Of a stretch of DNA of 64,000 nt, positions 1 through 64,000 are shown piece after piece (position 1 is the first letter of the stretch; each line of letters opens with the position of its first letter). The stretch comes from Veillonella parvula DSM 2008 (GTDB taxonomy: Bacteria > Bacillota > Negativicutes > Veillonellales > Veillonellaceae), in the NCBI RefSeq assembly GCF_000024945.1, contig NC_013520.1:1761001-1825000 (forward strand). Reading direction: 5' to 3'. Below the pieces are notes generated by a model. That model had not been told where the DNA came from, did not search any database, and saw nothing but the letters and a program-made list of their open reading frames with translations. A program made the translations under genes and the position numbers.

Positions 1-668
1 TCAAACGGGGGCTCTTCTCTAACGAAGCCGGTGAGGGTTCTGTTCCAAACGCAGCCGCTACGGCAGCTGTTAACCACCCTGTAGAACAAGGTCTTGTACA
101 AGCATTCGGCGTATTCCTTGATACATTCATCATTTGTACAGCTTCTGCTTTCATCGTACTCATCGTGGGTGATTACAGCACTACAGGTCTAACAGGTATT
201 GCTCTTGTACAACATAATCTAGCTCAACAGCTTGGTTCTTGGGCTCCTACAGCCGTAGCCATTTTCATCGTTATGTTCTCCTTTAGTTCCTTAATTGGTA
301 ACTATTACTACGGTGAAATCAATATTAGCCACTTAACAAATAAACGATTCTACCTACATTTGTTCCGTATTGGTGTAATTCTTATGACATTTGTTGGCTC
401 TATTGCCTCTCTAGATCTTGTATGGAATCTAGCCGATTTATTCATGGCTTTCTTAGTATTAACTAACGTAAGTTCCATCGTACGTATGGGGCGCACAGCA
501 GGTCTTGCCCTCGATGACTATATTAAACAACGTAAGGCAGGTATTGAAACGCCAGTATTTAACCGTTCTATTCTAAACCACACGTACGGCATCGTATGGT
601 GGGGTGATGGTCAAACTACAGACTCCTCCGTACCTCCTACTCCGATTGAAGATACAGTGGAAAAATAA
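1..668 (+). CDS. Alanine/glycine:cation symporter (AgcS family), C-terminal part
   Basis: The reading frame is open from the left edge (codons in phase with base 3) to the TAA at 666-668, so the gene is cut by the window and its start is not visible. The visible 221 residues begin with RGLFSNEAGEGSVPNAAATA, the glycine/alanine-rich signature of the sodium:alanine symporter family, followed by about four hydrophobic membrane segments and a hydrophilic cytoplasmic tail. The expected role is sodium-coupled uptake of alanine or glycine across the inner membrane. A GTG at 165 could be misread as a start, but the family signature lies upstream of it. The gene is followed directly by an intrinsic terminator. 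Family assignment is firm; the substrate is inferred. Confidence 0.88.
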   Translation, partial: KRGLFSNEAGEGSVPNAAATAAVNHPVEQGLVQAFGVFLDTFIICTASAFIVLIVGDYSTTGLTGIALVQHNLAQQLGSWAPTAVAIFIVMFSFSSLIGNYYYGEINISHLTNKRFYLHLFRIGVILMTFVGSIASLDLVWNLADLFMAFLVLTNVSSIVRMGRTAGLALDDYIKQRKAGIETPVFNRSILNHTYGIVWWGDGQTTDSSVPPTPIEDTVEK

Positions 669-683
669 AATATATTAACTTAT

Positions 684-719
684 GAGGCTGGTGAAAGTAT
701 CTTTCACCAGTCTTTCTCA
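684..719 (+). terminator. Intrinsic terminator after the symporter gene
   Basis: CTGGTGAAAG (688-697) and CTTTCACCAG (701-710) form a perfect 10-bp stem with a 3-nt loop, extended by G-U and A-T pairs at the base and followed by a T-rich tract. Both arms contain the GTGAAAG word that recurs throughout this window. Confidence 0.8.
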
Positions 720-843
720 TATAATCTTAAAACAGTTTATTAGTACATACATAAAGGTCTATATTCTTCGAAATGTAGATTTTTATTTTTTATAAAAGTA
801 TCCATTTTCATATATAAAAATATCCTCCACTAGCAGATTTTAA

Positions 844-859
844 AGTGACAGATATCACA
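844..859. promoter_or_regulatory. Crp/Fnr-family-like operator upstream of gdhA
   Basis: AGTGA-N6-TCACA is a near-perfect match to the TGTGA-N6-TCACA dyad bound by Crp/Fnr-family regulators. It lies 160 bases before the gdhA start in a 350-base intergenic region that otherwise holds only the symporter terminator and AT-rich DNA. A similar dyad occurs at 53818-53833 before the lactate dehydrogenase gene. The regulator is not in this window, so function is inferred. Confidence 0.45.
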
Positions 860-1018
860 GAAAGTATCTATATTTTTCCTACCTTTAAAGGTCAAAAACT
901 ATAGAATATATTTATGAAAATATAAAGGGTATTCTGTTTACAATGTCGAATACTTAAGTATGCGATAAAATTAGCACTAATTAAACTATTAATTTACTCT
1001 ATTATCCAGGAGGTAATT

Positions 1019-2275
1019 ATGAGCGGTTATAACCCATATGAAAACATGTTAAACACATTAGACGTAGCAGCTGAAAAGCTCGGCTATACTCGTAGTGAAT
1101 ACGAAGTGTTACGTCACCCAGAACGAGAACTAAAAGTAGCAGTTCCTCTTCAACTCGACAATGGTGAAGTTCGCGTATACGAAGGTTATCGTTGCCAACA
1201 TTCCACATTGCGTGGTAGTGCTAAAGGCGGTCTTCGTTTCCATCCAGATTCTGATGAAAATGAAGTGCGTGCATTGGCAGCTTGGATGACTATTAAAAAC
1301 GCTATCGCTAACATTCCTTATGGCGGTGGTAAAGGTGGCATCAAAGTCGATCCAAAAACTTTAAACCCTCGCGAATTAGAACGCTTAACTCGTAACTTTG
1401 TACGCCGTATTGCACCTATCATCGGTGTTAATACAGACGTTCCTGCACCAGACGTAAATACGAATGCTCAAATCATGAGCTGGATTGCTGACGAATACAG
1501 CACATTAAAAGGCGAATGGAGCCCAGGTATCGTTACAGGTAAACCAATCGAAGTAGGCGGTTCCTTAGGCCGTAATGAAGCAACTGGTCGCGGTTGCCTC
1601 ATCGCATTGCAAAGCTACCTCGCTAAGAAAAACTTGGATATCAAAAACCTTACTGTTGCAGTTCAAGGCTTTGGTAACGTAGGTTCCGTAGGCGCTCGTC
1701 TCATTGCACAAGCAGGTGCAAAAGTTATAGCTATCGGCGACGTAAGCGTTAACATCTACAATCCTAACGGCCTCGATGTTGAAAAAGCATACGAATATGC
1801 TAACTCCCATGGTCGTTCCCTCGAAGGTTACAGCGAACCAGGCATGACTACAATTGGACCTCAAGAGTTATTGGCTCAACCAGTTGATGTATTATACATG
1901 GCAGCCCTTGAGAACCAATTAAACAAAGACAACATGGAAAATATCCAAGCTAAGATCATCTTGGAAGGCGCTAATGGCCCTACTACTAATGATGCGGATA
2001 AATACTTCTATGAAAAAGGCATCGACATCATCCCTGACGTTCTTGCTAACGGTGGCGGCGTAGTTGTATCCTATTATGAATGGGTACAAAATAAAGCAAG
2101 CTTCTACTGGACTGAAGAAGAAGTTAATGAAAGATTAACTAAGAATATGCAAAATAGCTTCGAAGCTGTTTGGGAGATGCAACATAAATACAATGTACCG
2201 CCTCGTCAAGCAGCGTACATGGTTGCTCTTGAACGCCTCGTAGTCGAAACTAGATGGCGTGGCTATAACTGCTAA
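1019..2275 (+). CDS. gdhA: Glutamate dehydrogenase (Glu/Leu/Phe/Val dehydrogenase family)
   Basis: 418 residues, the usual length for hexameric bacterial glutamate dehydrogenase. It interconverts glutamate with 2-oxoglutarate and ammonia using NAD(P). Visible features are the substrate-binding KGGLRFHP segment (about residues 69-76), the catalytic-lysine motif PYGGGKGGIKVDP (Lys105), and a Rossmann motif VQGFGNVGS near residue 215. The ATG at 1019 follows an ideal AGGAGG site at 1008-1013. It is monocistronic: a strong terminator follows at 2308-2340, and a Crp/Fnr-like dyad lies upstream at 844-859. Leucine or other amino acid dehydrogenases share the fold, but length and motifs favour GdhA. 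Cofactor preference cannot be read from the sequence. Confidence 0.93.
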   Translation: MSGYNPYENMLNTLDVAAEKLGYTRSEYEVLRHPERELKVAVPLQLDNGEVRVYEGYRCQHSTLRGSAKGGLRFHPDSDENEVRALAAWMTIKNAIANIPYGGGKGGIKVDPKTLNPRELERLTRNFVRRIAPIIGVNTDVPAPDVNTNAQIMSWIADEYSTLKGEWSPGIVTGKPIEVGGSLGRNEATGRGCLIALQSYLAKKNLDIKNLTVAVQGFGNVGSVGARLIAQAGAKVIAIGDVSVNIYNPNGLDVEKAYEYANSHGRSLEGYSEPGMTTIGPQELLAQPVDVLYMAALENQLNKDNMENIQAKIILEGANGPTTNDADKYFYEKGIDIIPDVLANGGGVVVSYYEWVQNKASFYWTEEEVNERLTKNMQNSFEAVWEMQHKYNVPPRQAAYMVALERLVVETRWRGYNC

Positions 2276-2307
2276 ACTCCTATACCTCCATACATTTTAG
2301 CCATAAA

Positions 2308-2345
2308 AAAGGCGTAAGCTCGATTTGAGCTTACGCCTTTTTATT
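2308..2345 (+). terminator. Strong intrinsic terminator after gdhA
   Basis: AAAGGCGTAAGCTC (2308-2321) pairs perfectly over 14 bp with 2327-2340 around a 5-nt GATTT loop, followed by a T-tract. The A-tract on the other side lets it also end transcription of queT from the opposite strand. Confidence 0.9.
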
Positions 2346-2396
2346 TGTATTCGTTAATGCTCCATATGAATGGAAATTAACGCCCTCTCTTTAGTT

Positions 2397-2888
2397 TTAT
2401 TTGAAAGCACCTAATAAGGCAGCCATGCTAGGACGACTGATTAAGGCTTTCACCAATACAGAACCAAGAATCGCTGGAATGGTTTGACCTACCATAAGAT
2501 TCAACACTAATGGCCAGTACGGAATTCCAAGTAATGGACTGAGCCACATTGGTACACATAGTGCTGGCACAAATACGATTGGAAGCATGACCCACCAAGC
2601 GCTGAGACCAAGCTTGCGCATTCCTACGATGATGCCAGTCGTCAATACGCCCACACCAAAGCCTCCCATCATATCGAGGATGCCAAGACCGCCGAATAGG
2701 AAGTTAGAAATGAGGTTGCCAATCCCCATGGGAATCACCAAGAACGGAAAGGCATAAGCAAGTGCATATAATGATGTTGCTATACGAATTTGATACGCCC
2801 CGAAGGAAACGCTTTGCGTTACATACAATACAACGATGTACAATGCCACAACCATGGCAGAAATAGTCAATTTGCGTGTAGAAATCAT
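2397..2888 (-). CDS. queT: QueT-type queuosine precursor transporter (ECF S component)
   Basis: 163 residues, very hydrophobic, with about five membrane segments, matching the QueT family of ECF transporter substrate-binding subunits that import queuine or its precursors together with shared EcfAAT subunits (not in this window). The start is ATG at 2888, preceded by GAGGAGGTGAG; an in-frame upstream start near 2933 would lie inside the terminator hairpin of the leader and is rejected. The gene sits behind a preQ1-riboswitch-like attenuator and near queC, which supports the queuosine assignment. Family is well supported by length, topology and context; the exact substrate is inferred. Confidence 0.82.
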   Translation of the reverse strand: MISTRKLTISAMVVALYIVVLYVTQSVSFGAYQIRIATSLYALAYAFPFLVIPMGIGNLISNFLFGGLGILDMMGGFGVGVLTTGIIVGMRKLGLSAWWVMLPIVFVPALCVPMWLSPLLGIPYWPLVLNLMVGQTIPAILGSVLVKALISRPSMAALLGAFK

Positions 2889-2908
2889 AACACTCACCTC
2901 CTCAAAAT

Positions 2909-2995
2909 AAAAAAAGCATGGCAAAACTACCATGCTATAAATGCTTATGAATTTCCGTAGTTTTGTTTAGAGACAGGATGGTTTCAAACTGTCTT
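2909..2995 (-). promoter_or_regulatory. preQ1-I-like riboswitch with terminator, upstream of queT
   Basis: On the minus strand GACAG (from 2993) pairs with CTGTC to make a short stem with a 12-nt loop, followed by an A-rich tail, the plan of preQ1 class I aptamers. Downstream an intrinsic terminator (arms 2930-2936 and 2915-2921, then T7) ends just before the queT ribosome site. The tail word CAAAACTAC (complement of 2957-2965) is perfectly complementary over 9 nt to GTAGTTTTG in the terminator (complement of 2922-2930), so the two structures are mutually exclusive. A plausible promoter (TTGATT, 16-nt spacer, TATGCT) lies upstream near 3030-3056. The aptamer class is inferred from form and context; the pseudoknot pairing was not proven. 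Confidence 0.65.
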
Positions 2996-3064
2996 ATTTA
3001 GTTGTCGCCTTTAGGCAGTACTAATATTAGCATATATCTAATATTTTCGCAATCAATTTAGATT

Positions 3065-3276
3065 CAGGCGGACTTCTTAGAGCTAACTACTATTAGTATT
3101 AAGTTTGTAAGGTCGGGGTGGTGAAAGATACCTTTCCTCATCGCTCCACTGGCGAACCGGTCATCGGCCGAGGGCCTCGACCTGCCAAAGTCGCTCTTTG
3201 AAAAGGTATCTCCCACCACATCAAATTAAACAAATCAACGTTTATCACAATACTAGTGACGTAAAAGTCCGCCTTG
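3065..3276. ncRNA. Unidentified 210-nt nested dyad, possible structured RNA
   Basis: Nested inverted repeats span the queC-queT gap. The outer arms AGGCGGACTT (about 3066) and AAGTCCGCCT (about 3266) enclose a middle pair (ATTAGTATT with AATACTAGT), then a long stem at 3118-3137 (GGTGGTGAAAGATACCTTTC) pairing with the segment ending at about 3219 (GGTATCTCCCACCAC), and a GC-rich apical part with small palindromes such as CGAGGGCCTCG. No ORF fits. The overall plan, a long interrupted hairpin of roughly 200 nt, recalls 6S RNA, but no conserved 6S sequence was recognised and the strand is unknown. Confidence 0.4.
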
Positions 3277-3381
3277 AGTCAAATGAACATTCTAACCAAT
3301 TAGAATATCTGCAAAGTAGTCATCCAAAGGCGACTACTAATTTAAGCCAGTTTCAATAGAAGTATATAGAGATAACTACTT

Positions 3382-4071
3382 TTACAATGCTGGGTCTTCG
3401 ACTCCGTTTGCGTGGAAGGCTTTAGCTCTGTCGATGCAGGTACCGCAGTGTCCGCATGGTTTGTCTCCGCCTTCGTAGCAGGACCAGGTTAAGTGGTATG
3501 GTACTCCGAGGCGTAGGCCTTCTTTTACGATGTCAGCTTTGTTGGCGTTAATGAAGGGTGCTTCTAAGGAGCATTCTTTACCGGATCCTTCAAAGATGGC
3601 GTCACCCATAGATTTATAGAAGTGTTCTGTACAGTCAGGGTATGCATTGCCCGCCGCATCATCACTGTGAGCACCGTAGTAGATATAGCCACAGTCTAGA
3701 GATAGTGCCAAGGATGCTGCCGCAGATAGGAATAGACCATTTCTAAACGGTACATAAGTGCTCACCGTACCTTCCCCTTCTGCATCTTGTTGTTCTTTGT
3801 AGGAACCTTGCGGAATGTCTTCACTAGATTGTGTTAATAAAGAGCAGTTGCTAAAGGCAAATAGCTTGGTAACATCCATCGTTTTACCTTCCATACCATA
3901 ATACTCTAAAATAGCTATAGCAGCCTCTAATTCTTTACTATGTTTTTGACCATATTGAATCGATAAGGGCACCACATTATCTTTGCCAAATCGTTCAATA
4001 GCAAGGGCCAAACAAGTAGTACTATCTACGCCACCGCTAAAAAGAACGACGGCCTTTTGTTTTTGAGCCAT
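3382..4071 (-). CDS. queC: 7-cyano-7-deazaguanine synthase QueC
   Basis: 229 residues, normal for QueC, which converts 7-carboxy-7-deazaguanine to preQ0 with ATP and ammonia in queuosine synthesis. The PP-loop motif FSGGVDST is at residues 11-18, and the C-terminal zinc-binding cluster (CYEGGDKPCGHCGTC, about residues 197-211) is complete with four cysteines. The ATG at 4071 is preceded by GGAGATAAT. No other de novo queuosine genes (queD, queE, queF) are in the window. A hairpin-forming sequence (GTAGTC and GACTAC arms, 3317-3338) lies downstream before the dyad element. Confidence 0.93.
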   Translation of the reverse strand: MAQKQKAVVLFSGGVDSTTCLALAIERFGKDNVVPLSIQYGQKHSKELEAAIAILEYYGMEGKTMDVTKLFAFSNCSLLTQSSEDIPQGSYKEQQDAEGEGTVSTYVPFRNGLFLSAAASLALSLDCGYIYYGAHSDDAAGNAYPDCTEHFYKSMGDAIFEGSGKECSLEAPFINANKADIVKEGLRLGVPYHLTWSCYEGGDKPCGHCGTCIDRAKAFHANGVEDPAL

Positions 4072-4190
4072 ATTATCTCCTTATTCTGAATAACAGTTTT
4101 CAAAATATCTCGAAAATAAAGAATACAAACATAGATATATATTTCAACAATATATGTATTTCGATGGTAAAAGTCCTAACACTATTACAA

Positions 4191-4214
4191 CAGCCTCATC
4201 CGTAGATGAGGCTG
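4191..4214 (-). terminator. Intrinsic terminator after exonuclease III gene
   Basis: CAGCCTCATC and GATGAGGCTG form a perfect 10-bp stem with a 4-nt loop just downstream of the xth stop codon. The trailing T content is modest, so efficiency is uncertain. Confidence 0.65.
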
Positions 4215-4236
4215 TGCATTTACATTCACTAAAATT

Positions 4237-4992
4237 TTATAGATCAATAACCAATTCTACTGGACAGTGATCAGAGCCAAAGATTTGTTGATGAATCTTC
4301 GCTTCTTGGATTTTATCATCAAGGCGTTTAGATGTGATGAAATAGTCAATTCTCCATCCTGTATTCCGTTCACGAGCTTTCCCCATATAGGACCACCAGC
4401 TGTATTGCTCAATAGCATCTGGATAGAGGTGACGGAATGTATCTGTAAAGCCTGCTCCTAAGAGTTCTGTCATCTTTGCACGCTCTTCATCGGAGAAGCC
4501 TGCATTTTTACGGTTCGTCTTAGGATTTTTTAGGTCAATTTCTTGGTGTGCTACATTGAGATCACCACATAGAATGACAGGCTTTTTCTTATCTAATTCA
4601 AGTAGATAATTGCGGAATGCATCTTCCCAAGTCATACGATAATCAAGGCGAGCTAATTCACGTTGGCTATTCGGTGTATAACAGCATACCAAATAGAAAT
4701 TATCGTATTCAGCAGTGATAACACGGCCCTCTTGATCGTGTTCTTCAATACCGATGCCATTAGTTACGGACAATGGCTTAATACGCGTGAATACAGCAGT
4801 GCCACTATAGCCTTTCTTAACTGCACTATTCCAATATTGCTCATACCCTGGCAACTCCAAAGAAATTTGATCGGGTTGCAATTTTGTTTCTTGCAGGCAG
4901 AAAATATCTGCATCTAATTCATTAAAGGATTCCATGAATCCCTTTGTTACAGCGGCGCGGAGGCCGTTTACATTCCAAGAAATTAATTTCAA
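4237..4992 (-). CDS. xth: Exodeoxyribonuclease III (AP endonuclease)
   Basis: 251 residues, the standard length for the ExoIII/Xth family, which cleaves DNA at abasic sites and acts as a 3' exonuclease in base excision repair. Catalytic and metal-binding elements are visible: Asn7 in SWNVNGLR, Glu35 in LQETKLQ, the GDLNVAH block, the WWSYMGKARERN..GWRIDY segment, and the terminal GSDHCPVEL with the catalytic histidine. It is transcribed away from the queC side and ends at the hairpin 4191-4214. Assignment is firm. Confidence 0.95.
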   Translation of the reverse strand: MKLISWNVNGLRAAVTKGFMESFNELDADIFCLQETKLQPDQISLELPGYEQYWNSAVKKGYSGTAVFTRIKPLSVTNGIGIEEHDQEGRVITAEYDNFYLVCCYTPNSQRELARLDYRMTWEDAFRNYLLELDKKKPVILCGDLNVAHQEIDLKNPKTNRKNAGFSDEERAKMTELLGAGFTDTFRHLYPDAIEQYSWWSYMGKARERNTGWRIDYFITSKRLDDKIQEAKIHQQIFGSDHCPVELVIDL

Positions 4993-5050
4993 TTCTTACT
5001 CCTTTATAATACTTCACATCAATCTAATACTATTCACCGTATTTAACTTG

Positions 5051-5067
5051 GTGAAAGTCTCTTTCAC
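5051..5067 (-). terminator. GTGAAAG/CTTTCAC hairpin downstream of the sulfurtransferase operon
   Basis: A perfect 7-bp inverted repeat (GTGAAAG, TCT, CTTTCAC) lies 60 bases past the stop of the small membrane protein gene. It has the same arms as the terminator at 691-707. The following tract is not T-rich, so termination is uncertain. Confidence 0.4.
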
Positions 5068-5129
5068 ATAGAATATACGTCAAGTTTTTGCTTAATGTAA
5101 GCTAATCTAAAGATTATATGTTAGCAATA

Positions 5130-5357
5130 CTACTGCTTTTTATGTTTCTTAGCATGTCTTGCTTCTGCACGAGCCTTGCGGGCATTTTCATTTGCTTTAA
5201 GATCGCTTTCACGTTTTTCACGGAAATAATTAGCCACCGTCGACAAGATAAGAATCACCAATACTGTTACATTAAACATACCTGGTCCAAAGGTATAGAT
5301 ATGATAACACATATAACCAAAGGCAACGACCGTTAATAATTGTTTTAAAAGATTCAT
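5130..5357 (-). CDS. Small two-segment membrane protein, unknown function
   Basis: 75 residues. Two hydrophobic stretches (about residues 5-22 and 27-44) are followed by a strongly basic, lysine/arginine/alanine-rich cytoplasmic tail. No family was recognised. The start follows a GGAGGG-like site and lies 13 bases after the sulfurtransferase stop, so the two are probably co-transcribed. Length, composition and position support a real gene; function is unknown. Confidence 0.65.
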   Translation of the reverse strand: MNLLKQLLTVVAFGYMCYHIYTFGPGMFNVTVLVILILSTVANYFREKRESDLKANENARKARAEARHAKKHKKQ

Positions 5358-5370
5358 TTGCCCTCCTATG

Positions 5371-6189
5371 TTAGTTTAATGTTTCTACGCCAGTATTAAG
5401 TGGGAATCCTTCATAGGTTACCCAGTCACTAGAACTACCAACATATAAAGCAGACTCAAGGCCTACTTCACTCATGGTTAACAACGCATTACAAGCCGTT
5501 ACACCAGAGCCACAGTACGTTACAACTGGTCGATTTTGGTAAATTTCGTTGTAATACTCAGCCTCTAAGTCTTTCAAAGACTTAGGACCATCTACGGTAT
5601 AACCGCTTTCATAAAAGTGATTAACAGCGCCAGGGATATGGCCTGTCATGCCATCCATCGTATCTACTTGAGATCCATCATAACGGAATGGCGCACGAGC
5701 ATCAATAATAACATGATCTCCGCTTTCACTAGCCTTGAGTACCTCATCACGACTCATAACCATATCCGTTTGCAACTCGTAGTTAAAGATAGATGGTTCA
5801 GCAGGTAACGGGGTCGGCTCTTTAGTTAAAAGATGACCCTCTCGAACCCAACGTTCAATACCACCAGACAATACACGTACATCAGTTAAGCCCATGTAGC
5901 GCAACGTCCACCAAAGACGGCCCGCTAAAAATAGCCAAGAATCATATACTACAACCTTGGAGTTGCGAGTAATGCCATAAGACTCAAAGGTATGAGCCAA
6001 TCGTTCCATATCTGGCAACGGATGACGACCACCATGCTCGCCCAAAGGACCTGTTAAATCCTTATCTAAATCTACCGCATAAGCCCCCTTAATATGGCCC
6101 TTTTTATAATCTTGATACCCTCGAGCATCTAAAATGATGACCTCATCGAAACAAGCTAATAATTCTTTAGGAGTGATAAAATTTGACAT
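5371..6189 (-). CDS. Thiosulfate/3-mercaptopyruvate sulfurtransferase (tandem rhodanese)
   Basis: 272 residues forming two rhodanese domains, an inactive N-terminal one (about 1-125) and a catalytic C-terminal one (about 140-270). The active-site cysteine is Cys226 in CGSGVTA, the loop typical of 3-mercaptopyruvate sulfurtransferases (SseA-like), whereas classical thiosulfate rhodaneses usually carry CRKGVT. It would move sulfane sulfur to an acceptor such as thioredoxin or cyanide in the cytoplasm. No signal peptide is seen. It starts at an ATG after AAAGGAG and is followed closely by the small membrane protein gene. Substrate is inferred from the loop. Confidence 0.88.
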   Translation of the reverse strand: MSNFITPKELLACFDEVIILDARGYQDYKKGHIKGAYAVDLDKDLTGPLGEHGGRHPLPDMERLAHTFESYGITRNSKVVVYDSWLFLAGRLWWTLRYMGLTDVRVLSGGIERWVREGHLLTKEPTPLPAEPSIFNYELQTDMVMSRDEVLKASESGDHVIIDARAPFRYDGSQVDTMDGMTGHIPGAVNHFYESGYTVDGPKSLKDLEAEYYNEIYQNRPVVTYCGSGVTACNALLTMSEVGLESALYVGSSSDWVTYEGFPLNTGVETLN

Positions 6190-6333
6190 GTTGTACTCCT
6201 TTCTTTGATTATATCGAAAAATACAAATCTGATAATATTATTATATACGAGTACAACGGGATATACAATTTATTTTGGCACAGTAAAAGTTATTTATTTG
6301 CGTAATATTAAAACTAGATAAACATGAAAAAGC

Positions 6334-6350
6334 CCCTATCTAAGATAGGG
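6334..6350 (-). terminator. Intrinsic terminator after the Nudix/helicase operon
   Basis: CCCTATC, TAA, GATAGGG forms a 7-bp perfect stem; on the minus strand it is followed by GCTTTTTC, a good T-tract, 25 bases past the Nudix stop codon. Confidence 0.82.
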
Positions 6351-6375
6351 ACTTATACGTAATTTAATGTTTAAC

Positions 6376-6780
6376 TTACAAGCGTTTGTATATGGCATCT
6401 ACCGCATCAATATCGGCAGGTAACCAATCCACAGAATATAAACTATCTTTAGATAACCATTTTGCAGCTTCATGTTCTACTAAAGTAATATTAGAATCAT
6501 TTTCCAACGAACATAAATAACAGTGCATTGTTAATTCAAACTTTTCATAACCTGTATATTCGATCGTAATAATATGCTCTTGAACGTTAATATCCGCTTC
6601 TAACTCTTCTTTGATTTCTCTAATAAGAGCTACATCATGGGCTTCACCTAGTTCAATTTTGCCACCCGGGAATTCCCATCCATCCTTAAGATCACCATAG
6701 CCTCGTTGAGTTGCTAGTATGGTATTATCCTTTTTTATAATAGCTGCCACCACTTCAATATGTTTTCGTTGTTCACTCAT
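6376..6780 (-). CDS. Nudix hydrolase (MutT-like nucleoside triphosphate pyrophosphohydrolase)
   Basis: 134 residues with a complete Nudix box (residues about 39-61: GG-KIELGE-...-REIKEELEADI), matching GX5EX7REUXEEXGU closely. MutT-like enzymes of this length hydrolyse oxidised or non-canonical (d)NTPs. The ATG at 6780 is preceded by AAGGATATAT and starts 8 bases after the stop of the large helicase gene, so the two are co-transcribed. Its pairing with a PLD-helicase-DUF3427 protein suggests a role linked to that protein rather than general sanitising, but this is inference. Confidence 0.85.
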   Translation of the reverse strand: MSEQRKHIEVVAAIIKKDNTILATQRGYGDLKDGWEFPGGKIELGEAHDVALIREIKEELEADINVQEHIITIEYTGYEKFELTMHCYLCSLENDSNITLVEHEAAKWLSKDSLYSVDWLPADIDAVDAIYKRL

Positions 6781-6788
6781 ATATATCC

Positions 6789-9692
6789 TTATCCATTAAC
6801 AATATAATCATAAATATCATCCCGTACAGGTACTTCGAGTACATATTCTAATTCTACCGCCGCAGTACCATTAGCCATGGAGATTTCTTTAGCATTTTCC
6901 TGACCAGTAGAATGAATCGGTCCCAAATAGTAAAACTCTTTAGACTCTTCATCATCTTTGTTCTTCCTTACAAACAAATGCATTGCAACACCTAATTCAT
7001 CAGCCTTAAATACAGTTTTTATAGCAGGAGATGTAAACTTTGCCTTATTCTTAGAAATAGCTTTCAGTAAACCTGGGTTTACAAATCTATCTTCATACTT
7101 AATAGTATCTTGAATATCATCATCTTTATGATAGTTGATAAACACAGGGTATGTTTTAGTTTCCTTATGAAATTTATATCCTCCAATATTGAGAGGTACT
7201 TCATTTTGAGGCCACTCTAATAATTGGCAAACTTGTTCATATGTATATTTTTCATATAAAGCAAACGGCGTATTACCATAAATATTGTCTTTATACTTTT
7301 CATCGAACTGCTTCAAACCATAATCAACGAGCTCTTGAACTTGTTCTTTAAAATTATTATCCTCTAAGGCCTGTTTAAAAATTTGGGATATACCATACTT
7401 ACCATTAGAGAACTCAATAAACTCACTATCTGCAAAAGTCTTTTGTGCTACTTGAACACCAAATCGATTTGTCATCATATTGATAAGATTAATTCGTCCA
7501 TATTCAGATAAATCTACATTGTAATTATTATAAAGCTCTTCAGATACATAGTTAATGATATCGTCACGACCATCTAGTAACGCCTGCAATAATAAAAGTT
7601 CTCTAGCACGTATACCTGTCGTTAATTTCTGAGATATAAAATGTAGCATTCTCTCCTGAACAGGTGTAAAGGATATTTCATAGTCCTTATCCTTAATCTT
7701 TATCAAGAAATGATGATAGGACTTAAATTTACTAAAAATTCTACTAACATCAATCGAACCATGATCGGCAAAATCAGCAATTTTAGGAATACAACCTAAT
7801 TTGAAGCGTAAATTGAAATAAGCTTCTTTAATTAATTTCATATCGGAAAATCTTGCCGTATCAATAGATTCATAAATGCGTTGTTTTGCAATTTTATCAA
7901 AATGTACAGTTGAGGTACCTGGAATAATACGATTACCAGCTTGTACATAACGACGCAATGTATCTTTGTTATAGCTCCTATCACCTGATAAGGCTAATGG
8001 AATCATAAAGTTATTAGTATAATTCCCAATAAAATCCAAGATAACTACATATTCTTTATCTTCAAATTTACGAAGACCACGTCCGAGTTGTTGAATAAAG
8101 ATTATCGGACTTTCAGTTTGACGTAGCATAATAACTTGATTAATTTCTGGAATATCAACACCTTCATTAAAGATATCTACGGTAAAGATATAATCCAATT
8201 GCAGGTCTGAACGGCCCTGATAATCACCAGTTCCCGTTAATCGAGCAATTGCTATTTCCCTAGTTTCTTGACTATCTTCACCAGTTAAACATACAGTGCG
8301 ATAAACATCACGCTCGTTAAAAGCATCAGACAACGCTTTTGCCTCAACTCGATTGCTACAGAATACTAGCCCCTTTACACGACTACCACTATGTCCAAAA
8401 TAGCGAATCTTTTCTATAATTTTATCTACCCGCTCTTTTGTAGACAAGTTTGAAAAGGATACCTCCATATCAGAAATATCTTCTTGAGTATCCACCCACA
8501 AATCACTAATGCCAAAATAATGAAATGGACATAGTAAGTCTTCTTCTAAAGCCTGTTGTAATCGAATTTCGTAAATAATATTATGGTCAAATAATTCATA
8601 TAAATCATAGCCATCTGTACGTTCCGGGCTAGCCGTCATTCCCAATAAAAACTGAGGCTCAAAGTATTCAATAATGCGTTGATAGCTATCTGAACCTGCG
8701 CGATGTACTTCGTCAATGATAATACAGTCAAACTCCTTTGGAGCATACTGTTTCATTACATCATTACGGCCCATCATTTGCATTGTAGAGAATACATGAG
8801 TCGCATTATAGTATTTAGCATTCCCAGAAACTAAACCAAATGTAATAGATGGATCATTATAAATCCGCTCAAAACTAGCGATCGCTTGTTTTGCAATTTG
8901 TTCACGATGTACTAAAAATAATATTCTTTTAGGCCTCATTTCTCTCATAGCAAAAGCTGCCGCATAGGTTTTGCCGGTACCCGTACCAGAGATCAAAAGA
9001 CCTCTTTTAGCATTATTAGCTCTTAGTTCATTGAAGTTAGCAATAAACTGTTGTTGCATACTATTAGGTTCCAGTTGAAGCAAATCTATTTTTCTAAATT
9101 GCTCTGCTACAGTCCTTTGTGAAGTTCGCTCTGGACGCACCCATCTTGGTTTATACCAAGGAATAAAATCTTCATAAGGAATAGAAAATTTTGAATTCCA
9201 ATACAAGTCAAATTCTTCCGTGATTTCTCTAGCATAGGTATCACTGCAATGAGCTTCAGAACGAGTATTCCATTCACGATTTTTCTTTAATGCATTAATA
9301 GTTAAATTAGAACTACCAACTATAATCTGATAAGATTCATCTTTTCTAAAAATGTAGCCTTTTGTATGAAATCCATGACCACTACCTTGTGTAGTGCAAT
9401 ACACTTTTAACTCAATATTATTTAAATTTCCTAAATCTTCCAAAACTTGTGGACTATTAAAACCAAGATAATCCGTCGTTAACACACGTCCTCGGACGCC
9501 ACGTTCTTCTAACTCTTTAAGAATTGGTTTTAATGTTAATAAGCCTTCTGGAGTAATAAATGCTACCGATATTAAAAACTCATCACAATTGCGTAATCCA
9601 TCTTCAATAGCAGATAATACATTACGCCCTTCCCCATTAGCAATAAGTTCCGAAGATGTAGCAAAATTGATTAAATGATTCGATTCTGACAT
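6789..9692 (-). CDS. PLD nuclease-like / SF2 helicase / DUF3427 protein
   Basis: 967 residues. The N-terminal domain (about 25-165) is phospholipase-D-like with HTK (109-111) and GSSN (126-129), one HxK half-site, so a dimer would be needed for nuclease action. A superfamily II helicase core follows: Walker A SGTGTGKT (235-242), DEVH (327-330), TASPERTDG (353-361) and motif VI QQLGRGLRK near 545. The remaining 400 residues match the plan of the DUF3427 region found in such helicases. The start ATG follows GGGGAG, with an extended -10 (TGG-TATAAT, complement of 9728-9733) upstream. It is co-transcribed with the Nudix gene. Related proteins occur in defence or repair contexts; the role here is unproven. 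Confidence 0.85.
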   Translation of the reverse strand: MSESNHLINFATSSELIANGEGRNVLSAIEDGLRNCDEFLISVAFITPEGLLTLKPILKELEERGVRGRVLTTDYLGFNSPQVLEDLGNLNNIELKVYCTTQGSGHGFHTKGYIFRKDESYQIIVGSSNLTINALKKNREWNTRSEAHCSDTYAREITEEFDLYWNSKFSIPYEDFIPWYKPRWVRPERTSQRTVAEQFRKIDLLQLEPNSMQQQFIANFNELRANNAKRGLLISGTGTGKTYAAAFAMREMRPKRILFLVHREQIAKQAIASFERIYNDPSITFGLVSGNAKYYNATHVFSTMQMMGRNDVMKQYAPKEFDCIIIDEVHRAGSDSYQRIIEYFEPQFLLGMTASPERTDGYDLYELFDHNIIYEIRLQQALEEDLLCPFHYFGISDLWVDTQEDISDMEVSFSNLSTKERVDKIIEKIRYFGHSGSRVKGLVFCSNRVEAKALSDAFNERDVYRTVCLTGEDSQETREIAIARLTGTGDYQGRSDLQLDYIFTVDIFNEGVDIPEINQVIMLRQTESPIIFIQQLGRGLRKFEDKEYVVILDFIGNYTNNFMIPLALSGDRSYNKDTLRRYVQAGNRIIPGTSTVHFDKIAKQRIYESIDTARFSDMKLIKEAYFNLRFKLGCIPKIADFADHGSIDVSRIFSKFKSYHHFLIKIKDKDYEISFTPVQERMLHFISQKLTTGIRARELLLLQALLDGRDDIINYVSEELYNNYNVDLSEYGRINLINMMTNRFGVQVAQKTFADSEFIEFSNGKYGISQIFKQALEDNNFKEQVQELVDYGLKQFDEKYKDNIYGNTPFALYEKYTYEQVCQLLEWPQNEVPLNIGGYKFHKETKTYPVFINYHKDDDIQDTIKYEDRFVNPGLLKAISKNKAKFTSPAIKTVFKADELGVAMHLFVRKNKDDEESKEFYYLGPIHSTGQENAKEISMANGTAAVELEYVLEVPVRDDIYDYIVNG

Positions 9693-10006
9693 AACGAACT
9701 CCCCATATAATGAATACTATACTTGCTATTATACCAGCCGCAGCTGCAACGTCTAGAGAGTATATAGTTTTACTTTTAAAAGTATATTTTTATAACAGCT
9801 TACAGCCTCATTCATCGTTTAATCGCTAATTATAAATATAAATACATGTCCAAATCTAACATTTTCATCTATTCCTTATAATTATCGTATCTATACGTCT
9901 TTTTTGCCACGTAAAGTTGTGATATAATGTAAATAATTACTCTTAGGACATTAGTCTGTCCAAATGGATCCAAAAGAGTTAGTGTGTTTTCAAGGAGCGT
10001 GCGCAG
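9693..10006. other. Divergent promoter region between helicase and DUF3829 genes
   Basis: This 314-base gap holds the helicase promoter (extended -10 at 9728-9733, minus strand) and a plus-strand extended -10 (TGATATAAT, 9920-9928) about 80 bases before the DUF3829 start. The rest is AT-rich with no ORF or strong dyad seen. Confidence 0.55.
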
Positions 10007-10936
10007 TTGAAAAAGGGGTACATCAAGTTAATAGCAGCCATTGTGCTCGGTGCTGCTATTATCGGTGGTGGGATCTATGGGGTGTATACACTCTTATCAT
10101 CCAATACAACGACAATTTTATATCGATCAACCGTTGACGATAAAATCAACGCCATACGACCTTATATTGTTGCATTAGATGCATATAACTCATACAGTGT
10201 AGCCTATGCTAGCCAATTACAGCCAACTCTTGAAGAGTTGCGCAATGGGTCTCATAATACGACGATTACCTTACCTAAATATAAGGAACTTAAAGCTGCA
10301 TTAGAGGTAGCAAAACAAGATAGTTCTACACCCTACGAAGACGTAAACCAAGCGACAAATGACGTCCTCGTAGTACTTGATCAAATTATTCCTATTGCTG
10401 ATCAGTTGCAATCTTACTATGTGGAACGTCGTTATGAAAAGGATAATTATAAAGGTAGCGATGAGCTAGCAGCTCAATATGTACCTTTAGCAGAACAGTT
10501 CTACGCTACATATAATGCATTAGACTTAGCTTTAGATAATCGTAATAATGAGCTTTATAACGAACGCATGACTGAGTATCAGGGAGAAAAGCGGGAAAAT
10601 GCGGTTAACTTTATAGAGATAAATCTCATAACAGCACAAACTATTGACCTTATTGATCCAGATGGGAATACAGACACCCAAAAGGTAGAATCAAACTTAC
10701 AACAAATTACACAACGCCTCAATAAATTACAACCTGGTACTACACCAGAAGTACAAAATGCGGTAAGAGAGTATCAAGACTCAGTAAAAGAATTTGTTGC
10801 AGAGGCACGCAACTACATTATTATCAACTCATCTTATGGCGAAGCTTATACGCAATTATTTACCAAGTATAATAAAATGATTGGCAAGGCCAATGCAGTT
10901 AACATGGCAGACTTAGATGTAACAGAAAAAAAATAA
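10007..10936 (+). CDS. DUF3829-like envelope protein with N-terminal membrane anchor
   Basis: 309 residues. An uncleaved-looking hydrophobic anchor (about residues 7-30) is followed by a helical extracytoplasmic domain resembling DUF3829 proteins. It starts at TTG 10007, chosen because AAGGAG sits 9 bases upstream and the anchor begins there. A paralogue with the same overall pattern, but a lipobox in place of the anchor, is at 46559-47467; the shared segment around ELAA-YV-(x)-EKF and its surroundings shows the relation. Function is unknown; a helical binding or scaffold role outside the inner membrane is inferred. A strong terminator follows. Confidence 0.75.
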   Translation: MKKGYIKLIAAIVLGAAIIGGGIYGVYTLLSSNTTTILYRSTVDDKINAIRPYIVALDAYNSYSVAYASQLQPTLEELRNGSHNTTITLPKYKELKAALEVAKQDSSTPYEDVNQATNDVLVVLDQIIPIADQLQSYYVERRYEKDNYKGSDELAAQYVPLAEQFYATYNALDLALDNRNNELYNERMTEYQGEKRENAVNFIEINLITAQTIDLIDPDGNTDTQKVESNLQQITQRLNKLQPGTTPEVQNAVREYQDSVKEFVAEARNYIIINSSYGEAYTQLFTKYNKMIGKANAVNMADLDVTEKK

Positions 10937-10950
10937 TATTTAGATAACAC

Positions 10951-10988
10951 AAAGGACTAGCCCATGCGAGCTAGTCCTTTTATTTTTA
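10951..10988 (+). terminator. Intrinsic terminator between convergent genes
   Basis: AAAGGACTAGC (10951-10961) pairs with GCTAGTCCTTT (10970-10980) over 11 bp, then TATTTTTAT. It can serve both the DUF3829 gene and the convergent substrate-binding protein gene. Confidence 0.87.
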
Positions 10989-11003
10989 TGTAAGCAGCAA
11001 ACT

Positions 11004-12557
11004 TTATTTCTTTTTCAAATCTTTTGTAATGATGTAATATTCAGACGGTGTTATCTTGATACCATCAATATGTTTATTACCTACAATATTAATTTTAGGA
11101 TACCCAAGGAATAATGCTACAGCGTTATCTAACATCAGTTGTTGGGCATTGATAACCGCATTACGACGCACCACTGGATCGCTACTACTTTCACCAAGAG
11201 CCAACAATTCATCGAAACGAGGATTAGAGAAGCCAGACCCATTAGTTTCAACGCCTATACCCCAATATTGTTTCAAGAACCATACTGGTTGACCCGTATT
11301 AGCGGTTACAACACTGGAGATAATCATATCATAATCACCAGATTGAGATAATGTGTCGATAACCGCATAATCTACGATTTTAATTCGTAAATCTACACCG
11401 ATTTTTTTGTAGTCCGCTTGCAATGCTTCCGCATATAATGGCAATTCAGGACGAGTTGTGTAGGCATAAAAATCAAGTACGAGGTTTTCACCGTCTTTAT
11501 CTACAATACCGTCGCCATTTGTATCTTCATAACCTTCACGTTTCAGTAATTCTTTAGCACGTTCTACATTATATTTATTAGGATCACGCAATTGGTTAAA
11601 GCCATAGTCTATGGATGGTGGCAATGGAGCCTTACCGGCTACGAACGTATCCTTCATGAGGTTCTTCGCATAAGACTCACGGTCTGCTGCTGCAATGAGG
11701 GCTGCACGAAGATTAGGATTCTGTAGTTTCCCTTTTTGCCCCATACGAACAAATACGTCACGCAAGGAAGCCACTTCATAGATAGTGAATTTCTTATCAT
11801 TTTGGAAGATACTATATTCACCAGGTCCAATGTTAACGGCCATATCTACATCGCCCGCTTGTAACGCCATAGCACGCGTATTCGCATCATTAATGGAAGG
11901 GATCTCAACCTTGGCAAAGCCTGCTTTACCATCCCAGTAATTATCATTACGTTTTAGTTCAGCACGCTCTTTTGTGAAAGAGGATACTACATATGGACCA
12001 GTACCAATAGGACCTTCCTTTGCAATATCACGACCATTCGACTCTGCTGTCACATCCATAATCAAAAACAATGGATCTCCTAACAAGTTGGGCAAGTTAT
12101 AATATTCCTTGTCAGTCTTGATGGTCAACTCCTGACCGTTAGCAGTAATTTCTGTATAGTTAAAGAACGTTTTTGCTCGTTTACTTTTAGCAAAAGTTCG
12201 TTCTAAAGATGCTTTTACCGCCTCAGCTGTCAAACTATTACCATTTGAGAATTTAACTTTATCATTGATGGTGAAAGTCCATGTTAACTTGTCATCACCT
12301 TGCTTCCAAGAGGTGGCAAGCCAAGGCGTTGCTTTCATTTGATCATCAAACTTGATAAGCGTTTCACCTATACCAAATCGTACAACGGCCCAACTAAAAT
12401 AATTTTCCGTTGGTTCTAATGTGCCAGCAAAACTAATAGCTCCTACCTTTAATACATCATTAGATGAAGCAGAATCTTGATTCATACAACCAATAGTCCC
12501 GAGCATAGTCACACCAAGGGTCATACCAATTAGTAAAGCCTTGCGTAATCCTTGCAT
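11004..12557 (-). CDS. ABC transporter substrate-binding lipoprotein (NikA/SBP_bac_5 type), second copy
   Basis: 517 residues of the nickel/peptide-binding SBP family 5. The N-terminus is a lipoprotein signal ending in LGTIGC (Cys24), so the mature protein is anchored at the membrane. Family features include the TWTFTINDKVKFSNG block near 100 and GPIGTGPYVV near 180. It is clearly paralogous to the binding protein at 14566-16134, with long stretches nearly identical, but is separated from the operon by a terminator and has its own upstream region containing a CsoR-like palindrome (12717-12734). It probably feeds the same permease with a different or higher-affinity ligand. Ligand is not readable from sequence. 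Confidence 0.87.
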   Translation of the reverse strand: MQGLRKALLIGMTLGVTMLGTIGCMNQDSASSNDVLKVGAISFAGTLEPTENYFSWAVVRFGIGETLIKFDDQMKATPWLATSWKQGDDKLTWTFTINDKVKFSNGNSLTAEAVKASLERTFAKSKRAKTFFNYTEITANGQELTIKTDKEYYNLPNLLGDPLFLIMDVTAESNGRDIAKEGPIGTGPYVVSSFTKERAELKRNDNYWDGKAGFAKVEIPSINDANTRAMALQAGDVDMAVNIGPGEYSIFQNDKKFTIYEVASLRDVFVRMGQKGKLQNPNLRAALIAAADRESYAKNLMKDTFVAGKAPLPPSIDYGFNQLRDPNKYNVERAKELLKREGYEDTNGDGIVDKDGENLVLDFYAYTTRPELPLYAEALQADYKKIGVDLRIKIVDYAVIDTLSQSGDYDMIISSVVTANTGQPVWFLKQYWGIGVETNGSGFSNPRFDELLALGESSSDPVVRRNAVINAQQLMLDNAVALFLGYPKINIVGNKHIDGIKITPSEYYIITKDLKKK

Positions 12558-12716
12558 TTATACACCTAACCTTTCTACACACATTAATTAACTATCTATT
12601 TATACTCAGATACTCACTATTTTTTGCATTAACATAATCTAGTAAATATAACCTGCTTTTACAATAGTTAATATAAAGAGAATCTATGTACATCACTTCA
12701 TATGAGCATATCTTAT

Positions 12717-12734
12717 TATACCCATAGGGGTATA
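12717..12734. promoter_or_regulatory. CsoR/RcnR-type palindrome upstream of second binding-protein gene
   Basis: TATACCC-ATAG-GGGTATA has 7-bp perfect arms with a G/C tract core, the form of operators used by CsoR/RcnR-family metal sensors (such as TACCC..GGGTA in B. subtilis copZA). On the minus strand it lies between a TTGACT and a TATAAT word, though their 22-nt spacing is long. The core matches the larger palindrome at 18421-18445. Confidence 0.5.
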
Positions 12735-12840
12735 TTTTATACAGTCAACTATACTATATATTAGGTGTTAACACAATGTATAATTTGAGAAACATTTCAA
12801 TATATCTATTAAAAAATTTCATATCTTAACTATGCATAAA

Positions 12841-12872
12841 AATAGCAGTTAGTCTTGAAACTAACTGCTATT
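12841..12872 (-). terminator. Intrinsic terminator after the nik-like operon
   Basis: AATAGCAGTTAG (12841-12852) and CTAACTGCTATT (12861-12872) make a 12-bp perfect stem with an 8-nt loop, T-rich on both sides. It separates the five-gene operon from the second binding-protein gene. Confidence 0.85.
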
Positions 12873-12947
12873 TTAAGTTTACCTATCCGATGTAACTCTC
12901 TACGTTTCAAATTTATACTTTTGAAATTTTGAAAATAAATTTTCCTA

Positions 12948-13763
12948 TTAAGCTTCTAATGTAGCCTCATCCAAGGTAAGCGGCTTATGATCTTGACCAA
13001 TTTCAAAGATAGAACTCAATAAAACCTTTGTATATGGATGTTTTGCATCCGCCAAGTGGAAAGCATCTAGTTCTTCAACGATAGCACCTTTGTACATTAC
13101 GACCACCTTGTGGCACATCGTACGAATAAAGGCAATATCATGAGCAATAAATAGGTATGTTAAATTTTTCTTTTTTTGTAAACGCGCCAAAAGGTACGCA
13201 ATGGAGTCTTGTACAGATACGTCTAAAGCACTAGTAGCCTCATCTAGAACGAGAATTTCTGGCTCTAATACGATAGCACGAGCAATGGCAACACGTTGGC
13301 GTTGACCACCAGACATTTCATGAGGATAGCGATGCATAAACTCGCGAGGTAAATCTACCATTTCCAGATAGTCACCTGCGATTTGCTCTTCTTTTCCCTT
13401 TTCAAGAAGACCAAAATTATAAAGTGGCTCAAGAATGATATCTTTAACCTTCATACGTGGGTTAAAAGCTGCAGATGGATCTTGGAATACCATTTGAATC
13501 TTTTTACGATATTCTTTCGTTTGTTCAGAATTCATATGTTGAATCTCTACACCATCTACATAAATCTCGCCTTCCGTAATAGGAAGCATCTTCATGATCA
13601 TACGAACCAATGTTGTTTTCCCAGAGCCAGATTCCCCTACAATCCCAAGGGACTGACCTTTTTCGAGAGTTATATTAATATCCTTACATGCTTCGAGTTC
13701 ACCACCAGTGGGAAGTGGGAATCGTTTACATACATTTTTTAATTCTACTGCGTAGTTAGTCAA
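12948..13763 (-). CDS. ABC transporter ATP-binding protein (NikE/OppF type)
   Basis: 271 residues of the peptide/nickel ABC ATPase family. Walker A GESGSGKTT (about 43-51), the signature MSGGQRQR, Walker B LVLDEATSALD and the switch-region His in AHDIAF are all present. It overlaps the end of the preceding ATPase gene by 8 bases, indicating translational coupling; together they form the ATPase heterodimer of the importer. It is the last gene of the B12-riboswitch operon, and a terminator follows at 12841-12872. Confidence 0.9.
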   Translation of the reverse strand: MTNYAVELKNVCKRFPLPTGGELEACKDINITLEKGQSLGIVGESGSGKTTLVRMIMKMLPITEGEIYVDGVEIQHMNSEQTKEYRKKIQMVFQDPSAAFNPRMKVKDIILEPLYNFGLLEKGKEEQIAGDYLEMVDLPREFMHRYPHEMSGGQRQRVAIARAIVLEPEILVLDEATSALDVSVQDSIAYLLARLQKKKNLTYLFIAHDIAFIRTMCHKVVVMYKGAIVEELDAFHLADAKHPYTKVLLSSIFEIGQDHKPLTLDEATLEA

Positions 13764-14553
13764 TGTAACGACCTCCTCCCAATGTTGGTACAGCCTCTTT
13801 TAATTGTTTCGTATATTCATTAGATGGATTTTCCAAAATGTCTTTAGGAGTACCTGCATCTACGACACGGCCCTTTTTCATAACGATAATGTAGTCGGAC
13901 ATATACGCCGCCACACCAAGATTATGGGTTACCATTACGATTGCGGAGTTATGCTCTTTAGCTAGGTCAAGCATTTGCATAACCACTTGAGATTGTGTCG
14001 TTACATCTAGCGCAGATGTCGGTTCATCACCGATGAGTAATGCAGGATCCAAAGCTAACGCCATGGCAATACCAACACGTTGTCGTTGTCCACCAGATAA
14101 TTCGTGTGGATAACGGCGCAATATATCCGCTCCATTAGGAAGAGATACAGATTCTAATAACTCAATTGCTCGTCGATCACATTCATCATTAGTGATTTCA
14201 ATATGGGATTTAAACAATTCTCTAAATTGTTTACCGATACGAACGATTGGATCTAATGCACTACCACTATCTTGGAAAATCATGGCCATATCCTTGCCGC
14301 GCAAAGATCTCCATTCAGATTTAGACAAGTTACGAAGGTCATGACCATTAAAGATCATTGTACCGTCCGTAACCTCACCACCTACAGGTAATAAACCCAT
14401 GAGGGCCCGGATTACAGTAGTTTTACCGGATCCGGACTCACCTACAATGGTTAATACCTTACCGCGTTCCAAGGTAAAGTTCACATCCATAACAGCAGGC
14501 ACACCTTGGTACGCAATGTTAAGGTTTTCTACAGTTAGTATGTTTTCTGCCAT
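13756..14553 (-). CDS. ABC transporter ATP-binding protein (NikD/OppD type)
   Basis: 265 residues with Walker A GESGSGKTT (about 36-44), Q-loop, signature LSGGQRQR, Walker B LLIGDEPTSALD and the switch His in THNLGV. It partners the NikE-like ATPase. The gene lies 12 bases after the binding-protein gene, and its ATG follows GAGGAGC. The C-terminus is shorter than in typical OppD, lacking the long oligopeptide-transporter extension and Fe-S cysteines, in keeping with NikD-like subunits. Confidence 0.9.
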   Translation of the reverse strand: MAENILTVENLNIAYQGVPAVMDVNFTLERGKVLTIVGESGSGKTTVIRALMGLLPVGGEVTDGTMIFNGHDLRNLSKSEWRSLRGKDMAMIFQDSGSALDPIVRIGKQFRELFKSHIEITNDECDRRAIELLESVSLPNGADILRRYPHELSGGQRQRVGIAMALALDPALLIGDEPTSALDVTTQSQVVMQMLDLAKEHNSAIVMVTHNLGVAAYMSDYIIVMKKGRVVDAGTPKDILENPSNEYTKQLKEAVPTLGGGRYID

Positions 14554-14565
14554 TATAGCTCCTCA

Positions 14566-16134
14566 CTATTTTGTAATTTTGTTAGTAATCCAGTAGTAAT
14601 CACTTGGGTACATTACAGCACCTTTCAAGTAAGAACCTGTAACGATATTAGTTTTAGGATAGCCTAAGAATAATGCAGCACCATCATTCATCAACAATTG
14701 TTGAATTTGCATTGCGTAATCACGACGTTTTGCTGGGTCGAATTCAGTTTCAGCTGCATCTAACAATTGGTCAACTTGTGGATTGGAGTAACCAGAACCA
14801 TTTTGAGGGTTGGAGCCATTGTTGTTAGTGTGCCAATAGTTAGCCAAGAACCAGATTGGATCACCTGTATTAGCTGTTACAATGTTGGAGATAAGCATAT
14901 CATAGTCGCCTTCTTGGCCCATTTTATCGATCAAGTTATAGTCAACTGTTTTGATTTTCATATCGATACCAACTTTTTTAAGGTCTGCTTGAACAGCCTC
15001 TGCATAAAGTGGTAATTCTGCACGAGAGTTATATACTACGAAGTTGAATGTTAATGGTTTGCCATCTTTATCAAGGATGCCATCGCCATCAGTATCTTTC
15101 CAGCCATCTTCTGCTAACAATTGTTTAGAACGTTCAGGATTATATGCATTTGGATCTTTCAAATCGTTGAAGCCATAGTCCATGGATGGTGGAATTGGAG
15201 CAGAACCAGGAATGAATGTACCTTTTAATAATACATCAGCATAGTTTTTACGGTCTGTTGCAGAGATAACTGCAGCACGAACTTTGTCATCCCCAAGAAT
15301 ACCTTTTTGATTAATACGGGCCAATACTACACGAAGAGATGCAATTTCATCTACTTTGAATTTGTCATTGCCTTGGAACAAACCAATTTCACCAGGGCCG
15401 ATGTTAACAGCCATATCTACGTCACCAGATTGTAAGCTCATAGCACGAGTATTAGGGTCGTCAATAGAAGGAATTTCTACAGTTTTAAATGGTACTGTAC
15501 CATCCCAGTAGTTTTCGTTCGCAACCATTTCAGCACGTTCTTTAGTAAAGGATTTAACTATATATGGGCCTGTACCGATAGGGCCTTCCTTCGCAAAGTT
15601 ACGGCCATCTTTTTCAGCTTGGACGTCAACGATTAGGAACAATGGATCCGCTAAAAGACCAGGCATATTAGGATATTCTTTTGTTGTATGAATAACTAAT
15701 TGTTGACCATTAGCTTCCATAGAGTCATATTCGAAGAATGTTTTCGCACGATTAGACTTTGCAAAAGCACGTTCAATAGATGCCTTTACAGCTGCTGCAT
15801 CAACTTTTTTACCATTAGAGAATTTCACCTTATCATTGATTGTGAAAGTCCATGTTTTATGGTCTGGAGATACCTCCCATTTAGACGCAATCCATGGTTG
15901 AGGTTTCATTTGCTCGTCAAACTTAGCTAATGTTTCACCTACGCCATAACGCATTACAACCCATGCGAAGAAGTTTTCTGTAGGTTCTAATGTGGATGCG
16001 AAGTTAGTAACGCCTACTTTTAATACATCTTTGTTAGCAGCACCATTATTATCAGACCCACAACCTGCGATGAAGGAACCCATCATTACAATGCTAAGAC
16101 CTGCTAAAAGAGCCTTTTTCCAAGATTTTTTCAT
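14566..16134 (-). CDS. ABC transporter substrate-binding lipoprotein (NikA/SBP_bac_5 type)
   Basis: 522 residues. A lipoprotein signal peptide ends in SFIAGC (Cys25). The mature protein has the SBP family 5 pattern, close to nickel-binding NikA and to the paralogue at 11004-12557. ATG at 16134 follows AAAAGGAG. It sits inside the operon between the permeases and the ATPases; the 153-base gap upstream contains a small hairpin (CATCAC/GTGATG, about 16180-16206) that may set relative expression. The B12 riboswitch upstream suggests the ligand is cobalt, nickel or a corrinoid-related compound; the sequence alone cannot decide. Confidence 0.88.
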   Translation of the reverse strand: MKKSWKKALLAGLSIVMMGSFIAGCGSDNNGAANKDVLKVGVTNFASTLEPTENFFAWVVMRYGVGETLAKFDEQMKPQPWIASKWEVSPDHKTWTFTINDKVKFSNGKKVDAAAVKASIERAFAKSNRAKTFFEYDSMEANGQQLVIHTTKEYPNMPGLLADPLFLIVDVQAEKDGRNFAKEGPIGTGPYIVKSFTKERAEMVANENYWDGTVPFKTVEIPSIDDPNTRAMSLQSGDVDMAVNIGPGEIGLFQGNDKFKVDEIASLRVVLARINQKGILGDDKVRAAVISATDRKNYADVLLKGTFIPGSAPIPPSMDYGFNDLKDPNAYNPERSKQLLAEDGWKDTDGDGILDKDGKPLTFNFVVYNSRAELPLYAEAVQADLKKVGIDMKIKTVDYNLIDKMGQEGDYDMLISNIVTANTGDPIWFLANYWHTNNNGSNPQNGSGYSNPQVDQLLDAAETEFDPAKRRDYAMQIQQLLMNDGAALFLGYPKTNIVTGSYLKGAVMYPSDYYWITNKITK

Positions 16135-16287
16135 TTAAAATCTCCTTTTACAACTACATGTAAAACATAAAAACATTTAACATCATCACTATCTAAAATA
16201 GTTGTGATGGAAAAACCATAATTTCTTACCAGTCATAATGAAACTTTCACTAGATAAAGATTCAAATTTATGAAGGTAAAAACAATT

Positions 16288-17109
16288 TTATCCTTGATTT
16301 TTTGGATCCACTACATCTCGTAAGGAGTCAGACCAAAGATTAAAAATAGATACCACGATTAAGATCGACATACCAGGGAATACCATAAGCCATGGGCTTG
16401 TTTGCAAGTACTGGCGGCCTTCGTTAAGCATAAGGCCCCATTCAGGTGTTGGTGGCTGTGCACCAAAACCAAGGAAGGAAAGCCCTGCCACCTCAATCAT
16501 GATAGCCCCAATATCAAGTGCACCTGTAGTAACAACAAGAGGCATAATATTAGGAATAATATGTCGTCTTAAGATAGTTGCCGTAGACGCCCCCATCATA
16601 ACCGCAGCCGTTACATATTCTTCACCACGTACTTTTAACGTCATAGATCGTACTAGACGAGCATATTTTGCCCAACCTACTACAGATAAAGCCAAAATCG
16701 TATTCACAATGCTACCACCCAAAATACCAGCAATAGCGATGGCCAAAACAACACCTGGGAAGGATAACATAATATCAGCTAGGCGCATGAGGACCATTTC
16801 GACTTTGCCGCCAAAATAGCCTGCTATAGCACCGATGATAGTACCAATGCTTACCATGATAACGACGATGGATACGCCCATGAACAAGGATAATTGAGTA
16901 CCATAAATGATACGAGATAATACATCACGTCCTAATTTATCTGTACCAAACCAATGTTGGCTGCTTGGTGCTTGCAATGCCTGACTCATATTTGAGGTGA
17001 AAGCATCCCCCGGTGCAAGCCAGGGTGCAAAGATAGCGATGAGAACAATGATAATCATCAACCCACTATAGAAAGAGAACAATTTATGTTTTTGAATAAA
17101 TTCTGCCAT
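16288..17109 (-). CDS. ABC transporter permease (NikC/DppC type)
   Basis: 273 residues with about six membrane segments. The N-terminal segment is followed by the FGTDKLGRDVLSRIIYGTQ block diagnostic of DppC/NikC permeases (about residues 54-72), and the ATPase-docking EAA-like loop (EYVTAAVMMGASTATILRRHI) lies near 165-185. It starts at ATG 17109, sharing one base with the stop region of the upstream permease gene. It forms the inner-membrane channel with the NikB-like subunit. Confidence 0.9.
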   Translation of the reverse strand: MAEFIQKHKLFSFYSGLMIIIVLIAIFAPWLAPGDAFTSNMSQALQAPSSQHWFGTDKLGRDVLSRIIYGTQLSLFMGVSIVVIMVSIGTIIGAIAGYFGGKVEMVLMRLADIMLSFPGVVLAIAIAGILGGSIVNTILALSVVGWAKYARLVRSMTLKVRGEEYVTAAVMMGASTATILRRHIIPNIMPLVVTTGALDIGAIMIEVAGLSFLGFGAQPPTPEWGLMLNEGRQYLQTSPWLMVFPGMSILIVVSIFNLWSDSLRDVVDPKNQG

Positions 17110-18047
17110 TATGCTCTCTCCCTTTTCAATCTAGGGTCTAATAAGATATATGATGCATCAACCAATGCGTTAATACACATATATGCTAAAGCAACCCACA
17201 ACACAAAACCTTCAATCAATGGATAATCGCGCATGGTAATAGCATAAATTGCCATATTCCCAAGTCCCGGCCAAGAGAATACCATTTCTACGACTGCCAC
17301 ACCACCTAGTAACCAACCAATAACAACACCAAGAATAGTGATGAGTGGTAACACCGCATTAGGTAAAATATGACCGAATAAAATTTTTATCTCACTAACA
17401 CCGCGAGCACGAGCGCCAATAACATAATCCTTTTGCATTTCCTCAAGGATAACGAGCCGCACTTGACGCATGTATTTAGACCCAACAACAACCGCCAAAG
17501 TAATAGCTGGCAAAATAACACCAGACGCAGTCACGCGAGAGGATGCAATCGGTACAAGGCCTAATTTAAGACCGAAAATGTAAATCAGTACAAGGCCTAA
17601 CCAGAACGTTGGCATAGATACACCTACAAATGATAATGATCTTAATACATAGTCAACCCACTTATTACGATTTAAGGCACTTATGATCCCTGCCGGCAAT
17701 GCGTAAAGCAGTGTAAAGACCAAAGCCGTCCCAGCCAACATCAATGTGCCAGGTAACGCCTCCAACATACGATCTACTACTGGCTTTTTAGCAGAATAAC
17801 TCATCCCTAAATCACCTTGTGCCGCATTGACGACCCAGTTTGCATACTGCACTACAAACGGTTTATCTAACCCAAGCTGAGCTCGAGTTTCATCGATAAG
17901 TTCCTGAGATACGATAGTATCTGCCGTTTCAAGTAGCATCGTTACCGGGTCACCTGGTGCTAAATAGGTGAGACAAAATGTCAAAAATGTAATGCCAAAC
18001 AAGGTAACAATAAATTGCCCCAATTGTTTGACAAAGCGTTTGCCCAT
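17109..18047 (-). CDS. ABC transporter permease (NikB/DppB type)
   Basis: 312 residues with about six membrane segments and the DppB/NikB N-terminal pattern (FLTFCLTYLAPGDP, about 20-33), a C-terminal EAA loop (DYVIGARARGVSEIKILFGH) and the WPGLGNMAIYAI segment. It is the first gene of the operon, started at ATG 18047 after GGAGGCGCC. The transcription start is expected upstream of the B12 riboswitch at 18180-18362, so this gene is the first to be controlled by it. Confidence 0.9.
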   Translation of the reverse strand: MGKRFVKQLGQFIVTLFGITFLTFCLTYLAPGDPVTMLLETADTIVSQELIDETRAQLGLDKPFVVQYANWVVNAAQGDLGMSYSAKKPVVDRMLEALPGTLMLAGTALVFTLLYALPAGIISALNRNKWVDYVLRSLSFVGVSMPTFWLGLVLIYIFGLKLGLVPIASSRVTASGVILPAITLAVVVGSKYMRQVRLVILEEMQKDYVIGARARGVSEIKILFGHILPNAVLPLITILGVVIGWLLGGVAVVEMVFSWPGLGNMAIYAITMRDYPLIEGFVLWVALAYMCINALVDASYILLDPRLKRERA

Positions 18048-18153
18048 AGGCGCCTCCTAAACTCTCTAAACACTAACAACAATTCAAATGACAAACTAAT
18101 GGTACTAGCTTTTTTATATAGCGGTGAAGCTTAAAAGCTAGGGAACGAAAAAA

Positions 18154-18173
18154 GGCTAGTCGCCCGACTAACC
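18154..18173 (-). terminator. Terminator of the cobalamin riboswitch expression platform
   Basis: On the minus strand GGTTAGTCG, GG, GCGACTAGCC forms a GC-rich hairpin followed by seven T residues (complement of 18147-18153). It lies between the aptamer and the nikB-like gene, as expected for B12-dependent premature termination. Confidence 0.85.
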
Positions 18174-18179
18174 TAAATT

Positions 18180-18362
18180 AAGCACGGTATATGCATACCA
18201 TGCCTTTAGAGCAGGCTTTCTGACTCTGATTCATCGCAACATTTCGGCCTTCCCAGTTTCCCAGTGACCCTATAATGAAACCTTGCTCCTCATTACAGCT
18301 ATTTGCATAGTATGGGTTTTTCACCCATTTTCCTCTTTTACGCTCGGTAAATACCGACACTC
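18180..18362 (-). promoter_or_regulatory. Cobalamin (B12) riboswitch upstream of the nik-like operon
   Basis: Minus-strand sequence shows the conserved cobalamin aptamer blocks in order: AGGAAAATGGGTGAAAA, the AGCTGTAATGAGGAG segment (the conserved GC-TG-AA part of the core), GGTCACTGGGAA, CTGGGAAGGCC (B12-box partner), GATGAATC, and AGTCAGAAAGCCTGC, closed by an outer stem. A terminator hairpin with T7 follows at 18154-18173. High cobalamin should therefore switch the operon off. A 60-residue ORF read across this segment is spurious. Confidence 0.93.
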
Positions 18363-18390
18363 ACTAGTTCATTCATTTTTATCGATTATA

Positions 18391-18419
18391 AATATACTAT
18401 ATTAACATTATATTTACAA
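18391..18419 (-). promoter_or_regulatory. Promoter of the riboswitch-nik-like operon
   Basis: Minus strand TTGTAA (complement of 18414-18419), 17-base spacer, TATATT (complement of 18391-18396). The transcription start would fall about 20 bases before the riboswitch. The CsoR-like palindrome begins one base upstream of the -35 word. Confidence 0.6.
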
Positions 18420-18420
18420 T

Positions 18421-18445
18421 ACACATACCCCTTAGGGGTATGTGT
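18421..18445. promoter_or_regulatory. CsoR/RcnR-type palindrome upstream of the nik-like operon
   Basis: ACACATACCCC-TTA-GGGGTATGTGT is a perfect 11-bp inverted repeat. The core ATACCCC..GGGGTAT is the shape of operators of the CsoR/RcnR family. It abuts the -35 element, so a bound regulator could block RNA polymerase. The only other copy noticed here precedes the second binding-protein gene (12717-12734). A CsoR-family gene lies at 26365-26643. The rest of the 728-base gap (18446-18727) is AT-rich without clear features. Confidence 0.6.
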
Positions 18446-18727
18446 ATATCGTGGTTTCTCAATATAATTTTTATACTAATAAAAAATATCAATTAGCGAT
18501 TAAGTTCACAATCCTGTATAAAGTTATATAAATTAACTAATAATAATGATTTTTTACTGTATTAACTGCATACAACTGTATATATATAATTTTATGATAA
18601 TAAGAATAGTATCATAATTTTTTTTATACATAGCAATAAATATATCAATAAACAAAATACTCTTTAAGATATTCCCCATTATACCCTCATCAATTATAAG
18701 TTTAGTTTATTATTAGCAGTATAAAAA

Positions 18728-18754
18728 AGAGGCTGTTACAAGGTAACAGCCTCT
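18728..18754 (-). terminator. Intrinsic terminator after potE-like gene
   Basis: AGAGGCTGTTAC and GTAACAGCCTCT make a 12-bp perfect stem with a 3-nt loop; on the minus strand a run of T follows 22 bases past the stop codon. Confidence 0.9.
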
Positions 18755-18775
18755 AATAAGACGAGATGTATTCAG

Positions 18776-20107
18776 TTAATCAATACTTTGTTGTAAGCGG
18801 TGTGCTCTGCGTGTATCCCACGCTTTACGCAAAACATAAATCACTAAACCTATGCTTACTGCCACTGCGCTACCTACCATAGCATCAAAACCACATGCGT
18901 AGATTGCATATAGACAATAAAGAACGCCTATACCGAACAAGTAATTAGAGCGTTTAATACGACTTTCAGCTACGCCAGCCATACGCATCATTGTAGGTAC
19001 TGCCAAGATGCACAATACATACGGTACTACGTTAGTTACAACCGCTAAGTTTACTAAGATTTCAAATTGCTCACGCAAGGATTCGCTTGCAGTGAATAAA
19101 GTAAGTAATGTTTCAACAGCGAGTAAAATCAATACGCCACGAACAGGAGCATCTTTGCTATTTACACGGGCGAATATTTTAGGGAAGTAACCATGTTCTG
19201 CTGCGCTTTTGAATACACGGGACAATGTGAATTGCCAACAAAGTAAAGCACCAAAGCAAGAAATAACCATAGCGGCCATAACGATGTTCGCAATAGTATC
19301 ATTGAACATGTATACGAATGTCAAACCGAATGGTGCATTAGAATTTAATAAATCAACGTTAGGCACAATACCTGCCATAACGTTTGTGGACAAGATATAA
19401 ACCACTGCCACTGCTAATGTACCCGCCACAGTTGCGATAGGTACGTTTTTCTTTGGATTCTCAACAGCATCAGCATTAGCCGCTGCGGACTCAAATCCTA
19501 GGAAGCCCCATAAAGTTAGGGAAATAGATTGTTTTACCGCATCATAAAGCGGAAGATCATTTGGGTTCCATGCCGCCCAATAAATAGATGGATCAAACCA
19601 ATACCAGCCGATTGTACCGATTAATAAAACCGGAACAATAGAGCCCCAAATAGTCATATTGCTGAGTCGACCTGTGAAACGATTCCCTCTGAAGTTTAGA
19701 ATCGCTGCAAACCACAAGAGCACAATTGTTACCTGACTTGTTTGTGTCGCATTGAGGTCAACACCAAAGAAAGCTGCGCCATAACCTACGGCAGATACCG
19801 CGATGGCGATATTAGCAATGATGAGAGATATGCTGTAAGCATAGCTCGCCATAAAATGTCCAGTTTTACCGAAGCGATGTTCTGCATAACCGCCCATGCC
19901 CCCTTGTTTTTGGGAGAACATACCCGCTTGAGCAAAAATATACGCTAATAAAAGCGCACCCACAGCTGTCACGAGCCAAGATAAAACTGAAATAGTACCA
20001 ACTTGAGCCAAATTAGTTGGTAACATAATGATCCCAGCTCCTAGCATATTGGCTGCTACCATTGTGGTTAGCTGGAATACAGACATTTTTTTAGCGGTGG
20101 TTTTCAT
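18776..20107 (-). CDS. potE: PotE-like putrescine:ornithine antiporter (APC superfamily)
   Basis: 443 residues with about 12 membrane segments, APC superfamily. Family hallmarks include NMLGAGIIMLPTNLAQVGTI near residue 20, the substrate-site LTLWGFLGFESA near 195, and NPKKNVPIAT after it. The sequence closely follows E. coli PotE through most of its length, including the conserved GGMGGYAE segment. It would exchange putrescine for ornithine or export polyamines; related cadaverine/lysine exchange is possible. The ATG follows AAAGGGG. No decarboxylase gene is adjacent, but the arginine synthesis genes argG/argH lie upstream on the same strand, 590 bases away. Confidence 0.85.
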   Translation of the reverse strand: MKTTAKKMSVFQLTTMVAANMLGAGIIMLPTNLAQVGTISVLSWLVTAVGALLLAYIFAQAGMFSQKQGGMGGYAEHRFGKTGHFMASYAYSISLIIANIAIAVSAVGYGAAFFGVDLNATQTSQVTIVLLWFAAILNFRGNRFTGRLSNMTIWGSIVPVLLIGTIGWYWFDPSIYWAAWNPNDLPLYDAVKQSISLTLWGFLGFESAAANADAVENPKKNVPIATVAGTLAVAVVYILSTNVMAGIVPNVDLLNSNAPFGLTFVYMFNDTIANIVMAAMVISCFGALLCWQFTLSRVFKSAAEHGYFPKIFARVNSKDAPVRGVLILLAVETLLTLFTASESLREQFEILVNLAVVTNVVPYVLCILAVPTMMRMAGVAESRIKRSNYLFGIGVLYCLYAIYACGFDAMVGSAVAVSIGLVIYVLRKAWDTRRAHRLQQSID

Positions 20108-20562
20108 GTATCAATCCCCTTTCACTAAGGTGAATTTTTTCTCGTCCATAATTCACTTAAAATATATATACCGCTAAGTAAATTCAGTTCGTGCTGTGAT
20201 GGGCTTGAATGTGAATTTACCGTTTTTATTCTTATTACGAGTTAAATAATAACACCTATGAAACCAAAATAAAAGTACTTTATTGGCGGACAAGGCATAT
20301 TACACGAATTGAATAAATCATAGGTAATTTATCATCAAAATCGAACAGAACTCATTTTAATCGTGGCAAAGTATATTTTTACCCCATTTTATTCTGTGTA
20401 TAGATGTAATTTTTCCTATCTATCACGGTTATAGTGTTCTAGTACAAGACTATTATTCTCTCACAGTCCACTATATATGTACATGTAAATACATCATTTT
20501 AATAGTGGATTATCAATTAGAATTTTGGGCTTTATAGGTATCGTCTAGCTTTTAAATAAAAA

Positions 20563-20629
20563 ATCGATATACATATAAGTATAATGGGCAATATTAGACC
20601 CTTAATGAAATCCTTATATGTATATCGAT
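20563..20629 (-). terminator. Long stem-loop downstream of argH
   Basis: Perfect 17-bp inverted repeat: ATCGATATACATATAAG (20563-20579) and its reverse complement (20613-20629) around a 33-base loop. On the minus strand the second arm runs into TTTTTTATTT, so it probably ends argGH transcription. The stem is unusually long and AT-rich. The rest of the 589-base gap (20108-20562) holds the potE promoter region and short GTAAATTC-type dyads near 20173-20220. Confidence 0.6.
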
Positions 20630-20696
20630 CTTATTTTTCCAGATTTTATTGATAACTATTCTTTATTTTTATCTACTGCTTATTCCGCACTAAGCT

Positions 20697-22124
20697 CTAC
20701 TCTTGTACAGATTCAACGATTGCTTTCCATTCAGCAATTTGCTTTTCCTCAGCAGCGATAATAATTTTACCATTATTACGTTGTCGTTCCACACATTCCG
20801 GAGCCGTACCAGAGTAGTTATTACGACCTGCAACACAAGCTTCGATGGAGATAGCGTCAAGAATATCTGCATCAAAATGGTTGGAAATAGCTTTGAAGTC
20901 CTCTACGGATAGATCAAGGAGTACACAACCTTTTTCGATGCAATGATGCACCGCATTACCTACGATTTCATGGGCTTCACGGAATGGGACACCTTTCTTC
21001 GCAAGATAATCTGCCATATCCGTAGCATTAGAAAAGTCGTCATCAAGGACTGCTTTCATATGAGCCCCATTGACCTTCATACCACGAATCATAGCCGCAT
21101 TAATGGACAATGCGAAGTGTACTGTATCAATAGCATCGAAGATACCTTCTTTATCCTCTTGCATATCCTTGTTGTATGTAAGAGGCAAGCCTTTCAAAGT
21201 TGTTAAAAGGCCTAACAAATGACCATAGGTACGGCCTGTTTTACCACGAACCAGCTCGCAAACGTCAGGATTTTTCTTTTGCGGCATAATACTAGAGCCC
21301 GTGCAGTGAGCATCATCAAGTTCAATAAAATTGAACTCATTGGTAGACCACAAGATCAACTCTTCGCTAAGACGACTCAAGTGCATCATCACTAAAGATG
21401 CAAAGGACAAGAATTCAACTACGTAGTCACGGTCAGATACGGCATCCATGCTATTTTCGTAAATACGGGAGAAACCTAAGAGCTTTTGCGTATACGTTTG
21501 ATCAATGCCGTATGTAGAACCTGCTAACGCACCTGCACCAAGTGGCATGATATCCGCATGTTTGAATACCATCAACAAACGATCAAAGTCTCGTTCTAGC
21601 ATGGAGAAATACGCCATCATATGATGACCAAATAATACAGGTTGAGCACGTTGTAAGTGCGTATAGCCAGGCATGATAACGTCACTATATTTTTCAGCTG
21701 TTTCAATGAGAGCCTTCTGCATATCTACGATGAGTTCACCCATTTCCACAACAGCTTTACGCACGTACATGTGCAAGTCTACTGCGCATTGGTCATTACG
21801 GCTACGGCCGGTATGCAAACGACCACCCGCTTCACCGATGTCATCAGTTAAACGCTTTTCAATATTCATATGAATATCTTCAAGAGCTACAGAAAATGGG
21901 AATTCTCCTTTATCGATTTGCCCTTTAATCTTTGTTAAACCTGCTAAAATTGCATCTCGATCTGCGTCGGAGATAATATTTTGTTTTGCCAGCATAGTCG
22001 CATGCGCCTTGCTACCTGCAATATCTTCGGCGTACATCCGCGCATCAAAAGCGATAGAGGATGTAAAATCCTCTACCGCTTTATCAGTGCCTTTTGTGAA
22101 ACGCCCGCCCCACAATTTAGCCAT
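20697..22124 (-). CDS. argH: Argininosuccinate lyase
   Basis: 475 residues, slightly longer than the usual 460. It splits argininosuccinate into arginine and fumarate, the last step of arginine synthesis. The family signature GSSIMPQKKNP (about 280-290) with the catalytic serine loop is intact, as is the N-terminal LWGGRF and TGRSRNDQ segment near 113. The start ATG at 22124 overlaps the argG stop by one base, showing translational coupling. A short C-terminal extension rich in charged residues accounts for the extra length. Confidence 0.95.
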   Translation of the reverse strand: MAKLWGGRFTKGTDKAVEDFTSSIAFDARMYAEDIAGSKAHATMLAKQNIISDADRDAILAGLTKIKGQIDKGEFPFSVALEDIHMNIEKRLTDDIGEAGGRLHTGRSRNDQCAVDLHMYVRKAVVEMGELIVDMQKALIETAEKYSDVIMPGYTHLQRAQPVLFGHHMMAYFSMLERDFDRLLMVFKHADIMPLGAGALAGSTYGIDQTYTQKLLGFSRIYENSMDAVSDRDYVVEFLSFASLVMMHLSRLSEELILWSTNEFNFIELDDAHCTGSSIMPQKKNPDVCELVRGKTGRTYGHLLGLLTTLKGLPLTYNKDMQEDKEGIFDAIDTVHFALSINAAMIRGMKVNGAHMKAVLDDDFSNATDMADYLAKKGVPFREAHEIVGNAVHHCIEKGCVLLDLSVEDFKAISNHFDADILDAISIEACVAGRNNYSGTAPECVERQRNNGKIIIAAEEKQIAEWKAIVESVQE

Positions 22125-23335
22125 TATTTACCTGCTTTCTCTTTCATCAGTGCATTAATTTTGAGAGGTAAACCGAACAAGTTAATGAAGCCTTCTGCAT
22201 CAGATTGATCGTATACATCATCTTCTTCAAATGTTACGAAATCTTCGCTGTACAAGGAATATGGGGAAGTGCTGCCCGCAGAAATGATATTTCCTTTGTA
22301 CAATTTAAGTTTTACTTCACCAGTTACAGTTTTTTGAGTTTCATCAACAAACGCTTGTAACGCGTTCATCAATGGTGCAAACCACATGCCATCATATACG
22401 AGTTCAGCGTATTTGTTAGCAATGAGTTCTTTGTAGTGGTATGTAGCTCTGTCGAGGCAAAGGTATTCAAGTTCTCTGTGAGCATACATGATGATAGAGC
22501 CACCTGGGTTTTCATAAACACCACGAGATTTCATACCTACCAATCTATTTTCGACGATATCTACAACGCCTACACCATAGTGTGCACCGATTTCGTTGAG
22601 TTTTTCTAATATTTGTAATGGAGTACCTTCTTGACCATCTACAGCTACAGGTACACCTTCTTTGAAGGATACAGTTACATAACCAGCTTCATCTGGAGCT
22701 TGTTCAGGAGTATGTGTTACCAAGTACACATCATCTTTAGGCGCATTTGCTGGATTTTCAAGATCGCCGCCTTCATGGGACAAATGCCATACGTTTTGGT
22801 CCATAGAATATGGGTGAGATTTTGTAGCTACAACTGGAATATCGTGTTTAGCAGCATATTCCATGCAATCTGTTCTAGATTTCAAATCCCATTCTCTCCA
22901 AGGAGCAATGATTTTCATGTTAGGAGCTAATGCTTTGATAGTCAACTCAAAACGAACTTGGTCATTACCTTTACCAGTCGCACCATGAGCGATTGCATCA
23001 GCGCCTTCTTTTTTTGCAATATCTACAAGGATTTTACCGATTAAAGGTCTAGCAAAGGATGTACCTAATAAATATTTACCTTCGTAGATCGCACCAGCTT
23101 TTACTGTAGGCCATACATAATCTTTTACAAACTCTTCCTTAGCGTCAACGATGTACGCTTTAGATGCGCCAGATTTGATTGCTTTTTTCTCAACTGCATC
23201 ATAATCCTCAGGTTGGCCCAAGTCTACACACACAGCAATAACTTCAGCGCCATAATTTTCTTTTAACCAAGGAATGATAACAGAAGTATCTAAGCCACCA
23301 GAATATGCGAGTACTACTTTATTTGCTTTACCCAT
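22124..23335 (-). CDS. argG: Argininosuccinate synthase
   Basis: 403 residues, standard length. It joins citrulline and aspartate with ATP. The N-terminal PP-loop [11 protein letters not shown] (about 8-18), the [13 protein letters not shown] block near 115-125 and the [10 protein letters not shown] region are all present. ATG at 23335 follows AGGTGTTATC, with a possible leader peptide ORF upstream (23369-23434) and a strong promoter at 23456-23484. argG and argH form a two-gene operon ended by the stem-loop 20563-20629. Confidence 0.95.
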
Positions 23336-23368
23336 GATAACACCTCATAAACCACTATCTATTTAGAC

Positions 23369-23434
23369 TCATATAATCAATACAATATCAGATAATTGTG
23401 AAAGCACCGTGGTATTTTCTATCCCGACAGGCAT
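23369..23434 (-). CDS. Possible 21-residue leader peptide upstream of argG
   Basis: An ATG at 23434 follows AAGGAGAAA, a good ribosome site, and opens a 21-codon frame (starting MPVGIENTTVLSQL) that ends 33 bases before argG. It lies within the expected argG leader. It contains no arginine codon, so it is not a classical arginine attenuator. It may be chance, or control argG by coupled translation. Confidence 0.3.
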   Translation of the reverse strand: MPVGIENTTVLSQLSDIVLII

Positions 23435-23455
23435 TTTCTCCTTCTGACAAAAAAT

Positions 23456-23484
23456 AGTATACACCTGTATAATTATAAATGCAA
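23456..23484 (-). promoter_or_regulatory. argG promoter overlapping a possible ArgR box
   Basis: Minus strand TTGCAT (complement of 23479-23484), 17-base spacer, TATACT (complement of 23456-23461). The stretch TGCATTTATAATTATACA covering the -35 and spacer resembles ARG-box half-sites (TGCATNNNNATNCA-like), so an ArgR-type repressor could act here; the operator call is tentative. Confidence 0.55.
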
Positions 23485-23610
23485 GTATTATTTTTATACA
23501 ATTCAATAATATATTTCGAAACCGAACTAAAAAACATAAAAAGCTTTATCGAGTAATCTAAAATCAGATATAGCTTAATTTCTTACTACGAAATAAATAC
23601 TAACACTATA

Positions 23611-24369
23611 TTAATTTATACGGGTATCCTCATTAGAAATCACATGATATGTTAATTCATTAACTTTACTAAAAGTAAAGTTAACATCTACTTTATTCTT
23701 TGGGACGCAATAAAAATAATCTCTAATATTTATTTCTATTATATTTAGATGTATTTTCTGCCGTTTGATATTTAATACATCATTATCAATGTCAATTCTA
23801 TCAAATTGCTGGATAACTTCATTAAATTCATCAGAATATTCGAAGTCTAACACCTTAATATTCTGAAGAATATTCTCTTTAAGAACAAGAAACACATCAT
23901 TAAAGTAATCATCAAGTTCTGCCAAAAACAAAGTATAACCTAATAAGAAAACAGTATTAACGTACTCAAAGCTTAATAAGGAGTCAAAATCAATTGTAAG
24001 ACTTTCTGCTTCTTTATTCACCACCTCAAATAAATTAAAAGAATCAAAGCAAGCGCGATATACTGGACTGAGCAACAAAGCTTTGCACTCAAAATCTATA
24101 CTATTTATAGTATCCACTAATAATGTAGTCGGAATTACACCTCCAACCCACGACTCAACATCCTCTAGTGCCATACCTTGAAATATAATTTCCTTAAGTT
24201 CAGATGATAAACTCATTTCATCGATTAGTTCTAACATATCCATCCTATAAAATAATGACTCTAATATATTTAAGTTAATACAATTATATCTATAGGCTTG
24301 AATTGTTCCTAATGCAATCATTAAAAAGTAAAATTCAATATTTCGTTTCCCGTTAATAGTTATTTTCAT
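23611..24369 (-). CDS. Unknown protein with DUF3969-like N-terminal region
   Basis: 252 residues from the ATG at 24369. A TTG at 24405 would overlap the upstream stop but lacks a good ribosome site, while the ATG has GTGGGAA 9 bases upstream. The first 90 residues follow the pattern of DUF3969 (an alpha-helical segment around LGTIQAYRYNCI, then a GMALEDVESW-like motif). The remaining 160 residues are unrecognised, rich in Asp, Glu, Asn and Ile. The base composition is clearly more AT-rich than the neighbours, suggesting acquisition. It is co-transcribed with the upstream gene 24402-25103. Confidence 0.6.
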   Translation of the reverse strand: MKITINGKRNIEFYFLMIALGTIQAYRYNCINLNILESLFYRMDMLELIDEMSLSSELKEIIFQGMALEDVESWVGGVIPTTLLVDTINSIDFECKALLLSPVYRACFDSFNLFEVVNKEAESLTIDFDSLLSFEYVNTVFLLGYTLFLAELDDYFNDVFLVLKENILQNIKVLDFEYSDEFNEVIQQFDRIDIDNDVLNIKRQKIHLNIIEINIRDYFYCVPKNKVDVNFTFSKVNELTYHVISNEDTRIN

Positions 24370-24401
24370 AGTTTTTAATTCCCACGATAGGTTATGTGCA
24401 T

Positions 24402-25103
24402 TCAAACAATATCAATAGGTGAAAACTGGTAATCTAAAGCTACCTTATAATCTGTAGTTGTATTTATTGATGCTTTTAAAGTATTAACTATTAAAGACTG
24501 AATTTCACCTATAACCGAGTAAAGCTCATTTTGAGCTTCATTAATAATCGCTTCAATACGAACATCTAAATCATAAGACCTAGAAATTCTATAATCACCT
24601 GTACTATAGTCTACATTGCTAAATAGCTTTAATATATTCATCTCAGATATCGCTATATCGAAGGCATTTATAGTATTTAAAATATTATTTTTATCTATTT
24701 CATTTACACCTATAACGGTCTCATTTTGAATATGTGGGATTGAATCCACAATGCATTGCTCTCTAACAGCAACTCGCAAAGACTCATCATTCATTATTTG
24801 TTCTCTATCTAACGCTTTGTTCCAAAAGCAATGTCTAATGTCCATACAATTATGTTCATCATCGTAATAAACTATCCAGTTTTCTATTTTATTAGCATCA
24901 GCCTGTTCAATATAAAAAATTTCACGAGCATAGGACTCAACATCATGAACCTCAGATTTATAGTCTAATCCTCCGGGTCCCCTCAAATAATAAGATATAA
25001 AATTCTCAAGTCTAAGCATGGCAAACTTAATAATAGGTTTTGCTCCTATATAAATAGAGGAAAAATTACCTTGCTCATACTGTTTTAGTACAACATTATC
25101 CAA
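24402..25103 (-). CDS. Unknown cytoplasmic protein, partner of the DUF3969-like gene
   Basis: 233 residues with no signal peptide or membrane segment and no recognised family. It is acidic and Asn/Ile-rich, AT-rich at the DNA level like its neighbour. The ATG at 25103 follows TAGGAGATTG. It overlaps or abuts the DUF3969-like gene downstream, so the two form a small operon inserted between argG and the transglycosylase gene. Such paired orphan genes are often toxin-immunity or defence accessories, but nothing in this sequence proves that. Confidence 0.55.
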   Translation of the reverse strand: MDNVVLKQYEQGNFSSIYIGAKPIIKFAMLRLENFISYYLRGPGGLDYKSEVHDVESYAREIFYIEQADANKIENWIVYYDDEHNCMDIRHCFWNKALDREQIMNDESLRVAVREQCIVDSIPHIQNETVIGVNEIDKNNILNTINAFDIAISEMNILKLFSNVDYSTGDYRISRSYDLDVRIEAIINEAQNELYSVIGEIQSLIVNTLKASINTTTDYKVALDYQFSPIDIV

Positions 25104-25169
25104 TACACAATCTCCTAACAGTAAAACACTTGTGAAAGTTTATTATTGATATCACTAATGTAACAAAAA

Positions 25170-25207
25170 AATCCTTGTTAGCCAATTTAATTTAACTAAC
25201 AAGGATT
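25170..25207 (-). terminator. Intrinsic terminator after the transglycosylase gene
   Basis: AATCCTTGTTAG and CTAACAAGGATT pair over 12 bp around a 14-nt loop; on the minus strand a T7 run follows. Confidence 0.88.
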
Positions 25208-25226
25208 TGCTTCTTATATATATTTT

Positions 25227-26033
25227 TTATTCTTCCACAAGCTCTAAGTCCTGTTCATACGCATAGTCTGCTTCTGCTTGTGTAATCATGCCTTGGTCTA
25301 CCATTTGTTCGAGCACCAGCTTTTGTCGAGCTTTAGCCCCTTCATAGTTCGTGTAAGGATCTAAATAGGACGGTGCATTAGGTAATGCTGCGAGTAAAGC
25401 GCTTTGCCCCAATGTTAATCGACTGGGACTCGTACCAAAGTAGCCATAAGAGGCTTCGTAGATACCGTAGTAATCATGTCCATAATATACGGTATTCAAA
25501 TACATAGTTAAAATTTCTTCCTTAGAATAGTAATGTTCCATCTCGCTAGCGAGGATGGCCTCTTCCACCTTACGACTCATGATGCGCTTCGAGGAAAGGA
25601 ACAGATTTTTTACAAGTTGTTGCGTAATAGTACTACCGCCTTCCAGCGTTTCACCTGCTATGGTATTTGTGTACAAGGCGCGAATAATACCGAGTACATC
25701 AATAGCTCCATGTTTATAATACCGCTTATCCTCAATAGCAATTAATGCATTTTTTGTATACTCAGGAATAACATCCCCTTTCACCCAATGCTCTTTTGAA
25801 ACACGTTGATTAAGAGCTATCTGTACTTTATCTCTAAATGTAAACAGTCGTATAATTCGATCTGTACGACTGAGCGTGTCTTCACTTTGTTCTATTTGTT
25901 TTTCAACAAGTGTATGAACTTTACTCTCACGATTTGTCCCTTGAAAGCTATGGTATCCGTCATAGATAAACATAGCCAAAATCATGACCACCACGAATAC
26001 AACCAGGTTTCGAAGGTAGCGAAATACTTTCAT
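25227..26033 (-). CDS. Monofunctional peptidoglycan glycosyltransferase (GT51)
   Basis: 268 residues from ATG 26033 (AGGTG 7 bases upstream); a GTG at 26042 is an alternative. A single N-terminal membrane anchor (about 8-27) is followed by a GT51 domain: catalytic Glu in AIEDKRYYKHGAID (near 100-112), GGSTITQQLVKNLF, and the second Glu region EILTMYLNTVYYG. There is no transpeptidase domain, so it is MtgA-like and polymerises lipid II outside the inner membrane. It probably stands alone, ended by the terminator at 25170-25207. Confidence 0.88.
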   Translation of the reverse strand: MKVFRYLRNLVVFVVVMILAMFIYDGYHSFQGTNRESKVHTLVEKQIEQSEDTLSRTDRIIRLFTFRDKVQIALNQRVSKEHWVKGDVIPEYTKNALIAIEDKRYYKHGAIDVLGIIRALYTNTIAGETLEGGSTITQQLVKNLFLSSKRIMSRKVEEAILASEMEHYYSKEEILTMYLNTVYYGHDYYGIYEASYGYFGTSPSRLTLGQSALLAALPNAPSYLDPYTNYEGAKARQKLVLEQMVDQGMITQAEADYAYEQDLELVEE

Positions 26034-26364
26034 TTCTTTCACCTATTTCTTAAAGGTCTATAATATAAACACATGTAAACATAGGTTTATAATCTAGCCA
26101 TCTATACAATACCTTATATACATATACAAATATAAAGTATATTAAATGTATTGTATCACATCAATCAAGAAGAAGATATGTAAAACACTAGTTTTTACGT
26201 CCACTCATACTACAAATATATTTAATATATCTTAATAACGGCACGATACTATATATCTATAAATACCGATTAATGCATATTAGTTATACTTATTAAGTTG
26301 TATTAAAAACTTTAAATAGAGTATAATATATGAGATGATAAAAACATGCCTATGGAGGAGTAAT
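26034..26364. other. AT-rich divergent region with CsoR-family gene promoter
   Basis: A plus-strand promoter TTGTAT (26298-26303), 18-base spacer, TATAAT (26322-26327) precedes the regulator gene. No G/C-tract palindrome of the kind at 12717 or 18421 is present here, so autoregulation by such a site is not seen. The rest is AT-rich without ORFs. Confidence 0.55.
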
Positions 26365-26643
26365 ATGAAACAGTGTATGGATTCAGAAAATCTGCATCGT
26401 CGATTGCGTAAAATCTTAGGTCAAGTGCAAGCTATTGATCGAATGATTGAAGAAGACATTCCCTGCGAAGATGTGTTGAGCCAAATTAATGCAGCTAAAT
26501 CTGCACTACATAAAGTAGGACAAGTAATTCTTGAAGGACATATCAACCACTGCGTACGAGATGGTATCGAACATGGTGACGTAGAAAAAACCATTAGCGA
26601 CTTTACAAAAGCTGTAGAGCGCTTTGCAAATATGGGTAAATAA
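26365..26643 (+). CDS. CsoR/RcnR-family metal-sensing transcriptional repressor
   Basis: 92 residues from ATG 26365, with GGAGG upstream. The all-helical DUF156 fold is recognised by LHRRLRKILGQVQAIDRMI and the metal site residues Cys34, His59 and Cys63, spaced exactly 25 and 4 as in copper sensor CsoR (Cys36, His61, Cys65 of M. tuberculosis); RcnR (nickel/cobalt) would have His in place of the last Cys. Operators of this family look like ATACCCC..GGGGTAT, and two such palindromes occur upstream of the nik-like genes in this window. The sensed metal is uncertain: ligands favour copper, operators here favour a link with the transporter. Confidence 0.85.
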   Translation: MKQCMDSENLHRRLRKILGQVQAIDRMIEEDIPCEDVLSQINAAKSALHKVGQVILEGHINHCVRDGIEHGDVEKTISDFTKAVERFANMGK

Positions 26644-26646
26644 AAA

Positions 26647-26724
26647 AGGACTCTACAAATGAATTGCACCCAAAAATTAGACATAATTTTGGGAGGTGCA
26701 GTTCAAAATGTAGGGTCCTTTTTA
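26647..26724. repeat. Terminator carrying an IS3-end-like palindrome in its loop
   Basis: The outer stem AAGGAC-CTACA pairs with TGTAG-GTCCTT and is T-rich on both sides, making a bidirectional terminator between the regulator and ptsH. The loop is a second palindrome of about 46 bases: TGAATTGCACC at one end and GGTGCAGTTCA at the other, enclosing CAAAAATTAGAC and ATAATTTTGGG. The TGAACTGCACC-AAAA-TTAGACA pattern resembles IS3/IS150-type inverted ends. A similar structure is at 34491-34585. Confidence 0.65.
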
Positions 26725-26735
26725 TTACCCCAATA

Positions 26736-26996
26736 TTAATCGTGGTTAGTTGTTAAGAATTCGCCCAATGCAGCGAGTACATCATCTTCGTCAGCACCGT
26801 CAGCAGTCAATATAACGGATGTACCTTTTGTAGCACCCAAAGTCAATACAGTTAAGATAGACTTAGCATCCGCTGTTTTGCCATTGGCAGCAATAGTCAC
26901 TTTAGAAGCAAACTTAGCAGCCAATTGTGTGAAGGCTGTAGCAGGACGAGCATGTAAACCAGATTCGTTAGTAATTTCTACTGTTAATTCTTTCAT
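26736..26996 (-). CDS. ptsH: Phosphocarrier protein HPr
   Basis: 86 residues. Active His15 in SGLHARPA and regulatory Ser46 in DAKSILTVL are present, the latter implying HPr kinase control as in Firmicutes. It accepts phosphate from Enzyme I and passes it to sugar-specific EIIA domains such as that of FruA in this window. It lies 138 bases downstream of ptsI on the same strand, so it may be co-transcribed or have its own promoter. Confidence 0.95.
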   Translation of the reverse strand: MKELTVEITNESGLHARPATAFTQLAAKFASKVTIAANGKTADAKSILTVLTLGATKGTSVILTADGADEDDVLAALGEFLTTNHD

Positions 26997-27134
26997 GATA
27001 ACCTCTTTCTATCTCGATAGGCAGAGCCTATCTCATACGTTCTAATAGATATATTGTATCAATATCAAGTATTTCAATTCAAGTATATTACATCTTATTT
27101 GCTATATAATGATTCTATTTAAGGCAAAACTGGA

Positions 27135-28862
27135 TTATAGTAAACCTTTTTCAGCTAATACAGATTTAGCGTATTCTGTAATTTCTTCTGCTGTGTCCAT
27201 AGTAAGTGCTTTATTTGCCACCTCTTCACATTCTGCTTTGGAAACAGAACGCAAGATATTTTTAATAAGAGGAATCGAAGAAGCAGTCATGGAGAATTCG
27301 TCGAGGCCAAGACCTAATAGAATCATGGTCGCCACAGGATCACTAGCAAGCTCACCACACATACCTGTAAATTTACCTTGCTCATGACTAGCGTCAATGA
27401 CATGCTTAATAAGACGTAACACGCCTGGATGCAATGGTTGATACAAGCTACCGATTGCTTCGTTCATACGGTCTACTGCCAATGTGTATTGGCAAAGATC
27501 ATTCGTACCGATACTAAAGAAGTCTACATATTTAGCAAGGATTGGAGATATAACAGCTGCCGCTGGTACTTCGATCATGATGCCAACCTTGATATCCTTG
27601 TTAAAATCCTTTCCTTCAGCCGCCAGCTCCGTCTTACATTCACTAAGCATATCATTCGCTTGTTTCACTTCCTCAACGGAAGCAATCATAGGATACATAA
27701 TGTGAATGTCACCAAATGCACTAGCTCGTAACAAGGCACGCAATTGTACCTTAAAGATATCTGGACGATTTAAAGAAATGCGAATGGCACGATAACCGAG
27801 GAATGGGTTCATTTCACTTGGCAAATCAAGGCATTTTAATTCCTTGTCGCCACCGATATCCATGGTACGGATGATAACCGGTTGCCCTTTCATCTCTTGG
27901 GCTACCTTTTTATACTCTTCAAATTGTACATCTTCTGCAGGTAATTCATCGTTTTCCATGTAAAGGAATTCTGTACGGTACAAACCAATACCTTGTGCAC
28001 CCATAGTGAGCGCATGTTTAGCGTCCTTTGCCTTCCCGATGTTACCGAATAACTCTACATGGTGACCATCAGTGGTGGTAGCTTCAAGATTAGCAGATTC
28101 GCGCAACCGTTTTAATTCCTCTTGGAACGCCAACGCTTGATTTGTATACTCCGTCCAATCCGCATCAGATGGATTGATTTCTACGATACCATCGGTACCA
28201 AGAACGACTGCTTTGTCGCCATCAGCGAAACTTTCAATATCGCCGACTCCCATAACAGCGGGAATTTCGAGTGTACGAGCCATGATAGCCGCATGAGATG
28301 TAGGACCACCCGCCGCAGTGACAATGCCTTTTACCACATTTTTATCGAGGGAGGCCGTATCAGATGGTGCCAAATCATGAGCCACCAAGATAACTTCGCC
28401 AGAAATATGTGATAAACCGCGAGGATTCATACCTAATATATTGCGCATCAAACGATCGCCGATATCTTTAATATCTGCACCTCGTTCACGCATGTAGGCA
28501 TCTTCCATACCAAGGAAGATATTGGCAAAGCTTTCAATTGTTTGAGACGTGGCCGCTACCACGTTCATATGGCTAGACTCAACAAGGGATTTAATTCCGT
28601 CAGACAAGGATGGGTCTTGAGCAATTTGCATGTGCGCTTCAAAAATAGCCGCCTCTTCTGGTCCCATTTCATCCAACGCTTTTTTACGAATAGTATCCAA
28701 TTGTTTTAAGGTAGATGCCATAGCAGTTGCAAACTTACTAATTTCTTCTTCTACCTTGTCTTCCGCTACAGTGTAATCAGGAATGACAATTTCCTCTTGA
28801 ATATATCTATATACATTGCCTACTGCAACGCCACGAGATCCAGAAATCCCTTGAATTCGCAT
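27135..28862 (-). CDS. ptsI: Phosphoenolpyruvate-protein phosphotransferase (Enzyme I)
   Basis: 575 residues, standard for Enzyme I. It takes phosphate from PEP and passes it to HPr. The phosphorylated His190 lies in AGGPTSHAAIMAR, the PEP-binding TIM-barrel domain (about 260-560) contains GLYRTEFLYM, DIGGDKEL and GTNDLCQYTLA, and a reactive Cys lies in GMCGELASDP near 502. The gene order ptsI-ptsH is inverted relative to the usual ptsH-ptsI. Confidence 0.96.
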   Translation of the reverse strand: MRIQGISGSRGVAVGNVYRYIQEEIVIPDYTVAEDKVEEEISKFATAMASTLKQLDTIRKKALDEMGPEEAAIFEAHMQIAQDPSLSDGIKSLVESSHMNVVAATSQTIESFANIFLGMEDAYMRERGADIKDIGDRLMRNILGMNPRGLSHISGEVILVAHDLAPSDTASLDKNVVKGIVTAAGGPTSHAAIMARTLEIPAVMGVGDIESFADGDKAVVLGTDGIVEINPSDADWTEYTNQALAFQEELKRLRESANLEATTTDGHHVELFGNIGKAKDAKHALTMGAQGIGLYRTEFLYMENDELPAEDVQFEEYKKVAQEMKGQPVIIRTMDIGGDKELKCLDLPSEMNPFLGYRAIRISLNRPDIFKVQLRALLRASAFGDIHIMYPMIASVEEVKQANDMLSECKTELAAEGKDFNKDIKVGIMIEVPAAAVISPILAKYVDFFSIGTNDLCQYTLAVDRMNEAIGSLYQPLHPGVLRLIKHVIDASHEQGKFTGMCGELASDPVATMILLGLGLDEFSMTASSIPLIKNILRSVSKAECEEVANKALTMDTAEEITEYAKSVLAEKGLL

Positions 28863-29179
28863 ATGTGTTCCTCTTTCTATTACGATTAGCTACATTACTT
28901 TTTATTTTATCATTTCTCGGTTAAACAATAAAGTAATCCAAATACCTATATCCCCTTAAATAACCGTCCCACATGGGGCATTTTTATTTTATTATAACTC
29001 TTAATAAACGCTGTAAGCTTTCCTTATTTTCCCTTTATTTTGCTATAAATTTATACGATTCCATGCCATGCTTAAGGCCTATTTATGATATAATATTATA
29101 ATATAGAATATATAATAATATACATATGAGACTTTCACGGGCTTCATGGTGAAAGTCTTACTTATTGATAGGAGACTTT
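28863..29179. other. Divergent region between ptsI and dapF
   Basis: 317 bases of AT-rich DNA with promoters for both directions. Its clearest structure is the perfect 9-bp inverted repeat GACTTTCAC (29130-29138) / GTGAAAGTC (29149-29157) just before the dapF ribosome site, one more example of the recurring GTGAAAG word. It is not followed by a T-tract, so it is unlikely to be a terminator. Confidence 0.5.
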
Positions 29180-30013
29180 ATGAAATTAACAAAAATGCAT
29201 GGTCTCGGTAATGATTTCATCCTCTTTGCCGACCCACAAGGGACTTCTAAAGACTACACAGACCTCGCCATTCGCCTTTGCGATCGTCGTACGGGTATTG
29301 GTGCCGATGGTCTTGCCATCCTAGTACCTTCCGAAACCTGTGATGTGCGCATGCGCATCATCAACTCCGATGGTAGTGAAGCAGAAATGTGCGGTAATGC
29401 GATTCGGTGCTTTGCCAAATACGCTTATGAACACGGTGAAACAACGAAGGAGACTTTCACTATCGAAACCTTGGCAGGCGTAATGAAGCCTACCTTGACT
29501 ATCGAAAACGGAATAGTCACACAAGTTACTGTAGACATGGGCAAACCATTCTTCAAGGCCCAAGACATTCCTATGAATGTAAACATGGATAAGGTTATCG
29601 ACGTAGACCTCGATATAAACGGTGAGACCGTAACGGTAAGCTCCGTATTGCTCGGCGTGCCTCATACGGAGGTATTCATCGACGACATTACAAAGGCCCC
29701 TGTTACAACACAAGGCCCAATCCTTGAAAAACACGATGCCTTCCCTGCTAACACAAATGTAAACTACATTGAAGTAGTAAATGACAAACATATCAAGGTG
29801 CGCACTTGGGAGCGCGGCGCTGGTGCTACCTTAGCTTGTGGAACAGGCTCTTGTGCCTCTGCCATTATGTCCTTTGAAAAGGGTTTAACAGGTCGCGAAG
29901 TAGATGTGGAACTCTATTTAGGTACATTGCATATTTCATACTTGGAGGATGGCACGGTGCTCATGACAGGCCCGGCTGAGGAAGTCTTCGAAACAGAACT
30001 TCCTATCGATTAA
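29180..30013 (+). CDS. dapF: Diaminopimelate epimerase
   Basis: 277 residues from ATG 29180 (AGGAGACTTT upstream); an ATG at 29165 in frame is an unlikely alternative. It converts LL- to meso-diaminopimelate for peptidoglycan and lysine synthesis. Catalytic cysteines lie in MCGNAIRC (Cys71) and LACGTGSCA (near 219). It starts a four-gene plus-strand block with an nhaC-type antiporter and the fructose genes; the next ORF begins two bases after its stop. Confidence 0.95.
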   Translation: MKLTKMHGLGNDFILFADPQGTSKDYTDLAIRLCDRRTGIGADGLAILVPSETCDVRMRIINSDGSEAEMCGNAIRCFAKYAYEHGETTKETFTIETLAGVMKPTLTIENGIVTQVTVDMGKPFFKAQDIPMNVNMDKVIDVDLDINGETVTVSSVLLGVPHTEVFIDDITKAPVTTQGPILEKHDAFPANTNVNYIEVVNDKHIKVRTWERGAGATLACGTGSCASAIMSFEKGLTGREVDVELYLGTLHISYLEDGTVLMTGPAEEVFETELPID

Positions 30014-30014
30014 A

Positions 30015-31412
30015 ATGAAGTGGTTACAGCTTATATTAAATGCGTTCCTAAGGTACCAACAGGGTCGCACCCTCATGCCACGGAATATAGAGTCCCTTTT
30101 GGGACTACTTGCATCCATTCTCGTCATCCTCATCGCCGTAGCCAATAGCATCGCTATTGGTTATGCCTTGATTGTCGTATGGAGCATCATGGCCTACGTG
30201 TTCTATCGCAAAGGATATGCACTAAAAGAATTATTAAACCTATCTTGGACAGGTGCGAAAACATCTATCGTAGTGATGCAAATCTTCCTTCTTATCGGTT
30301 GGCTCATCGCCATGTGGCAAGCAGCAGGCGTTATCCCTATGATCATCACCACAGGTATCGATTTGATTGATCCGTCTATCTTTATCGTCTGTGCCTTTTT
30401 AATAACAGCTGCCGTGAGCATGCTGTTAGGCACCGCACTAGGCACTGTAGGCACGATAGGCATCGTACTCATCATGATGGCAAGAGCTGGAAGTATTCCA
30501 GAAAATATCGTAGCTGGTGCCATTATTGCAGGTGCTTACTTTGGTGATCGAAACGGTCCACTATCCTCTAGTGCGTCTCTTGTAGCAGCCTTAACCCATA
30601 CAAAGGTATCGACGAATATTCCCATCATGTTTAAAGATGGTATTCCAGCACTCATCATCTCTACAGTGCTGTATCTATTACTATCTCAGTGGTACCCACT
30701 CAATTACGAAAATAGTTTACTATCCGATACAATTCACTTTATTTTCAACATCGATTGGACATTATGGATTCCAGTCATCATCGTCATTGGTCTACTGCCT
30801 TTGAAAGTATCTATCCGTTGGCCTATCGGACTCAGTGCATTAGCAGCGGCAATTCTAGCTTATACAAATCAAGGAGCCACCATTTCTGAGTTGGGATGGT
30901 ATACCTTAACGGGCTTTGAACTACCGCACTACAATCCACTAGCTGATATCATTCATGGCGGCGGTCTACAAACGATGTTTATCCCTACCCTTTCGATTTT
31001 CATGGCTACTGCCATTTCAGGCATGCTTGAAGGGGTTGGCTTCTGGAACGATGTGAGACAGCTATTAGAACGTGCTAAAACTAGAAGTGATGTATTTGCA
31101 GCCAACATAGGCCTTGCCTTTTTAACAGGTGCGGTTGGATGCAGCCAAGCTATTGCGGTAGTTATGACGCACTCTATTATGCGTATTACCTACGCTCAAC
31201 GGGGTATTCAAGACGAAGATGTGATGCTAGACTTTGAAAATAGCGGCATCCTCATTGCTCCATTGCAACCGTGGAATATCGCTGCCTACGTGCCCGTTGT
31301 CATGATGGGTACAAGTTCCGCAGGTTACGTACCATTTGCCTTCTTCCTATATCTAGTACCACTCATCTATTGGTTACGCTTACGGAAGCAAGATCAACCG
31401 ATCATACGCTAA
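30015..31412 (+). CDS. NhaC-family sodium/proton antiporter-like membrane protein
   Basis: 465 residues with about 11-12 membrane segments. The NhaC family pattern is seen in GTALGTVGTIGIVLI, the GAIIAGAYFGDRNGPLSSSASLVAA region (near 167-191) and the QPWNIAAYVPVV segment. It would exchange Na+ for H+ or, like some relatives, malate-lactate. ATG 30015 has no ribosome site but follows the dapF stop by one base, suggesting coupling; ATG 30075 is an alternative that keeps all membrane segments. Substrate is inferred. Confidence 0.8.
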   Translation: MKWLQLILNAFLRYQQGRTLMPRNIESLLGLLASILVILIAVANSIAIGYALIVVWSIMAYVFYRKGYALKELLNLSWTGAKTSIVVMQIFLLIGWLIAMWQAAGVIPMIITTGIDLIDPSIFIVCAFLITAAVSMLLGTALGTVGTIGIVLIMMARAGSIPENIVAGAIIAGAYFGDRNGPLSSSASLVAALTHTKVSTNIPIMFKDGIPALIISTVLYLLLSQWYPLNYENSLLSDTIHFIFNIDWTLWIPVIIVIGLLPLKVSIRWPIGLSALAAAILAYTNQGATISELGWYTLTGFELPHYNPLADIIHGGGLQTMFIPTLSIFMATAISGMLEGVGFWNDVRQLLERAKTRSDVFAANIGLAFLTGAVGCSQAIAVVMTHSIMRITYAQRGIQDEDVMLDFENSGILIAPLQPWNIAAYVPVVMMGTSSAGYVPFAFFLYLVPLIYWLRLRKQDQPIIR

Positions 31413-31440
31413 TTAGTAATATCTCAAAAGGGGAAATTGT

Positions 31441-32355
31441 ATGATTTACACTATTACCTTTAACCCAGCTCTCGATTATATTGTGCGCCTTGATCACCTC
31501 AAGACGGGTACTATTAATCGTACCATCCAAGAATACGTTCTCGGTGGCGGCAAAGGTATCAACGTATCTATCGTGCTCAATAATCTTGGCATGGATACGA
31601 CAGCACTCGGCTTCATCGCAGGGTTTACAGGCGAAGAAATCGTAACACAACTCAAGAAATTCGGCGTGAAAGAAGATTTCATCCGACTTCGCGAAGGATT
31701 AACCCGCATCAATGTTAAAGTAAAAGCCTCTGATGAGGAAACAGAGATTAACGGCCGCGGCCCAATCATTGGTGCCGACGAATTAGAAGCTCTATACAAA
31801 CAACTCGATGCGTTGACCGAAAAGGACACCTTAATCCTTGCTGGGAGCATTCCTTCTAGTCTACCAAGCGATATGTACGAACTCATTATGGATCGCTTAC
31901 AACATAAAAACATCCGCATCGTAGTAGATGCTACAAAAGATCTACTCACAAAAGTCTTGCCTTATAAACCATTCTTAATTAAGCCAAATAATCACGAGCT
32001 TAGCGAAATCTTTGGTCGCACTCTCGCTACAAAGGATGACCTTGTAGAAGCTGCCAAAGCATTACAAGAGAAAGGTGCACAACACGTGCTCATCTCCATG
32101 GCTGGTGATGGAGCTATCTTGGTCGCTGCTGACGGCACTGTATACACGAGTCCTGCCCCTAAAGGTATACTCGTAAATTCCGTAGGCGCTGGCGATTCCA
32201 TGGTCGCTGGCTTTATTACGGGCTATGAAAAGACAGGTAAATTACAAGAGGCGCTCTACTGGGGCATCTCCAGTGGATCTGCCTCTGCCTACTCTGAAAA
32301 CCTCGCAACCCTTGAAGAAGTAGAAACACTACTTTCACAAATACGAGTTAAATAA
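31441..32355 (+). CDS. fruK: 1-phosphofructokinase
   Basis: 304 residues of the PfkB family. GGGKGINVSIVL (about 36-47) and the C-terminal GAGDSMVAGFITG with the catalytic Asp are both present. It converts fructose-1-phosphate to fructose-1,6-bisphosphate. The following gene encodes the fructose PTS permease, which settles the choice against tagatose-6-phosphate kinase. ATG 31441 follows AAAGGGGAAATT. Confidence 0.93.
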   Translation: MIYTITFNPALDYIVRLDHLKTGTINRTIQEYVLGGGKGINVSIVLNNLGMDTTALGFIAGFTGEEIVTQLKKFGVKEDFIRLREGLTRINVKVKASDEETEINGRGPIIGADELEALYKQLDALTEKDTLILAGSIPSSLPSDMYELIMDRLQHKNIRIVVDATKDLLTKVLPYKPFLIKPNNHELSEIFGRTLATKDDLVEAAKALQEKGAQHVLISMAGDGAILVAADGTVYTSPAPKGILVNSVGAGDSMVAGFITGYEKTGKLQEALYWGISSGSASAYSENLATLEEVETLLSQIRVK

Positions 32356-32388
32356 TTTTATTTTTTATTTGCATCAAGGAGTACACAT

Positions 32389-34383
32389 ATGCAAATCACT
32401 GATTTATTAAAACCTCAATCTATTTTGCTGAATGCAGATCCTGTCACAAAGGCTGATGCCATTTACACCTTAGGTGAATTGATGGAAAAAGGCGGCAACC
32501 TCATCGATAAAGGTGAGTACTTAACAGCTGTCTTTGCTCGAGAAGAGTCAGGTTCTACGGGTCTCGGTGATGGTATCGCCACACCACATGCTAAATCTGC
32601 AGGCGTAAAAGAAGCAGGCCTCGCTGCTATGGTCGTGCCTAACGGTGTGGATTTTGAAGCACTTGATGGTCAACCATCTCGCCTATTCTTTATGATTGCT
32701 GCTCCAGAAGGCGCATCTGACACTCATGTAGAGGTATTGAGTCAGTTAGCAACAATGGTGATCGACCCTGATTTCAAAGAAGCTCTTATCGCAGCTCCAA
32801 CGGTAGAACGTTTCTTGGAACTCGTAACAGCTAAAGAGCAAGGCAACTTTGATCCATCTGTAGAAGGGTTTATCAAAACAGCAGAGGATCCAAAAGCAAC
32901 AAGTATTACTGGCGCTATCGAAGCAAAGGCTGCAGAAGCAATTGAAAAGGTGGCACCTAAGATTTCTGTAGATAACCCGCATTATGATCTACTAGCCGTT
33001 ACAGGCTGTCCTACTGGCATCGCACATACCTACATGGCTGCAGAATCTTTAGAACGCAAAGCTAAAGAAATGGGCATCTCCTTAAAAGTAGAAAAAAACG
33101 GTGCTTCTGGCGTTAAAGACGCTCTTACAGCAGAAGAAATTGCACATGCTAAATGCATTATCGTAGCTTCCGATCGTCAAGTAGAAATGGCACGCTTTGA
33201 CGGTAAACCTATGATTCAAACTAAGGTAGCGAATGGTATTAATAAAGCTGAAGAATTATTGCGTGAAGCTATGGCTGGTACAGCACCTGTATATCACGCT
33301 TCCCAATCCGACAAAAATGGCGCAGTAGGTGCATTCGATGCGGCAGATAACTTCGGTCGCCAAATCTACAAACATTTGATGAACGGCGTCTCTCACATGT
33401 TGCCGTTTGTTATCGGTGGCGGTATCTTGATTGCCCTCGCCTTCTTATTCGACGTATTCGATCCAGCAAATCCTAAAAACTTTGGTTCCGGTACACCTCT
33501 TGCGGCTTTCTTAATGCAAATCGGTGGCGCGTCCTTTGGCTTCATGTTACCAGTATTAGCGGGTTACATCGCTATGAGTATTGCGGACCGTCCAGGTCTT
33601 GTAGCTGGTTTCGTTGGCGGCTTATTAGCTAACCAAGGCGGCTCTGGTTTCCTAGGTGCATTGATTGCCGGTTTCGCAGCAGGTTATTTGGTATTATTAG
33701 TTAAGAAATTAGTATCTGGTTTGCCTCAAGCATTAGAAGGTACAAAACCGGTTCTCTTCTACCCTGTACTTGGCGTATTGTTCATCGGAATCGCTATTAC
33801 CTTTATCATCAATCCTCCTGTATCCGCACTTAACCACTGGTTAATGGACTCCTTGCAATCCATGGGCACAACTAGCCGCGTATTGTTAGGTCTTATCTTT
33901 GGTGCTATGATGTCCGTTGATATGGGTGGTCCTGTAAACAAAGCGGCTTATGTTATCGGTACTGGTGCTCTTGCAACTGGCGAATACGGTATCATGGCTG
34001 CTGTAATGGCAGGCGGTATGGTTCCTCCATTGGCAATCGCTCTTTGTACTACATTCTTCCCTAGCCGCTTCACAGAGGCTGAACGCAAATCTGGTATCAC
34101 AAACTACATCATGGGCCTTTCCTTCATCACAGAAGGGGCTATCCCATTTGCAGCTGCTGATCCAGTTCGCGTATTGCCAGCTTGCATCATCGGTGCTGGT
34201 ACAGCTGGTGCATTATCCATGTTCTTCGAATGCACACTACGCGCTCCACATGGCGGTATCTTCGTAGTACCAACAATTGGTAATCCACTTCTTTACCTTG
34301 CATCCATCGCAATCGGTTCCATTGTGGCTTGCTTCATCTTAGCACTTGTAAAGCCAAGTTTAAAAAATAGTATCACTAAATAG
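32389..34383 (+). CDS. fruA: Fructose PTS permease EIIABC
   Basis: 664 residues with three fused domains: EIIA (about 1-150, phosphorylated His67 in GIATPHAKS), EIIB (about 200-300, Cys207 in VTGCPTGIAHTYMA), and membrane EIIC (about 330-660, with about nine segments and the GAMMSVDMGGPVNK motif). Imports fructose as fructose-1-phosphate, using phosphate from HPr. ATG follows AAGGAG. It is the distal gene of the fruKA pair; no fruR/DeoR regulator is adjacent. The terminator at 34491-34585 follows. Confidence 0.95.
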   Translation: MQITDLLKPQSILLNADPVTKADAIYTLGELMEKGGNLIDKGEYLTAVFAREESGSTGLGDGIATPHAKSAGVKEAGLAAMVVPNGVDFEALDGQPSRLFFMIAAPEGASDTHVEVLSQLATMVIDPDFKEALIAAPTVERFLELVTAKEQGNFDPSVEGFIKTAEDPKATSITGAIEAKAAEAIEKVAPKISVDNPHYDLLAVTGCPTGIAHTYMAAESLERKAKEMGISLKVEKNGASGVKDALTAEEIAHAKCIIVASDRQVEMARFDGKPMIQTKVANGINKAEELLREAMAGTAPVYHASQSDKNGAVGAFDAADNFGRQIYKHLMNGVSHMLPFVIGGGILIALAFLFDVFDPANPKNFGSGTPLAAFLMQIGGASFGFMLPVLAGYIAMSIADRPGLVAGFVGGLLANQGGSGFLGALIAGFAAGYLVLLVKKLVSGLPQALEGTKPVLFYPVLGVLFIGIAITFIINPPVSALNHWLMDSLQSMGTTSRVLLGLIFGAMMSVDMGGPVNKAAYVIGTGALATGEYGIMAAVMAGGMVPPLAIALCTTFFPSRFTEAERKSGITNYIMGLSFITEGAIPFAAADPVRVLPACIIGAGTAGALSMFFECTLRAPHGGIFVVPTIGNPLLYLASIAIGSIVACFILALVKPSLKNSITK

Positions 34384-34490
34384 ACCATTAAAATTAACTA
34401 TCAATTATAGCTTATATATGATTGATGGCTGATGATTGATTATTGACTCTTATCGATGGTGAAAGCTGGTGTCACACCAGTAGATATAGT

Positions 34491-34585
34491 AAAAGGACTA
34501 GAATATACGTATTCTGAACTGACCTAAAATTGGACACAGTTTTGGAACAACAGTTCAGAAGTATAGGTGATCTAGTCCTTTTCTT
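34491..34585 (+). repeat. Terminator with an inserted IS3-end-like palindrome after fruA
   Basis: Outer arms AAAAGGACTAGA and TCTAGTCCTTTT form a perfect 12-bp terminator stem. Inside it lies a second palindrome: TTCTGAACTG ... CAGTTCAGAA (10 bp) enclosing CCTAAAATTGGACACAG and TTTTGG. The inner part has the same TGAACTG-ACC-AAAATTGGACA plan as the element at 26647-26724, and resembles IS3-family ends. The remaining 374-base gap contains a TTGTAC-18-TAAACT promoter (about 34662-34691) for the next gene. Confidence 0.65.
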
Positions 34586-34757
34586 ATATTCAAAAATAAT
34601 TAATATTATTTTATAATTCATGATCAAAACTACTTTCAAAAGTGGAAGCAAATCCTCAAAATTGTACAATTACATCAATTTATGTTAAACTATATAAATA
34701 TTAATTAACTTTAAAATTATAAATTATTATTAGAAATCTAGTTCGGAGAACTAATTC

Positions 34758-37700
34758 ATGAAGTCATCCAAAAATTGTAAGGTTACTGCTGCATTTCTTG
34801 CCGCAGCTGCGTTGGGTGGTGTTGCCCATGCCGAGCCTACACTTAACATGAATGATTTAGTAGGTACGAGTACCAGTGCTGAATCAACGACACAAAGTAC
34901 TACAAGTGTAGCAACTCCAGTCGTGAAACCAATGGCAACTCAGCCAGTCTTACCAACTACACCACAACCGGCCACCATTGTACAACAACAAGCACCACCG
35001 ATGGCACAACCTCAACCATCCTACATGATGCAACCAGCAACGGTTAGCCCTATACAAACTCAACAAGTTACACCATTACAAGCAGTACCGCAACAAGTAG
35101 TACCAATGCATTCTCAACAACAGGTTCAAACTCAACCTCAGTATGTTGTCAATAAAGATACAAAGGCTGTCATGGAACCTACATTAGCAATGCACAGTTT
35201 GATAAATGTACAACGAAAAACTGAACCTGTTACTATAGAGAAACCAGTGGATGGTAAGCAACAAGTACAAACTACACAAGTACAGCGTACACCTGTTGTT
35301 ATTCAACAAGAATCCATAGCTCCATTAACTGTATCAAATACTACAGTAACAAAAGCCGTGGTAGCAAAACAGAGGCTTACAATTCGAGATATCCAACGAG
35401 CTGAGCGTGAGCGTTTAGCTCAACTAGCCGCTGAAGAAGCCTCCCAACAAGAAAATTTATCACAAGCTGATCAACAACAACTTGCTCAAAAACAAGCTGA
35501 AGCTGAAGCTCAACGTCAAGCGGCACTACAAGCGCAGCAACAAGCAGAAGCCCAACGGCAATCAACTTTACAAGCGGAACAAGAACGTGTTGTAGCTCAA
35601 CAAGCCGAGGCTCAACGCCAAGCGGCTTTACGTGCTGAGCAGGAGCGTATTGCGGCCCAACAAGCTGAGCAAGCGCGTATTGCAGAAGAACGCCGTCAAG
35701 CGGCAGAGCAAGAACGCATTCGTATCCAAGAGGAACAACGCCGCATTGCTGAGCAACAGGCGGAACAAGAGCGTATCGCCGCGCAACAAGCTGAAGCTCA
35801 ACGCCAAGCGGCTATTAGAGCAGAGCAAGAACGTATCGCTGCTCAACAAGCCGAGGCTCAACGCCAAGCGGCTATTAAAGCAGAGCAAGAACGTATCGCG
35901 GCTCAGCAAGCTGAAGCTCAACGCCAAGCAGCTATTAAAGCTGAGCAAGAACGTTTAGCCGCTCAACAAGCGGAAGCTCAACGCCAAGCGGCTATTAAAG
36001 CTGAACAAGAGCGTATTGCCGCTCAACAAGCCGAAGCTCAACGTCAAGCGGCTATTAAAGCTGAGCAAGAACGTTTAGCCGCTCAACAAGCGGAAGCTCA
36101 ACGTCAAGCGGCTATTAAAGCTGAGCAAGAACGTTTAGCCGCTCAACAAGCAGAAGCTCAACGTCAAGCAGCTATTAAAGCAGAACAAGAACGTATCATC
36201 GCTCAACAAGCGGAAGCTCAACGCCAAGCGGCTTTAAAAGCTGAACGTGAGCGTATCCTCGCTCAACAAGCTGAAGAAGAACGCTTAGCTGCTGAAGAAG
36301 CAGCTCGCCAACGTGCCGAAGCTGCCACTAAAGCCGAAGCCGAACGACAAGCAGCTATTAGAGCAGAACAAGAACGTATTGCTGCTCAACAGGCTGAAGC
36401 TCAACGTCAAGCGGCTATTAAAGCAGAACAAGAACGTATTGCTGCTCAACAAGCTGAGGCTCAACGGCAAGCCTCTTTAAAAGCTGAACAAGAGCGTATC
36501 GCGGCCGAGAAAGCTAAAGCAGAACGCGAAGCTGCTATTAAGGCAGAGCAAGAACGTATTGCTGCTAAACAAGCGGAACTTGCAAGACAAGCTGCAATCC
36601 AAGAAGAACAAGAACGTTTAGCTGCTGAACAACTAGCAAAAGAAGAAGCGGCAGCTGCAGCTAAAGCTCGGGCTGAAGCAGAGGCAAAAGCTAAAGCAGA
36701 AGCGGACTCTGCTGCTAAAGCGCAAACTGAAGCTGAGGCAAAAGCTAAAGCAGAAGCAGATGCTGCAGCTAAAGCGCAAGCTGAAGCCGAGGCAAAAGCT
36801 AAAGCTGAATCTGAAGCCGAAGCAAAAGCTAAATCTGAGGCAGAGACTAAACAGGTTCAAGAAAGTAAATTACCGCAATCTTATGTAGATGCTCGTAATA
36901 CAGCCTCTACAAAAGGCTCTTCTGTAACAGAAGAGAAAAATATTCTTTCCCAACCAATGGATCCACCATTACAAGCCAATGCATCTGCAAAAATTAGCCT
37001 TGCCTTTGACGCGAAAAATTACGAATCTATGTCTACGACAGTAGATAATAAGGAAATCAAATATCGCGCCTTCGAGTATATCCCTTACGTGGCTAATCCA
37101 ATCGACATAGATCAGCAATACATGAACATTTATGTACCAGAGGAATATTTCAACAACGGCACTATCAACGGTTACAACACCCAAACAGCCCCTATCTTCA
37201 TGCCAAATGCGGTAGGCGGTTATATGCCAAGTCAAGCTATGACTCCAAAAATGGAAAATGGTAAGCCTAACAGTGTTCTTTACGCATTATCCCGTGGTTA
37301 TGTAGTAGCTTCCCCTGCTACACGTGGTCGTACCAATAAAGCTTCCGATGGCAACTTCATCGGTAAGGCCCCTGCAGTAATCGTTGACTTACAAGCGGCT
37401 ACAGCCTACTTACGCGCCAACGATTCCGCTATGCCAGGTAATGCAAACCGCATTATCACAAATGGTACAAGTGCAGGCGGTGGTGTATCCTTGTTACAAG
37501 GTGCAACTGGTAACAGCTCCGACTTCCAACCATATTTACAAGCATTAGGTGCAGCTACCGCGGCAACTAATGTATACGCAGTATCTGCGTATGCCCCTAT
37601 CACTAACCTCGATGCAGCTGATATGGCTTACGAATGGAGTTATAACGGCATTTCGTCCTTTAATAAAGTGACTATGTCCCCAGGTGAATTACCACAAGCC

Positions 37701-38438
37701 AATGTAGGCGGTACTCCTGCTCAACCACAACGCACAATGCAACGTGTAAACTTGAATGCAGACGATCTAGCATACTCCAAAATGCTTAGTGAACACTTCC
37801 CTGATTACGTAAATAACTTACAATTACGTGACTCTCTAGGTCGTGTTCTAAAACTCGATAAGAATGGTAATGGTACTTTCAAAAATTATGTAAAAGAATT
37901 TATCGTTGCTGCTGCTAATAAAGCACAAGCTAAAGGTACTGATTTATCTAAGCATACATACCTTGTACGTGATAATAAAACAGGGACCATCAAAGACATT
38001 AACTGGGAAGCATATAACCACTTTGTAAGCCGTTCTAAAGCGCCAGGCGCCTTTGACTCCCGTTCCAATGATACTGGTGAAAACAGTCTATTTGGTACAA
38101 GTACTACAGATAATAATCACTTTACAATTACTGCTGCATTACACGATACAACTACTAATCAAGATGTATACGTAGAAAATGCTAAGATTGTTACTATGAT
38201 GAACCCAATGAACTATCTCGGTTCTCCAGCTGCGACAAATGCACGATTCTATCGTATCCGTTACGGCACAGCTGACAGCAATACATCTGTTGCAATTCCT
38301 TTAATCGTAGGTACGCGTGCTCAAAACCTTGGGTACAGAGTAGATATGGCAACACCATTTGATGTAGATCATTCTGGTGATTACGATCTAGAAGAATTAT
38401 TCAACTGGATGGATAATATTGTTAAAAACGGTAGATAA
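34758..38438 (+). CDS. Secreted coiled-coil protein with C-terminal tannase-like alpha/beta hydrolase
   Basis: 1226 residues. A Sec signal peptide (about 1-26, ending AHA) is followed by a Gln/Pro/Thr-rich segment to about 220, then a long Ala/Gln/Glu/Lys/Arg-rich coiled coil (about 220-700), mainly 20-residue repeats of the AEAQRQAAIKAEQERIAAQQ type, then shorter AEAKAKAEA repeats. Residues about 745-1226 form an alpha/beta hydrolase like subtype B tannases: nucleophile Ser905 in GTSAGG followed by LLQGATGN, and the C-terminal DHSGDYDLEELF containing the probable catalytic His1205. It would hydrolyse galloyl or similar esters outside the inner membrane. Normal tannases are about 470 residues, so the N-terminal 740 residues are extra. 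No sorting motif is seen. Confidence 0.82.
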   Translation: MKSSKNCKVTAAFLAAAALGGVAHAEPTLNMNDLVGTSTSAESTTQSTTSVATPVVKPMATQPVLPTTPQPATIVQQQAPPMAQPQPSYMMQPATVSPIQTQQVTPLQAVPQQVVPMHSQQQVQTQPQYVVNKDTKAVMEPTLAMHSLINVQRKTEPVTIEKPVDGKQQVQTTQVQRTPVVIQQESIAPLTVSNTTVTKAVVAKQRLTIRDIQRAERERLAQLAAEEASQQENLSQADQQQLAQKQAEAEAQRQAALQAQQQAEAQRQSTLQAEQERVVAQQAEAQRQAALRAEQERIAAQQAEQARIAEERRQAAEQERIRIQEEQRRIAEQQAEQERIAAQQAEAQRQAAIRAEQERIAAQQAEAQRQAAIKAEQERIAAQQAEAQRQAAIKAEQERLAAQQAEAQRQAAIKAEQERIAAQQAEAQRQAAIKAEQERLAAQQAEAQRQAAIKAEQERLAAQQAEAQRQAAIKAEQERIIAQQAEAQRQAALKAERERILAQQAEEERLAAEEAARQRAEAATKAEAERQAAIRAEQERIAAQQAEAQRQAAIKAEQERIAAQQAEAQRQASLKAEQERIAAEKAKAEREAAIKAEQERIAAKQAELARQAAIQEEQERLAAEQLAKEEAAAAAKARAEAEAKAKAEADSAAKAQTEAEAKAKAEADAAAKAQAEAEAKAKAESEAEAKAKSEAETKQVQESKLPQSYVDARNTASTKGSSVTEEKNILSQPMDPPLQANASAKISLAFDAKNYESMSTTVDNKEIKYRAFEYIPYVANPIDIDQQYMNIYVPEEYFNNGTINGYNTQTAPIFMPNAVGGYMPSQAMTPKMENGKPNSVLYALSRGYVVASPATRGRTNKASDGNFIGKAPAVIVDLQAATAYLRANDSAMPGNANRIITNGTSAGGGVSLLQGATGNSSDFQPYLQALGAATAATNVYAVSAYAPITNLDAADMAYEWSYNGISSFNKVTMSPGELPQANVGGTPAQPQRTMQRVNLNADDLAYSKMLSEHFPDYVNNLQLRDSLGRVLKLDKNGNGTFKNYVKEFIVAAANKAQAKGTDLSKHTYLVRDNKTGTIKDINWEAYNHFVSRSKAPGAFDSRSNDTGENSLFGTSTTDNNHFTITAALHDTTTNQDVYVENAKIVTMMNPMNYLGSPAATNARFYRIRYGTADSNTSVAIPLIVGTRAQNLGYRVDMATPFDVDHSGDYDLEELFNWMDNIVKNGR
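35780..36250 (+). repeat. 60-bp in-frame tandem repeat array in the coiled-coil gene
   Basis: About eight consecutive 60-bp units encode near-identical 20-residue coiled-coil repeats; a shorter second block of the same unit follows at about 36340-36520, and 54-bp alanine/lysine-rich repeats at about 36650-36850. The units differ mostly at third codon positions. Copy number is likely to vary between strains and can be misassembled. Confidence 0.85.
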
Positions 38439-38465
38439 TTACAATTAAATACATACCAAAATACT

Positions 38466-38496
38466 AAAGGAGCTACCCAGTAGCTCCTTTTTTATA
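38466..38496 (+). terminator. Intrinsic terminator after the tannase-like gene
   Basis: AAAGGAGCTA (38466-38475) and TAGCTCCTTT (38481-38490) make a 10-bp stem with a 5-nt loop, followed by T-rich sequence. Confidence 0.88.
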
Positions 38497-38626
38497 TACA
38501 ATTATAATTTTCTTGTGTATTCAATAATAAATATTATTGTAAAAGACCCGCCCCCACTATCAATAATCTGCACCATTATCTACTCAGTACATTACCTATT
38601 ACAATAACAAATGAATTCAGAAAAAA

Positions 38627-38658
38627 GGATGCTCCCTGTAAAATACAGGGAAACATCC
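38627..38658 (-). terminator. Intrinsic terminator after cysK
   Basis: On the minus strand TCCCTGTA, TTT, TACAGGGA is flanked by GGATG/CATCC pairs and followed by six T residues. It lies 52 bases past the cysK stop. Confidence 0.85.
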
Positions 38659-38710
38659 ATGTGTTTGAGCCAGTAGAAAGCAACTGTTATGCTTTCACCA
38701 TGATAGGTGA

Positions 38711-39646
38711 TTAAACTTCAGGGAATAAAGCTGTAGATAAGTAGCGTTCGCCTGTATCAGGGAGAATTACTACAATATTTTTACCTTTATTCTCAGGGCG
38801 TTTTGCCAATTCTTGAGCCGCCCAAAGCGCAGCACCAGAGGAAATACCTACCAATACGCCTTCTGTGTGACCGAAGGCTTGAGATGTAGCAAAAGCATCC
38901 TCGTTAGAAACTTGGATTACTTCATCGTAAATGTTAGTATCCAATGTATCTGGAATGAAGCCAGCACCTAAGCCTTGGATCTTATGAGGGCCTGGTTTAC
39001 CATTAGATAATACAGGAGAGTCTGCTGGTTCTACGGCAACCACATGTACATCAGGGTTTTGTTCTTTTAAGTAACGACCTGCACCTGTCAACGTACCGCC
39101 TGTACCAACACCAGATACGTAGATATCTACGGTACCATCAGTATCTTGCCAGATTTCAGGGCCAGTTGTTCTGTAGTGAATTGCAGGATTAGCTTGATTT
39201 ACGAACTGACCTGCTTCAATAGCACCAGCTGTAGCCGTTACGATTTCCTTAGCTTTTGCAATAGCGCCTTTCATACCAAGAGAACCGTCAGTCAATACGA
39301 GCTGAGCACCATAACCAAGCATTAATTTACGGCGTTCAATGGACATCGTTTCAGGCATTACGATTACAACTTTATAGCCAAGCGCAGCACCTACAGCAGA
39401 TAGGCCAATACCAGTATTACCAGATGTAGCTTCTACAATTGTACCGCCTGGTTGTAATTCACCAGATTCAACTGCAGCTTGAATGATTGCTGCTGCGATA
39501 CGGTCTTTTACGGAACCGCCTGGGTTGAAGTATTCCAATTTTGCGAAAATATTAGCGTTTGCACCATATTTTTTACCAAAACGTGTAGCAGCTAATAATG
39601 GTGTTTTACCAATTAATTCAACAAAAGATTTTGCAATTTTAGACAT
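38711..39646 (-). CDS. cysK: Cysteine synthase (O-acetylserine sulfhydrylase)
   Basis: 311 residues from ATG 39646, which has AAGGAGTGACC upstream; a GTG at 39655 is too close to that site. The PLP lysine is Lys47 in NPGGSVKDRIA, the phosphate-binding GTGGTLTG loop lies near 178-185, and SGNTGIGL lies near 72-79. Makes cysteine from O-acetylserine and sulfide. It follows the Rrf2-type regulator gene by 15 bases on the same strand, an arrangement seen with CymR-like control of cysteine metabolism. Confidence 0.94.
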   Translation of the reverse strand: MSKIAKSFVELIGKTPLLAATRFGKKYGANANIFAKLEYFNPGGSVKDRIAAAIIQAAVESGELQPGGTIVEATSGNTGIGLSAVGAALGYKVVIVMPETMSIERRKLMLGYGAQLVLTDGSLGMKGAIAKAKEIVTATAGAIEAGQFVNQANPAIHYRTTGPEIWQDTDGTVDIYVSGVGTGGTLTGAGRYLKEQNPDVHVVAVEPADSPVLSNGKPGPHKIQGLGAGFIPDTLDTNIYDEVIQVSNEDAFATSQAFGHTEGVLVGISSGAALWAAQELAKRPENKGKNIVVILPDTGERYLSTALFPEV

Positions 39647-39661
39647 AGTGGTCACTCCTTA

Positions 39662-40111
39662 TTAAATAGAACCATCCCAATTATCATATTTTGTATCAAG
39701 TTTAGCGTAAGTCCCATCAATTACATCTTGTAGGGTTACGTTTTCTAAATAATCATGAATATAGTTTTGTAAGCCTGCCCAGAAACCAACGGTGCGTTCG
39801 TTGATTACTGTATCAGTACTTACCCCTTCATCAAGGGTAGATATGATAGCCATCGATTCCTCAGTAGCAAGCAATATTTCAATAATTGTGTACTCCTTAG
39901 GGCTTTTAGACAATCGATATCCGCCGTATTTACCGCGGATACTATCCACTAGGTTAGCAGCGCCTAAACGAGCTACGATACCTTCTAGGTATTTTTCAGA
40001 TATGCCTTGTCGTTCTGCCACAGATCGCAAGGAAACTGGTTTATCTTGCCCTTGCTCTGCCAAATCGATGAGAACCATCAATGCATAACGACCTTTTGTG
40101 GAAATCCTCAT
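39662..40111 (-). CDS. Rrf2-family regulator, CymR-like
   Basis: 149 residues with the Rrf2 winged helix: MRISTKGRYALMVLIDLA at the start, the recognition helix region SEKYLEGIVARLGAANLV, and the wing RGKYGGYRLSKSP. It contains no cysteine, so it cannot bind an Fe-S cluster as IscR does and fits the CymR type that senses O-acetylserine through CysK. The downstream neighbour is cysK. Tandem 27-bp repeats at 40183-40237 lie in its upstream region and may be its promoter or operator. Confidence 0.88.
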   Translation of the reverse strand: MRISTKGRYALMVLIDLAEQGQDKPVSLRSVAERQGISEKYLEGIVARLGAANLVDSIRGKYGGYRLSKSPKEYTIIEILLATEESMAIISTLDEGVSTDTVINERTVGFWAGLQNYIHDYLENVTLQDVIDGTYAKLDTKYDNWDGSI

Positions 40112-40182
40112 ATATCTTGCCTTTCTTTGTAAACGTTAGTGTTAAACACACCCATATTAAAAAGTGCTTATATTATATTTAT

Positions 40183-40237
40183 AAAGCTATTTATAAAACC
40201 TTTCACATTTAAAGCTATTTATAAAACCTTTCACATT
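40183..40237. repeat. Two 27-bp direct repeats upstream of the Rrf2 regulator
   Basis: AAAGCTATTTATAAAACC plus TTTCACATT occurs twice with a 28-base period (40183-40209, 40211-40237), identical in both copies. Each contains a CTTTCAC word and a TTTATAAA segment that could be a -10 region on the minus strand. Either a duplicated promoter or a pair of regulator sites is possible. Confidence 0.75.
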
Positions 40238-40319
40238 AATAGGAATTAATTTCATTATAGACCACTCACTATAAAAATGCAAGAACTTATTTCCTACTTT
40301 TATAAAGGGATATTAACAA

Positions 40320-40352
40320 CACAAAAGGACCAGCCCGAAGGCCAGTCCTTTT
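40320..40352. terminator. Bidirectional terminator-like hairpin
   Basis: AAAAGGAC and GTCCTTTT arms with an imperfect GC-rich inner stem (CAGCC..GGCCAG) and T-rich ends. It probably ends ahpC transcription, about 165 bases after the ahpC stop. Confidence 0.7.
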
Positions 40353-40387
40353 GCGTATAGTTTGTAGTTTGTTATATGAGGTTTACC

Positions 40388-40501
40388 ATGATGAATTGGA
40401 GAGGGTTCATCTGGTATTGGGACTTACCGTATCGTCAGGAAAACGATGCGCGCCCGTGTTTATGTTATTTGAGGAGTTATCTAGATTACTCTAGCATTTA
40501 A
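40388..40501 (+). CDS. Possible 37-residue small ORF antisense to the ahpC 3' region
   Basis: ATG at 40388 (second ATG at 40391) after TGAGGTTTACC opens a 37-codon frame rich in Trp, Tyr and Arg, starting MMNWRGFIWYWDL. The DNA also has stem-forming words (GATGAA/TTCATC, ATCGT/ACGAT), so it may instead be the structured 3' end of the ahpC transcript. No family was recognised. Confidence 0.2.
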   Translation: MMNWRGFIWYWDLPYRQENDARPCLCYLRSYLDYSSI

Positions 40502-40516
40502 GTATAAGTTTCTTAA

Positions 40517-41080
40517 TTAGATTTTACCTACAAGATCAAGACCTGGTTTCAAAGTGTCTTTACCTGGCTTCCAACGTGCAGGGCACACTTGATCGCCATG
40601 TTTAGCTACGAATTGAGCAGCTTGTACTTTGCGAACCAATTCTTCAGCGGAACGGCCGATACCCATATCATGAATTTCTGCTGTACGCACGAAGCCTTCT
40701 GGATCTACTACGAATGTACCACGGTAAGCCATAGCAGATTCTTCTTGGAATACATCGAAGAAGTCAGCCAATTCATGTTTTTTGTCAGCTAACATGTAGT
40801 ACTCGATTTTATTGATGCTTGGAGAAGCATCAGACCATGCTTTGTGAACGAATTCGGAGTCACAAGATACGGAGTAAACTTCGCAACCCAATTCTTTCAA
40901 CTCTGCATAAGAGTTTTGTACGTCTTCCAACTCAGTAGGGCATACGAATGTAAAGTCTGCTGGATAGAATACGAATACAGACCATTTACCCAACACGTCT
41001 GCAGTGCTAACTTTTACCAATTCAGGTTTTTTGAAAGCATCAAGTGTAAATTCAGGAAGTTGTTTACCAATAATAGACAT
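40517..41080 (-). CDS. ahpC: Peroxiredoxin AhpC (typical 2-Cys)
   Basis: 187 residues. Peroxidatic Cys47 lies in FTFVCPTE and resolving Cys166 in QVCPARW, the typical 2-Cys AhpC pattern. It reduces peroxides; the usual electron donor AhpF is not in the window. The ATG follows AAGGAGG. The promoter is TTGCAA-17-TATTAT on the minus strand near 41172-41200, with an imperfect TGATATTTGTTATTA sequence over the spacer that resembles a PerR/Fur-type site, tentative only. A monocistronic stress gene is likely. Confidence 0.93.
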   Translation of the reverse strand: MSIIGKQLPEFTLDAFKKPELVKVSTADVLGKWSVFVFYPADFTFVCPTELEDVQNSYAELKELGCEVYSVSCDSEFVHKAWSDASPSINKIEYYMLADKKHELADFFDVFQEESAMAYRGTFVVDPEGFVRTAEIHDMGIGRSAEELVRKVQAAQFVAKHGDQVCPARWKPGKDTLKPGLDLVGKI

Positions 41081-41258
41081 GTTATGTCCTCCTTATTTGA
41101 GTTCCATATTTAACGAATATATTTATATTGGTGTACTTAACACCATATCTATATCTATCTTTGTCTATATAATAACAAATATCATTCAATATTGCAAGTG
41201 TTATTTTTAAATTTATCGATATATTTTTCCAACTTTTTTCGATGTGAGCAAAAAAAGA

Positions 41259-41290
41259 AGAAAGATGCTCATTTCTGAGCACCTTTCTTT
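41259..41290 (-). terminator. Terminator overlapping the stop codon of the gene at 41269
   Basis: On the minus strand TGCTCA and TGAGCA, extended by GAAAG/CTTTC pairs, form a hairpin followed by a long T-tract. The stop codon of the small gene lies inside the stem. Confidence 0.8.
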
Positions 41291-41484
41291 TTTTTACGTA
41301 CTACAATAGACTTACTGTTCACAGTAGCGTGATCAAAAGCGATTAAACCCGCTATATTAGCAAGCCCTCTTCGTGCTATGTGACCAGTTGTAGATTGTTC
41401 TTTTCCCGATTTACCATATACAAACTGCTCTAGTTTGAGTGCAGCTAATATAAATAAACCTATAATAGATAAAACAGATCCCAT
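41269..41484 (-). CDS. Small membrane-anchored basic protein, unknown function
   Basis: 71 residues: one hydrophobic segment (about 3-18) followed by a basic, Gly-rich tail ending in a lysine run. No family recognised. It begins 9 bases after the pyrG stop and ends in a terminator, so it is probably the last gene of the argS-pyrG transcription unit. It is likely real because of position and composition; function is unknown. Confidence 0.6.
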   Translation of the reverse strand: MGSVLSIIGLFILAALKLEQFVYGKSGKEQSTTGHIARRGLANIAGLIAFDHATVNSKSIVVRKKKKGAQK

Positions 41485-41493
41485 CGTTTTAAT

Positions 41494-43116
<1,623 letters not shown>

Positions 43117-43119
43117 CTA

Positions 43120-44853
43120 TTACATTTTTTCCGGAGCGGAAATACCTAAAATACCCAAGCCTTGACGAAGAACGAGGGCAATCGCTGTAATTAATCCAAG
43201 ACGAGCTTGTTGTAATGCTGGATCTACGCCAATGATACGACCTTGACGGTAGAATGAATGGAACATGCTTGCCAAATCGTATAAGTACCGAGCAATACGA
43301 TGAGGTGCACGATGTTCAGCAGCTTGAACAACCTCTTCCGGATATTCAGCTAATTTCTTAATTAATTCTAATTCCATTTCACTTGTAAGTGTTGTGAAAT
43401 CAGTTTCACTATAATCGCCAAATGCGATGCCAGCTTCACGCACTTGGTTGTAAATACTGTGAATACGAGCATGAGCATATTGGATATAATACACCGGATT
43501 GTCATTACTGCGAGATTTTGCCAAATTAATATCAAAATCAAGTTGGCTATCCAAGGAACGCATCAAGAAGAAGTAACGAGATGCATCTACACCAACTTCA
43601 TCGATTAATTCATCTAATGTAACGCTATCACCGCTACGTTTAGACAATTTAACTAGTTGTCCGTCACGGAACAATGCTACCATTTGTAATAGCAATACTG
43701 TTAATTTATCAGGGTCATAACCGAACGCCGCCATAGCCGCTTTTACACGGCATACATAACCATGGTGGTCAGCGCCCCAAATATCAATCATTTCTTTAAA
43801 GCCACGATCAAATTTATTGCGATGATACGCAATATCTGCCGCCAAATATGTAGGAACCCCATTATCACGGATAACTACGCGGTCTTTATCATCGCCATAG
43901 TCAGTAGATTTTAACCACAAAGCTCCTTCTTTTTCATACACTTTACCTAGAGCCTTCAACGCCTCTACGGAGTGATGAATTTCATCAGTTTCATGAACTG
44001 TACGTTCAGAGAACCAGTTATCGAACGTAACGCGGAAGTTTCTTAATGTTTCCTCTAAGCGAGCTAATTTTTCTTTTAAGCCCTCTTCCTTAAACAAGGC
44101 TACACGATCTGCTTCGTTCATAGCATTTAATTTATCAAAGCCTTCGCGTTCTGCAATTGCTTTCGCTGTTTCAATAATATCTGGACCACGATAGCCATTT
44201 TCAGGGAACACTAATGCTCCTTCTGGAATATCGAACTCAGGCATGGAACCGTCTTCATTGCGTTTAGGCGGGAATACTAATGTAGCACCTTGTAACTCTT
44301 GGAAACGGTACTCAATGGAAATAGCCATGTTGTCGATTTGATTGCCTGCATCATTGATATAGTATTCAGATTGTACATTGTAACCCGCTGCACGTAACAA
44401 GTTTACAAGAGCACTACCGTATGCAGCACCGCGACCATGACCAACATGCAATGGTCCTGTAGGGTTTGCACTTACGTACTCTACTTGAATCGTATCGCGC
44501 GCACGCAATGGTTGAACACCATACTCAGTACCAGCATTCAAAATGGCTTTTAACGTATCATACACCATATCAGATTTCAAAAAGAAATTAATAAAACCTG
44601 CGCCGGCAACCTCAGCACGTTCAAGCCAAGCAAAATTCATATGACTAATCAAAGCTTCAGCAATAGCTCGAGGATTTTGACGAGCTACACGAGCGGATTG
44701 CATAGCGATGTTTGTAGAAAAATCACCGAATTCCTTTTGAGGTGGCACTTCGAGAACGATTTCTGGATATTCCCCAGCCGGCAAATCACCGCTGTTAATC
44801 GTATCTTGTAATGCCTGTTCAATCCCCGATTTCAGGATTTCCTTCATGTCCAT
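43120..44853 (-). CDS. argS: Arginyl-tRNA synthetase
   Basis: 577 residues, class I synthetase. The HIGH-type motif is HVGHGRG after SANPTGPL (about residues 130-145), and the KMSKS-type loop is KLSKRSGDS near 380. The C-terminal anticodon-binding DALR domain is intact. ATG 44853 is chosen because GGGAGG lies 9 bases upstream; it overlaps the end of the DUF1934 gene by 35 bases. A DUF1934-argS neighbourhood is also seen in B. subtilis (ywiB-argS). Confidence 0.95.
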   Translation of the reverse strand: MDMKEILKSGIEQALQDTINSGDLPAGEYPEIVLEVPPQKEFGDFSTNIAMQSARVARQNPRAIAEALISHMNFAWLERAEVAGAGFINFFLKSDMVYDTLKAILNAGTEYGVQPLRARDTIQVEYVSANPTGPLHVGHGRGAAYGSALVNLLRAAGYNVQSEYYINDAGNQIDNMAISIEYRFQELQGATLVFPPKRNEDGSMPEFDIPEGALVFPENGYRGPDIIETAKAIAEREGFDKLNAMNEADRVALFKEEGLKEKLARLEETLRNFRVTFDNWFSERTVHETDEIHHSVEALKALGKVYEKEGALWLKSTDYGDDKDRVVIRDNGVPTYLAADIAYHRNKFDRGFKEMIDIWGADHHGYVCRVKAAMAAFGYDPDKLTVLLLQMVALFRDGQLVKLSKRSGDSVTLDELIDEVGVDASRYFFLMRSLDSQLDFDINLAKSRSNDNPVYYIQYAHARIHSIYNQVREAGIAFGDYSETDFTTLTSEMELELIKKLAEYPEEVVQAAEHRAPHRIARYLYDLASMFHSFYRQGRIIGVDPALQQARLGLITAIALVLRQGLGILGISAPEKM

Positions 44854-45283
44854 GCTCTATATCCTCCCGCACGTCTATATCTAACTGATTATAAAATTGC
44901 CATTCACCTTCGACGGAAATATCATATCCTAAATGAACATGACCTACACCATCGTGAAAGTCTACTGTTAATTCATGAGTATTTACGGCCATATGTAAAT
45001 CACCATATGGTGTTTCATATACGGCTTCGCGTTCTTCACCACGGACGTATTGATGACGCATATTGACAGCCCCTGTTCGGAGCAACACGATAGAATCATC
45101 ATGGATTTTAATGGTCGTCTTAACCCCATCCAATCCAGTCACACTAGATTCTTCGTAACGCACATATTGAGCATTACCCTTTTCATGTGACGTACCTGGG
45201 GAAATCAGTTCCACTACGGTATCCTTGCCATCCATATCTCGTTGTACACTCTTTACGGACACTAGAACCCGCTTCATTTTCAA
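44819..45283 (-). CDS. DUF1934 (YwiB-like) beta-barrel protein
   Basis: 154 residues of the DUF1934 family, a calycin-like small beta-barrel with an alternating hydrophobic pattern (e.g. YVRYEESSVTG, TTIKIHDDSIVLLRTG). It is upstream of and overlaps argS by 35 bases, as ywiB neighbours argS in Bacillus. The ATG follows GGAGGTT; an internal Met at residue 3 gives an alternative start. Biochemical function is not known for the family. Confidence 0.82.
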   Translation of the reverse strand: MKMKRVLVSVKSVQRDMDGKDTVVELISPGTSHEKGNAQYVRYEESSVTGLDGVKTTIKIHDDSIVLLRTGAVNMRHQYVRGEEREAVYETPYGDLHMAVNTHELTVDFHDGVGHVHLGYDISVEGEWQFYNQLDIDVREDIEHGHEGNPEIGD

Positions 45284-45328
45284 CCTCCGTGGTAGTAATT
45301 AATCATCATATTATACCATAATCAAGGA

Positions 45329-45727
45329 CTATTTTGCACCCTTAATGAGTCTCAATTTCTTAGTCTTCGTCATACGTTTAATAGCATATTCTCTGCGTTG
45401 TGCTTCTTGTTTTTGGTGAAAGCTTTCAGCATATACCAAGGTCACAGGACGACGTCCTCGCGTATATTTTGCACCACCTGGGATATGTCCATTGTGAGCA
45501 TCTATTCGACGTTTGAGATCTGTAGTCCATCCACAATACAAAGAATCATCAGAGCAACGCACTAAGTAAATATAGTGCATTTCTTTTGATTCATCGCCTT
45601 GAACACTAGCGTCGTTCAAGATTGTATCACAATCTACAATTATACCTTGTACCTCTTGTGTAGATGCGCATTCACCAGAAAGAGACTCTTGAGAAGTACT
45701 TTTCTTATTTGCCATTTTTCGCATCAT
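45329..45727 (-). CDS. GIY-YIG domain protein (YhbQ/UPF0213-like)
   Basis: 132 residues. An unusual 50-residue N-terminal extension, mostly Ser/Asp/Glu-rich, precedes a single GIY-YIG nuclease domain (about 50-128) with YIYLVRCSDDSLYCGWT and the conserved Arg in DLKRRIDAHN. Small stand-alone GIY-YIG proteins are thought to act on DNA, but their role is poorly known. The start overlaps the stop of the cyclophilin gene by 23 bases and is uncertain, since no clear ribosome site is seen; ATG 45715 is an alternative. Confidence 0.78.
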   Translation of the reverse strand: MMRKMANKKSTSQESLSGECASTQEVQGIIVDCDTILNDASVQGDESKEMHYIYLVRCSDDSLYCGWTTDLKRRIDAHNGHIPGGAKYTRGRRPVTLVYAESFHQKQEAQRREYAIKRMTKTKKLRLIKGAK

Positions 45728-46346
45728 CAGTAATCGGCTCCAATGTAATGGTATTGATGATTACTGGTTCAACTGGTTTATCATTGCGACCGGTTTTAAC
45801 CTTGCCAATTTTTTCAACTACATCCATACCTTGTACTACAGTACCGAAGATGGTGTGTTTATTATCTAACCAATCCGTAGGTCCCAAGGTAATGAAAAAT
45901 TGAGAGCCTCCTGTATTAGGTCCACGGTTTGCCATGGCAAGAACGCCCATTTTATTGAAATGTAAATCATTGGAGAATTCATCAGGAATTGTATAGCCCG
46001 GTCCACCGGCACCTGTGCCATCAGGATCTCCACCTTGAATCATAAAGCCTTCGATAACACGATGAAATGTCACACCATTATAGAAGCCTTTTTTCACGAG
46101 ATAATCAAAATTTTTGACCGTAATCGGCGCTTTAGACCCTAACAAACGAACCTTAAATTGACCATAGTTTGTATCAAAGATAGCATATTCATCAGCAATT
46201 GGCGCATTCGTAAAATTAGGCATCGCCACAGTTTCTGCTTTCACAGTATTACCTTGTGGTTGCTCCCCAGTTTTGGTACTACATGCTGTTGTACCAAGTA
46301 CTGTAATCCCCAACATTGCGCATAAAGCCAAGCGTTTCCAGTTCAT
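45705..46346 (-). CDS. Cyclophilin-type peptidyl-prolyl isomerase lipoprotein
   Basis: 213 residues. A signal peptide with lipobox-like LGTTAC (Cys22) is followed by a Ser/Thr/Gln-rich linker and a cyclophilin domain (about 55-205) with FHRVIEGFMIQGGDPDGTG, MANRGPNTGGSQFFI and KHTIFG. It would assist folding of envelope proteins outside the inner membrane. The lipobox is weak at -3. Its stop codon lies within the start of the GIY-YIG gene. Confidence 0.88.
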   Translation of the reverse strand: MNWKRLALCAMLGITVLGTTACSTKTGEQPQGNTVKAETVAMPNFTNAPIADEYAIFDTNYGQFKVRLLGSKAPITVKNFDYLVKKGFYNGVTFHRVIEGFMIQGGDPDGTGAGGPGYTIPDEFSNDLHFNKMGVLAMANRGPNTGGSQFFITLGPTDWLDNKHTIFGTVVQGMDVVEKIGKVKTGRNDKPVEPVIINTITLEPITDDAKNGK

Positions 46347-46412
46347 ATGTCCCCCAAAATACTAATATTATATTTAACTAAATGTAGATTTAAAATTTAC
46401 ATAGAAAAACCG

Positions 46413-46438
46413 CTCAACCCATGAGCGGCTCTTTTTTA
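46413..46438. terminator. Bidirectional terminator upstream of the cyclophilin gene
   Basis: CCGCTC and GAGCGG form a 6-bp GC stem with a 7-nt loop, with T-rich tracts in both directions (TTTTTC on the minus, TTTTTTAG on the plus strand). Confidence 0.7.
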
Positions 46439-46497
46439 GTATATCATATTATGGCGCTATTGAGATTAAAAATATAAAAAAATAATATAACAACAAA

Positions 46498-46528
46498 AAA
46501 CAGAGCTTCAAAGGAGCTCTGTTTTTGT
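46498..46528 (-). terminator. Intrinsic terminator after the second DUF3829 gene
   Basis: AAAAACAGAGCT and AGCTCTGTTTTT make a 12-bp stem with a 7-nt loop, symmetrical so that it can work on either strand; 30 bases past the stop codon. Confidence 0.87.
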
Positions 46529-46558
46529 AGGCCTCAACTAATCACTTAGTTAATTCGA

Positions 46559-47467
46559 TTATTTAGAGTCAAATTGGTCTGGAGTTGTATTATTATAAGA
46601 CTCAATATAATTATTGAAATTCTCAATCATGTCGTTAAGATTATTTTCATTTGCATCAGTAAGTACTTGACGTACAGAACCAACTACAGAGTTATAAGAG
46701 TTAACAAGCACTTCTCCACGATCATTATTTATGCTCTTAAGCAATGTTTGAATTTCATTAAGTTCTTTTTCTACAGCTTGTTTGTCTGCATTTTTAGGAG
46801 CTTTTTCTACATTTTCTACAAGAGTAGTCAAGCGAAGCGTAGATTCCATTGCTGCTGCATAGCCTTTTTTACCGTCTTTTTTCAATTTTTCGATTTGTTT
46901 CTTAGTTTGTTCAGTGTTAGCTTTGTTAAGAGCATCATTGAACTTCGCATAAGCTGCATCAAATTTTTCTACTTGTGCTACGTATTTAGCTGCTAGTTCT
47001 TTACCTTTAGCACCACCATCGTTCATGTAGGCTTTAGAGTCATCATAAGCTTTCAAATCTTTGAATGTTGGTACTAATTCATTAAGAATATTTAATACAT
47101 TATCACGTTCTGTATCAACTTCTTTAAATGTAGAACCTTCTTTTTTAGATTTTTCCAAAGCATCTTTTAAAGTATCATAGTGAGGTTGACGACCAATAGC
47201 ACCTTCTTGGAAACCACCCTTTAGTTTAGCCAAACTATCTGCATAGTTTTGACCCCAAGTTGCATTATCACCATTGAAGCGATTTGTTGCATCAATAAGT
47301 GTATTAAGCTTATCAGCTGCTTTCTCATCGCTACCGCCATCAACTACGGAGGATACTACGGAGCCAATGCCACCCGCTTTATCACTGCCACAACCAGAAA
47401 CAAATAAACCTGCTGTCAATGCCGCTACACAAAGTAAAGTTGAAAATAATCTGCGTTTATTGTTCAT
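46559..47467 (-). CDS. DUF3829-like lipoprotein
   Basis: 302 residues from ATG 47467 (GGAGAAGAG upstream); an in-frame start at 47512 would precede the signal peptide with a hydrophilic tail and is rejected. A lipoprotein signal ends in FVSGC (Cys21), then a Gly/Ser linker and a helical domain like that at 10007-10936, of the DUF3829 type. The two have similar length and motif order (ELAAKYV, AMESTLRL) but differ in anchoring: lipid here, membrane helix there. Function unknown. Confidence 0.78.
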   Translation of the reverse strand: MNNKRRLFSTLLCVAALTAGLFVSGCGSDKAGGIGSVVSSVVDGGSDEKAADKLNTLIDATNRFNGDNATWGQNYADSLAKLKGGFQEGAIGRQPHYDTLKDALEKSKKEGSTFKEVDTERDNVLNILNELVPTFKDLKAYDDSKAYMNDGGAKGKELAAKYVAQVEKFDAAYAKFNDALNKANTEQTKKQIEKLKKDGKKGYAAAMESTLRLTTLVENVEKAPKNADKQAVEKELNEIQTLLKSINNDRGEVLVNSYNSVVGSVRQVLTDANENNLNDMIENFNNYIESYNNTTPDQFDSK

Positions 47468-47603
47468 ATCTTCTCTTCTCCTTTTAACACATGAATATTG
47501 AACTAAGCGCATTATACTAACTATACTACACCAATTCTGTAGCCACAGCTACAAAAATAAATCTTCATATAAACTTCACCTGGCTTAGGGGCATTAGCGA
47601 TAA

Positions 47604-48380
47604 TTAATCAATCCATTTAAAATGCTTACACGCATTATAAATGCCATCTTTATCACAGTCTGTAGTAATATAATCAGCCTTTGCCTTTAATTCAGGGCGC
47701 GCATTACCCATAGCAATATTTAGCCACTCAGGCCTAAACATAGACAGATCATTATACCCATCACCAAATACAACAGCTTGATTTGGCTGCATTCCAAAGT
47801 GTTCAAGCATATTACGAATACCCAACGCCTTTTCCATAGGCTCATATAGAACACAGCCATCACCATAACGAATGAGCTTATGTGTCATATGCTCGATATC
47901 CTTCTCCTCTTCCTCTCCTTCCTTGAAAAACACATAAATCTTATAAAATTCTTCAACACTATGAAAGTCAAAATTAGGGTCTACAGTTGTTTTAAATACA
48001 TCCCAATTTGGATGCCACTCTAAAATTTCCTTATACGGCGTAATACGACCGAGTTTATTACGGTCAGTTACGGCCCAAGGAATATTATGTGATTCTAAAT
48101 ACTCTAAATATTTAATACATGCATCACGATCCATACCTATCATGGATACCAATTCATTATTAACAGTGATACTGTGACCACCATCTGCTACGAAATCAGT
48201 AAGGCCTGCTTGCTCTGCGAAACGCTTAGCATCCACTTGAATACGACCAGTTGCTAAGGCTACACGGTGACCACGACGCTTTAACTCATCTAAACTGTAT
48301 TGAGCACTTTCAGGGATTTTACCTTCAGGCCATACAGCTAAGGTATTATCGATATCGAAAAAGAAAAACTTCTGTTCCAC
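47604..48380 (-). CDS. HAD-superfamily Cof-type phosphatase
   Basis: 258 residues. Motif I FFFDIDNT gives nucleophile Asp9 and acid/base Asp11, and the C-terminal GDGYNDLSMF carries the Mg-binding aspartates, with the C2-type cap between. Cof-type HADs dephosphorylate sugar phosphates or flavin and pyridoxal phosphates; the substrate cannot be told from sequence. It lies 8 bases after the DUF1653 gene on the same strand. Confidence 0.85.
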   Translation of the reverse strand: MEQKFFFFDIDNTLAVWPEGKIPESAQYSLDELKRRGHRVALATGRIQVDAKRFAEQAGLTDFVADGGHSITVNNELVSMIGMDRDACIKYLEYLESHNIPWAVTDRNKLGRITPYKEILEWHPNWDVFKTTVDPNFDFHSVEEFYKIYVFFKEGEEEEKDIEHMTHKLIRYGDGCVLYEPMEKALGIRNMLEHFGMQPNQAVVFGDGYNDLSMFRPEWLNIAMGNARPELKAKADYITTDCDKDGIYNACKHFKWID

Positions 48381-48388
48381 AGGCCCTC

Positions 48389-48625
48389 CTAATCGCGTCC
48401 ACTCATCAGCTTAAACCGCTCTTTTTGTTTTACATCTGGATATTTTTCATGGTCCACATCACTCAAAAACATATCTAGTGGTCGTACATATAAGTCACGT
48501 TGATCATATAATTTTTGATATACCACGAACTGTTCACTCGTTTCCGAATGAGTTGCAACATCTAACACGTAATAGTACATGCCTTTAAAATGACGATATA
48601 AGCCACCCTTTACAATTTCTTGCAT
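48389..48625 (-). CDS. DUF1653 family protein
   Basis: 78 residues matching DUF1653: GLYRHFKGMYYYVLDVATHSET, then VVYQKLYDQRDLYVRPLDMF. This small family is widespread and of unknown function. The ATG follows a short AGGTTATAAATG-like leader. It probably shares a transcript with the HAD gene. Confidence 0.82.
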   Translation of the reverse strand: MQEIVKGGLYRHFKGMYYYVLDVATHSETSEQFVVYQKLYDQRDLYVRPLDMFLSDVDHEKYPDVKQKERFKLMSGRD

Positions 48626-48669
48626 TTATAACCTCATCACATAACATACACAAATAGTTACAAACCATA

Positions 48670-49743
48670 TTAATCAAGAGATTCCATATATTGAATAGCC
48701 TTAGTCAACATATCTGCTGTAATTTTATATGGAGATACATCAATATCATGAACAGATGTAGCCTTTTCAACAATTTGAGGAATATGCGATGCAGTAAGAT
48801 CTAATTGTGAAAGTTTAGTAGGCCAACCTAATTCGCGATATACTGGCAACCACCGTTGTAACTCATCCATTTGTTGGTCAACGGTTAACAAAATAAGTAA
48901 GCCATAAGCTACTATTTCACCATGCAAATGATTTTCTTCTGTTTCTTTATTAGTAACACAGCCATAACATACAGCATGAGCCATGTTGCTATTATATGCC
49001 ATAGGAACACAACCTGATACAACACCGGTAGTAAAGATAACAGTCATAGCAATGGTATCAAAGGCATCACTACGTTTATTAGCTTGACTATCTTTATAGG
49101 CTTGTATACCATGTGCTAAAATTGGTTCACTACACATAGAAGCTAGAGTAAGGCCTAACTGAGTATTATAGTCTTGCTCGCGATTGCGAGCAGAAAGATG
49201 AGTTTCATAGTGTTTTGCAATAGTATCTCCCATTCCTGCCCACAAGTAACGGCTTGGTGCTTCTACGAGAATATCAGCATCAATAAAGCAGTGCACAGGA
49301 GGATGATTTACAAAAGCTACGTCATCAAAAGTATGATCTGCCGTGTATACAGCTGCCACTTCTGACGTTGCCGCACAAGTAGATGCAATGGTTGGAATTG
49401 TAAAGAATGGTTTATCATCTAACTCTATAGCTACTACTTTTACTGTATCCATGGCCTTACCACCACCAACAGCAAACAAAAAGTCCGCATCTTTTACAGA
49501 TACCATTTGTGCAATTTCCTTGCCTCGAGCAAAAGTACACTCTCCACCAAAGTGGATAATATCTAGCACCTTAATCCCCGCTTTATCAAGCACGGGACGA
49601 ATGTGTGGCAAAGCTTTAGAAAGAGCTGTTTCGCCACCGATGATAGCTACAGACTTGCCATATAATTTTGTAAACTTTGGAATAGCGTCAAATACATCAT
49701 GACCTCCAAAACTATAACTAGGTAAACAATGAGTACTACGCAT
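48670..49743 (-). CDS. Iron-containing alcohol/glycerol dehydrogenase-family oxidoreductase
   Basis: 357 residues of the GldA-like family. The NAD-binding GGGKAMDTVK (about 93-102) and IPTIASTCAATSEVAAVY (near 117-134) segments are present, and metal-binding His residues lie in the AHGIQA and HGE regions. The pattern is nearest to E. coli YbdH/HcxA-like enzymes, which act on hydroxy acids, rather than to true glycerol dehydrogenase; substrate is unknown. It is a single gene, with DUF1653 downstream after a 44-base gap. Confidence 0.85.
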   Translation of the reverse strand: MRSTHCLPSYSFGGHDVFDAIPKFTKLYGKSVAIIGGETALSKALPHIRPVLDKAGIKVLDIIHFGGECTFARGKEIAQMVSVKDADFLFAVGGGKAMDTVKVVAIELDDKPFFTIPTIASTCAATSEVAAVYTADHTFDDVAFVNHPPVHCFIDADILVEAPSRYLWAGMGDTIAKHYETHLSARNREQDYNTQLGLTLASMCSEPILAHGIQAYKDSQANKRSDAFDTIAMTVIFTTGVVSGCVPMAYNSNMAHAVCYGCVTNKETEENHLHGEIVAYGLLILLTVDQQMDELQRWLPVYRELGWPTKLSQLDLTASHIPQIVEKATSVHDIDVSPYKITADMLTKAIQYMESLD

Positions 49744-49843
49744 AAAATTTCCTTCCTTCTTTTATCATTTATATCCTTATTTATCCTTATTATAGAAACT
49801 TCTACACACAAAATCAATTTTATATGACAACAATCAAAACATA

Positions 49844-49884
49844 AAAAGGCTCTATACTCTCACAAAATGAAAGCATAGAGCCTT
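49844..49884 (-). terminator. Intrinsic terminator after brnQ
   Basis: AAAGGCTCTAT and ATAGAGCCTTT form an 11-bp stem with a long loop; the loop contains a further CTC/GAAAG stretch. The minus strand carries T-rich sequence after it. Confidence 0.8.
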
Positions 49885-49892
49885 TATCTTTA

Positions 49893-51230
49893 TTACTTAT
49901 TATCGGAAGCAAGACCTTTATGGATAAGGCCTACAACGAAGCCTAATACCGCAAAGCTCACCCATCCCATACCAGCACTTTGGAATGGAATATATTGAGC
50001 AAAGAGCTGTTCCAAAGCTGTAGGTGCAATACCTGCAGTTTCAAGACCAGTCATGAGGGCAGAGATCATTGTGAAAGCCATAGTCCATGCATATACGCAA
50101 CGACGACCACCAAACACATTATGAAGAAGTGCCAACAAAATGATTACGATAGTCAACGGATACAAGAGCATCAACACAGGGATTGCTGCACTGATGATTG
50201 TTTTCAAGCCAAACATACTGAGGACAAACGCCGCTAGAGAGAAAATTACTACATATAATTTGTAGCTAATCTTTGGTGTCAGCTTGTGGAAATACGTACC
50301 GCAAGAAGTGATAAGGCCAATACTTGTAGACAAGCAAGCTAGCAGAACGATGATAGCCAAGATGATTTGACCGAACTCACCAAACAAATAGTTAGCACTT
50401 ACGGACAATACAGGAGCCCCTGTCTCGAACAAACCAAAGCGTTCAACACTTGTAGCACCGATATTAGCGATAAATACATACACGATACCAAGAAGGCCTA
50501 CCGCAATTGCACCTACCTCCATTACTGTTTTTGTAATCACAGCACGAGATGTAGCACCACTGAGGCGTACAAAATCGATTACAAGAATAGCAAATACTAC
50601 GGAAGCTAAGGCATCCATTGTATTGTAGCCATCTAAGAAGCCTTGTAACACAGCCGTTGGTGCATCACCATATGCCAGTTGTGGTACCGCATACCCACCA
50701 AGTGGAGTAATAAAGGATTTAACAATCAACAACAAAATTACAAGTAGTAAAGCTGGTGTCAAAATATTACCGATACGGTTAACAAGTTTTTGCGGACTAA
50801 TAGATAACCACAAAGAAATACCAAAGAATAATGCCAAGAAAATTGGTTCCATATTCATATTCATGCTTAAACCTTCAGCAAAAGGTTTAATTGCGATTTC
50901 ATAAGCTACAGTACCAGTACGCGGCGTCGCAAACATTGGACCAATACTCAAGTATAAAGAAATTGTGTACAACAAGCCATAAATCGGATGCACACGACTT
51001 GCAAGTTCTTCAACATCTTTACAGGAAGAGTAACCCATAGCTGCAACCCCTAAGAGTGGAAGTCCTACACCAGTTAATACGAAACCGAGCAATGCCCAAC
51101 CGACATTATCACCAGCTTGTTGACCTAAGGCCGCTGGGAAGATCAAGTTCCCTGCCCCAAAGAATAGAGCAAATAACATCATGCCTATAGCCAGATAAGC
51201 ACGGGTCGACAGATTATCGTTACCATTCAT
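49893..51230 (-). CDS. brnQ: Branched-chain amino acid carrier BrnQ
   Basis: 445 residues with about 12 membrane segments. BrnQ features are FALFFGAGNLIFPAALGQQAG near residue 18 and IGPMFATPRTGTVAYEIA near 96. It imports Leu/Val/Ile with Na+. ATG 51230 follows AAAGGGGGTTAC. An inverted repeat (51240-51287) spans its promoter and ribosome site region. Confidence 0.93.
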   Translation of the reverse strand: MNGNDNLSTRAYLAIGMMLFALFFGAGNLIFPAALGQQAGDNVGWALLGFVLTGVGLPLLGVAAMGYSSCKDVEELASRVHPIYGLLYTISLYLSIGPMFATPRTGTVAYEIAIKPFAEGLSMNMNMEPIFLALFFGISLWLSISPQKLVNRIGNILTPALLLVILLLIVKSFITPLGGYAVPQLAYGDAPTAVLQGFLDGYNTMDALASVVFAILVIDFVRLSGATSRAVITKTVMEVGAIAVGLLGIVYVFIANIGATSVERFGLFETGAPVLSVSANYLFGEFGQIILAIIVLLACLSTSIGLITSCGTYFHKLTPKISYKLYVVIFSLAAFVLSMFGLKTIISAAIPVLMLLYPLTIVIILLALLHNVFGGRRCVYAWTMAFTMISALMTGLETAGIAPTALEQLFAQYIPFQSAGMGWVSFAVLGFVVGLIHKGLASDNK

Positions 51231-51239
51231 AAATGTAAC

Positions 51240-51287
51240 CCCCTTTAGGTTATATAAAAATAATATTACTATTATAATCTAAAGGGG
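51240..51287. promoter_or_regulatory. Inverted repeat bracketing the brnQ promoter -10
   Basis: CCCCTTTAG (51240-51248) and CTAAAGGGG (51279-51287) are perfect 9-bp arms 30 bases apart. On the minus strand a TTGTAT-18-TATAAT promoter has the -10 in the loop, and the proximal arm forms the Shine-Dalgarno region of brnQ. One arm is upstream of the start of transcription, so a DNA-level operator is more likely than an RNA hairpin. Confidence 0.45.
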
Positions 51288-51434
51288 CTTGGGTATACAA
51301 GAAAAATATCCTCACTATTCTATATCCGTATAGAGTTATTCCCATAAGTAACAGACTTTAACTTTTACTTATAGAAATAAGTAGATAAATTCCTATTTTA
51401 CAGTAATCATTACAGACTATTAATTGGTCATTCA

Positions 51435-53438
51435 CTACAAAAGATTTCTTATATGAACTTGTACATCATAAAAGGTGCTCCCCCATCCCTGATCGGTAGG
51501 ACGAGCTGCGGTAAGCGCATTGATTGCCACGTGAGGATCACTCGATTGAGATTGCCACCATACACCTAGTGTTACCAATGTCCCTCTCTGTACTTCATCG
51601 TCGTAGTATGCTTTAATTTTTACACTGCCACGATCGTTATAGATTTCTACCTCAGCACCATCGTTTATGTTATACATTTTTGCATCTTCTGGATGGATGC
51701 GAAGTTTCATCAACTCAGGATCATTAAAGTCTAATTCGCAGAAGCTAGAGTCCAAAATTCGAATATCATTACCATTTATAAGCCAAAACGGTGCATTATC
51801 ACCATATGGAGGCATATACCGAATTAATGGTTCTACATCCTGCGGATTATATAATTCAATTTTTCCAGACGGTGTTTTGAAATCCATCTTATAACTTTCA
51901 GGTACCGTCATCTCCACAGGCTCACCATTTAAAATCAACTCTTGGTCCCTCTTGGATATACGACTCGAAGTCCGCACAATTTGTTCAATAAGATCTTTTT
52001 CACTAAGGTCAAAAAAATCATCCTCCAACCCCATGCGTTTTGCTAACTCAGCAATAACTTGCCAGTTGGAACGAGATTCACCAATTGGCTCAATCAATTT
52101 GTAACCCGTCCCAATTGTGTAATGACCATAAGAATTATAAATATCATCATGCTCCACAGATGTTGTGGCTGGTAAAATAATATCAGCATACTTACAAGTA
52201 TCCGTAAAGAAACGCTCATGTACCACAGTGAATAAGTCATCGCGCATCAACCCTCTACGTACAACATTCTGGTCAGGAGCTGTGATAGCCGGATTTGAAG
52301 AGAAGATATATAAACTATGAACTTTAGTTCCTTCAGGGTTTATAAGCATTTCACCCAGTTTAATCATAGGCATCAATCGTTTAGCTGGCGCATGAACATG
52401 AGCCTGTTGCATCACATCTTTGCCAATAAATTTACTACCACTAGCACTCGACAACAATCCACCCCCAGGATATTGCCATGCTCCAACCACAGCAGGCAAG
52501 GCATTAATAGCACGGCATGTCATAGCACCATTGCCATATCGAGATAGTCCACTGCCGAGACGAATAAACGGCGCTTTTGACTTTGCATAAGCATGAGCAA
52601 ACTCAGTCATCCGCTCCACAGAAACACCGCAAATTTCAGCCGCTTTTCCCGGCGTAAAGTCAAGCAACACCTCTTTTACCAACTCATCGTAGCCTTGGAC
52701 ATGCTTCTTAATAAAATCTATATCTGCCAAGCCATCACGATGAATGATATGGAGCATCCCTAAAGCTAGTGCTCCATCACTACCTGGTTTAACGTAAATA
52801 TGCTCATGAGCTTGGCTAAAAGTATAGGTTTTATGAGTATCGATAATCCAAACGCGAGCCCCCTTCTTTTTCGCAATGTTCACATCATGTAAAATATGAA
52901 CATCTGTGGCTGTCGCATTTATCCCCCACAAGACGATAAGATCACTATGTTGCGCCTCTTGTGGTTTAATCGCTAAGGTATCACCGTAAACAGAACGGAA
53001 CCCCGCTTGTTTGGCAGGAGAACAAATACCTCGATCTTGGTCTGTAGCACCAATACGGCGGAAAAAATAATCTGCCGCAGGACTCTGAATAACCCCCATT
53101 GTTCCTGCATAAGAGTAACGCAAAATACTTTCACTGCCATAAGTATCAATAGTTTCTTTGAAATTATTGACAATTGCATCAAGGGCTTCATCCCAACTAA
53201 TACGAGTGTACTGATCTTCACCAATCCCCTTTTTACCGACACGCTTCATAGGGTACTTCAAGCGCAACGGAGAATGGATTACTTTTTCATAATGTGCCAT
53301 CTTAGGGCATAGCGTACCTCTTGTGAAAGCATGTGCTCTATCCCCTCGAACAGATATTACTTTATTATTATCGACTGATACAATGAGTCCGCATGCATCA
53401 GGACAATCGTAAGGGCATACAGATTTATATTCTTTCAT
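51435..53438 (-). CDS. Molybdopterin-dependent oxidoreductase (DMSO reductase family)
   Basis: 667 residues from ATG 53438 (GAGGTG 6 bases upstream); GTG 53447 is an alternative. A [4Fe-4S] site (Cys8, Cys12, Cys16, Cys44) begins the protein, followed by the Mo-bis-MGD-binding domains. A possible metal-ligand Cys is in GICSPAKQAG (about 141-150). There is no Tat signal, so it is cytoplasmic, and no partner subunit is adjacent. The substrate is unknown; nitrate, formate, sulfur-compound and hydroxylation enzymes all share this fold. Confidence 0.85.
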   Translation of the reverse strand: MKEYKSVCPYDCPDACGLIVSVDNNKVISVRGDRAHAFTRGTLCPKMAHYEKVIHSPLRLKYPMKRVGKKGIGEDQYTRISWDEALDAIVNNFKETIDTYGSESILRYSYAGTMGVIQSPAADYFFRRIGATDQDRGICSPAKQAGFRSVYGDTLAIKPQEAQHSDLIVLWGINATATDVHILHDVNIAKKKGARVWIIDTHKTYTFSQAHEHIYVKPGSDGALALGMLHIIHRDGLADIDFIKKHVQGYDELVKEVLLDFTPGKAAEICGVSVERMTEFAHAYAKSKAPFIRLGSGLSRYGNGAMTCRAINALPAVVGAWQYPGGGLLSSASGSKFIGKDVMQQAHVHAPAKRLMPMIKLGEMLINPEGTKVHSLYIFSSNPAITAPDQNVVRRGLMRDDLFTVVHERFFTDTCKYADIILPATTSVEHDDIYNSYGHYTIGTGYKLIEPIGESRSNWQVIAELAKRMGLEDDFFDLSEKDLIEQIVRTSSRISKRDQELILNGEPVEMTVPESYKMDFKTPSGKIELYNPQDVEPLIRYMPPYGDNAPFWLINGNDIRILDSSFCELDFNDPELMKLRIHPEDAKMYNINDGAEVEIYNDRGSVKIKAYYDDEVQRGTLVTLGVWWQSQSSDPHVAINALTAARPTDQGWGSTFYDVQVHIRNLL

Positions 53439-53817
53439 GATAAGCACCTCGCTTATAAATTGTACAAACTATAGGATGTATATTTATATTATAGTATAGT
53501 ATGACTCGTATAAGTATAACCTTTTGCACATATTCTGAATTAAAAAGGTTTTAGAAATGATTATTTTATGTATATCAATGCATTCAATTATCACATTACA
53601 TTTATGACCTCATCATTTATTTTGATATATGTAGTTAAACATTTCAAGTTTTATCGATATCTATCCATTATCATTCTTGTCCAATTCCTAAACAGATATA
53701 CTAATAAGTTCTATAAAAATACCAAAATTCTTCAAAAAAATCATGCAATCATTACTAAAAGTCATAACCATATAGTTTTAGATATAATCAGACATTTTAA
53801 TAGCGTCGTATAGATTA
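53439..53817. other. AT-rich intergenic stretch
   Basis: Upstream of the molybdopterin enzyme on the minus strand and of the lactate dehydrogenase on the plus strand. An ORF at 53568-53813 (81 codons) has poor composition and no ribosome site; nothing else was recognised. Confidence 0.4.
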
Positions 53818-53833
53818 TGTGACAAAAATCACC
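53818..53833. promoter_or_regulatory. Crp/Fnr-like operator upstream of the lactate/malate dehydrogenase
   Basis: TGTGA-N6-TCACC, one base from the ideal TGTGA-N6-TCACA. Its centre is about 88 bases upstream of the start of transcription predicted from TTCAAT-17-TATACT (53878-53906), a distance suited to activation. A similar site precedes gdhA. Confidence 0.5.
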
Positions 53834-53877
53834 GGTACGTATGCGTATTTAGTAATGTCGTTCAGACTGTAAGACTA

Positions 53878-53906
53878 TTCAATCTCACTTGTTTCTGTGC
53901 TATACT
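53878..53906 (+). promoter_or_regulatory. Promoter of the lactate/malate dehydrogenase gene
   Basis: TTCAAT (53878-53883), 17-base spacer, TATACT (53901-53906). The leader of about 105 bases that follows has an AAGAGG ribosome site just before the ATG at 54019. Confidence 0.55.
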
Positions 53907-54018
53907 GACAGTGTCATTTGAGAGGATATAGAACTCACAAGAAATCATTTTGAATTCATGGTTATCTAATGTGAAGTAGCTATATCAGGTACATATTTTC
54001 TGAAAAGAGGTTTTAACG

Positions 54019-55158
54019 ATGGCAGACGCAAAAAACACTGTGTTATTCCCTTATGAAACACTAAAAAAATTGAGCATGGACGCTTTCCAAAAATTTGGTT
54101 TCTCCGAAAAAGAAGCTGACATCATCCAAGACGTACTTTTGACTTCTGACTTGTTCGGTATTCAAAGCCATGGTATGCAACGTATGGTTCGTTACCATAA
54201 AGGTATCACTAATGGCTTGATTAAAATCGACGCTAAACCTGAAATCGTAAAAGAAACTCCAATTTCTGCAGTTATCGACGGTCATGACGGCATGGGTCAA
54301 TTATTGGGCCATAAAGCTATGGAAATGGCTATCGAAAAAGCTAAAAAATCCGGTGTTGGTATCGTATCTGTACGTAACTCCAACCACTACGGTATCGCTG
54401 GTTACTATGCTAAAATGGCATCCGACCAAGGCTTAATCGGTTTCTCTTGTACAAACTCCGAAGCAATCATGGTTCCTGTATATGCTCGTAAAGCTATGCT
54501 TGGTTCTAACCCTATCGCTTGGACTGTACCTGCTGATCCTGTTGACTTCTTCTTCGATTGCTCCACTACAGTAGTAACTCGTGGTAAACTTGAAATGTAC
54601 AACAAAATGGGCAAAGCTACTCCAGATGGTTGGGCTGTTAATAAAGACGGTGTTCCTTCCACTGATGCAGCTGAAGTATTGGGCAACATCTCCCGTCATG
54701 AAGGCGGCGGTATCCTTCCTTTAGGTGGTGCTACAGAAGTTCTTGGCGGCCACAAAGGTTATGGTAACGGCATGATTGCTGAATTATTCTCCTCCATCTT
54801 GTCCCAAGGCGGTACTTCCAACAAATGTATGGTTGGCGGTAAATCCAATATCTGCCACGGCTTCATGGCTATCAACCCTGAATTCTTCGGTGACCCTGCG
54901 GAAATCAAAAAACACTTCTCCCAATTCTTACAAGAATTACGTGAAGCTCCTAAAGCACAAGGTCAAGACCGTATCTACACTCATGGTGAAAAAGAACATG
55001 AATCTGTTGCTAAAGTTAAAGCTGAAGGCATCCCTGTACTTAACGGTACAATGCTTGAAGTTCAAGACCTTTGCAATGAATTAGGTTTAGACTTCAAATC
55101 CTACTTCGGCGATTATGTACCAGAAGCTCCTGCTACAATGTTCAAAGGTAACTACTAA
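54019..55158 (+). CDS. Malate/L-lactate dehydrogenase (Ldh-2/MDH-like family)
   Basis: 379 residues of the type-2 malate/L-lactate/sulfolactate dehydrogenase family, unrelated to classical LDH. Features are SHGMQRMVRYH (about 51-61), VSVRNSNHYGIAGYYA (about 117-132) and HKGYGNGMIAE (near 243). It oxidises lactate or malate with NAD(P). The gene precedes the lactate permease, which supports lactate as a physiological substrate. Codon use is highly biased (a highly expressed gene). Malate is an alternative; Veillonella ferments both. Confidence 0.88.
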   Translation: MADAKNTVLFPYETLKKLSMDAFQKFGFSEKEADIIQDVLLTSDLFGIQSHGMQRMVRYHKGITNGLIKIDAKPEIVKETPISAVIDGHDGMGQLLGHKAMEMAIEKAKKSGVGIVSVRNSNHYGIAGYYAKMASDQGLIGFSCTNSEAIMVPVYARKAMLGSNPIAWTVPADPVDFFFDCSTTVVTRGKLEMYNKMGKATPDGWAVNKDGVPSTDAAEVLGNISRHEGGGILPLGGATEVLGGHKGYGNGMIAELFSSILSQGGTSNKCMVGGKSNICHGFMAINPEFFGDPAEIKKHFSQFLQELREAPKAQGQDRIYTHGEKEHESVAKVKAEGIPVLNGTMLEVQDLCNELGLDFKSYFGDYVPEAPATMFKGNY

Positions 55159-55206
55159 TACCTAAATTTAGTAATGGCCCTAACAAGGACTTGTAGTTAG
55201 TACAGA

Positions 55207-55240
55207 AGGGGACATAAACACTGTTTATGTCCCCTCTCTT
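55207..55240 (+). terminator. Strong hairpin between dehydrogenase and lactate permease genes
   Basis: AGGGGACATAAAC (55207-55219) and GTTTATGTCCCCT (55223-55235) form a perfect 13-bp stem with a 3-nt loop, followed by CTCTTATGTTTTT. It probably terminates or reduces transcription into the permease gene. Confidence 0.85.
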
Positions 55241-55247
55241 ATGTTTT

Positions 55248-55271
55248 TAACCTCATAGCCTATGAGGTTAA
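55248..55271. terminator. Second palindrome in the dehydrogenase-permease gap
   Basis: TTAACCTCATA-GC-CTATGAGGTTAA is a perfect 11-bp inverted repeat (plus flanking A/T pairs). It directly follows the first hairpin. It may act as a back-up terminator on the minus strand or as an operator. Confidence 0.55.
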
Positions 55272-55337
55272 AAAATTTTATGTACTATATCAATTTTTAT
55301 GATAAGTATATCTGTTATTTTATTGTAATCTTTTATT

Positions 55338-55366
55338 TTAACTGAACTTTTACAACTTAATACAAT
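55338..55366 (+). promoter_or_regulatory. Possible own promoter of the lactate permease
   Basis: TTAACT (55338-55343), 17-base spacer, TACAAT (55361-55366). It lies downstream of the terminators and about 90 bases before the permease start, so the permease may be transcribed independently. An ATCAATTTAATTGAT palindrome follows at about 55378-55393. Confidence 0.5.
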
Positions 55367-55453
55367 AGCGATTTACTCATCAATTTAATTGATTAAGCTA
55401 CATCGTCCTGTTGAGCATATATTTTTATTTTTCTTGAAAGGATGATTTTAGAA

Positions 55454-57091
55454 ATGAGTGCTATCACCGTTCTATTAGCGCTATCTCCAATCATTTGGTT
55501 GATTGTAGCGTTATCCATCTTGAAATTACCTGCATGGCAAGCAACAAGTGTTGCTGCAATCGGTTCTTTCATCATCGCTATTACAGCATTCCAATCTGAC
55601 CCATTCATTATGGTCACTGGTGCCCTTGAAGGTGCCGCTTTGGCGATTTGGCCAATCCTATTAGTTATTACAGCTGCTATCTTCGTTTATAACTTGGTAG
55701 TACATACGAAAGCAATGGAAACTATTAAAACAATGCTTTCTTCTGTAACATCTGATACTCGTGTACTTGCATTACTACTTGCATGGGGCTTTGGTGCTTT
55801 CATGGAAGGTATGGCTGGCTTTGGTACTGCTGTTGCAATTCCAGCTGCTATGATGGTTGCCGTAGGTTTTGACCCACTAAAATCTATCATCGCATGTCTT
55901 GTTGCGAACTCTGTACCAACAACATTTGGTTCCATTGGTATTCCAACAACTACATTGGCTTCCTTAACTAGCCTTGATCCAAGCCATTTAGGTACATTCA
56001 TTTCCGTACAATTGTTCTTACTTAACCTTATCGCTCCATTCTTCGTTGTTATGATCATTGGTGGCGGTATCAAAGCGTTAAAAGGTGTATTCCTTGTAAC
56101 ATTACTTTCTGGTTTAGCATTAGCTGTTCCTGAAACTGTAATTAACGCAGTAATGGGTCCAGAATTATCCGTAATCTCTGCATCTATTGTTATCATGGCA
56201 GTTATCATTATTTGTGCAAAAATTATGCCTCCTAATGATCCTGAATACGCAGTTAAACAAACTGGCGAAGTCCCAAAAGTTTCTGGTGGTGAAGGCCTTG
56301 TAGCTGCAATGCCATTCATCTTAATCTTCGTATTATTGTTATTAACTTCCAAATTGTTCCCTGCAATTAATGGTCCTCTTGCGTCCATTAAAACATCTGT
56401 ACCTATTTACCAAGGTCCTGGTGCAAAACCATACACATTCGTATGGATTGCAACTCCTGGTATCATGATCTTCATCGCTGGTATTGTTGGTGGTTTCATC
56501 CAAAAAGCGAAAGCTGGCGAAATCTTTGGTACATTGGGTAGCACAGTTAAAAACTTGAAATTCACATACCTTACAATCATCACAGTTGTTATGACAGCTA
56601 AATTGATGACTTACTCTGGTATGACTGCAGATATTGCAAAAGCAATGGTTGCTGGTACAGGTTCCTTGTATCCTCTATTCGCTCCTATCGTGGGTGCGTT
56701 GGGTGCATTCTTAACTGGTTCTGGTACAAACTCCAACGTATTGTTTGGTCCACTTCAAATCGCTGCAGCTCAAGGTTTAGATCCTACAAACTTCGAAGAC
56801 CTTGGCTTCTGGTTGGCAGCAGTTAACTCCGGTGCAGCTGGTATCGGCAAAATGTTGTCCCCACAATCCATCGCGATTTCTATTGGTGCCGTAGGACCTG
56901 CTTTAAAAGCATACCTAGAAAACCACAAAGAAATCAGTGCTGAAGAAGCTCATAAACTAGAACATGAAATCGAAGCAAGCGTTATCATGAACAGCGCATT
57001 CAAATACTTCTTGATCTTCATCGTTATGCATGGTTGTATCTCCTTCTTCGGTCAACATTTCATCCATGAAATTCATCATTTCTTTTTCTAA
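55454..57091 (+). CDS. lctP: L-lactate permease LctP
   Basis: 545 residues from ATG 55454; ATG 55442 is in frame but abuts the AAAGG site, while 55454 has it 12 bases upstream. About 12-14 membrane segments. Family motifs include GFGAFMEGMAGFGTAVAIPAA (about residues 109-129), and GSGTNSNVLFG near 425. It imports lactate with a proton, feeding the Ldh-2-type enzyme encoded upstream. Lactate uptake is central to Veillonella energy metabolism. Confidence 0.93.
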   Translation: MSAITVLLALSPIIWLIVALSILKLPAWQATSVAAIGSFIIAITAFQSDPFIMVTGALEGAALAIWPILLVITAAIFVYNLVVHTKAMETIKTMLSSVTSDTRVLALLLAWGFGAFMEGMAGFGTAVAIPAAMMVAVGFDPLKSIIACLVANSVPTTFGSIGIPTTTLASLTSLDPSHLGTFISVQLFLLNLIAPFFVVMIIGGGIKALKGVFLVTLLSGLALAVPETVINAVMGPELSVISASIVIMAVIIICAKIMPPNDPEYAVKQTGEVPKVSGGEGLVAAMPFILIFVLLLLTSKLFPAINGPLASIKTSVPIYQGPGAKPYTFVWIATPGIMIFIAGIVGGFIQKAKAGEIFGTLGSTVKNLKFTYLTIITVVMTAKLMTYSGMTADIAKAMVAGTGSLYPLFAPIVGALGAFLTGSGTNSNVLFGPLQIAAAQGLDPTNFEDLGFWLAAVNSGAAGIGKMLSPQSIAISIGAVGPALKAYLENHKEISAEEAHKLEHEIEASVIMNSAFKYFLIFIVMHGCISFFGQHFIHEIHHFFF

Positions 57092-57106
57092 GAATTAATG
57101 AAGCAA

Positions 57107-57140
57107 AAAGAACAGCTCGTAATGAGCTGTTCTTTTTATT
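57107..57140 (+). terminator. Intrinsic terminator after lctP
   Basis: AAAAGAACAGCTC and GAGCTGTTCTTTTT form a 13-bp stem with a 5-nt loop and T-rich tail. Symmetrical A/T ends let it also end the convergent PepSY gene. Confidence 0.9.
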
Positions 57141-57178
57141 TGTATCAAGATACTATATTTTTATTCTACTAAATAAAA

Positions 57179-57463
57179 TTAGAAATACTTGCGTTCAACT
57201 TCCCATTTTGTGAAGTTACCACTAGCTGCATCGATTTCAAAGTCATATTCGTAACCATTGTATCGAATTTCACCTTCGTATTCCAATCTACCATGATCAT
57301 AGTCATGCCCAAATTCAGTGACATTACCTTGTGTTGCTCCTGGCACACGTGCCAAGGCGCGATTTAAAGCCTCTTGCTCACCAATACTTTGAGCAGACGC
57401 AAATGTTGTCAATCCAAGAGCAGCTACAGCAGCCAATACCAAGGCTTTCATAAATTTTCTCAT
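57179..57463 (-). CDS. Secreted PepSY-domain protein
   Basis: 94 residues: a signal peptide (about 1-24, ending ASA) followed by a single PepSY-like domain (EALNRALARVPGA, then EYEGEIRYNGYEYDFEIDAASG). Stand-alone secreted PepSY proteins are thought to bind or inhibit other proteins; the partner is unknown. It is a single gene, convergent with lctP. Confidence 0.85.
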   Translation of the reverse strand: MRKFMKALVLAAVAALGLTTFASAQSIGEQEALNRALARVPGATQGNVTEFGHDYDHGRLEYEGEIRYNGYEYDFEIDAASGNFTKWEVERKYF

Positions 57464-57777
57464 AATAACCTCCTATATACGATAAATTATATTGATTTTT
57501 TTAGATTTACTTTATACATTTATTCTAATCTATAAATCGAAGTACATCAAACACGAACTTTTGATATACAACCACCTCACAAACACTATACGCTATGTTA
57601 TTATTTATATACTCATAAAAATATTTTATATATAAATACAAAAATTTAACCTAAGTAAAATAGTATATAAAGGCTAGAAGTATATATGGGCTAGAATAGA
57701 AAAAACTTTTACATATAAATCTATAGAATAATTTATCAAATTATGTTACAATACTTCTCATTATAAGGCAAAATTAA

Positions 57778-57831
57778 ATGCAGTCTGCGAAGTGCGATTC
57801 GCAGACTTTTATTTTTCTCACTTTAGTATAG
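57778..57831 (+). CDS. Possible 17-residue leader peptide of the drug exporter gene
   Basis: ATG 57778, with AAGG 9 bases upstream, opens a 17-codon frame (MQSAKCDSQTFIFLTLV) whose TAG stop overlaps the exporter's AGGAGGG ribosome site. The codons run through the hairpin at 57782-57808. Such geometry is typical of leader peptides that control antibiotic-inducible genes. Functional status is unproven. Confidence 0.4.
   Translation: MQSAKCDSQTFIFLTLV
57782..57819 (+). terminator. Leader hairpin with T-tract before the drug exporter gene
   Basis: AGTCTGCGAA and TTCGCAGACT form a perfect 10-bp stem with a 6-nt loop, then TTTATTTTTC. It stands only about 25 bases before the exporter start, so it acts as an attenuator rather than the end of another gene. 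The 300 bases upstream (57464-57777) are AT-rich without other features. Confidence 0.75.
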
Positions 57832-57840
57832 GAGGGTTTT

Positions 57841-59028
57841 ATGACTCAAGAAAGTTCTGCTAAGGTCTCTTTCATCTTAGTAGTATTCCTTGGTCTGTTG
57901 ACAGCCATCACACCACTTGCAACAGATTTATATTTACCAGCATTACCAATTATGCCTAGTGAACTAAATACATCTGCATCAAATATTCAAATGACCATTG
58001 GTGTGATGACTTTTGGTGTTGCATTAGGTCAATTATTTGGAGGTCCTATTAGTGATACTATGGGCCGCAAGTTGCCTCTTATAACAGGCAACTTACTTTG
58101 CGTTATCTCTAGCATAATCTGTGCTTATGCACCAAGCATTGAAATACTTTTACTAGGACGCTTTCTACAAGGTTTAACAGGATCTGTGGGCGTTGTAATT
58201 GCTAAGGCCATCGCTCGAGATTTTGCATTTGGTCAAGAATTGACTAAACTCTTTGCATTGCTCATGATGGTTAACGGTTTGGCGCCAGTAATCGCTCCGC
58301 TCATCGGCGGTCAATTATTACTATTCACTACATGGCGCGTTATCTTCGTTATTTTAGCAATATTTTCTGCTATTCTATTAGTGGGATCTCTTCTCTTCCG
58401 TGAAAGCTTACCTAAAGAAAAACGCGTTACAGGTGGCGTTGCAACTGCTACAAAGAACTACATTACACTTATTAAAGATAAGCGATTCCTTGGGCAAACA
58501 CTAATCCAATTCTTTGCTTTTGGTGGATTCTTTGCGTATATCTCAGGTTCATCCTTTGTATACCAAAACATCTTCCAACTATCTGCACAAGAATTTAGCT
58601 ATCTCTTTGGTATCAATAGCTGTGGTATTATTTTAGCTAGTGCCATAAGCGCTAGATTAAGTAATGTAATCACAGTTCGACAATTACTAACATTTGCCCT
58701 CTGGCAACTAACAATCGGATCCTTGCTATTCTTAATAGCTATGCTTTTCGAATGGCCACTTATTCCTGTAACGGCCATTCTATTCTTTACCGTATGTACA
58801 GTATCCCTATTTGGCTCTGCCTCTTTCTCTATGGCAATGGCTAAATACGGTAAAATGGCTGGCAGTGCCTCTGCAGTACTTGGCTTTGCTAGCATGTTCT
58901 CTGCAGGAATCGTATCTCCATTAGTTGGTATTGGTGGGGAATATACGGGGATCCCCATGGGGATTACAATGCTAGTATGTGCAGCGCTTTCCTTATTGTG
59001 CCTATATAGGTTAGTTGAGAAAGAATAG
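57841..59028 (+). CDS. Bcr/CflA-family multidrug efflux MFS transporter
   Basis: 395 residues with 12 membrane segments. The Bcr/CflA signature TPLATDLYLPALPIM (near 22-36) and motif A GGPISDTMGRKLPL (near 66-79) are present, with a second conserved GRFLQGLTGSVGVV around residue 105. It would export drugs or metabolites such as bicyclomycin or chloramphenicol by proton antiport; substrate unknown. ATG follows GGAGGG. A leader ORF and hairpin precede it, and the repeat cluster starts 52 bases after it. Confidence 0.9.
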   Translation: MTQESSAKVSFILVVFLGLLTAITPLATDLYLPALPIMPSELNTSASNIQMTIGVMTFGVALGQLFGGPISDTMGRKLPLITGNLLCVISSIICAYAPSIEILLLGRFLQGLTGSVGVVIAKAIARDFAFGQELTKLFALLMMVNGLAPVIAPLIGGQLLLFTTWRVIFVILAIFSAILLVGSLLFRESLPKEKRVTGGVATATKNYITLIKDKRFLGQTLIQFFAFGGFFAYISGSSFVYQNIFQLSAQEFSYLFGINSCGIILASAISARLSNVITVRQLLTFALWQLTIGSLLFLIAMLFEWPLIPVTAILFFTVCTVSLFGSASFSMAMAKYGKMAGSASAVLGFASMFSAGIVSPLVGIGGEYTGIPMGITMLVCAALSLLCLYRLVEKE

Positions 59029-59080
59029 TGCCAGTCTTATTACAATAGTTAATACAGTATTATAGCATTTGTATGTCTAA

Positions 59081-59233
59081 GTCGTAATGGGGCCCCGTTA
59101 CAATAGAATAAATTTAGTATAAAAACAGCACCACCTTCTTCTTGCTCAGTACGTCACTACGTTCCGTAAAATCGCTGCGAAAAAGGTGGTGCTATTTTTA
59201 TTAACCTTTGCTATGAAAAAGTCCCATTACGAC
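59081..59233. repeat. Nested palindromic element 1 of the repeat cluster
   Basis: Outer inverted arms GTCGTAATGGG (59081-59091) and CCCATTACGAC (59223-59233), 11-bp perfect. Inner arms AGCACCACCTT and AAGGTGGTGCT enclose a 35-nt loop core (reading GCTCAGTACGTC... to ...ATCGCTGC, about 59144-59178) and are followed by T-rich sequence, so the inner part doubles as the terminator of the drug exporter gene. The core recurs inverted in the elements at 59726 and 59945. Confidence 0.8.
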
Positions 59234-59369
59234 GTAATAGCATCAGCAAAAATGTTTAAAGATATGTATTATACATTTTAATATCAACTTAGCACTATTC
59301 TTTCTATCTACGCCAATATACATAAACACAATAACGGAAAGCGCCTGCTCAACTGTTTGTAGGGAAAAG

Positions 59370-59390
59370 AGATGTGGCACAGCCACATCT
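59370..59390. terminator. Small GC-containing hairpin in the repeat cluster
   Basis: AGATGTGGC and GCCACATCT form a 9-bp perfect stem with a 3-nt loop. No strong T-tract follows. It sits between element 1 and the tandem units. Confidence 0.4.
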
Positions 59391-59415
59391 CCTCGCTCCG
59401 ACCATCCTCTGCCCA

Positions 59416-59725
59416 GTTACATTTTCAATGGGACATCTTCATAACCAGTGTATATAGAAAAGAATACAGCCCTCTTCCTCCCATTTCCATTAGGTGTATT
59501 GCTAATTTTTTGTAAATAATGAGCTATAAGACTCGATGGAGCTCTTAGGTATATAGTAGATTAGATTATTTACATTTTATAATGGGACATCTTCATAATT
59601 AGCGTATATAGAAAAGAACACAGCCCTCTCTCCTCTTTTTCCGTTGGATGTATTGCGAATTTTTTTGTGAATAATGAGATAAAAAAAACGATGGAGCTAT
59701 TAGATATACAGTAGATTGAATCATT
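59416..59725. repeat. Two tandem 155-bp truncated repeat units
   Basis: The units begin ATGGGACATCTTCAT at 59428 and 59582, with a third start at 59737 (periods 154 and 155). Each unit carries the left half of the palindromic element (TATATAGAAAAGAA-ACAGCCCTC) followed by an 80-base tail (TGTATTGC-AATTTTTT and later GATGGAGCT..TTAG.TATA) that the full elements lack. No ORF was seen. Confidence 0.75.
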
Positions 59726-59889
59726 TACATTTTATAATGGGACATCTTCATAATTAGCGTATATAGAAAAGAATACAGCCCTCTCTGCAGCGATTTTACG
59801 GAACGTAGTGACGTACTGAGCCAAGAGAGGGCTGTATTTTTTCTATACTAATAATATGCAGTTATCATCTGACCCCATTATAAAATGTA
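59726..59889. repeat. Full-length nested palindromic element 2
   Basis: Outer arms TACATTTTATAATGGG (59726-59741) and CCCATTATAAAATGTA (59874-59889), 16-bp perfect. Inner arms ATACAGCCCTCTCT and AGAGAGGGCTGTAT enclose the conserved loop core GCAGCGATTTTACGG...ACTGAGC, then a T6 tract. Length 164 bp. Confidence 0.85.
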
Positions 59890-59944
59890 AGAGACCTTAT
59901 CGCTTATTCACTAAATTCCATCCCAACTCCTCCCCACTGCACTA

Positions 59945-60110
59945 GTTATATTTTCAATGGGACAGCTTCATAACAGGTGTATATAGAAAAGAACACAGCC
60001 CTCTCTGCAGCGATTTTACGAAGCGTAGCGCCGTACTGAGCCAAAAGAGGGCTGTGTTTTTTCTATACTAGTGTTATGTAGTTGTCACGGGGCCCCATTG
60101 AAAATATAAC
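59945..60110. repeat. Full-length nested palindromic element 3
   Basis: Outer arms GTTATATTTTCAATGGG (59945-59961) and CCCATTGAAAATATAAC (60094-60110), 17-bp perfect but different in outer sequence from element 2. Inner arms ACACAGCCCTCT and AGAGGGCTGTGT enclose a diverged copy of the loop core. Its inner hairpin is a likely terminator for the dehydratase-like gene as well. Length 166 bp. Confidence 0.85.
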
Positions 60111-60119
60111 AGAGCACCC

Positions 60120-63100
60120 TTATTCAAACATTGTCGATAGTAGTAGTTTCAATCGGTTTGCTTGGTTAACCGCACTGGATCCTGGATCGTAGTCGATAGC
60201 CGCAATTCGCACGTCTGGGTAGGCTGCGGATAGTGTTTTCACCATGCCTTTACCTGTTACGTGGTTTGGTAAACAGCCAAATGGTTGTAAGCATACAATT
60301 TGCTTAGCTCCTTTTTCGATAAGGTCAATCATATCTCCTGTGAGGAACCAGCCTTCACCACATTGATTACCAAGTCCGATGAATTGGGCTGCTTCTTTTG
60401 CTACTTCTGTCATACGTTGTAGCGGGTCAAAGTGTTTTGACGCTGCTACGGCTTTTGCATATGGCAAGCGGTAGAGCTCAAGGGCTTCACGAGCCAATGT
60501 ACCAAAGAAGCCAGATAGCCATGTACCATCAAGGTGCTTAGCACGGTATGTGCTATCCATTGCACAATACAAGAAGAAATCTAGCAAGCCAGATGTAACG
60601 ACTTCGCCGCCTTCCTTTTCGATAAGCTCATTAATATGATTGTTAGCACTTGGATGGAATTTAACGTAAATTTCCCCTACGACACCAACACGAGGTTTTT
60701 GTACATCTTTATTAATTGGCAAGTTATCAAAATCATGGATGATTTCTTTGATGTACTTATTATATTGTCGAAGACTGGCAGATGTAATATTATCACGTAA
60801 TTTTTTAATCCAATAATCACATAGTGCATCGGTAGAACCAGGATTTGTCTCGTATGGCCGTGTAGCAAGAACACATTGCATGAGCGCATCACCGTATACA
60901 ACAGCTTGAATCATACGATGTAAGAAACCTTTTGTCAACTTAAAGCCTGGTTGGCGTTCCATATCACTCGCATTAAGAGATAGAATAGGTACTTGTTTCA
61001 TACCAGCATCAATCAATGCTTTACGTAAGTAACCGATGTAGTTTGTAGCACGACAACCACCACCAGTTTGAGAGATGATAACAGCCGTCTTATCTACATC
61101 ATATTTACCGGATAACAGTGCAGACATGAGCTGCCCTACAACGATAATCGCTGGGTAACATGCATCGTTATTAATGTATTTTAAACCCACTTCGATATCG
61201 TCACGCGTAGGCGCTGGCAAAATTTCAAAGTCATATCCTTCATTTTTGAGAACTGGCTCTAAGAGGCTAAAATGCAATGGTGACATTTGTGGTACCAAGA
61301 TTTTATAAGTCTTACGCATTTCTTCTGTGAAGACAACGCGATTGTAATCGTAAGTTGGTAATTTCTCTACCACTACTTCTTCCGGCGCCTCAGGATTATG
61401 ATGACGACGCAAGCTACGTTCCATTACAGATTGCAAGGAACGTAAACGGATTGTCACGGCTCCAAGGTTTGTACCTTCATCGATTTTGAGCAAGGTATGG
61501 ATTTTGTGATTTGCTGAAAGTATATCTTTTACCTGATCTGCTACGATGGAATCAAGGCCACAACCAAAGGAGTTAAGCTCTACAATTTGGAATCCTTCAG
61601 TTCTACTTACAAATTCAGCGGCACGATATAGGCGACTATGGTAGGACCATTGGTCTACAACACGTAAATGCTTGATTTCATTGCCTAATGGTGCAACGCC
61701 ATCTTCTGTAAGAACAGCCATACCAAGAGATGTGATAAGTTCAGGAATACCGTGGTTAATACCGGAGTCCAAATGATATGGACGGCCAGCCAATACGATT
61801 GTCGGAATTTGTTCTGCCACGAGGCGAGACACAGTTTTCTTTGTCGTTTCACGGTAAGACGCTTTACAGTTTTCCTGCTCTTCCCAAGCGATGTCTACAG
61901 CCTTAGCAATATCCTTCTTCTTTAAGTTTAAAAAATCCAATGCTTTCACAAGGGCCGGAACAAGAGATTTTTTATCAGCTAGCGGCAAAAATGGTGCGTG
62001 GAACGGAGTATCGCCCAATACCTCTTGCATATTATTTTTGATAAGTTCTGGATAGGAAATAACCATTGGACAATGGTAATTATTGTCGCGGCTAAATTCC
62101 TTAGGGCCGTGTTGAATACAAGGGTACCAAATAAAGTCTACCTGTGCATTCGCTAAGTCTCGAATATGACCATGTACAGCTTTTGCAGGATAGCAAGCCG
62201 TATCGGATGGAATTGTATCGATAGCCTTATTGTATTGAGCCTTAGTCGTATAATCTGAAAGAATTACTTCATAGCCCAAGGTATTAAAGAATGTAAACCA
62301 GAACGGGAAATCCTCGTACATGTTGAGAACGCGAGGAATACCTACGCGCATTTTACCTTCAAACTCTGGAATATTTTTCTTTAAATAATAGTCGAAATAA
62401 CGACGTAATTTTACATCTACCAAGTTAGGAACTGGTTTACGTTCCTCTTGAATCATACCGCCTGCACCGCGGTCACAACGGTTGCCCGTTACGTACGTAC
62501 GACCATCAGAGAAAGCATTGATAGTAAGCATACAGTTGTTGGAGCAAAGGCCACAATTGCGCATTGTCGTAGACACCTGTAAGGAATTAAGTCCTTCACT
62601 ATCGAGCAATGTACTTTCACCCTTTTGTAACTCTTCCGCCGTTTCCGCTGCAAGAAGAGCCATACCGTATGCACCCATCAAGCCAGATACATCAGGGCGA
62701 ATTACTTCGACGCCCATCAATTTCTCAAAGGCACGCAAAACAGATTCGTTATAGAACGTACCACCTTGTACAACGATATGATCGCCTAATTCTTTAGGGT
62801 CTTTCACCTTAAGAACCTTATAAAGGGCATTTTTAATTACAGAATACGCAAGACCTGCCGCGATATCTTGTACCGTAGCACCTTCTTTTTGAGCCTGCTT
62901 AACCTTAGAGTTCATAAATACAGTACAACGAGATCCTAAGTCGATTGGCATAGGTGCCAATAATCCTTCTTTTGCGAATTGATCGATAGGAATGCGTAGA
63001 CCAGATGCAAATGTATCAATAAAAGAGCCGCAACCAGAGGAGCAAGCTTCGTTCAACACGATATCTTCGATGTACCCATCACGAACCTTACAGCATTTCA

Positions 63101-64000
63101 TATCTTGACCGCCAATATCCAAAATAAAGGATACATCAGGGCAGAAGAATCGGGCCGCACGATAGTGAGCCATCGTTTCTACTTCACCAATATCGATGCC
63201 GAGGGCGCGTTTAAGAAAGGCCTCACCGTAGCCAGTTACGCCAGAGTGTGCAATATAGGCGCCTTTTGGCAATAATTCATATATTTTCTCGATGATTTCA
63301 CGAGATTTTTCTAACGGTTTACCATGGTTAGGACCATAGTGAGAGAAGATAATTTCCTTGTTCCTATTGATAAGAACTACCTTAAGAGTAGTAGAGCCAG
63401 CATCAATACCAAGGTAACAAGGACCTTGAGCATCCTCGATATTCGCCTTTGGCGTTACCGCCTTAGCGTGACGAGCTCGGAACTCTTCTAATTCTTGTTC
63501 ATTTTTAAACAGCGGATCCACACGGTCTGTAGCTTCCATAGGAATACCAATAAGTGCACCGATTTCCTTTGTCAATTGACCAACCGTAATCTCACGGCAC
63601 TCATCTTTCATCAATGCCGCCCCTAAAGCGATGAATAATTCACCATTTTCAGGGATAATGCGATGCGCTTCATCTAGCTCTAAGGTATCACAGAAGCATT
63701 GGCGTAATTCAGACAAGAATGTCAACGGACCGCCAAGGAACGCTACATTACCTTCGATTTTATGACCGCATGCAAGGCCAGCAATCGTTTGATTTACAAT
63801 TGCTTGGAATACAGATTTTGCAATATTTTCATGAGATGCACCTTGGTTTAACAAAGCTTGTACGTCTGTTTTAGCAAATACGCCACAGCGTGCCGCAATT
63901 GGATAAATCGTATCAGCATTCATGGCTAATTGGTTAAGGCCAGATGCATCTGTCTGCAATAAGGTCGCCATTTGGTCAATAAAAGCGCCCGTACCACCAG
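60120..64000 (-). CDS. Giant 2-hydroxyacyl-CoA dehydratase/activase-related protein, 5' end outside window
   Basis: The frame is open to the right edge (visible 1293 residues); the Met at 63971 is internal, since GGTGAFIDQMATLL is read across it. The visible N-terminus is the end of a first BcrA/BadF-type ATPase domain. A second complete one follows (YLGIDAGSTTLKVVLIN about 155-171 of the visible part, then NEACSSGCGSFID with the [4Fe-4S] cysteines), then a DUF2229 and HgdB-like region with conserved Cys, and a C-terminal CoA-dehydratase-like segment. Such fusions resemble the activator plus dehydratase subunits of 2-hydroxyglutaryl-CoA dehydratase in one polypeptide. The real substrate is unknown. 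Confidence 0.85.
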   Translation of the reverse strand, partial: GGTGAFIDQMATLLQTDASGLNQLAMNADTIYPIAARCGVFAKTDVQALLNQGASHENIAKSVFQAIVNQTIAGLACGHKIEGNVAFLGGPLTFLSELRQCFCDTLELDEAHRIIPENGELFIALGAALMKDECREITVGQLTKEIGALIGIPMEATDRVDPLFKNEQELEEFRARHAKAVTPKANIEDAQGPCYLGIDAGSTTLKVVLINRNKEIIFSHYGPNHGKPLEKSREIIEKIYELLPKGAYIAHSGVTGYGEAFLKRALGIDIGEVETMAHYRAARFFCPDVSFILDIGGQDMKCCKVRDGYIEDIVLNEACSSGCGSFIDTFASGLRIPIDQFAKEGLLAPMPIDLGSRCTVFMNSKVKQAQKEGATVQDIAAGLAYSVIKNALYKVLKVKDPKELGDHIVVQGGTFYNESVLRAFEKLMGVEVIRPDVSGLMGAYGMALLAAETAEELQKGESTLLDSEGLNSLQVSTTMRNCGLCSNNCMLTINAFSDGRTYVTGNRCDRGAGGMIQEERKPVPNLVDVKLRRYFDYYLKKNIPEFEGKMRVGIPRVLNMYEDFPFWFTFFNTLGYEVILSDYTTKAQYNKAIDTIPSDTACYPAKAVHGHIRDLANAQVDFIWYPCIQHGPKEFSRDNNYHCPMVISYPELIKNNMQEVLGDTPFHAPFLPLADKKSLVPALVKALDFLNLKKKDIAKAVDIAWEEQENCKASYRETTKKTVSRLVAEQIPTIVLAGRPYHLDSGINHGIPELITSLGMAVLTEDGVAPLGNEIKHLRVVDQWSYHSRLYRAAEFVSRTEGFQIVELNSFGCGLDSIVADQVKDILSANHKIHTLLKIDEGTNLGAVTIRLRSLQSVMERSLRRHHNPEAPEEVVVEKLPTYDYNRVVFTEEMRKTYKILVPQMSPLHFSLLEPVLKNEGYDFEILPAPTRDDIEVGLKYINNDACYPAIIVVGQLMSALLSGKYDVDKTAVIISQTGGGCRATNYIGYLRKALIDAGMKQVPILSLNASDMERQPGFKLTKGFLHRMIQAVVYGDALMQCVLATRPYETNPGSTDALCDYWIKKLRDNITSASLRQYNKYIKEIIHDFDNLPINKDVQKPRVGVVGEIYVKFHPSANNHINELIEKEGGEVVTSGLLDFFLYCAMDSTYRAKHLDGTWLSGFFGTLAREALELYRLPYAKAVAASKHFDPLQRMTEVAKEAAQFIGLGNQCGEGWFLTGDMIDLIEKGAKQIVCLQPFGCLPNHVTGKGMVKTLSAAYPDVRIAAIDYDPGSSAVNQANRLKLLLSTMFE

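Follow-up and report, generated by a model that had tools for sequence, protein, structure and literature searches.

The intergenic region between the MFS and activase-like genes

Within the window, that is, the whole 64,000-nucleotide stretch of Veillonella parvula DSM 2008 DNA that was analysed, a gene for an MFS transporter and a gene for a protein resembling 2-hydroxyacyl-CoA dehydratases and activases converge on a gap of 1.1 kb that is filled by three palindromic elements (Table 1). Elements 2 and 3 share one orientation and element 1 has the other; the activase-like gene ends about 10 nt from element 3. A preliminary description had placed the palindromes at 59081-59233 (GTCGTAATGGGG...CCCATTACGAC), 59726-59889 (TACATTTTATAATGGG/CCCATTATAAAATGTA) and 59945-60110 (GTTATATTTTCAATGGG/CCCATTGAAAATATAAC), with the inner arms ATACAG/CTGTAT, ACACAG/CTGTGT and AGCACCACCTT/AAGGTGGTGCT; on re-reading, positions and arms were as described, and both outer and inner arms are complementary within each of the three copies. 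The palindrome of element 1 also reaches outward, by the arms P0 and P0', into the MFS gene. Two half-elements lie in the same gap, with a 126-nt tandem duplication (59506-59631/59661-59786); in genomes G005 and G010 element 2 is enclosed in an additional outer palindrome made of the duplicated sequence.

Table 1. Features of the locus, in coordinates of the window.
Feature	Coordinates	Strand	Remarks
MFS (Bcr/CflA-like) transporter gene	57841..59028	+	ORF; contributes its last ~55 nt to P0 of element 1
Element 1, left outer arm P0	58974..59060	+	End of MFS coding sequence, stop codon and 3' flank; inverted alignment
Element 1, P1 left arm GTCGTA and core ATGGGGC	59081..59093	+
Element 1, P3 left arm	59119..59141	+	A-tract and variable stem
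Element 1, conserved tip TTGCTCAGTAC...GTAAAATCGCTGC	59142..59178	+
Element 1, P3 right arm	59179..59201	+	T-tract at its end, terminator-like
Element 1, core GTCCCAT and P1 right arm TACGAC	59221..59233	+
Element 1, right outer arm P0'	59262..59354	+	Inverted copy of the end of the MFS gene, degraded
Separate 10-bp hairpin GAGATGTGGC/GCCACATCTC	59369..59391		Middle of the gap
Half-element remnant	59416..59476	-	3' half in sense orientation
Second half-element remnant	59570..59631	-	Within the 126-nt tandem duplication
Element 2, complete	59725..59890	-	P1 59725-59736/59879-59890; P3 59768-59786/59824-59842; tip 59787-59823
Element 3, complete	59945..60110	-	P1 59945-59956/60099-60110; P3 59988-60006/60044-60062; tip 60007-60043
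2-hydroxyacyl-CoA dehydratase/activase-like gene	60120..63971	-	ORF, 1283 aa; convergent with the MFS gene

Synteny of the MFS and activase-like genes is kept in 13 of 14 Veillonella genomes. Nine genomes carry elements in the MFS gap, where the inner stems are wholly different and the outer arms are conserved or separately matched. Elsewhere in the window, a cobalamin riboswitch at 18193-18380 (minus strand) is the sole Rfam match at gathering score.

A dispersed family in Veillonella

Nucleotide searches with the window elements matched this locus only, because the stems are unique to each copy and too variable for BLAST. The single-locus element that this result suggested was ruled out by a base-plus-gap pattern, ATGGGGYCC-N(103-133)-TCCCAT, which revealed a family with 10 matches in this genome and 67 in the genus; the reversed pattern, used as control, gave none. 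Strict copies were catalogued to a total of 66, in 10 genomes. A covariance model built from 26 diverse copies found 15-23 matches per genome in nine close Veillonella species, a few of them being the same place on the opposite strand. Matches were fewer or weaker in G001, G002, G003 and G013, and G007 had none, so the family occurs in 13 of the 14 Veillonella species searched. Weaker matches to this model were found in two sister genera, and a second model, of stem and tip, matched 21 of 250 Negativicutes genomes, nearly all of Veillonella or of the sister genus g4.

The preliminary description could name no known family, and Rfam 15 likewise gave no match at gathering score over the elements, and otherwise only matches at chance level. 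Phage records (50,697) and plasmid records (72,556) contained no match. The base pattern alone had at least 80 matches listed in viral contigs, at pattern level only; among 80 viral contigs with a match to the tip pattern, the model recognized no real copy. A literature search that covered a minority of subscription journals found no published description, and the hairpin family of Veillonella is apparently undescribed.

Anatomy and covariation

From the outside inward, an element consists of an outer helix unique to each locus (P0), an unpaired stretch of about 8-10 nt, the helix P1, a less paired region, the stem P3, and a tip. P1 joins 6-12 locus-unique base pairs to an invariant base, ATGGGGC/GTCCCAT, which carries an invariant G.U pair and is constant as ATGGGG(C/T)/TCCCAT across 26 copies. 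P3 is a near-perfect stem with a mean of about 21 pairs, starting with an A-tract and ending with a T-tract; the arrangement AAAAA...TTTTT surrounds it in nearly all distinct copies, giving the stem and T-tract of a terminator in both directions. The tip, the part common to both genera, is asymmetric, its conserved strands UUGCUCC and AAGUCGCU flanking a small variable hairpin, P4.

P3 and P1 differ between loci at almost every pair. In the alignment of 26 copies, both sides had changed in 23 of 32 pairs, with a covariation score of 0.545 against 0.135 +/- 0.014 for shuffled alignments and at most 0.16 for slid partners; helices covarying above both controls are what is looked for in a structured RNA. 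An alignment of the tip stem had changes on both sides in 19 of 20 pairs, and each of the two conserved closing G-C pairs of the tip has undergone compensatory change. The covariation of arms first noticed in the three window copies therefore extends to the whole genus, and it withstood a search for non-covarying copies because the arms of the other genomic copies covary as well.

Pairing without a strand signature

Covarying arms had been read in the preliminary description as the mark of a folded RNA or of insertion into pre-existing palindromes. Selection on the sense RNA would predict more G.U than A.C among imperfect pairs, and a strand test was applied. On the presumed sense strand, the non-Watson-Crick pairs of P3 comprised 7 G.T and 30 A.C (about 7 and 12 when counted once per locus), and those of P1 comprised 0 and 6, respectively. 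The covariation stands, but its reading as folded RNA is not supported by this test, which showed no excess of G.U over A.C. Selection on the sense RNA alone is not supported, and therefore structure at the DNA level, or pairing in the RNAs of both strands, fits better.

Between orthologs, the unpaired region next to the stems changes about five times as fast as the stems do. Among 672 comparisons of P3 pairs, 9 showed a double change and 11 a single one, counts that leave out four groups with register slips. Judging from these comparisons, pairing is constrained without a strand signature, which fits both a bidirectional terminator, where both RNAs need the stem, and repair at the DNA level by template switching. 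If P3 terminates sense transcripts, the right arms lie outside the RNA and their conservation would need a reason at the DNA level or in antisense RNA.

Outer arms as inverted copies of gene ends

Each locus has its own outermost arms because the sequence to the right of the element repeats, inverted and degraded, the sequence to its left. This was found at 17 of 19 loci, with scores of 22-58 against a mean of 15.4 and a 99th percentile of 22 for mismatched loci. Identity between the flanks was 86% at 1-10 nt from the base, 57% at 11-20 nt and 73% at 21-40 nt, with controls at about 50%. Since the left flank is usually the 3' end of the adjacent gene, the right flank must be the copy. In the sister genus, inverted flank copies occur likewise at malic enzyme and other genes, the p values there being conservative because orthologous loci are among the controls. 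At hydE and dnaB, the inverted copy is present only in genomes with a complete element.

The clearest case is element 1, whose P0 and P0' gave a local inverted alignment score of 58, with a maximum of 24 for mismatched-locus controls. Among 41 gene ends tested in the window, only that of the MFS gene has a downstream inverted self-copy (score 48, next 24). The rod thus formed (58964-59350) is predicted to fold as a single hairpin of about 390 nt at -127 kcal/mol, including about 55 nt of coding sequence, and it is conserved in nine species. In the sister species G004 and G009, an Ala/Val codon difference in the MFS gene is matched in the non-coding right arm. The coding ends did not match their own arms systematically better than those of other species, therefore coevolution of the outer arms is not general; a general cross-species coevolution of coding end and right arm was rejected, none being seen beyond the G004/G009 example. 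Element 3 had no outer arm beyond P1 in the flank alignment.

Two variants of element 1 were observed at the MFS locus. The G010 copy is a natural recombinant with left and right outer arms from different haplotypes, which leaves P1 unpaired and weakens the predicted fold (-90 kcal/mol, whereas the folds of the other eight species lie between -104 and -157 kcal/mol). The G004 copy has lost the whole inner hairpin and kept the outer arms, apparently through deletion between short direct repeats.

Polarity and turnover

An element turns its left side to a gene edge close by, in most cases a stop codon at a distance of 9-66 nt. Most elements lie in sense orientation just past a stop codon; a minority occur upstream of promoters (bioD, locus B and the divergent 1299381 locus), some of them in antisense (bioD, locus B). 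The 41 adjacent pairs, from only about eight independent loci, comprised 25 in the arrangement +-, 8 each in ++ and --, and none in the divergent arrangement -+.

Several comparisons point to turnover; the gene names used for these loci were read from the translated sequences and not taken from family searches. Partial losses were seen at hydE in G011, where only the left arm is left, and at dnaB in G008, which has no right arm. The same inner type occurs at dnaB and hcp, swapped between genomes, 3'-half remnants lie downstream of complete copies of another type, and elements are nested inside older copies (locus B in G008 and G011). For these nested copies the earlier suggestion of insertion into pre-existing palindromes holds, but a pre-existing palindrome at empty sites was rejected, as the element-free orthologous sites of hydE and dnaB have none. 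The flanks beside the core are inverted and no direct repeats were seen there. The 7-bp ATGGGRC ends are fixed, yet homology between loci sometimes extends further out (dnaB/hcp), and the true outer boundary of the element may lie beyond them.

Two further loci may be mentioned. The gap between the genes for carbonic anhydrase and bioD in G010 (G010:C15:36064-36671) contains three elements, two of them forward and one in reverse. Of the forward copies, the second is a hybrid with a broken stem, because its left and right stem halves come from different types. Downstream of hydE, G000 and G008 carry an element, and G012 has an apparent DNA cytosine methyltransferase gene shortly past the stop codon.

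Possible origin and maintenance of the elements

The explanation that best accommodates these observations, and which has about an even chance of being correct, is a family of gene-edge hairpins resembling bidirectional terminators, with arms that fold-back template switching would produce and mend, and with copies that disperse and become nested. P3 may serve as an intrinsic terminator in both directions and insulate neighbouring genes from each other. During replication through the hairpin, the new strand could fold back and use its own freshly synthesized upstream part as template, an intrastrand template switch that would produce locus-specific inverted arms and keep the inner arms perfectly paired. 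Template switching is described as creating and repairing hairpins, with perfect stems and multibase compensatory changes arising in one event (PMC8794818). Pairing near the tip would also be held by selection, outer layers would decay, and recombination or transposition would carry copies to gene edges and into older copies. Gene-end copying, structure, family membership and polarity are read from the sequences themselves; from them we infer termination, template switching and the mode of spread, the mobility of copies being suggested by comparison of loci. The outer arms have a helix-loop-helix profile at similar spacing in unrelated loci, which looks more like a selected structure than the plain decay of one copying event. 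A more specific proposal, fold-back capture, is that a conserved polar DNA hairpin which arrives at a gene, or persists next to one, surrounds itself with an inverted copy of the end of that gene and maintains it; this we hold tentatively, as somewhat less probable than not.

A family of structured RNAs, acting as 3'-UTR elements or small RNAs of Veillonellaceae, in which the internal loop of the tip (UUGCUCC/AAGUCGCU) binds a protein or ligand and the stems vary compensatorily, would account for the strong covariation, the tip shared by two genera, the prevalence of sense copies just past stop codons, the invariant G.U pair of the base and the slow change of ortholog stems. It is nevertheless unlikely, given that G.U is not in excess over A.C, that paired arms stand on both sides of the terminator-like T-tract, that some copies are antisense upstream of promoters, and that Rfam has no match. 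A similarly low probability is assigned to non-autonomous mobile DNA, of MITE-like or single-stranded hairpin type, in which a putative enzyme acting in trans recognizes tip and core and insertion itself yields the inverted flank copy. The moving enzyme is hypothetical, the phage and plasmid records hold no match, the stems lack the conservation between copies that is expected of a transposon end, direct target duplications were not seen beside the core, and many loci are old and syntenic; in its favour are the fixed short ends ATGGGGC/GTCCCAT, the fixed polarity, the presence or absence of copies among close species, and the inner types shared by unrelated genes, with their swaps, remnants and nested insertions.

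That these are ordinary bidirectional terminators of convergent genes, locally duplicated and nothing more, is very improbable. The A- and T-tracts and perfect stem of P3 are like those of other hairpins in the window (e.g. 2306-2342), and the first locus does sit between convergent genes, but the base and tip conserved at many unrelated loci in two genera largely refute this reading. Against it are also the nested P1 and P0 arms outside the T-tract, the copies upstream of promoters, and the absence of inverted gene-end copies from the other 40 window genes tested.

When long perfect stems differ completely from copy to copy, this is usually taken as proof of selection on RNA; here such stems accompany inverted copies of host gene ends, a fixed polarity and no G.U signature. 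This combination opens the question of how template switching creates and maintains hairpins to testing, in a human commensal that can be cultured and offers many natural replicates. If fold-back capture is true, the copies build locus-specific arms that can reach into coding sequence and may even carry amino-acid changes with them. Veillonella gains a likely class of unannotated terminators or insulators, together with two models for annotation.

Comparison with known systems

Intrinsic (Rho-independent) bidirectional terminators share with the Veillonella elements a perfect stem between A- and T-tracts and a position after stop codons and between convergent genes. The Veillonella elements differ in their large tip (about 35 nt) with a conserved asymmetric internal loop, in nested outer arms that lie beyond the T-tract and copy the gene end, and in a base sequence kept at unrelated loci.

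The ERIC, BOX, Correia, RUP and REP/BIME repeats and MITEs are short, dispersed, intergenic palindromes with conserved stem sequence, whose copies nest and decay. In all but the conserved stem the Veillonella elements are similar: every locus has stems and arms of its own, and what stays constant is limited to base and tip. Nor was a direct target duplication seen beside their core.

The attC sites of integrons carry a GTT/AAC crossover box, which is lacking in the Veillonella base ATGGGGC/GTCCCAT. Furthermore, the Veillonella elements apparently form no cassette array and lie at core syntenic host genes. They resemble attC (e.g. PMC2727003) in being folded sites set by structure more than by sequence, with variable stems and asymmetric unpaired bases, placed after a gene in fixed orientation.

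Hairpins that arise from quasipalindromes by template switching (PMC8794818, PMC8604942, PMC7202029) are like the present ones in that reverse-complement copying creates or perfects the arms, also within coding sequence. Those hairpins are single mutation events that can occur anywhere, whereas in Veillonella the centre is occupied time after time by a conserved element whose polarity toward gene edges is fixed.
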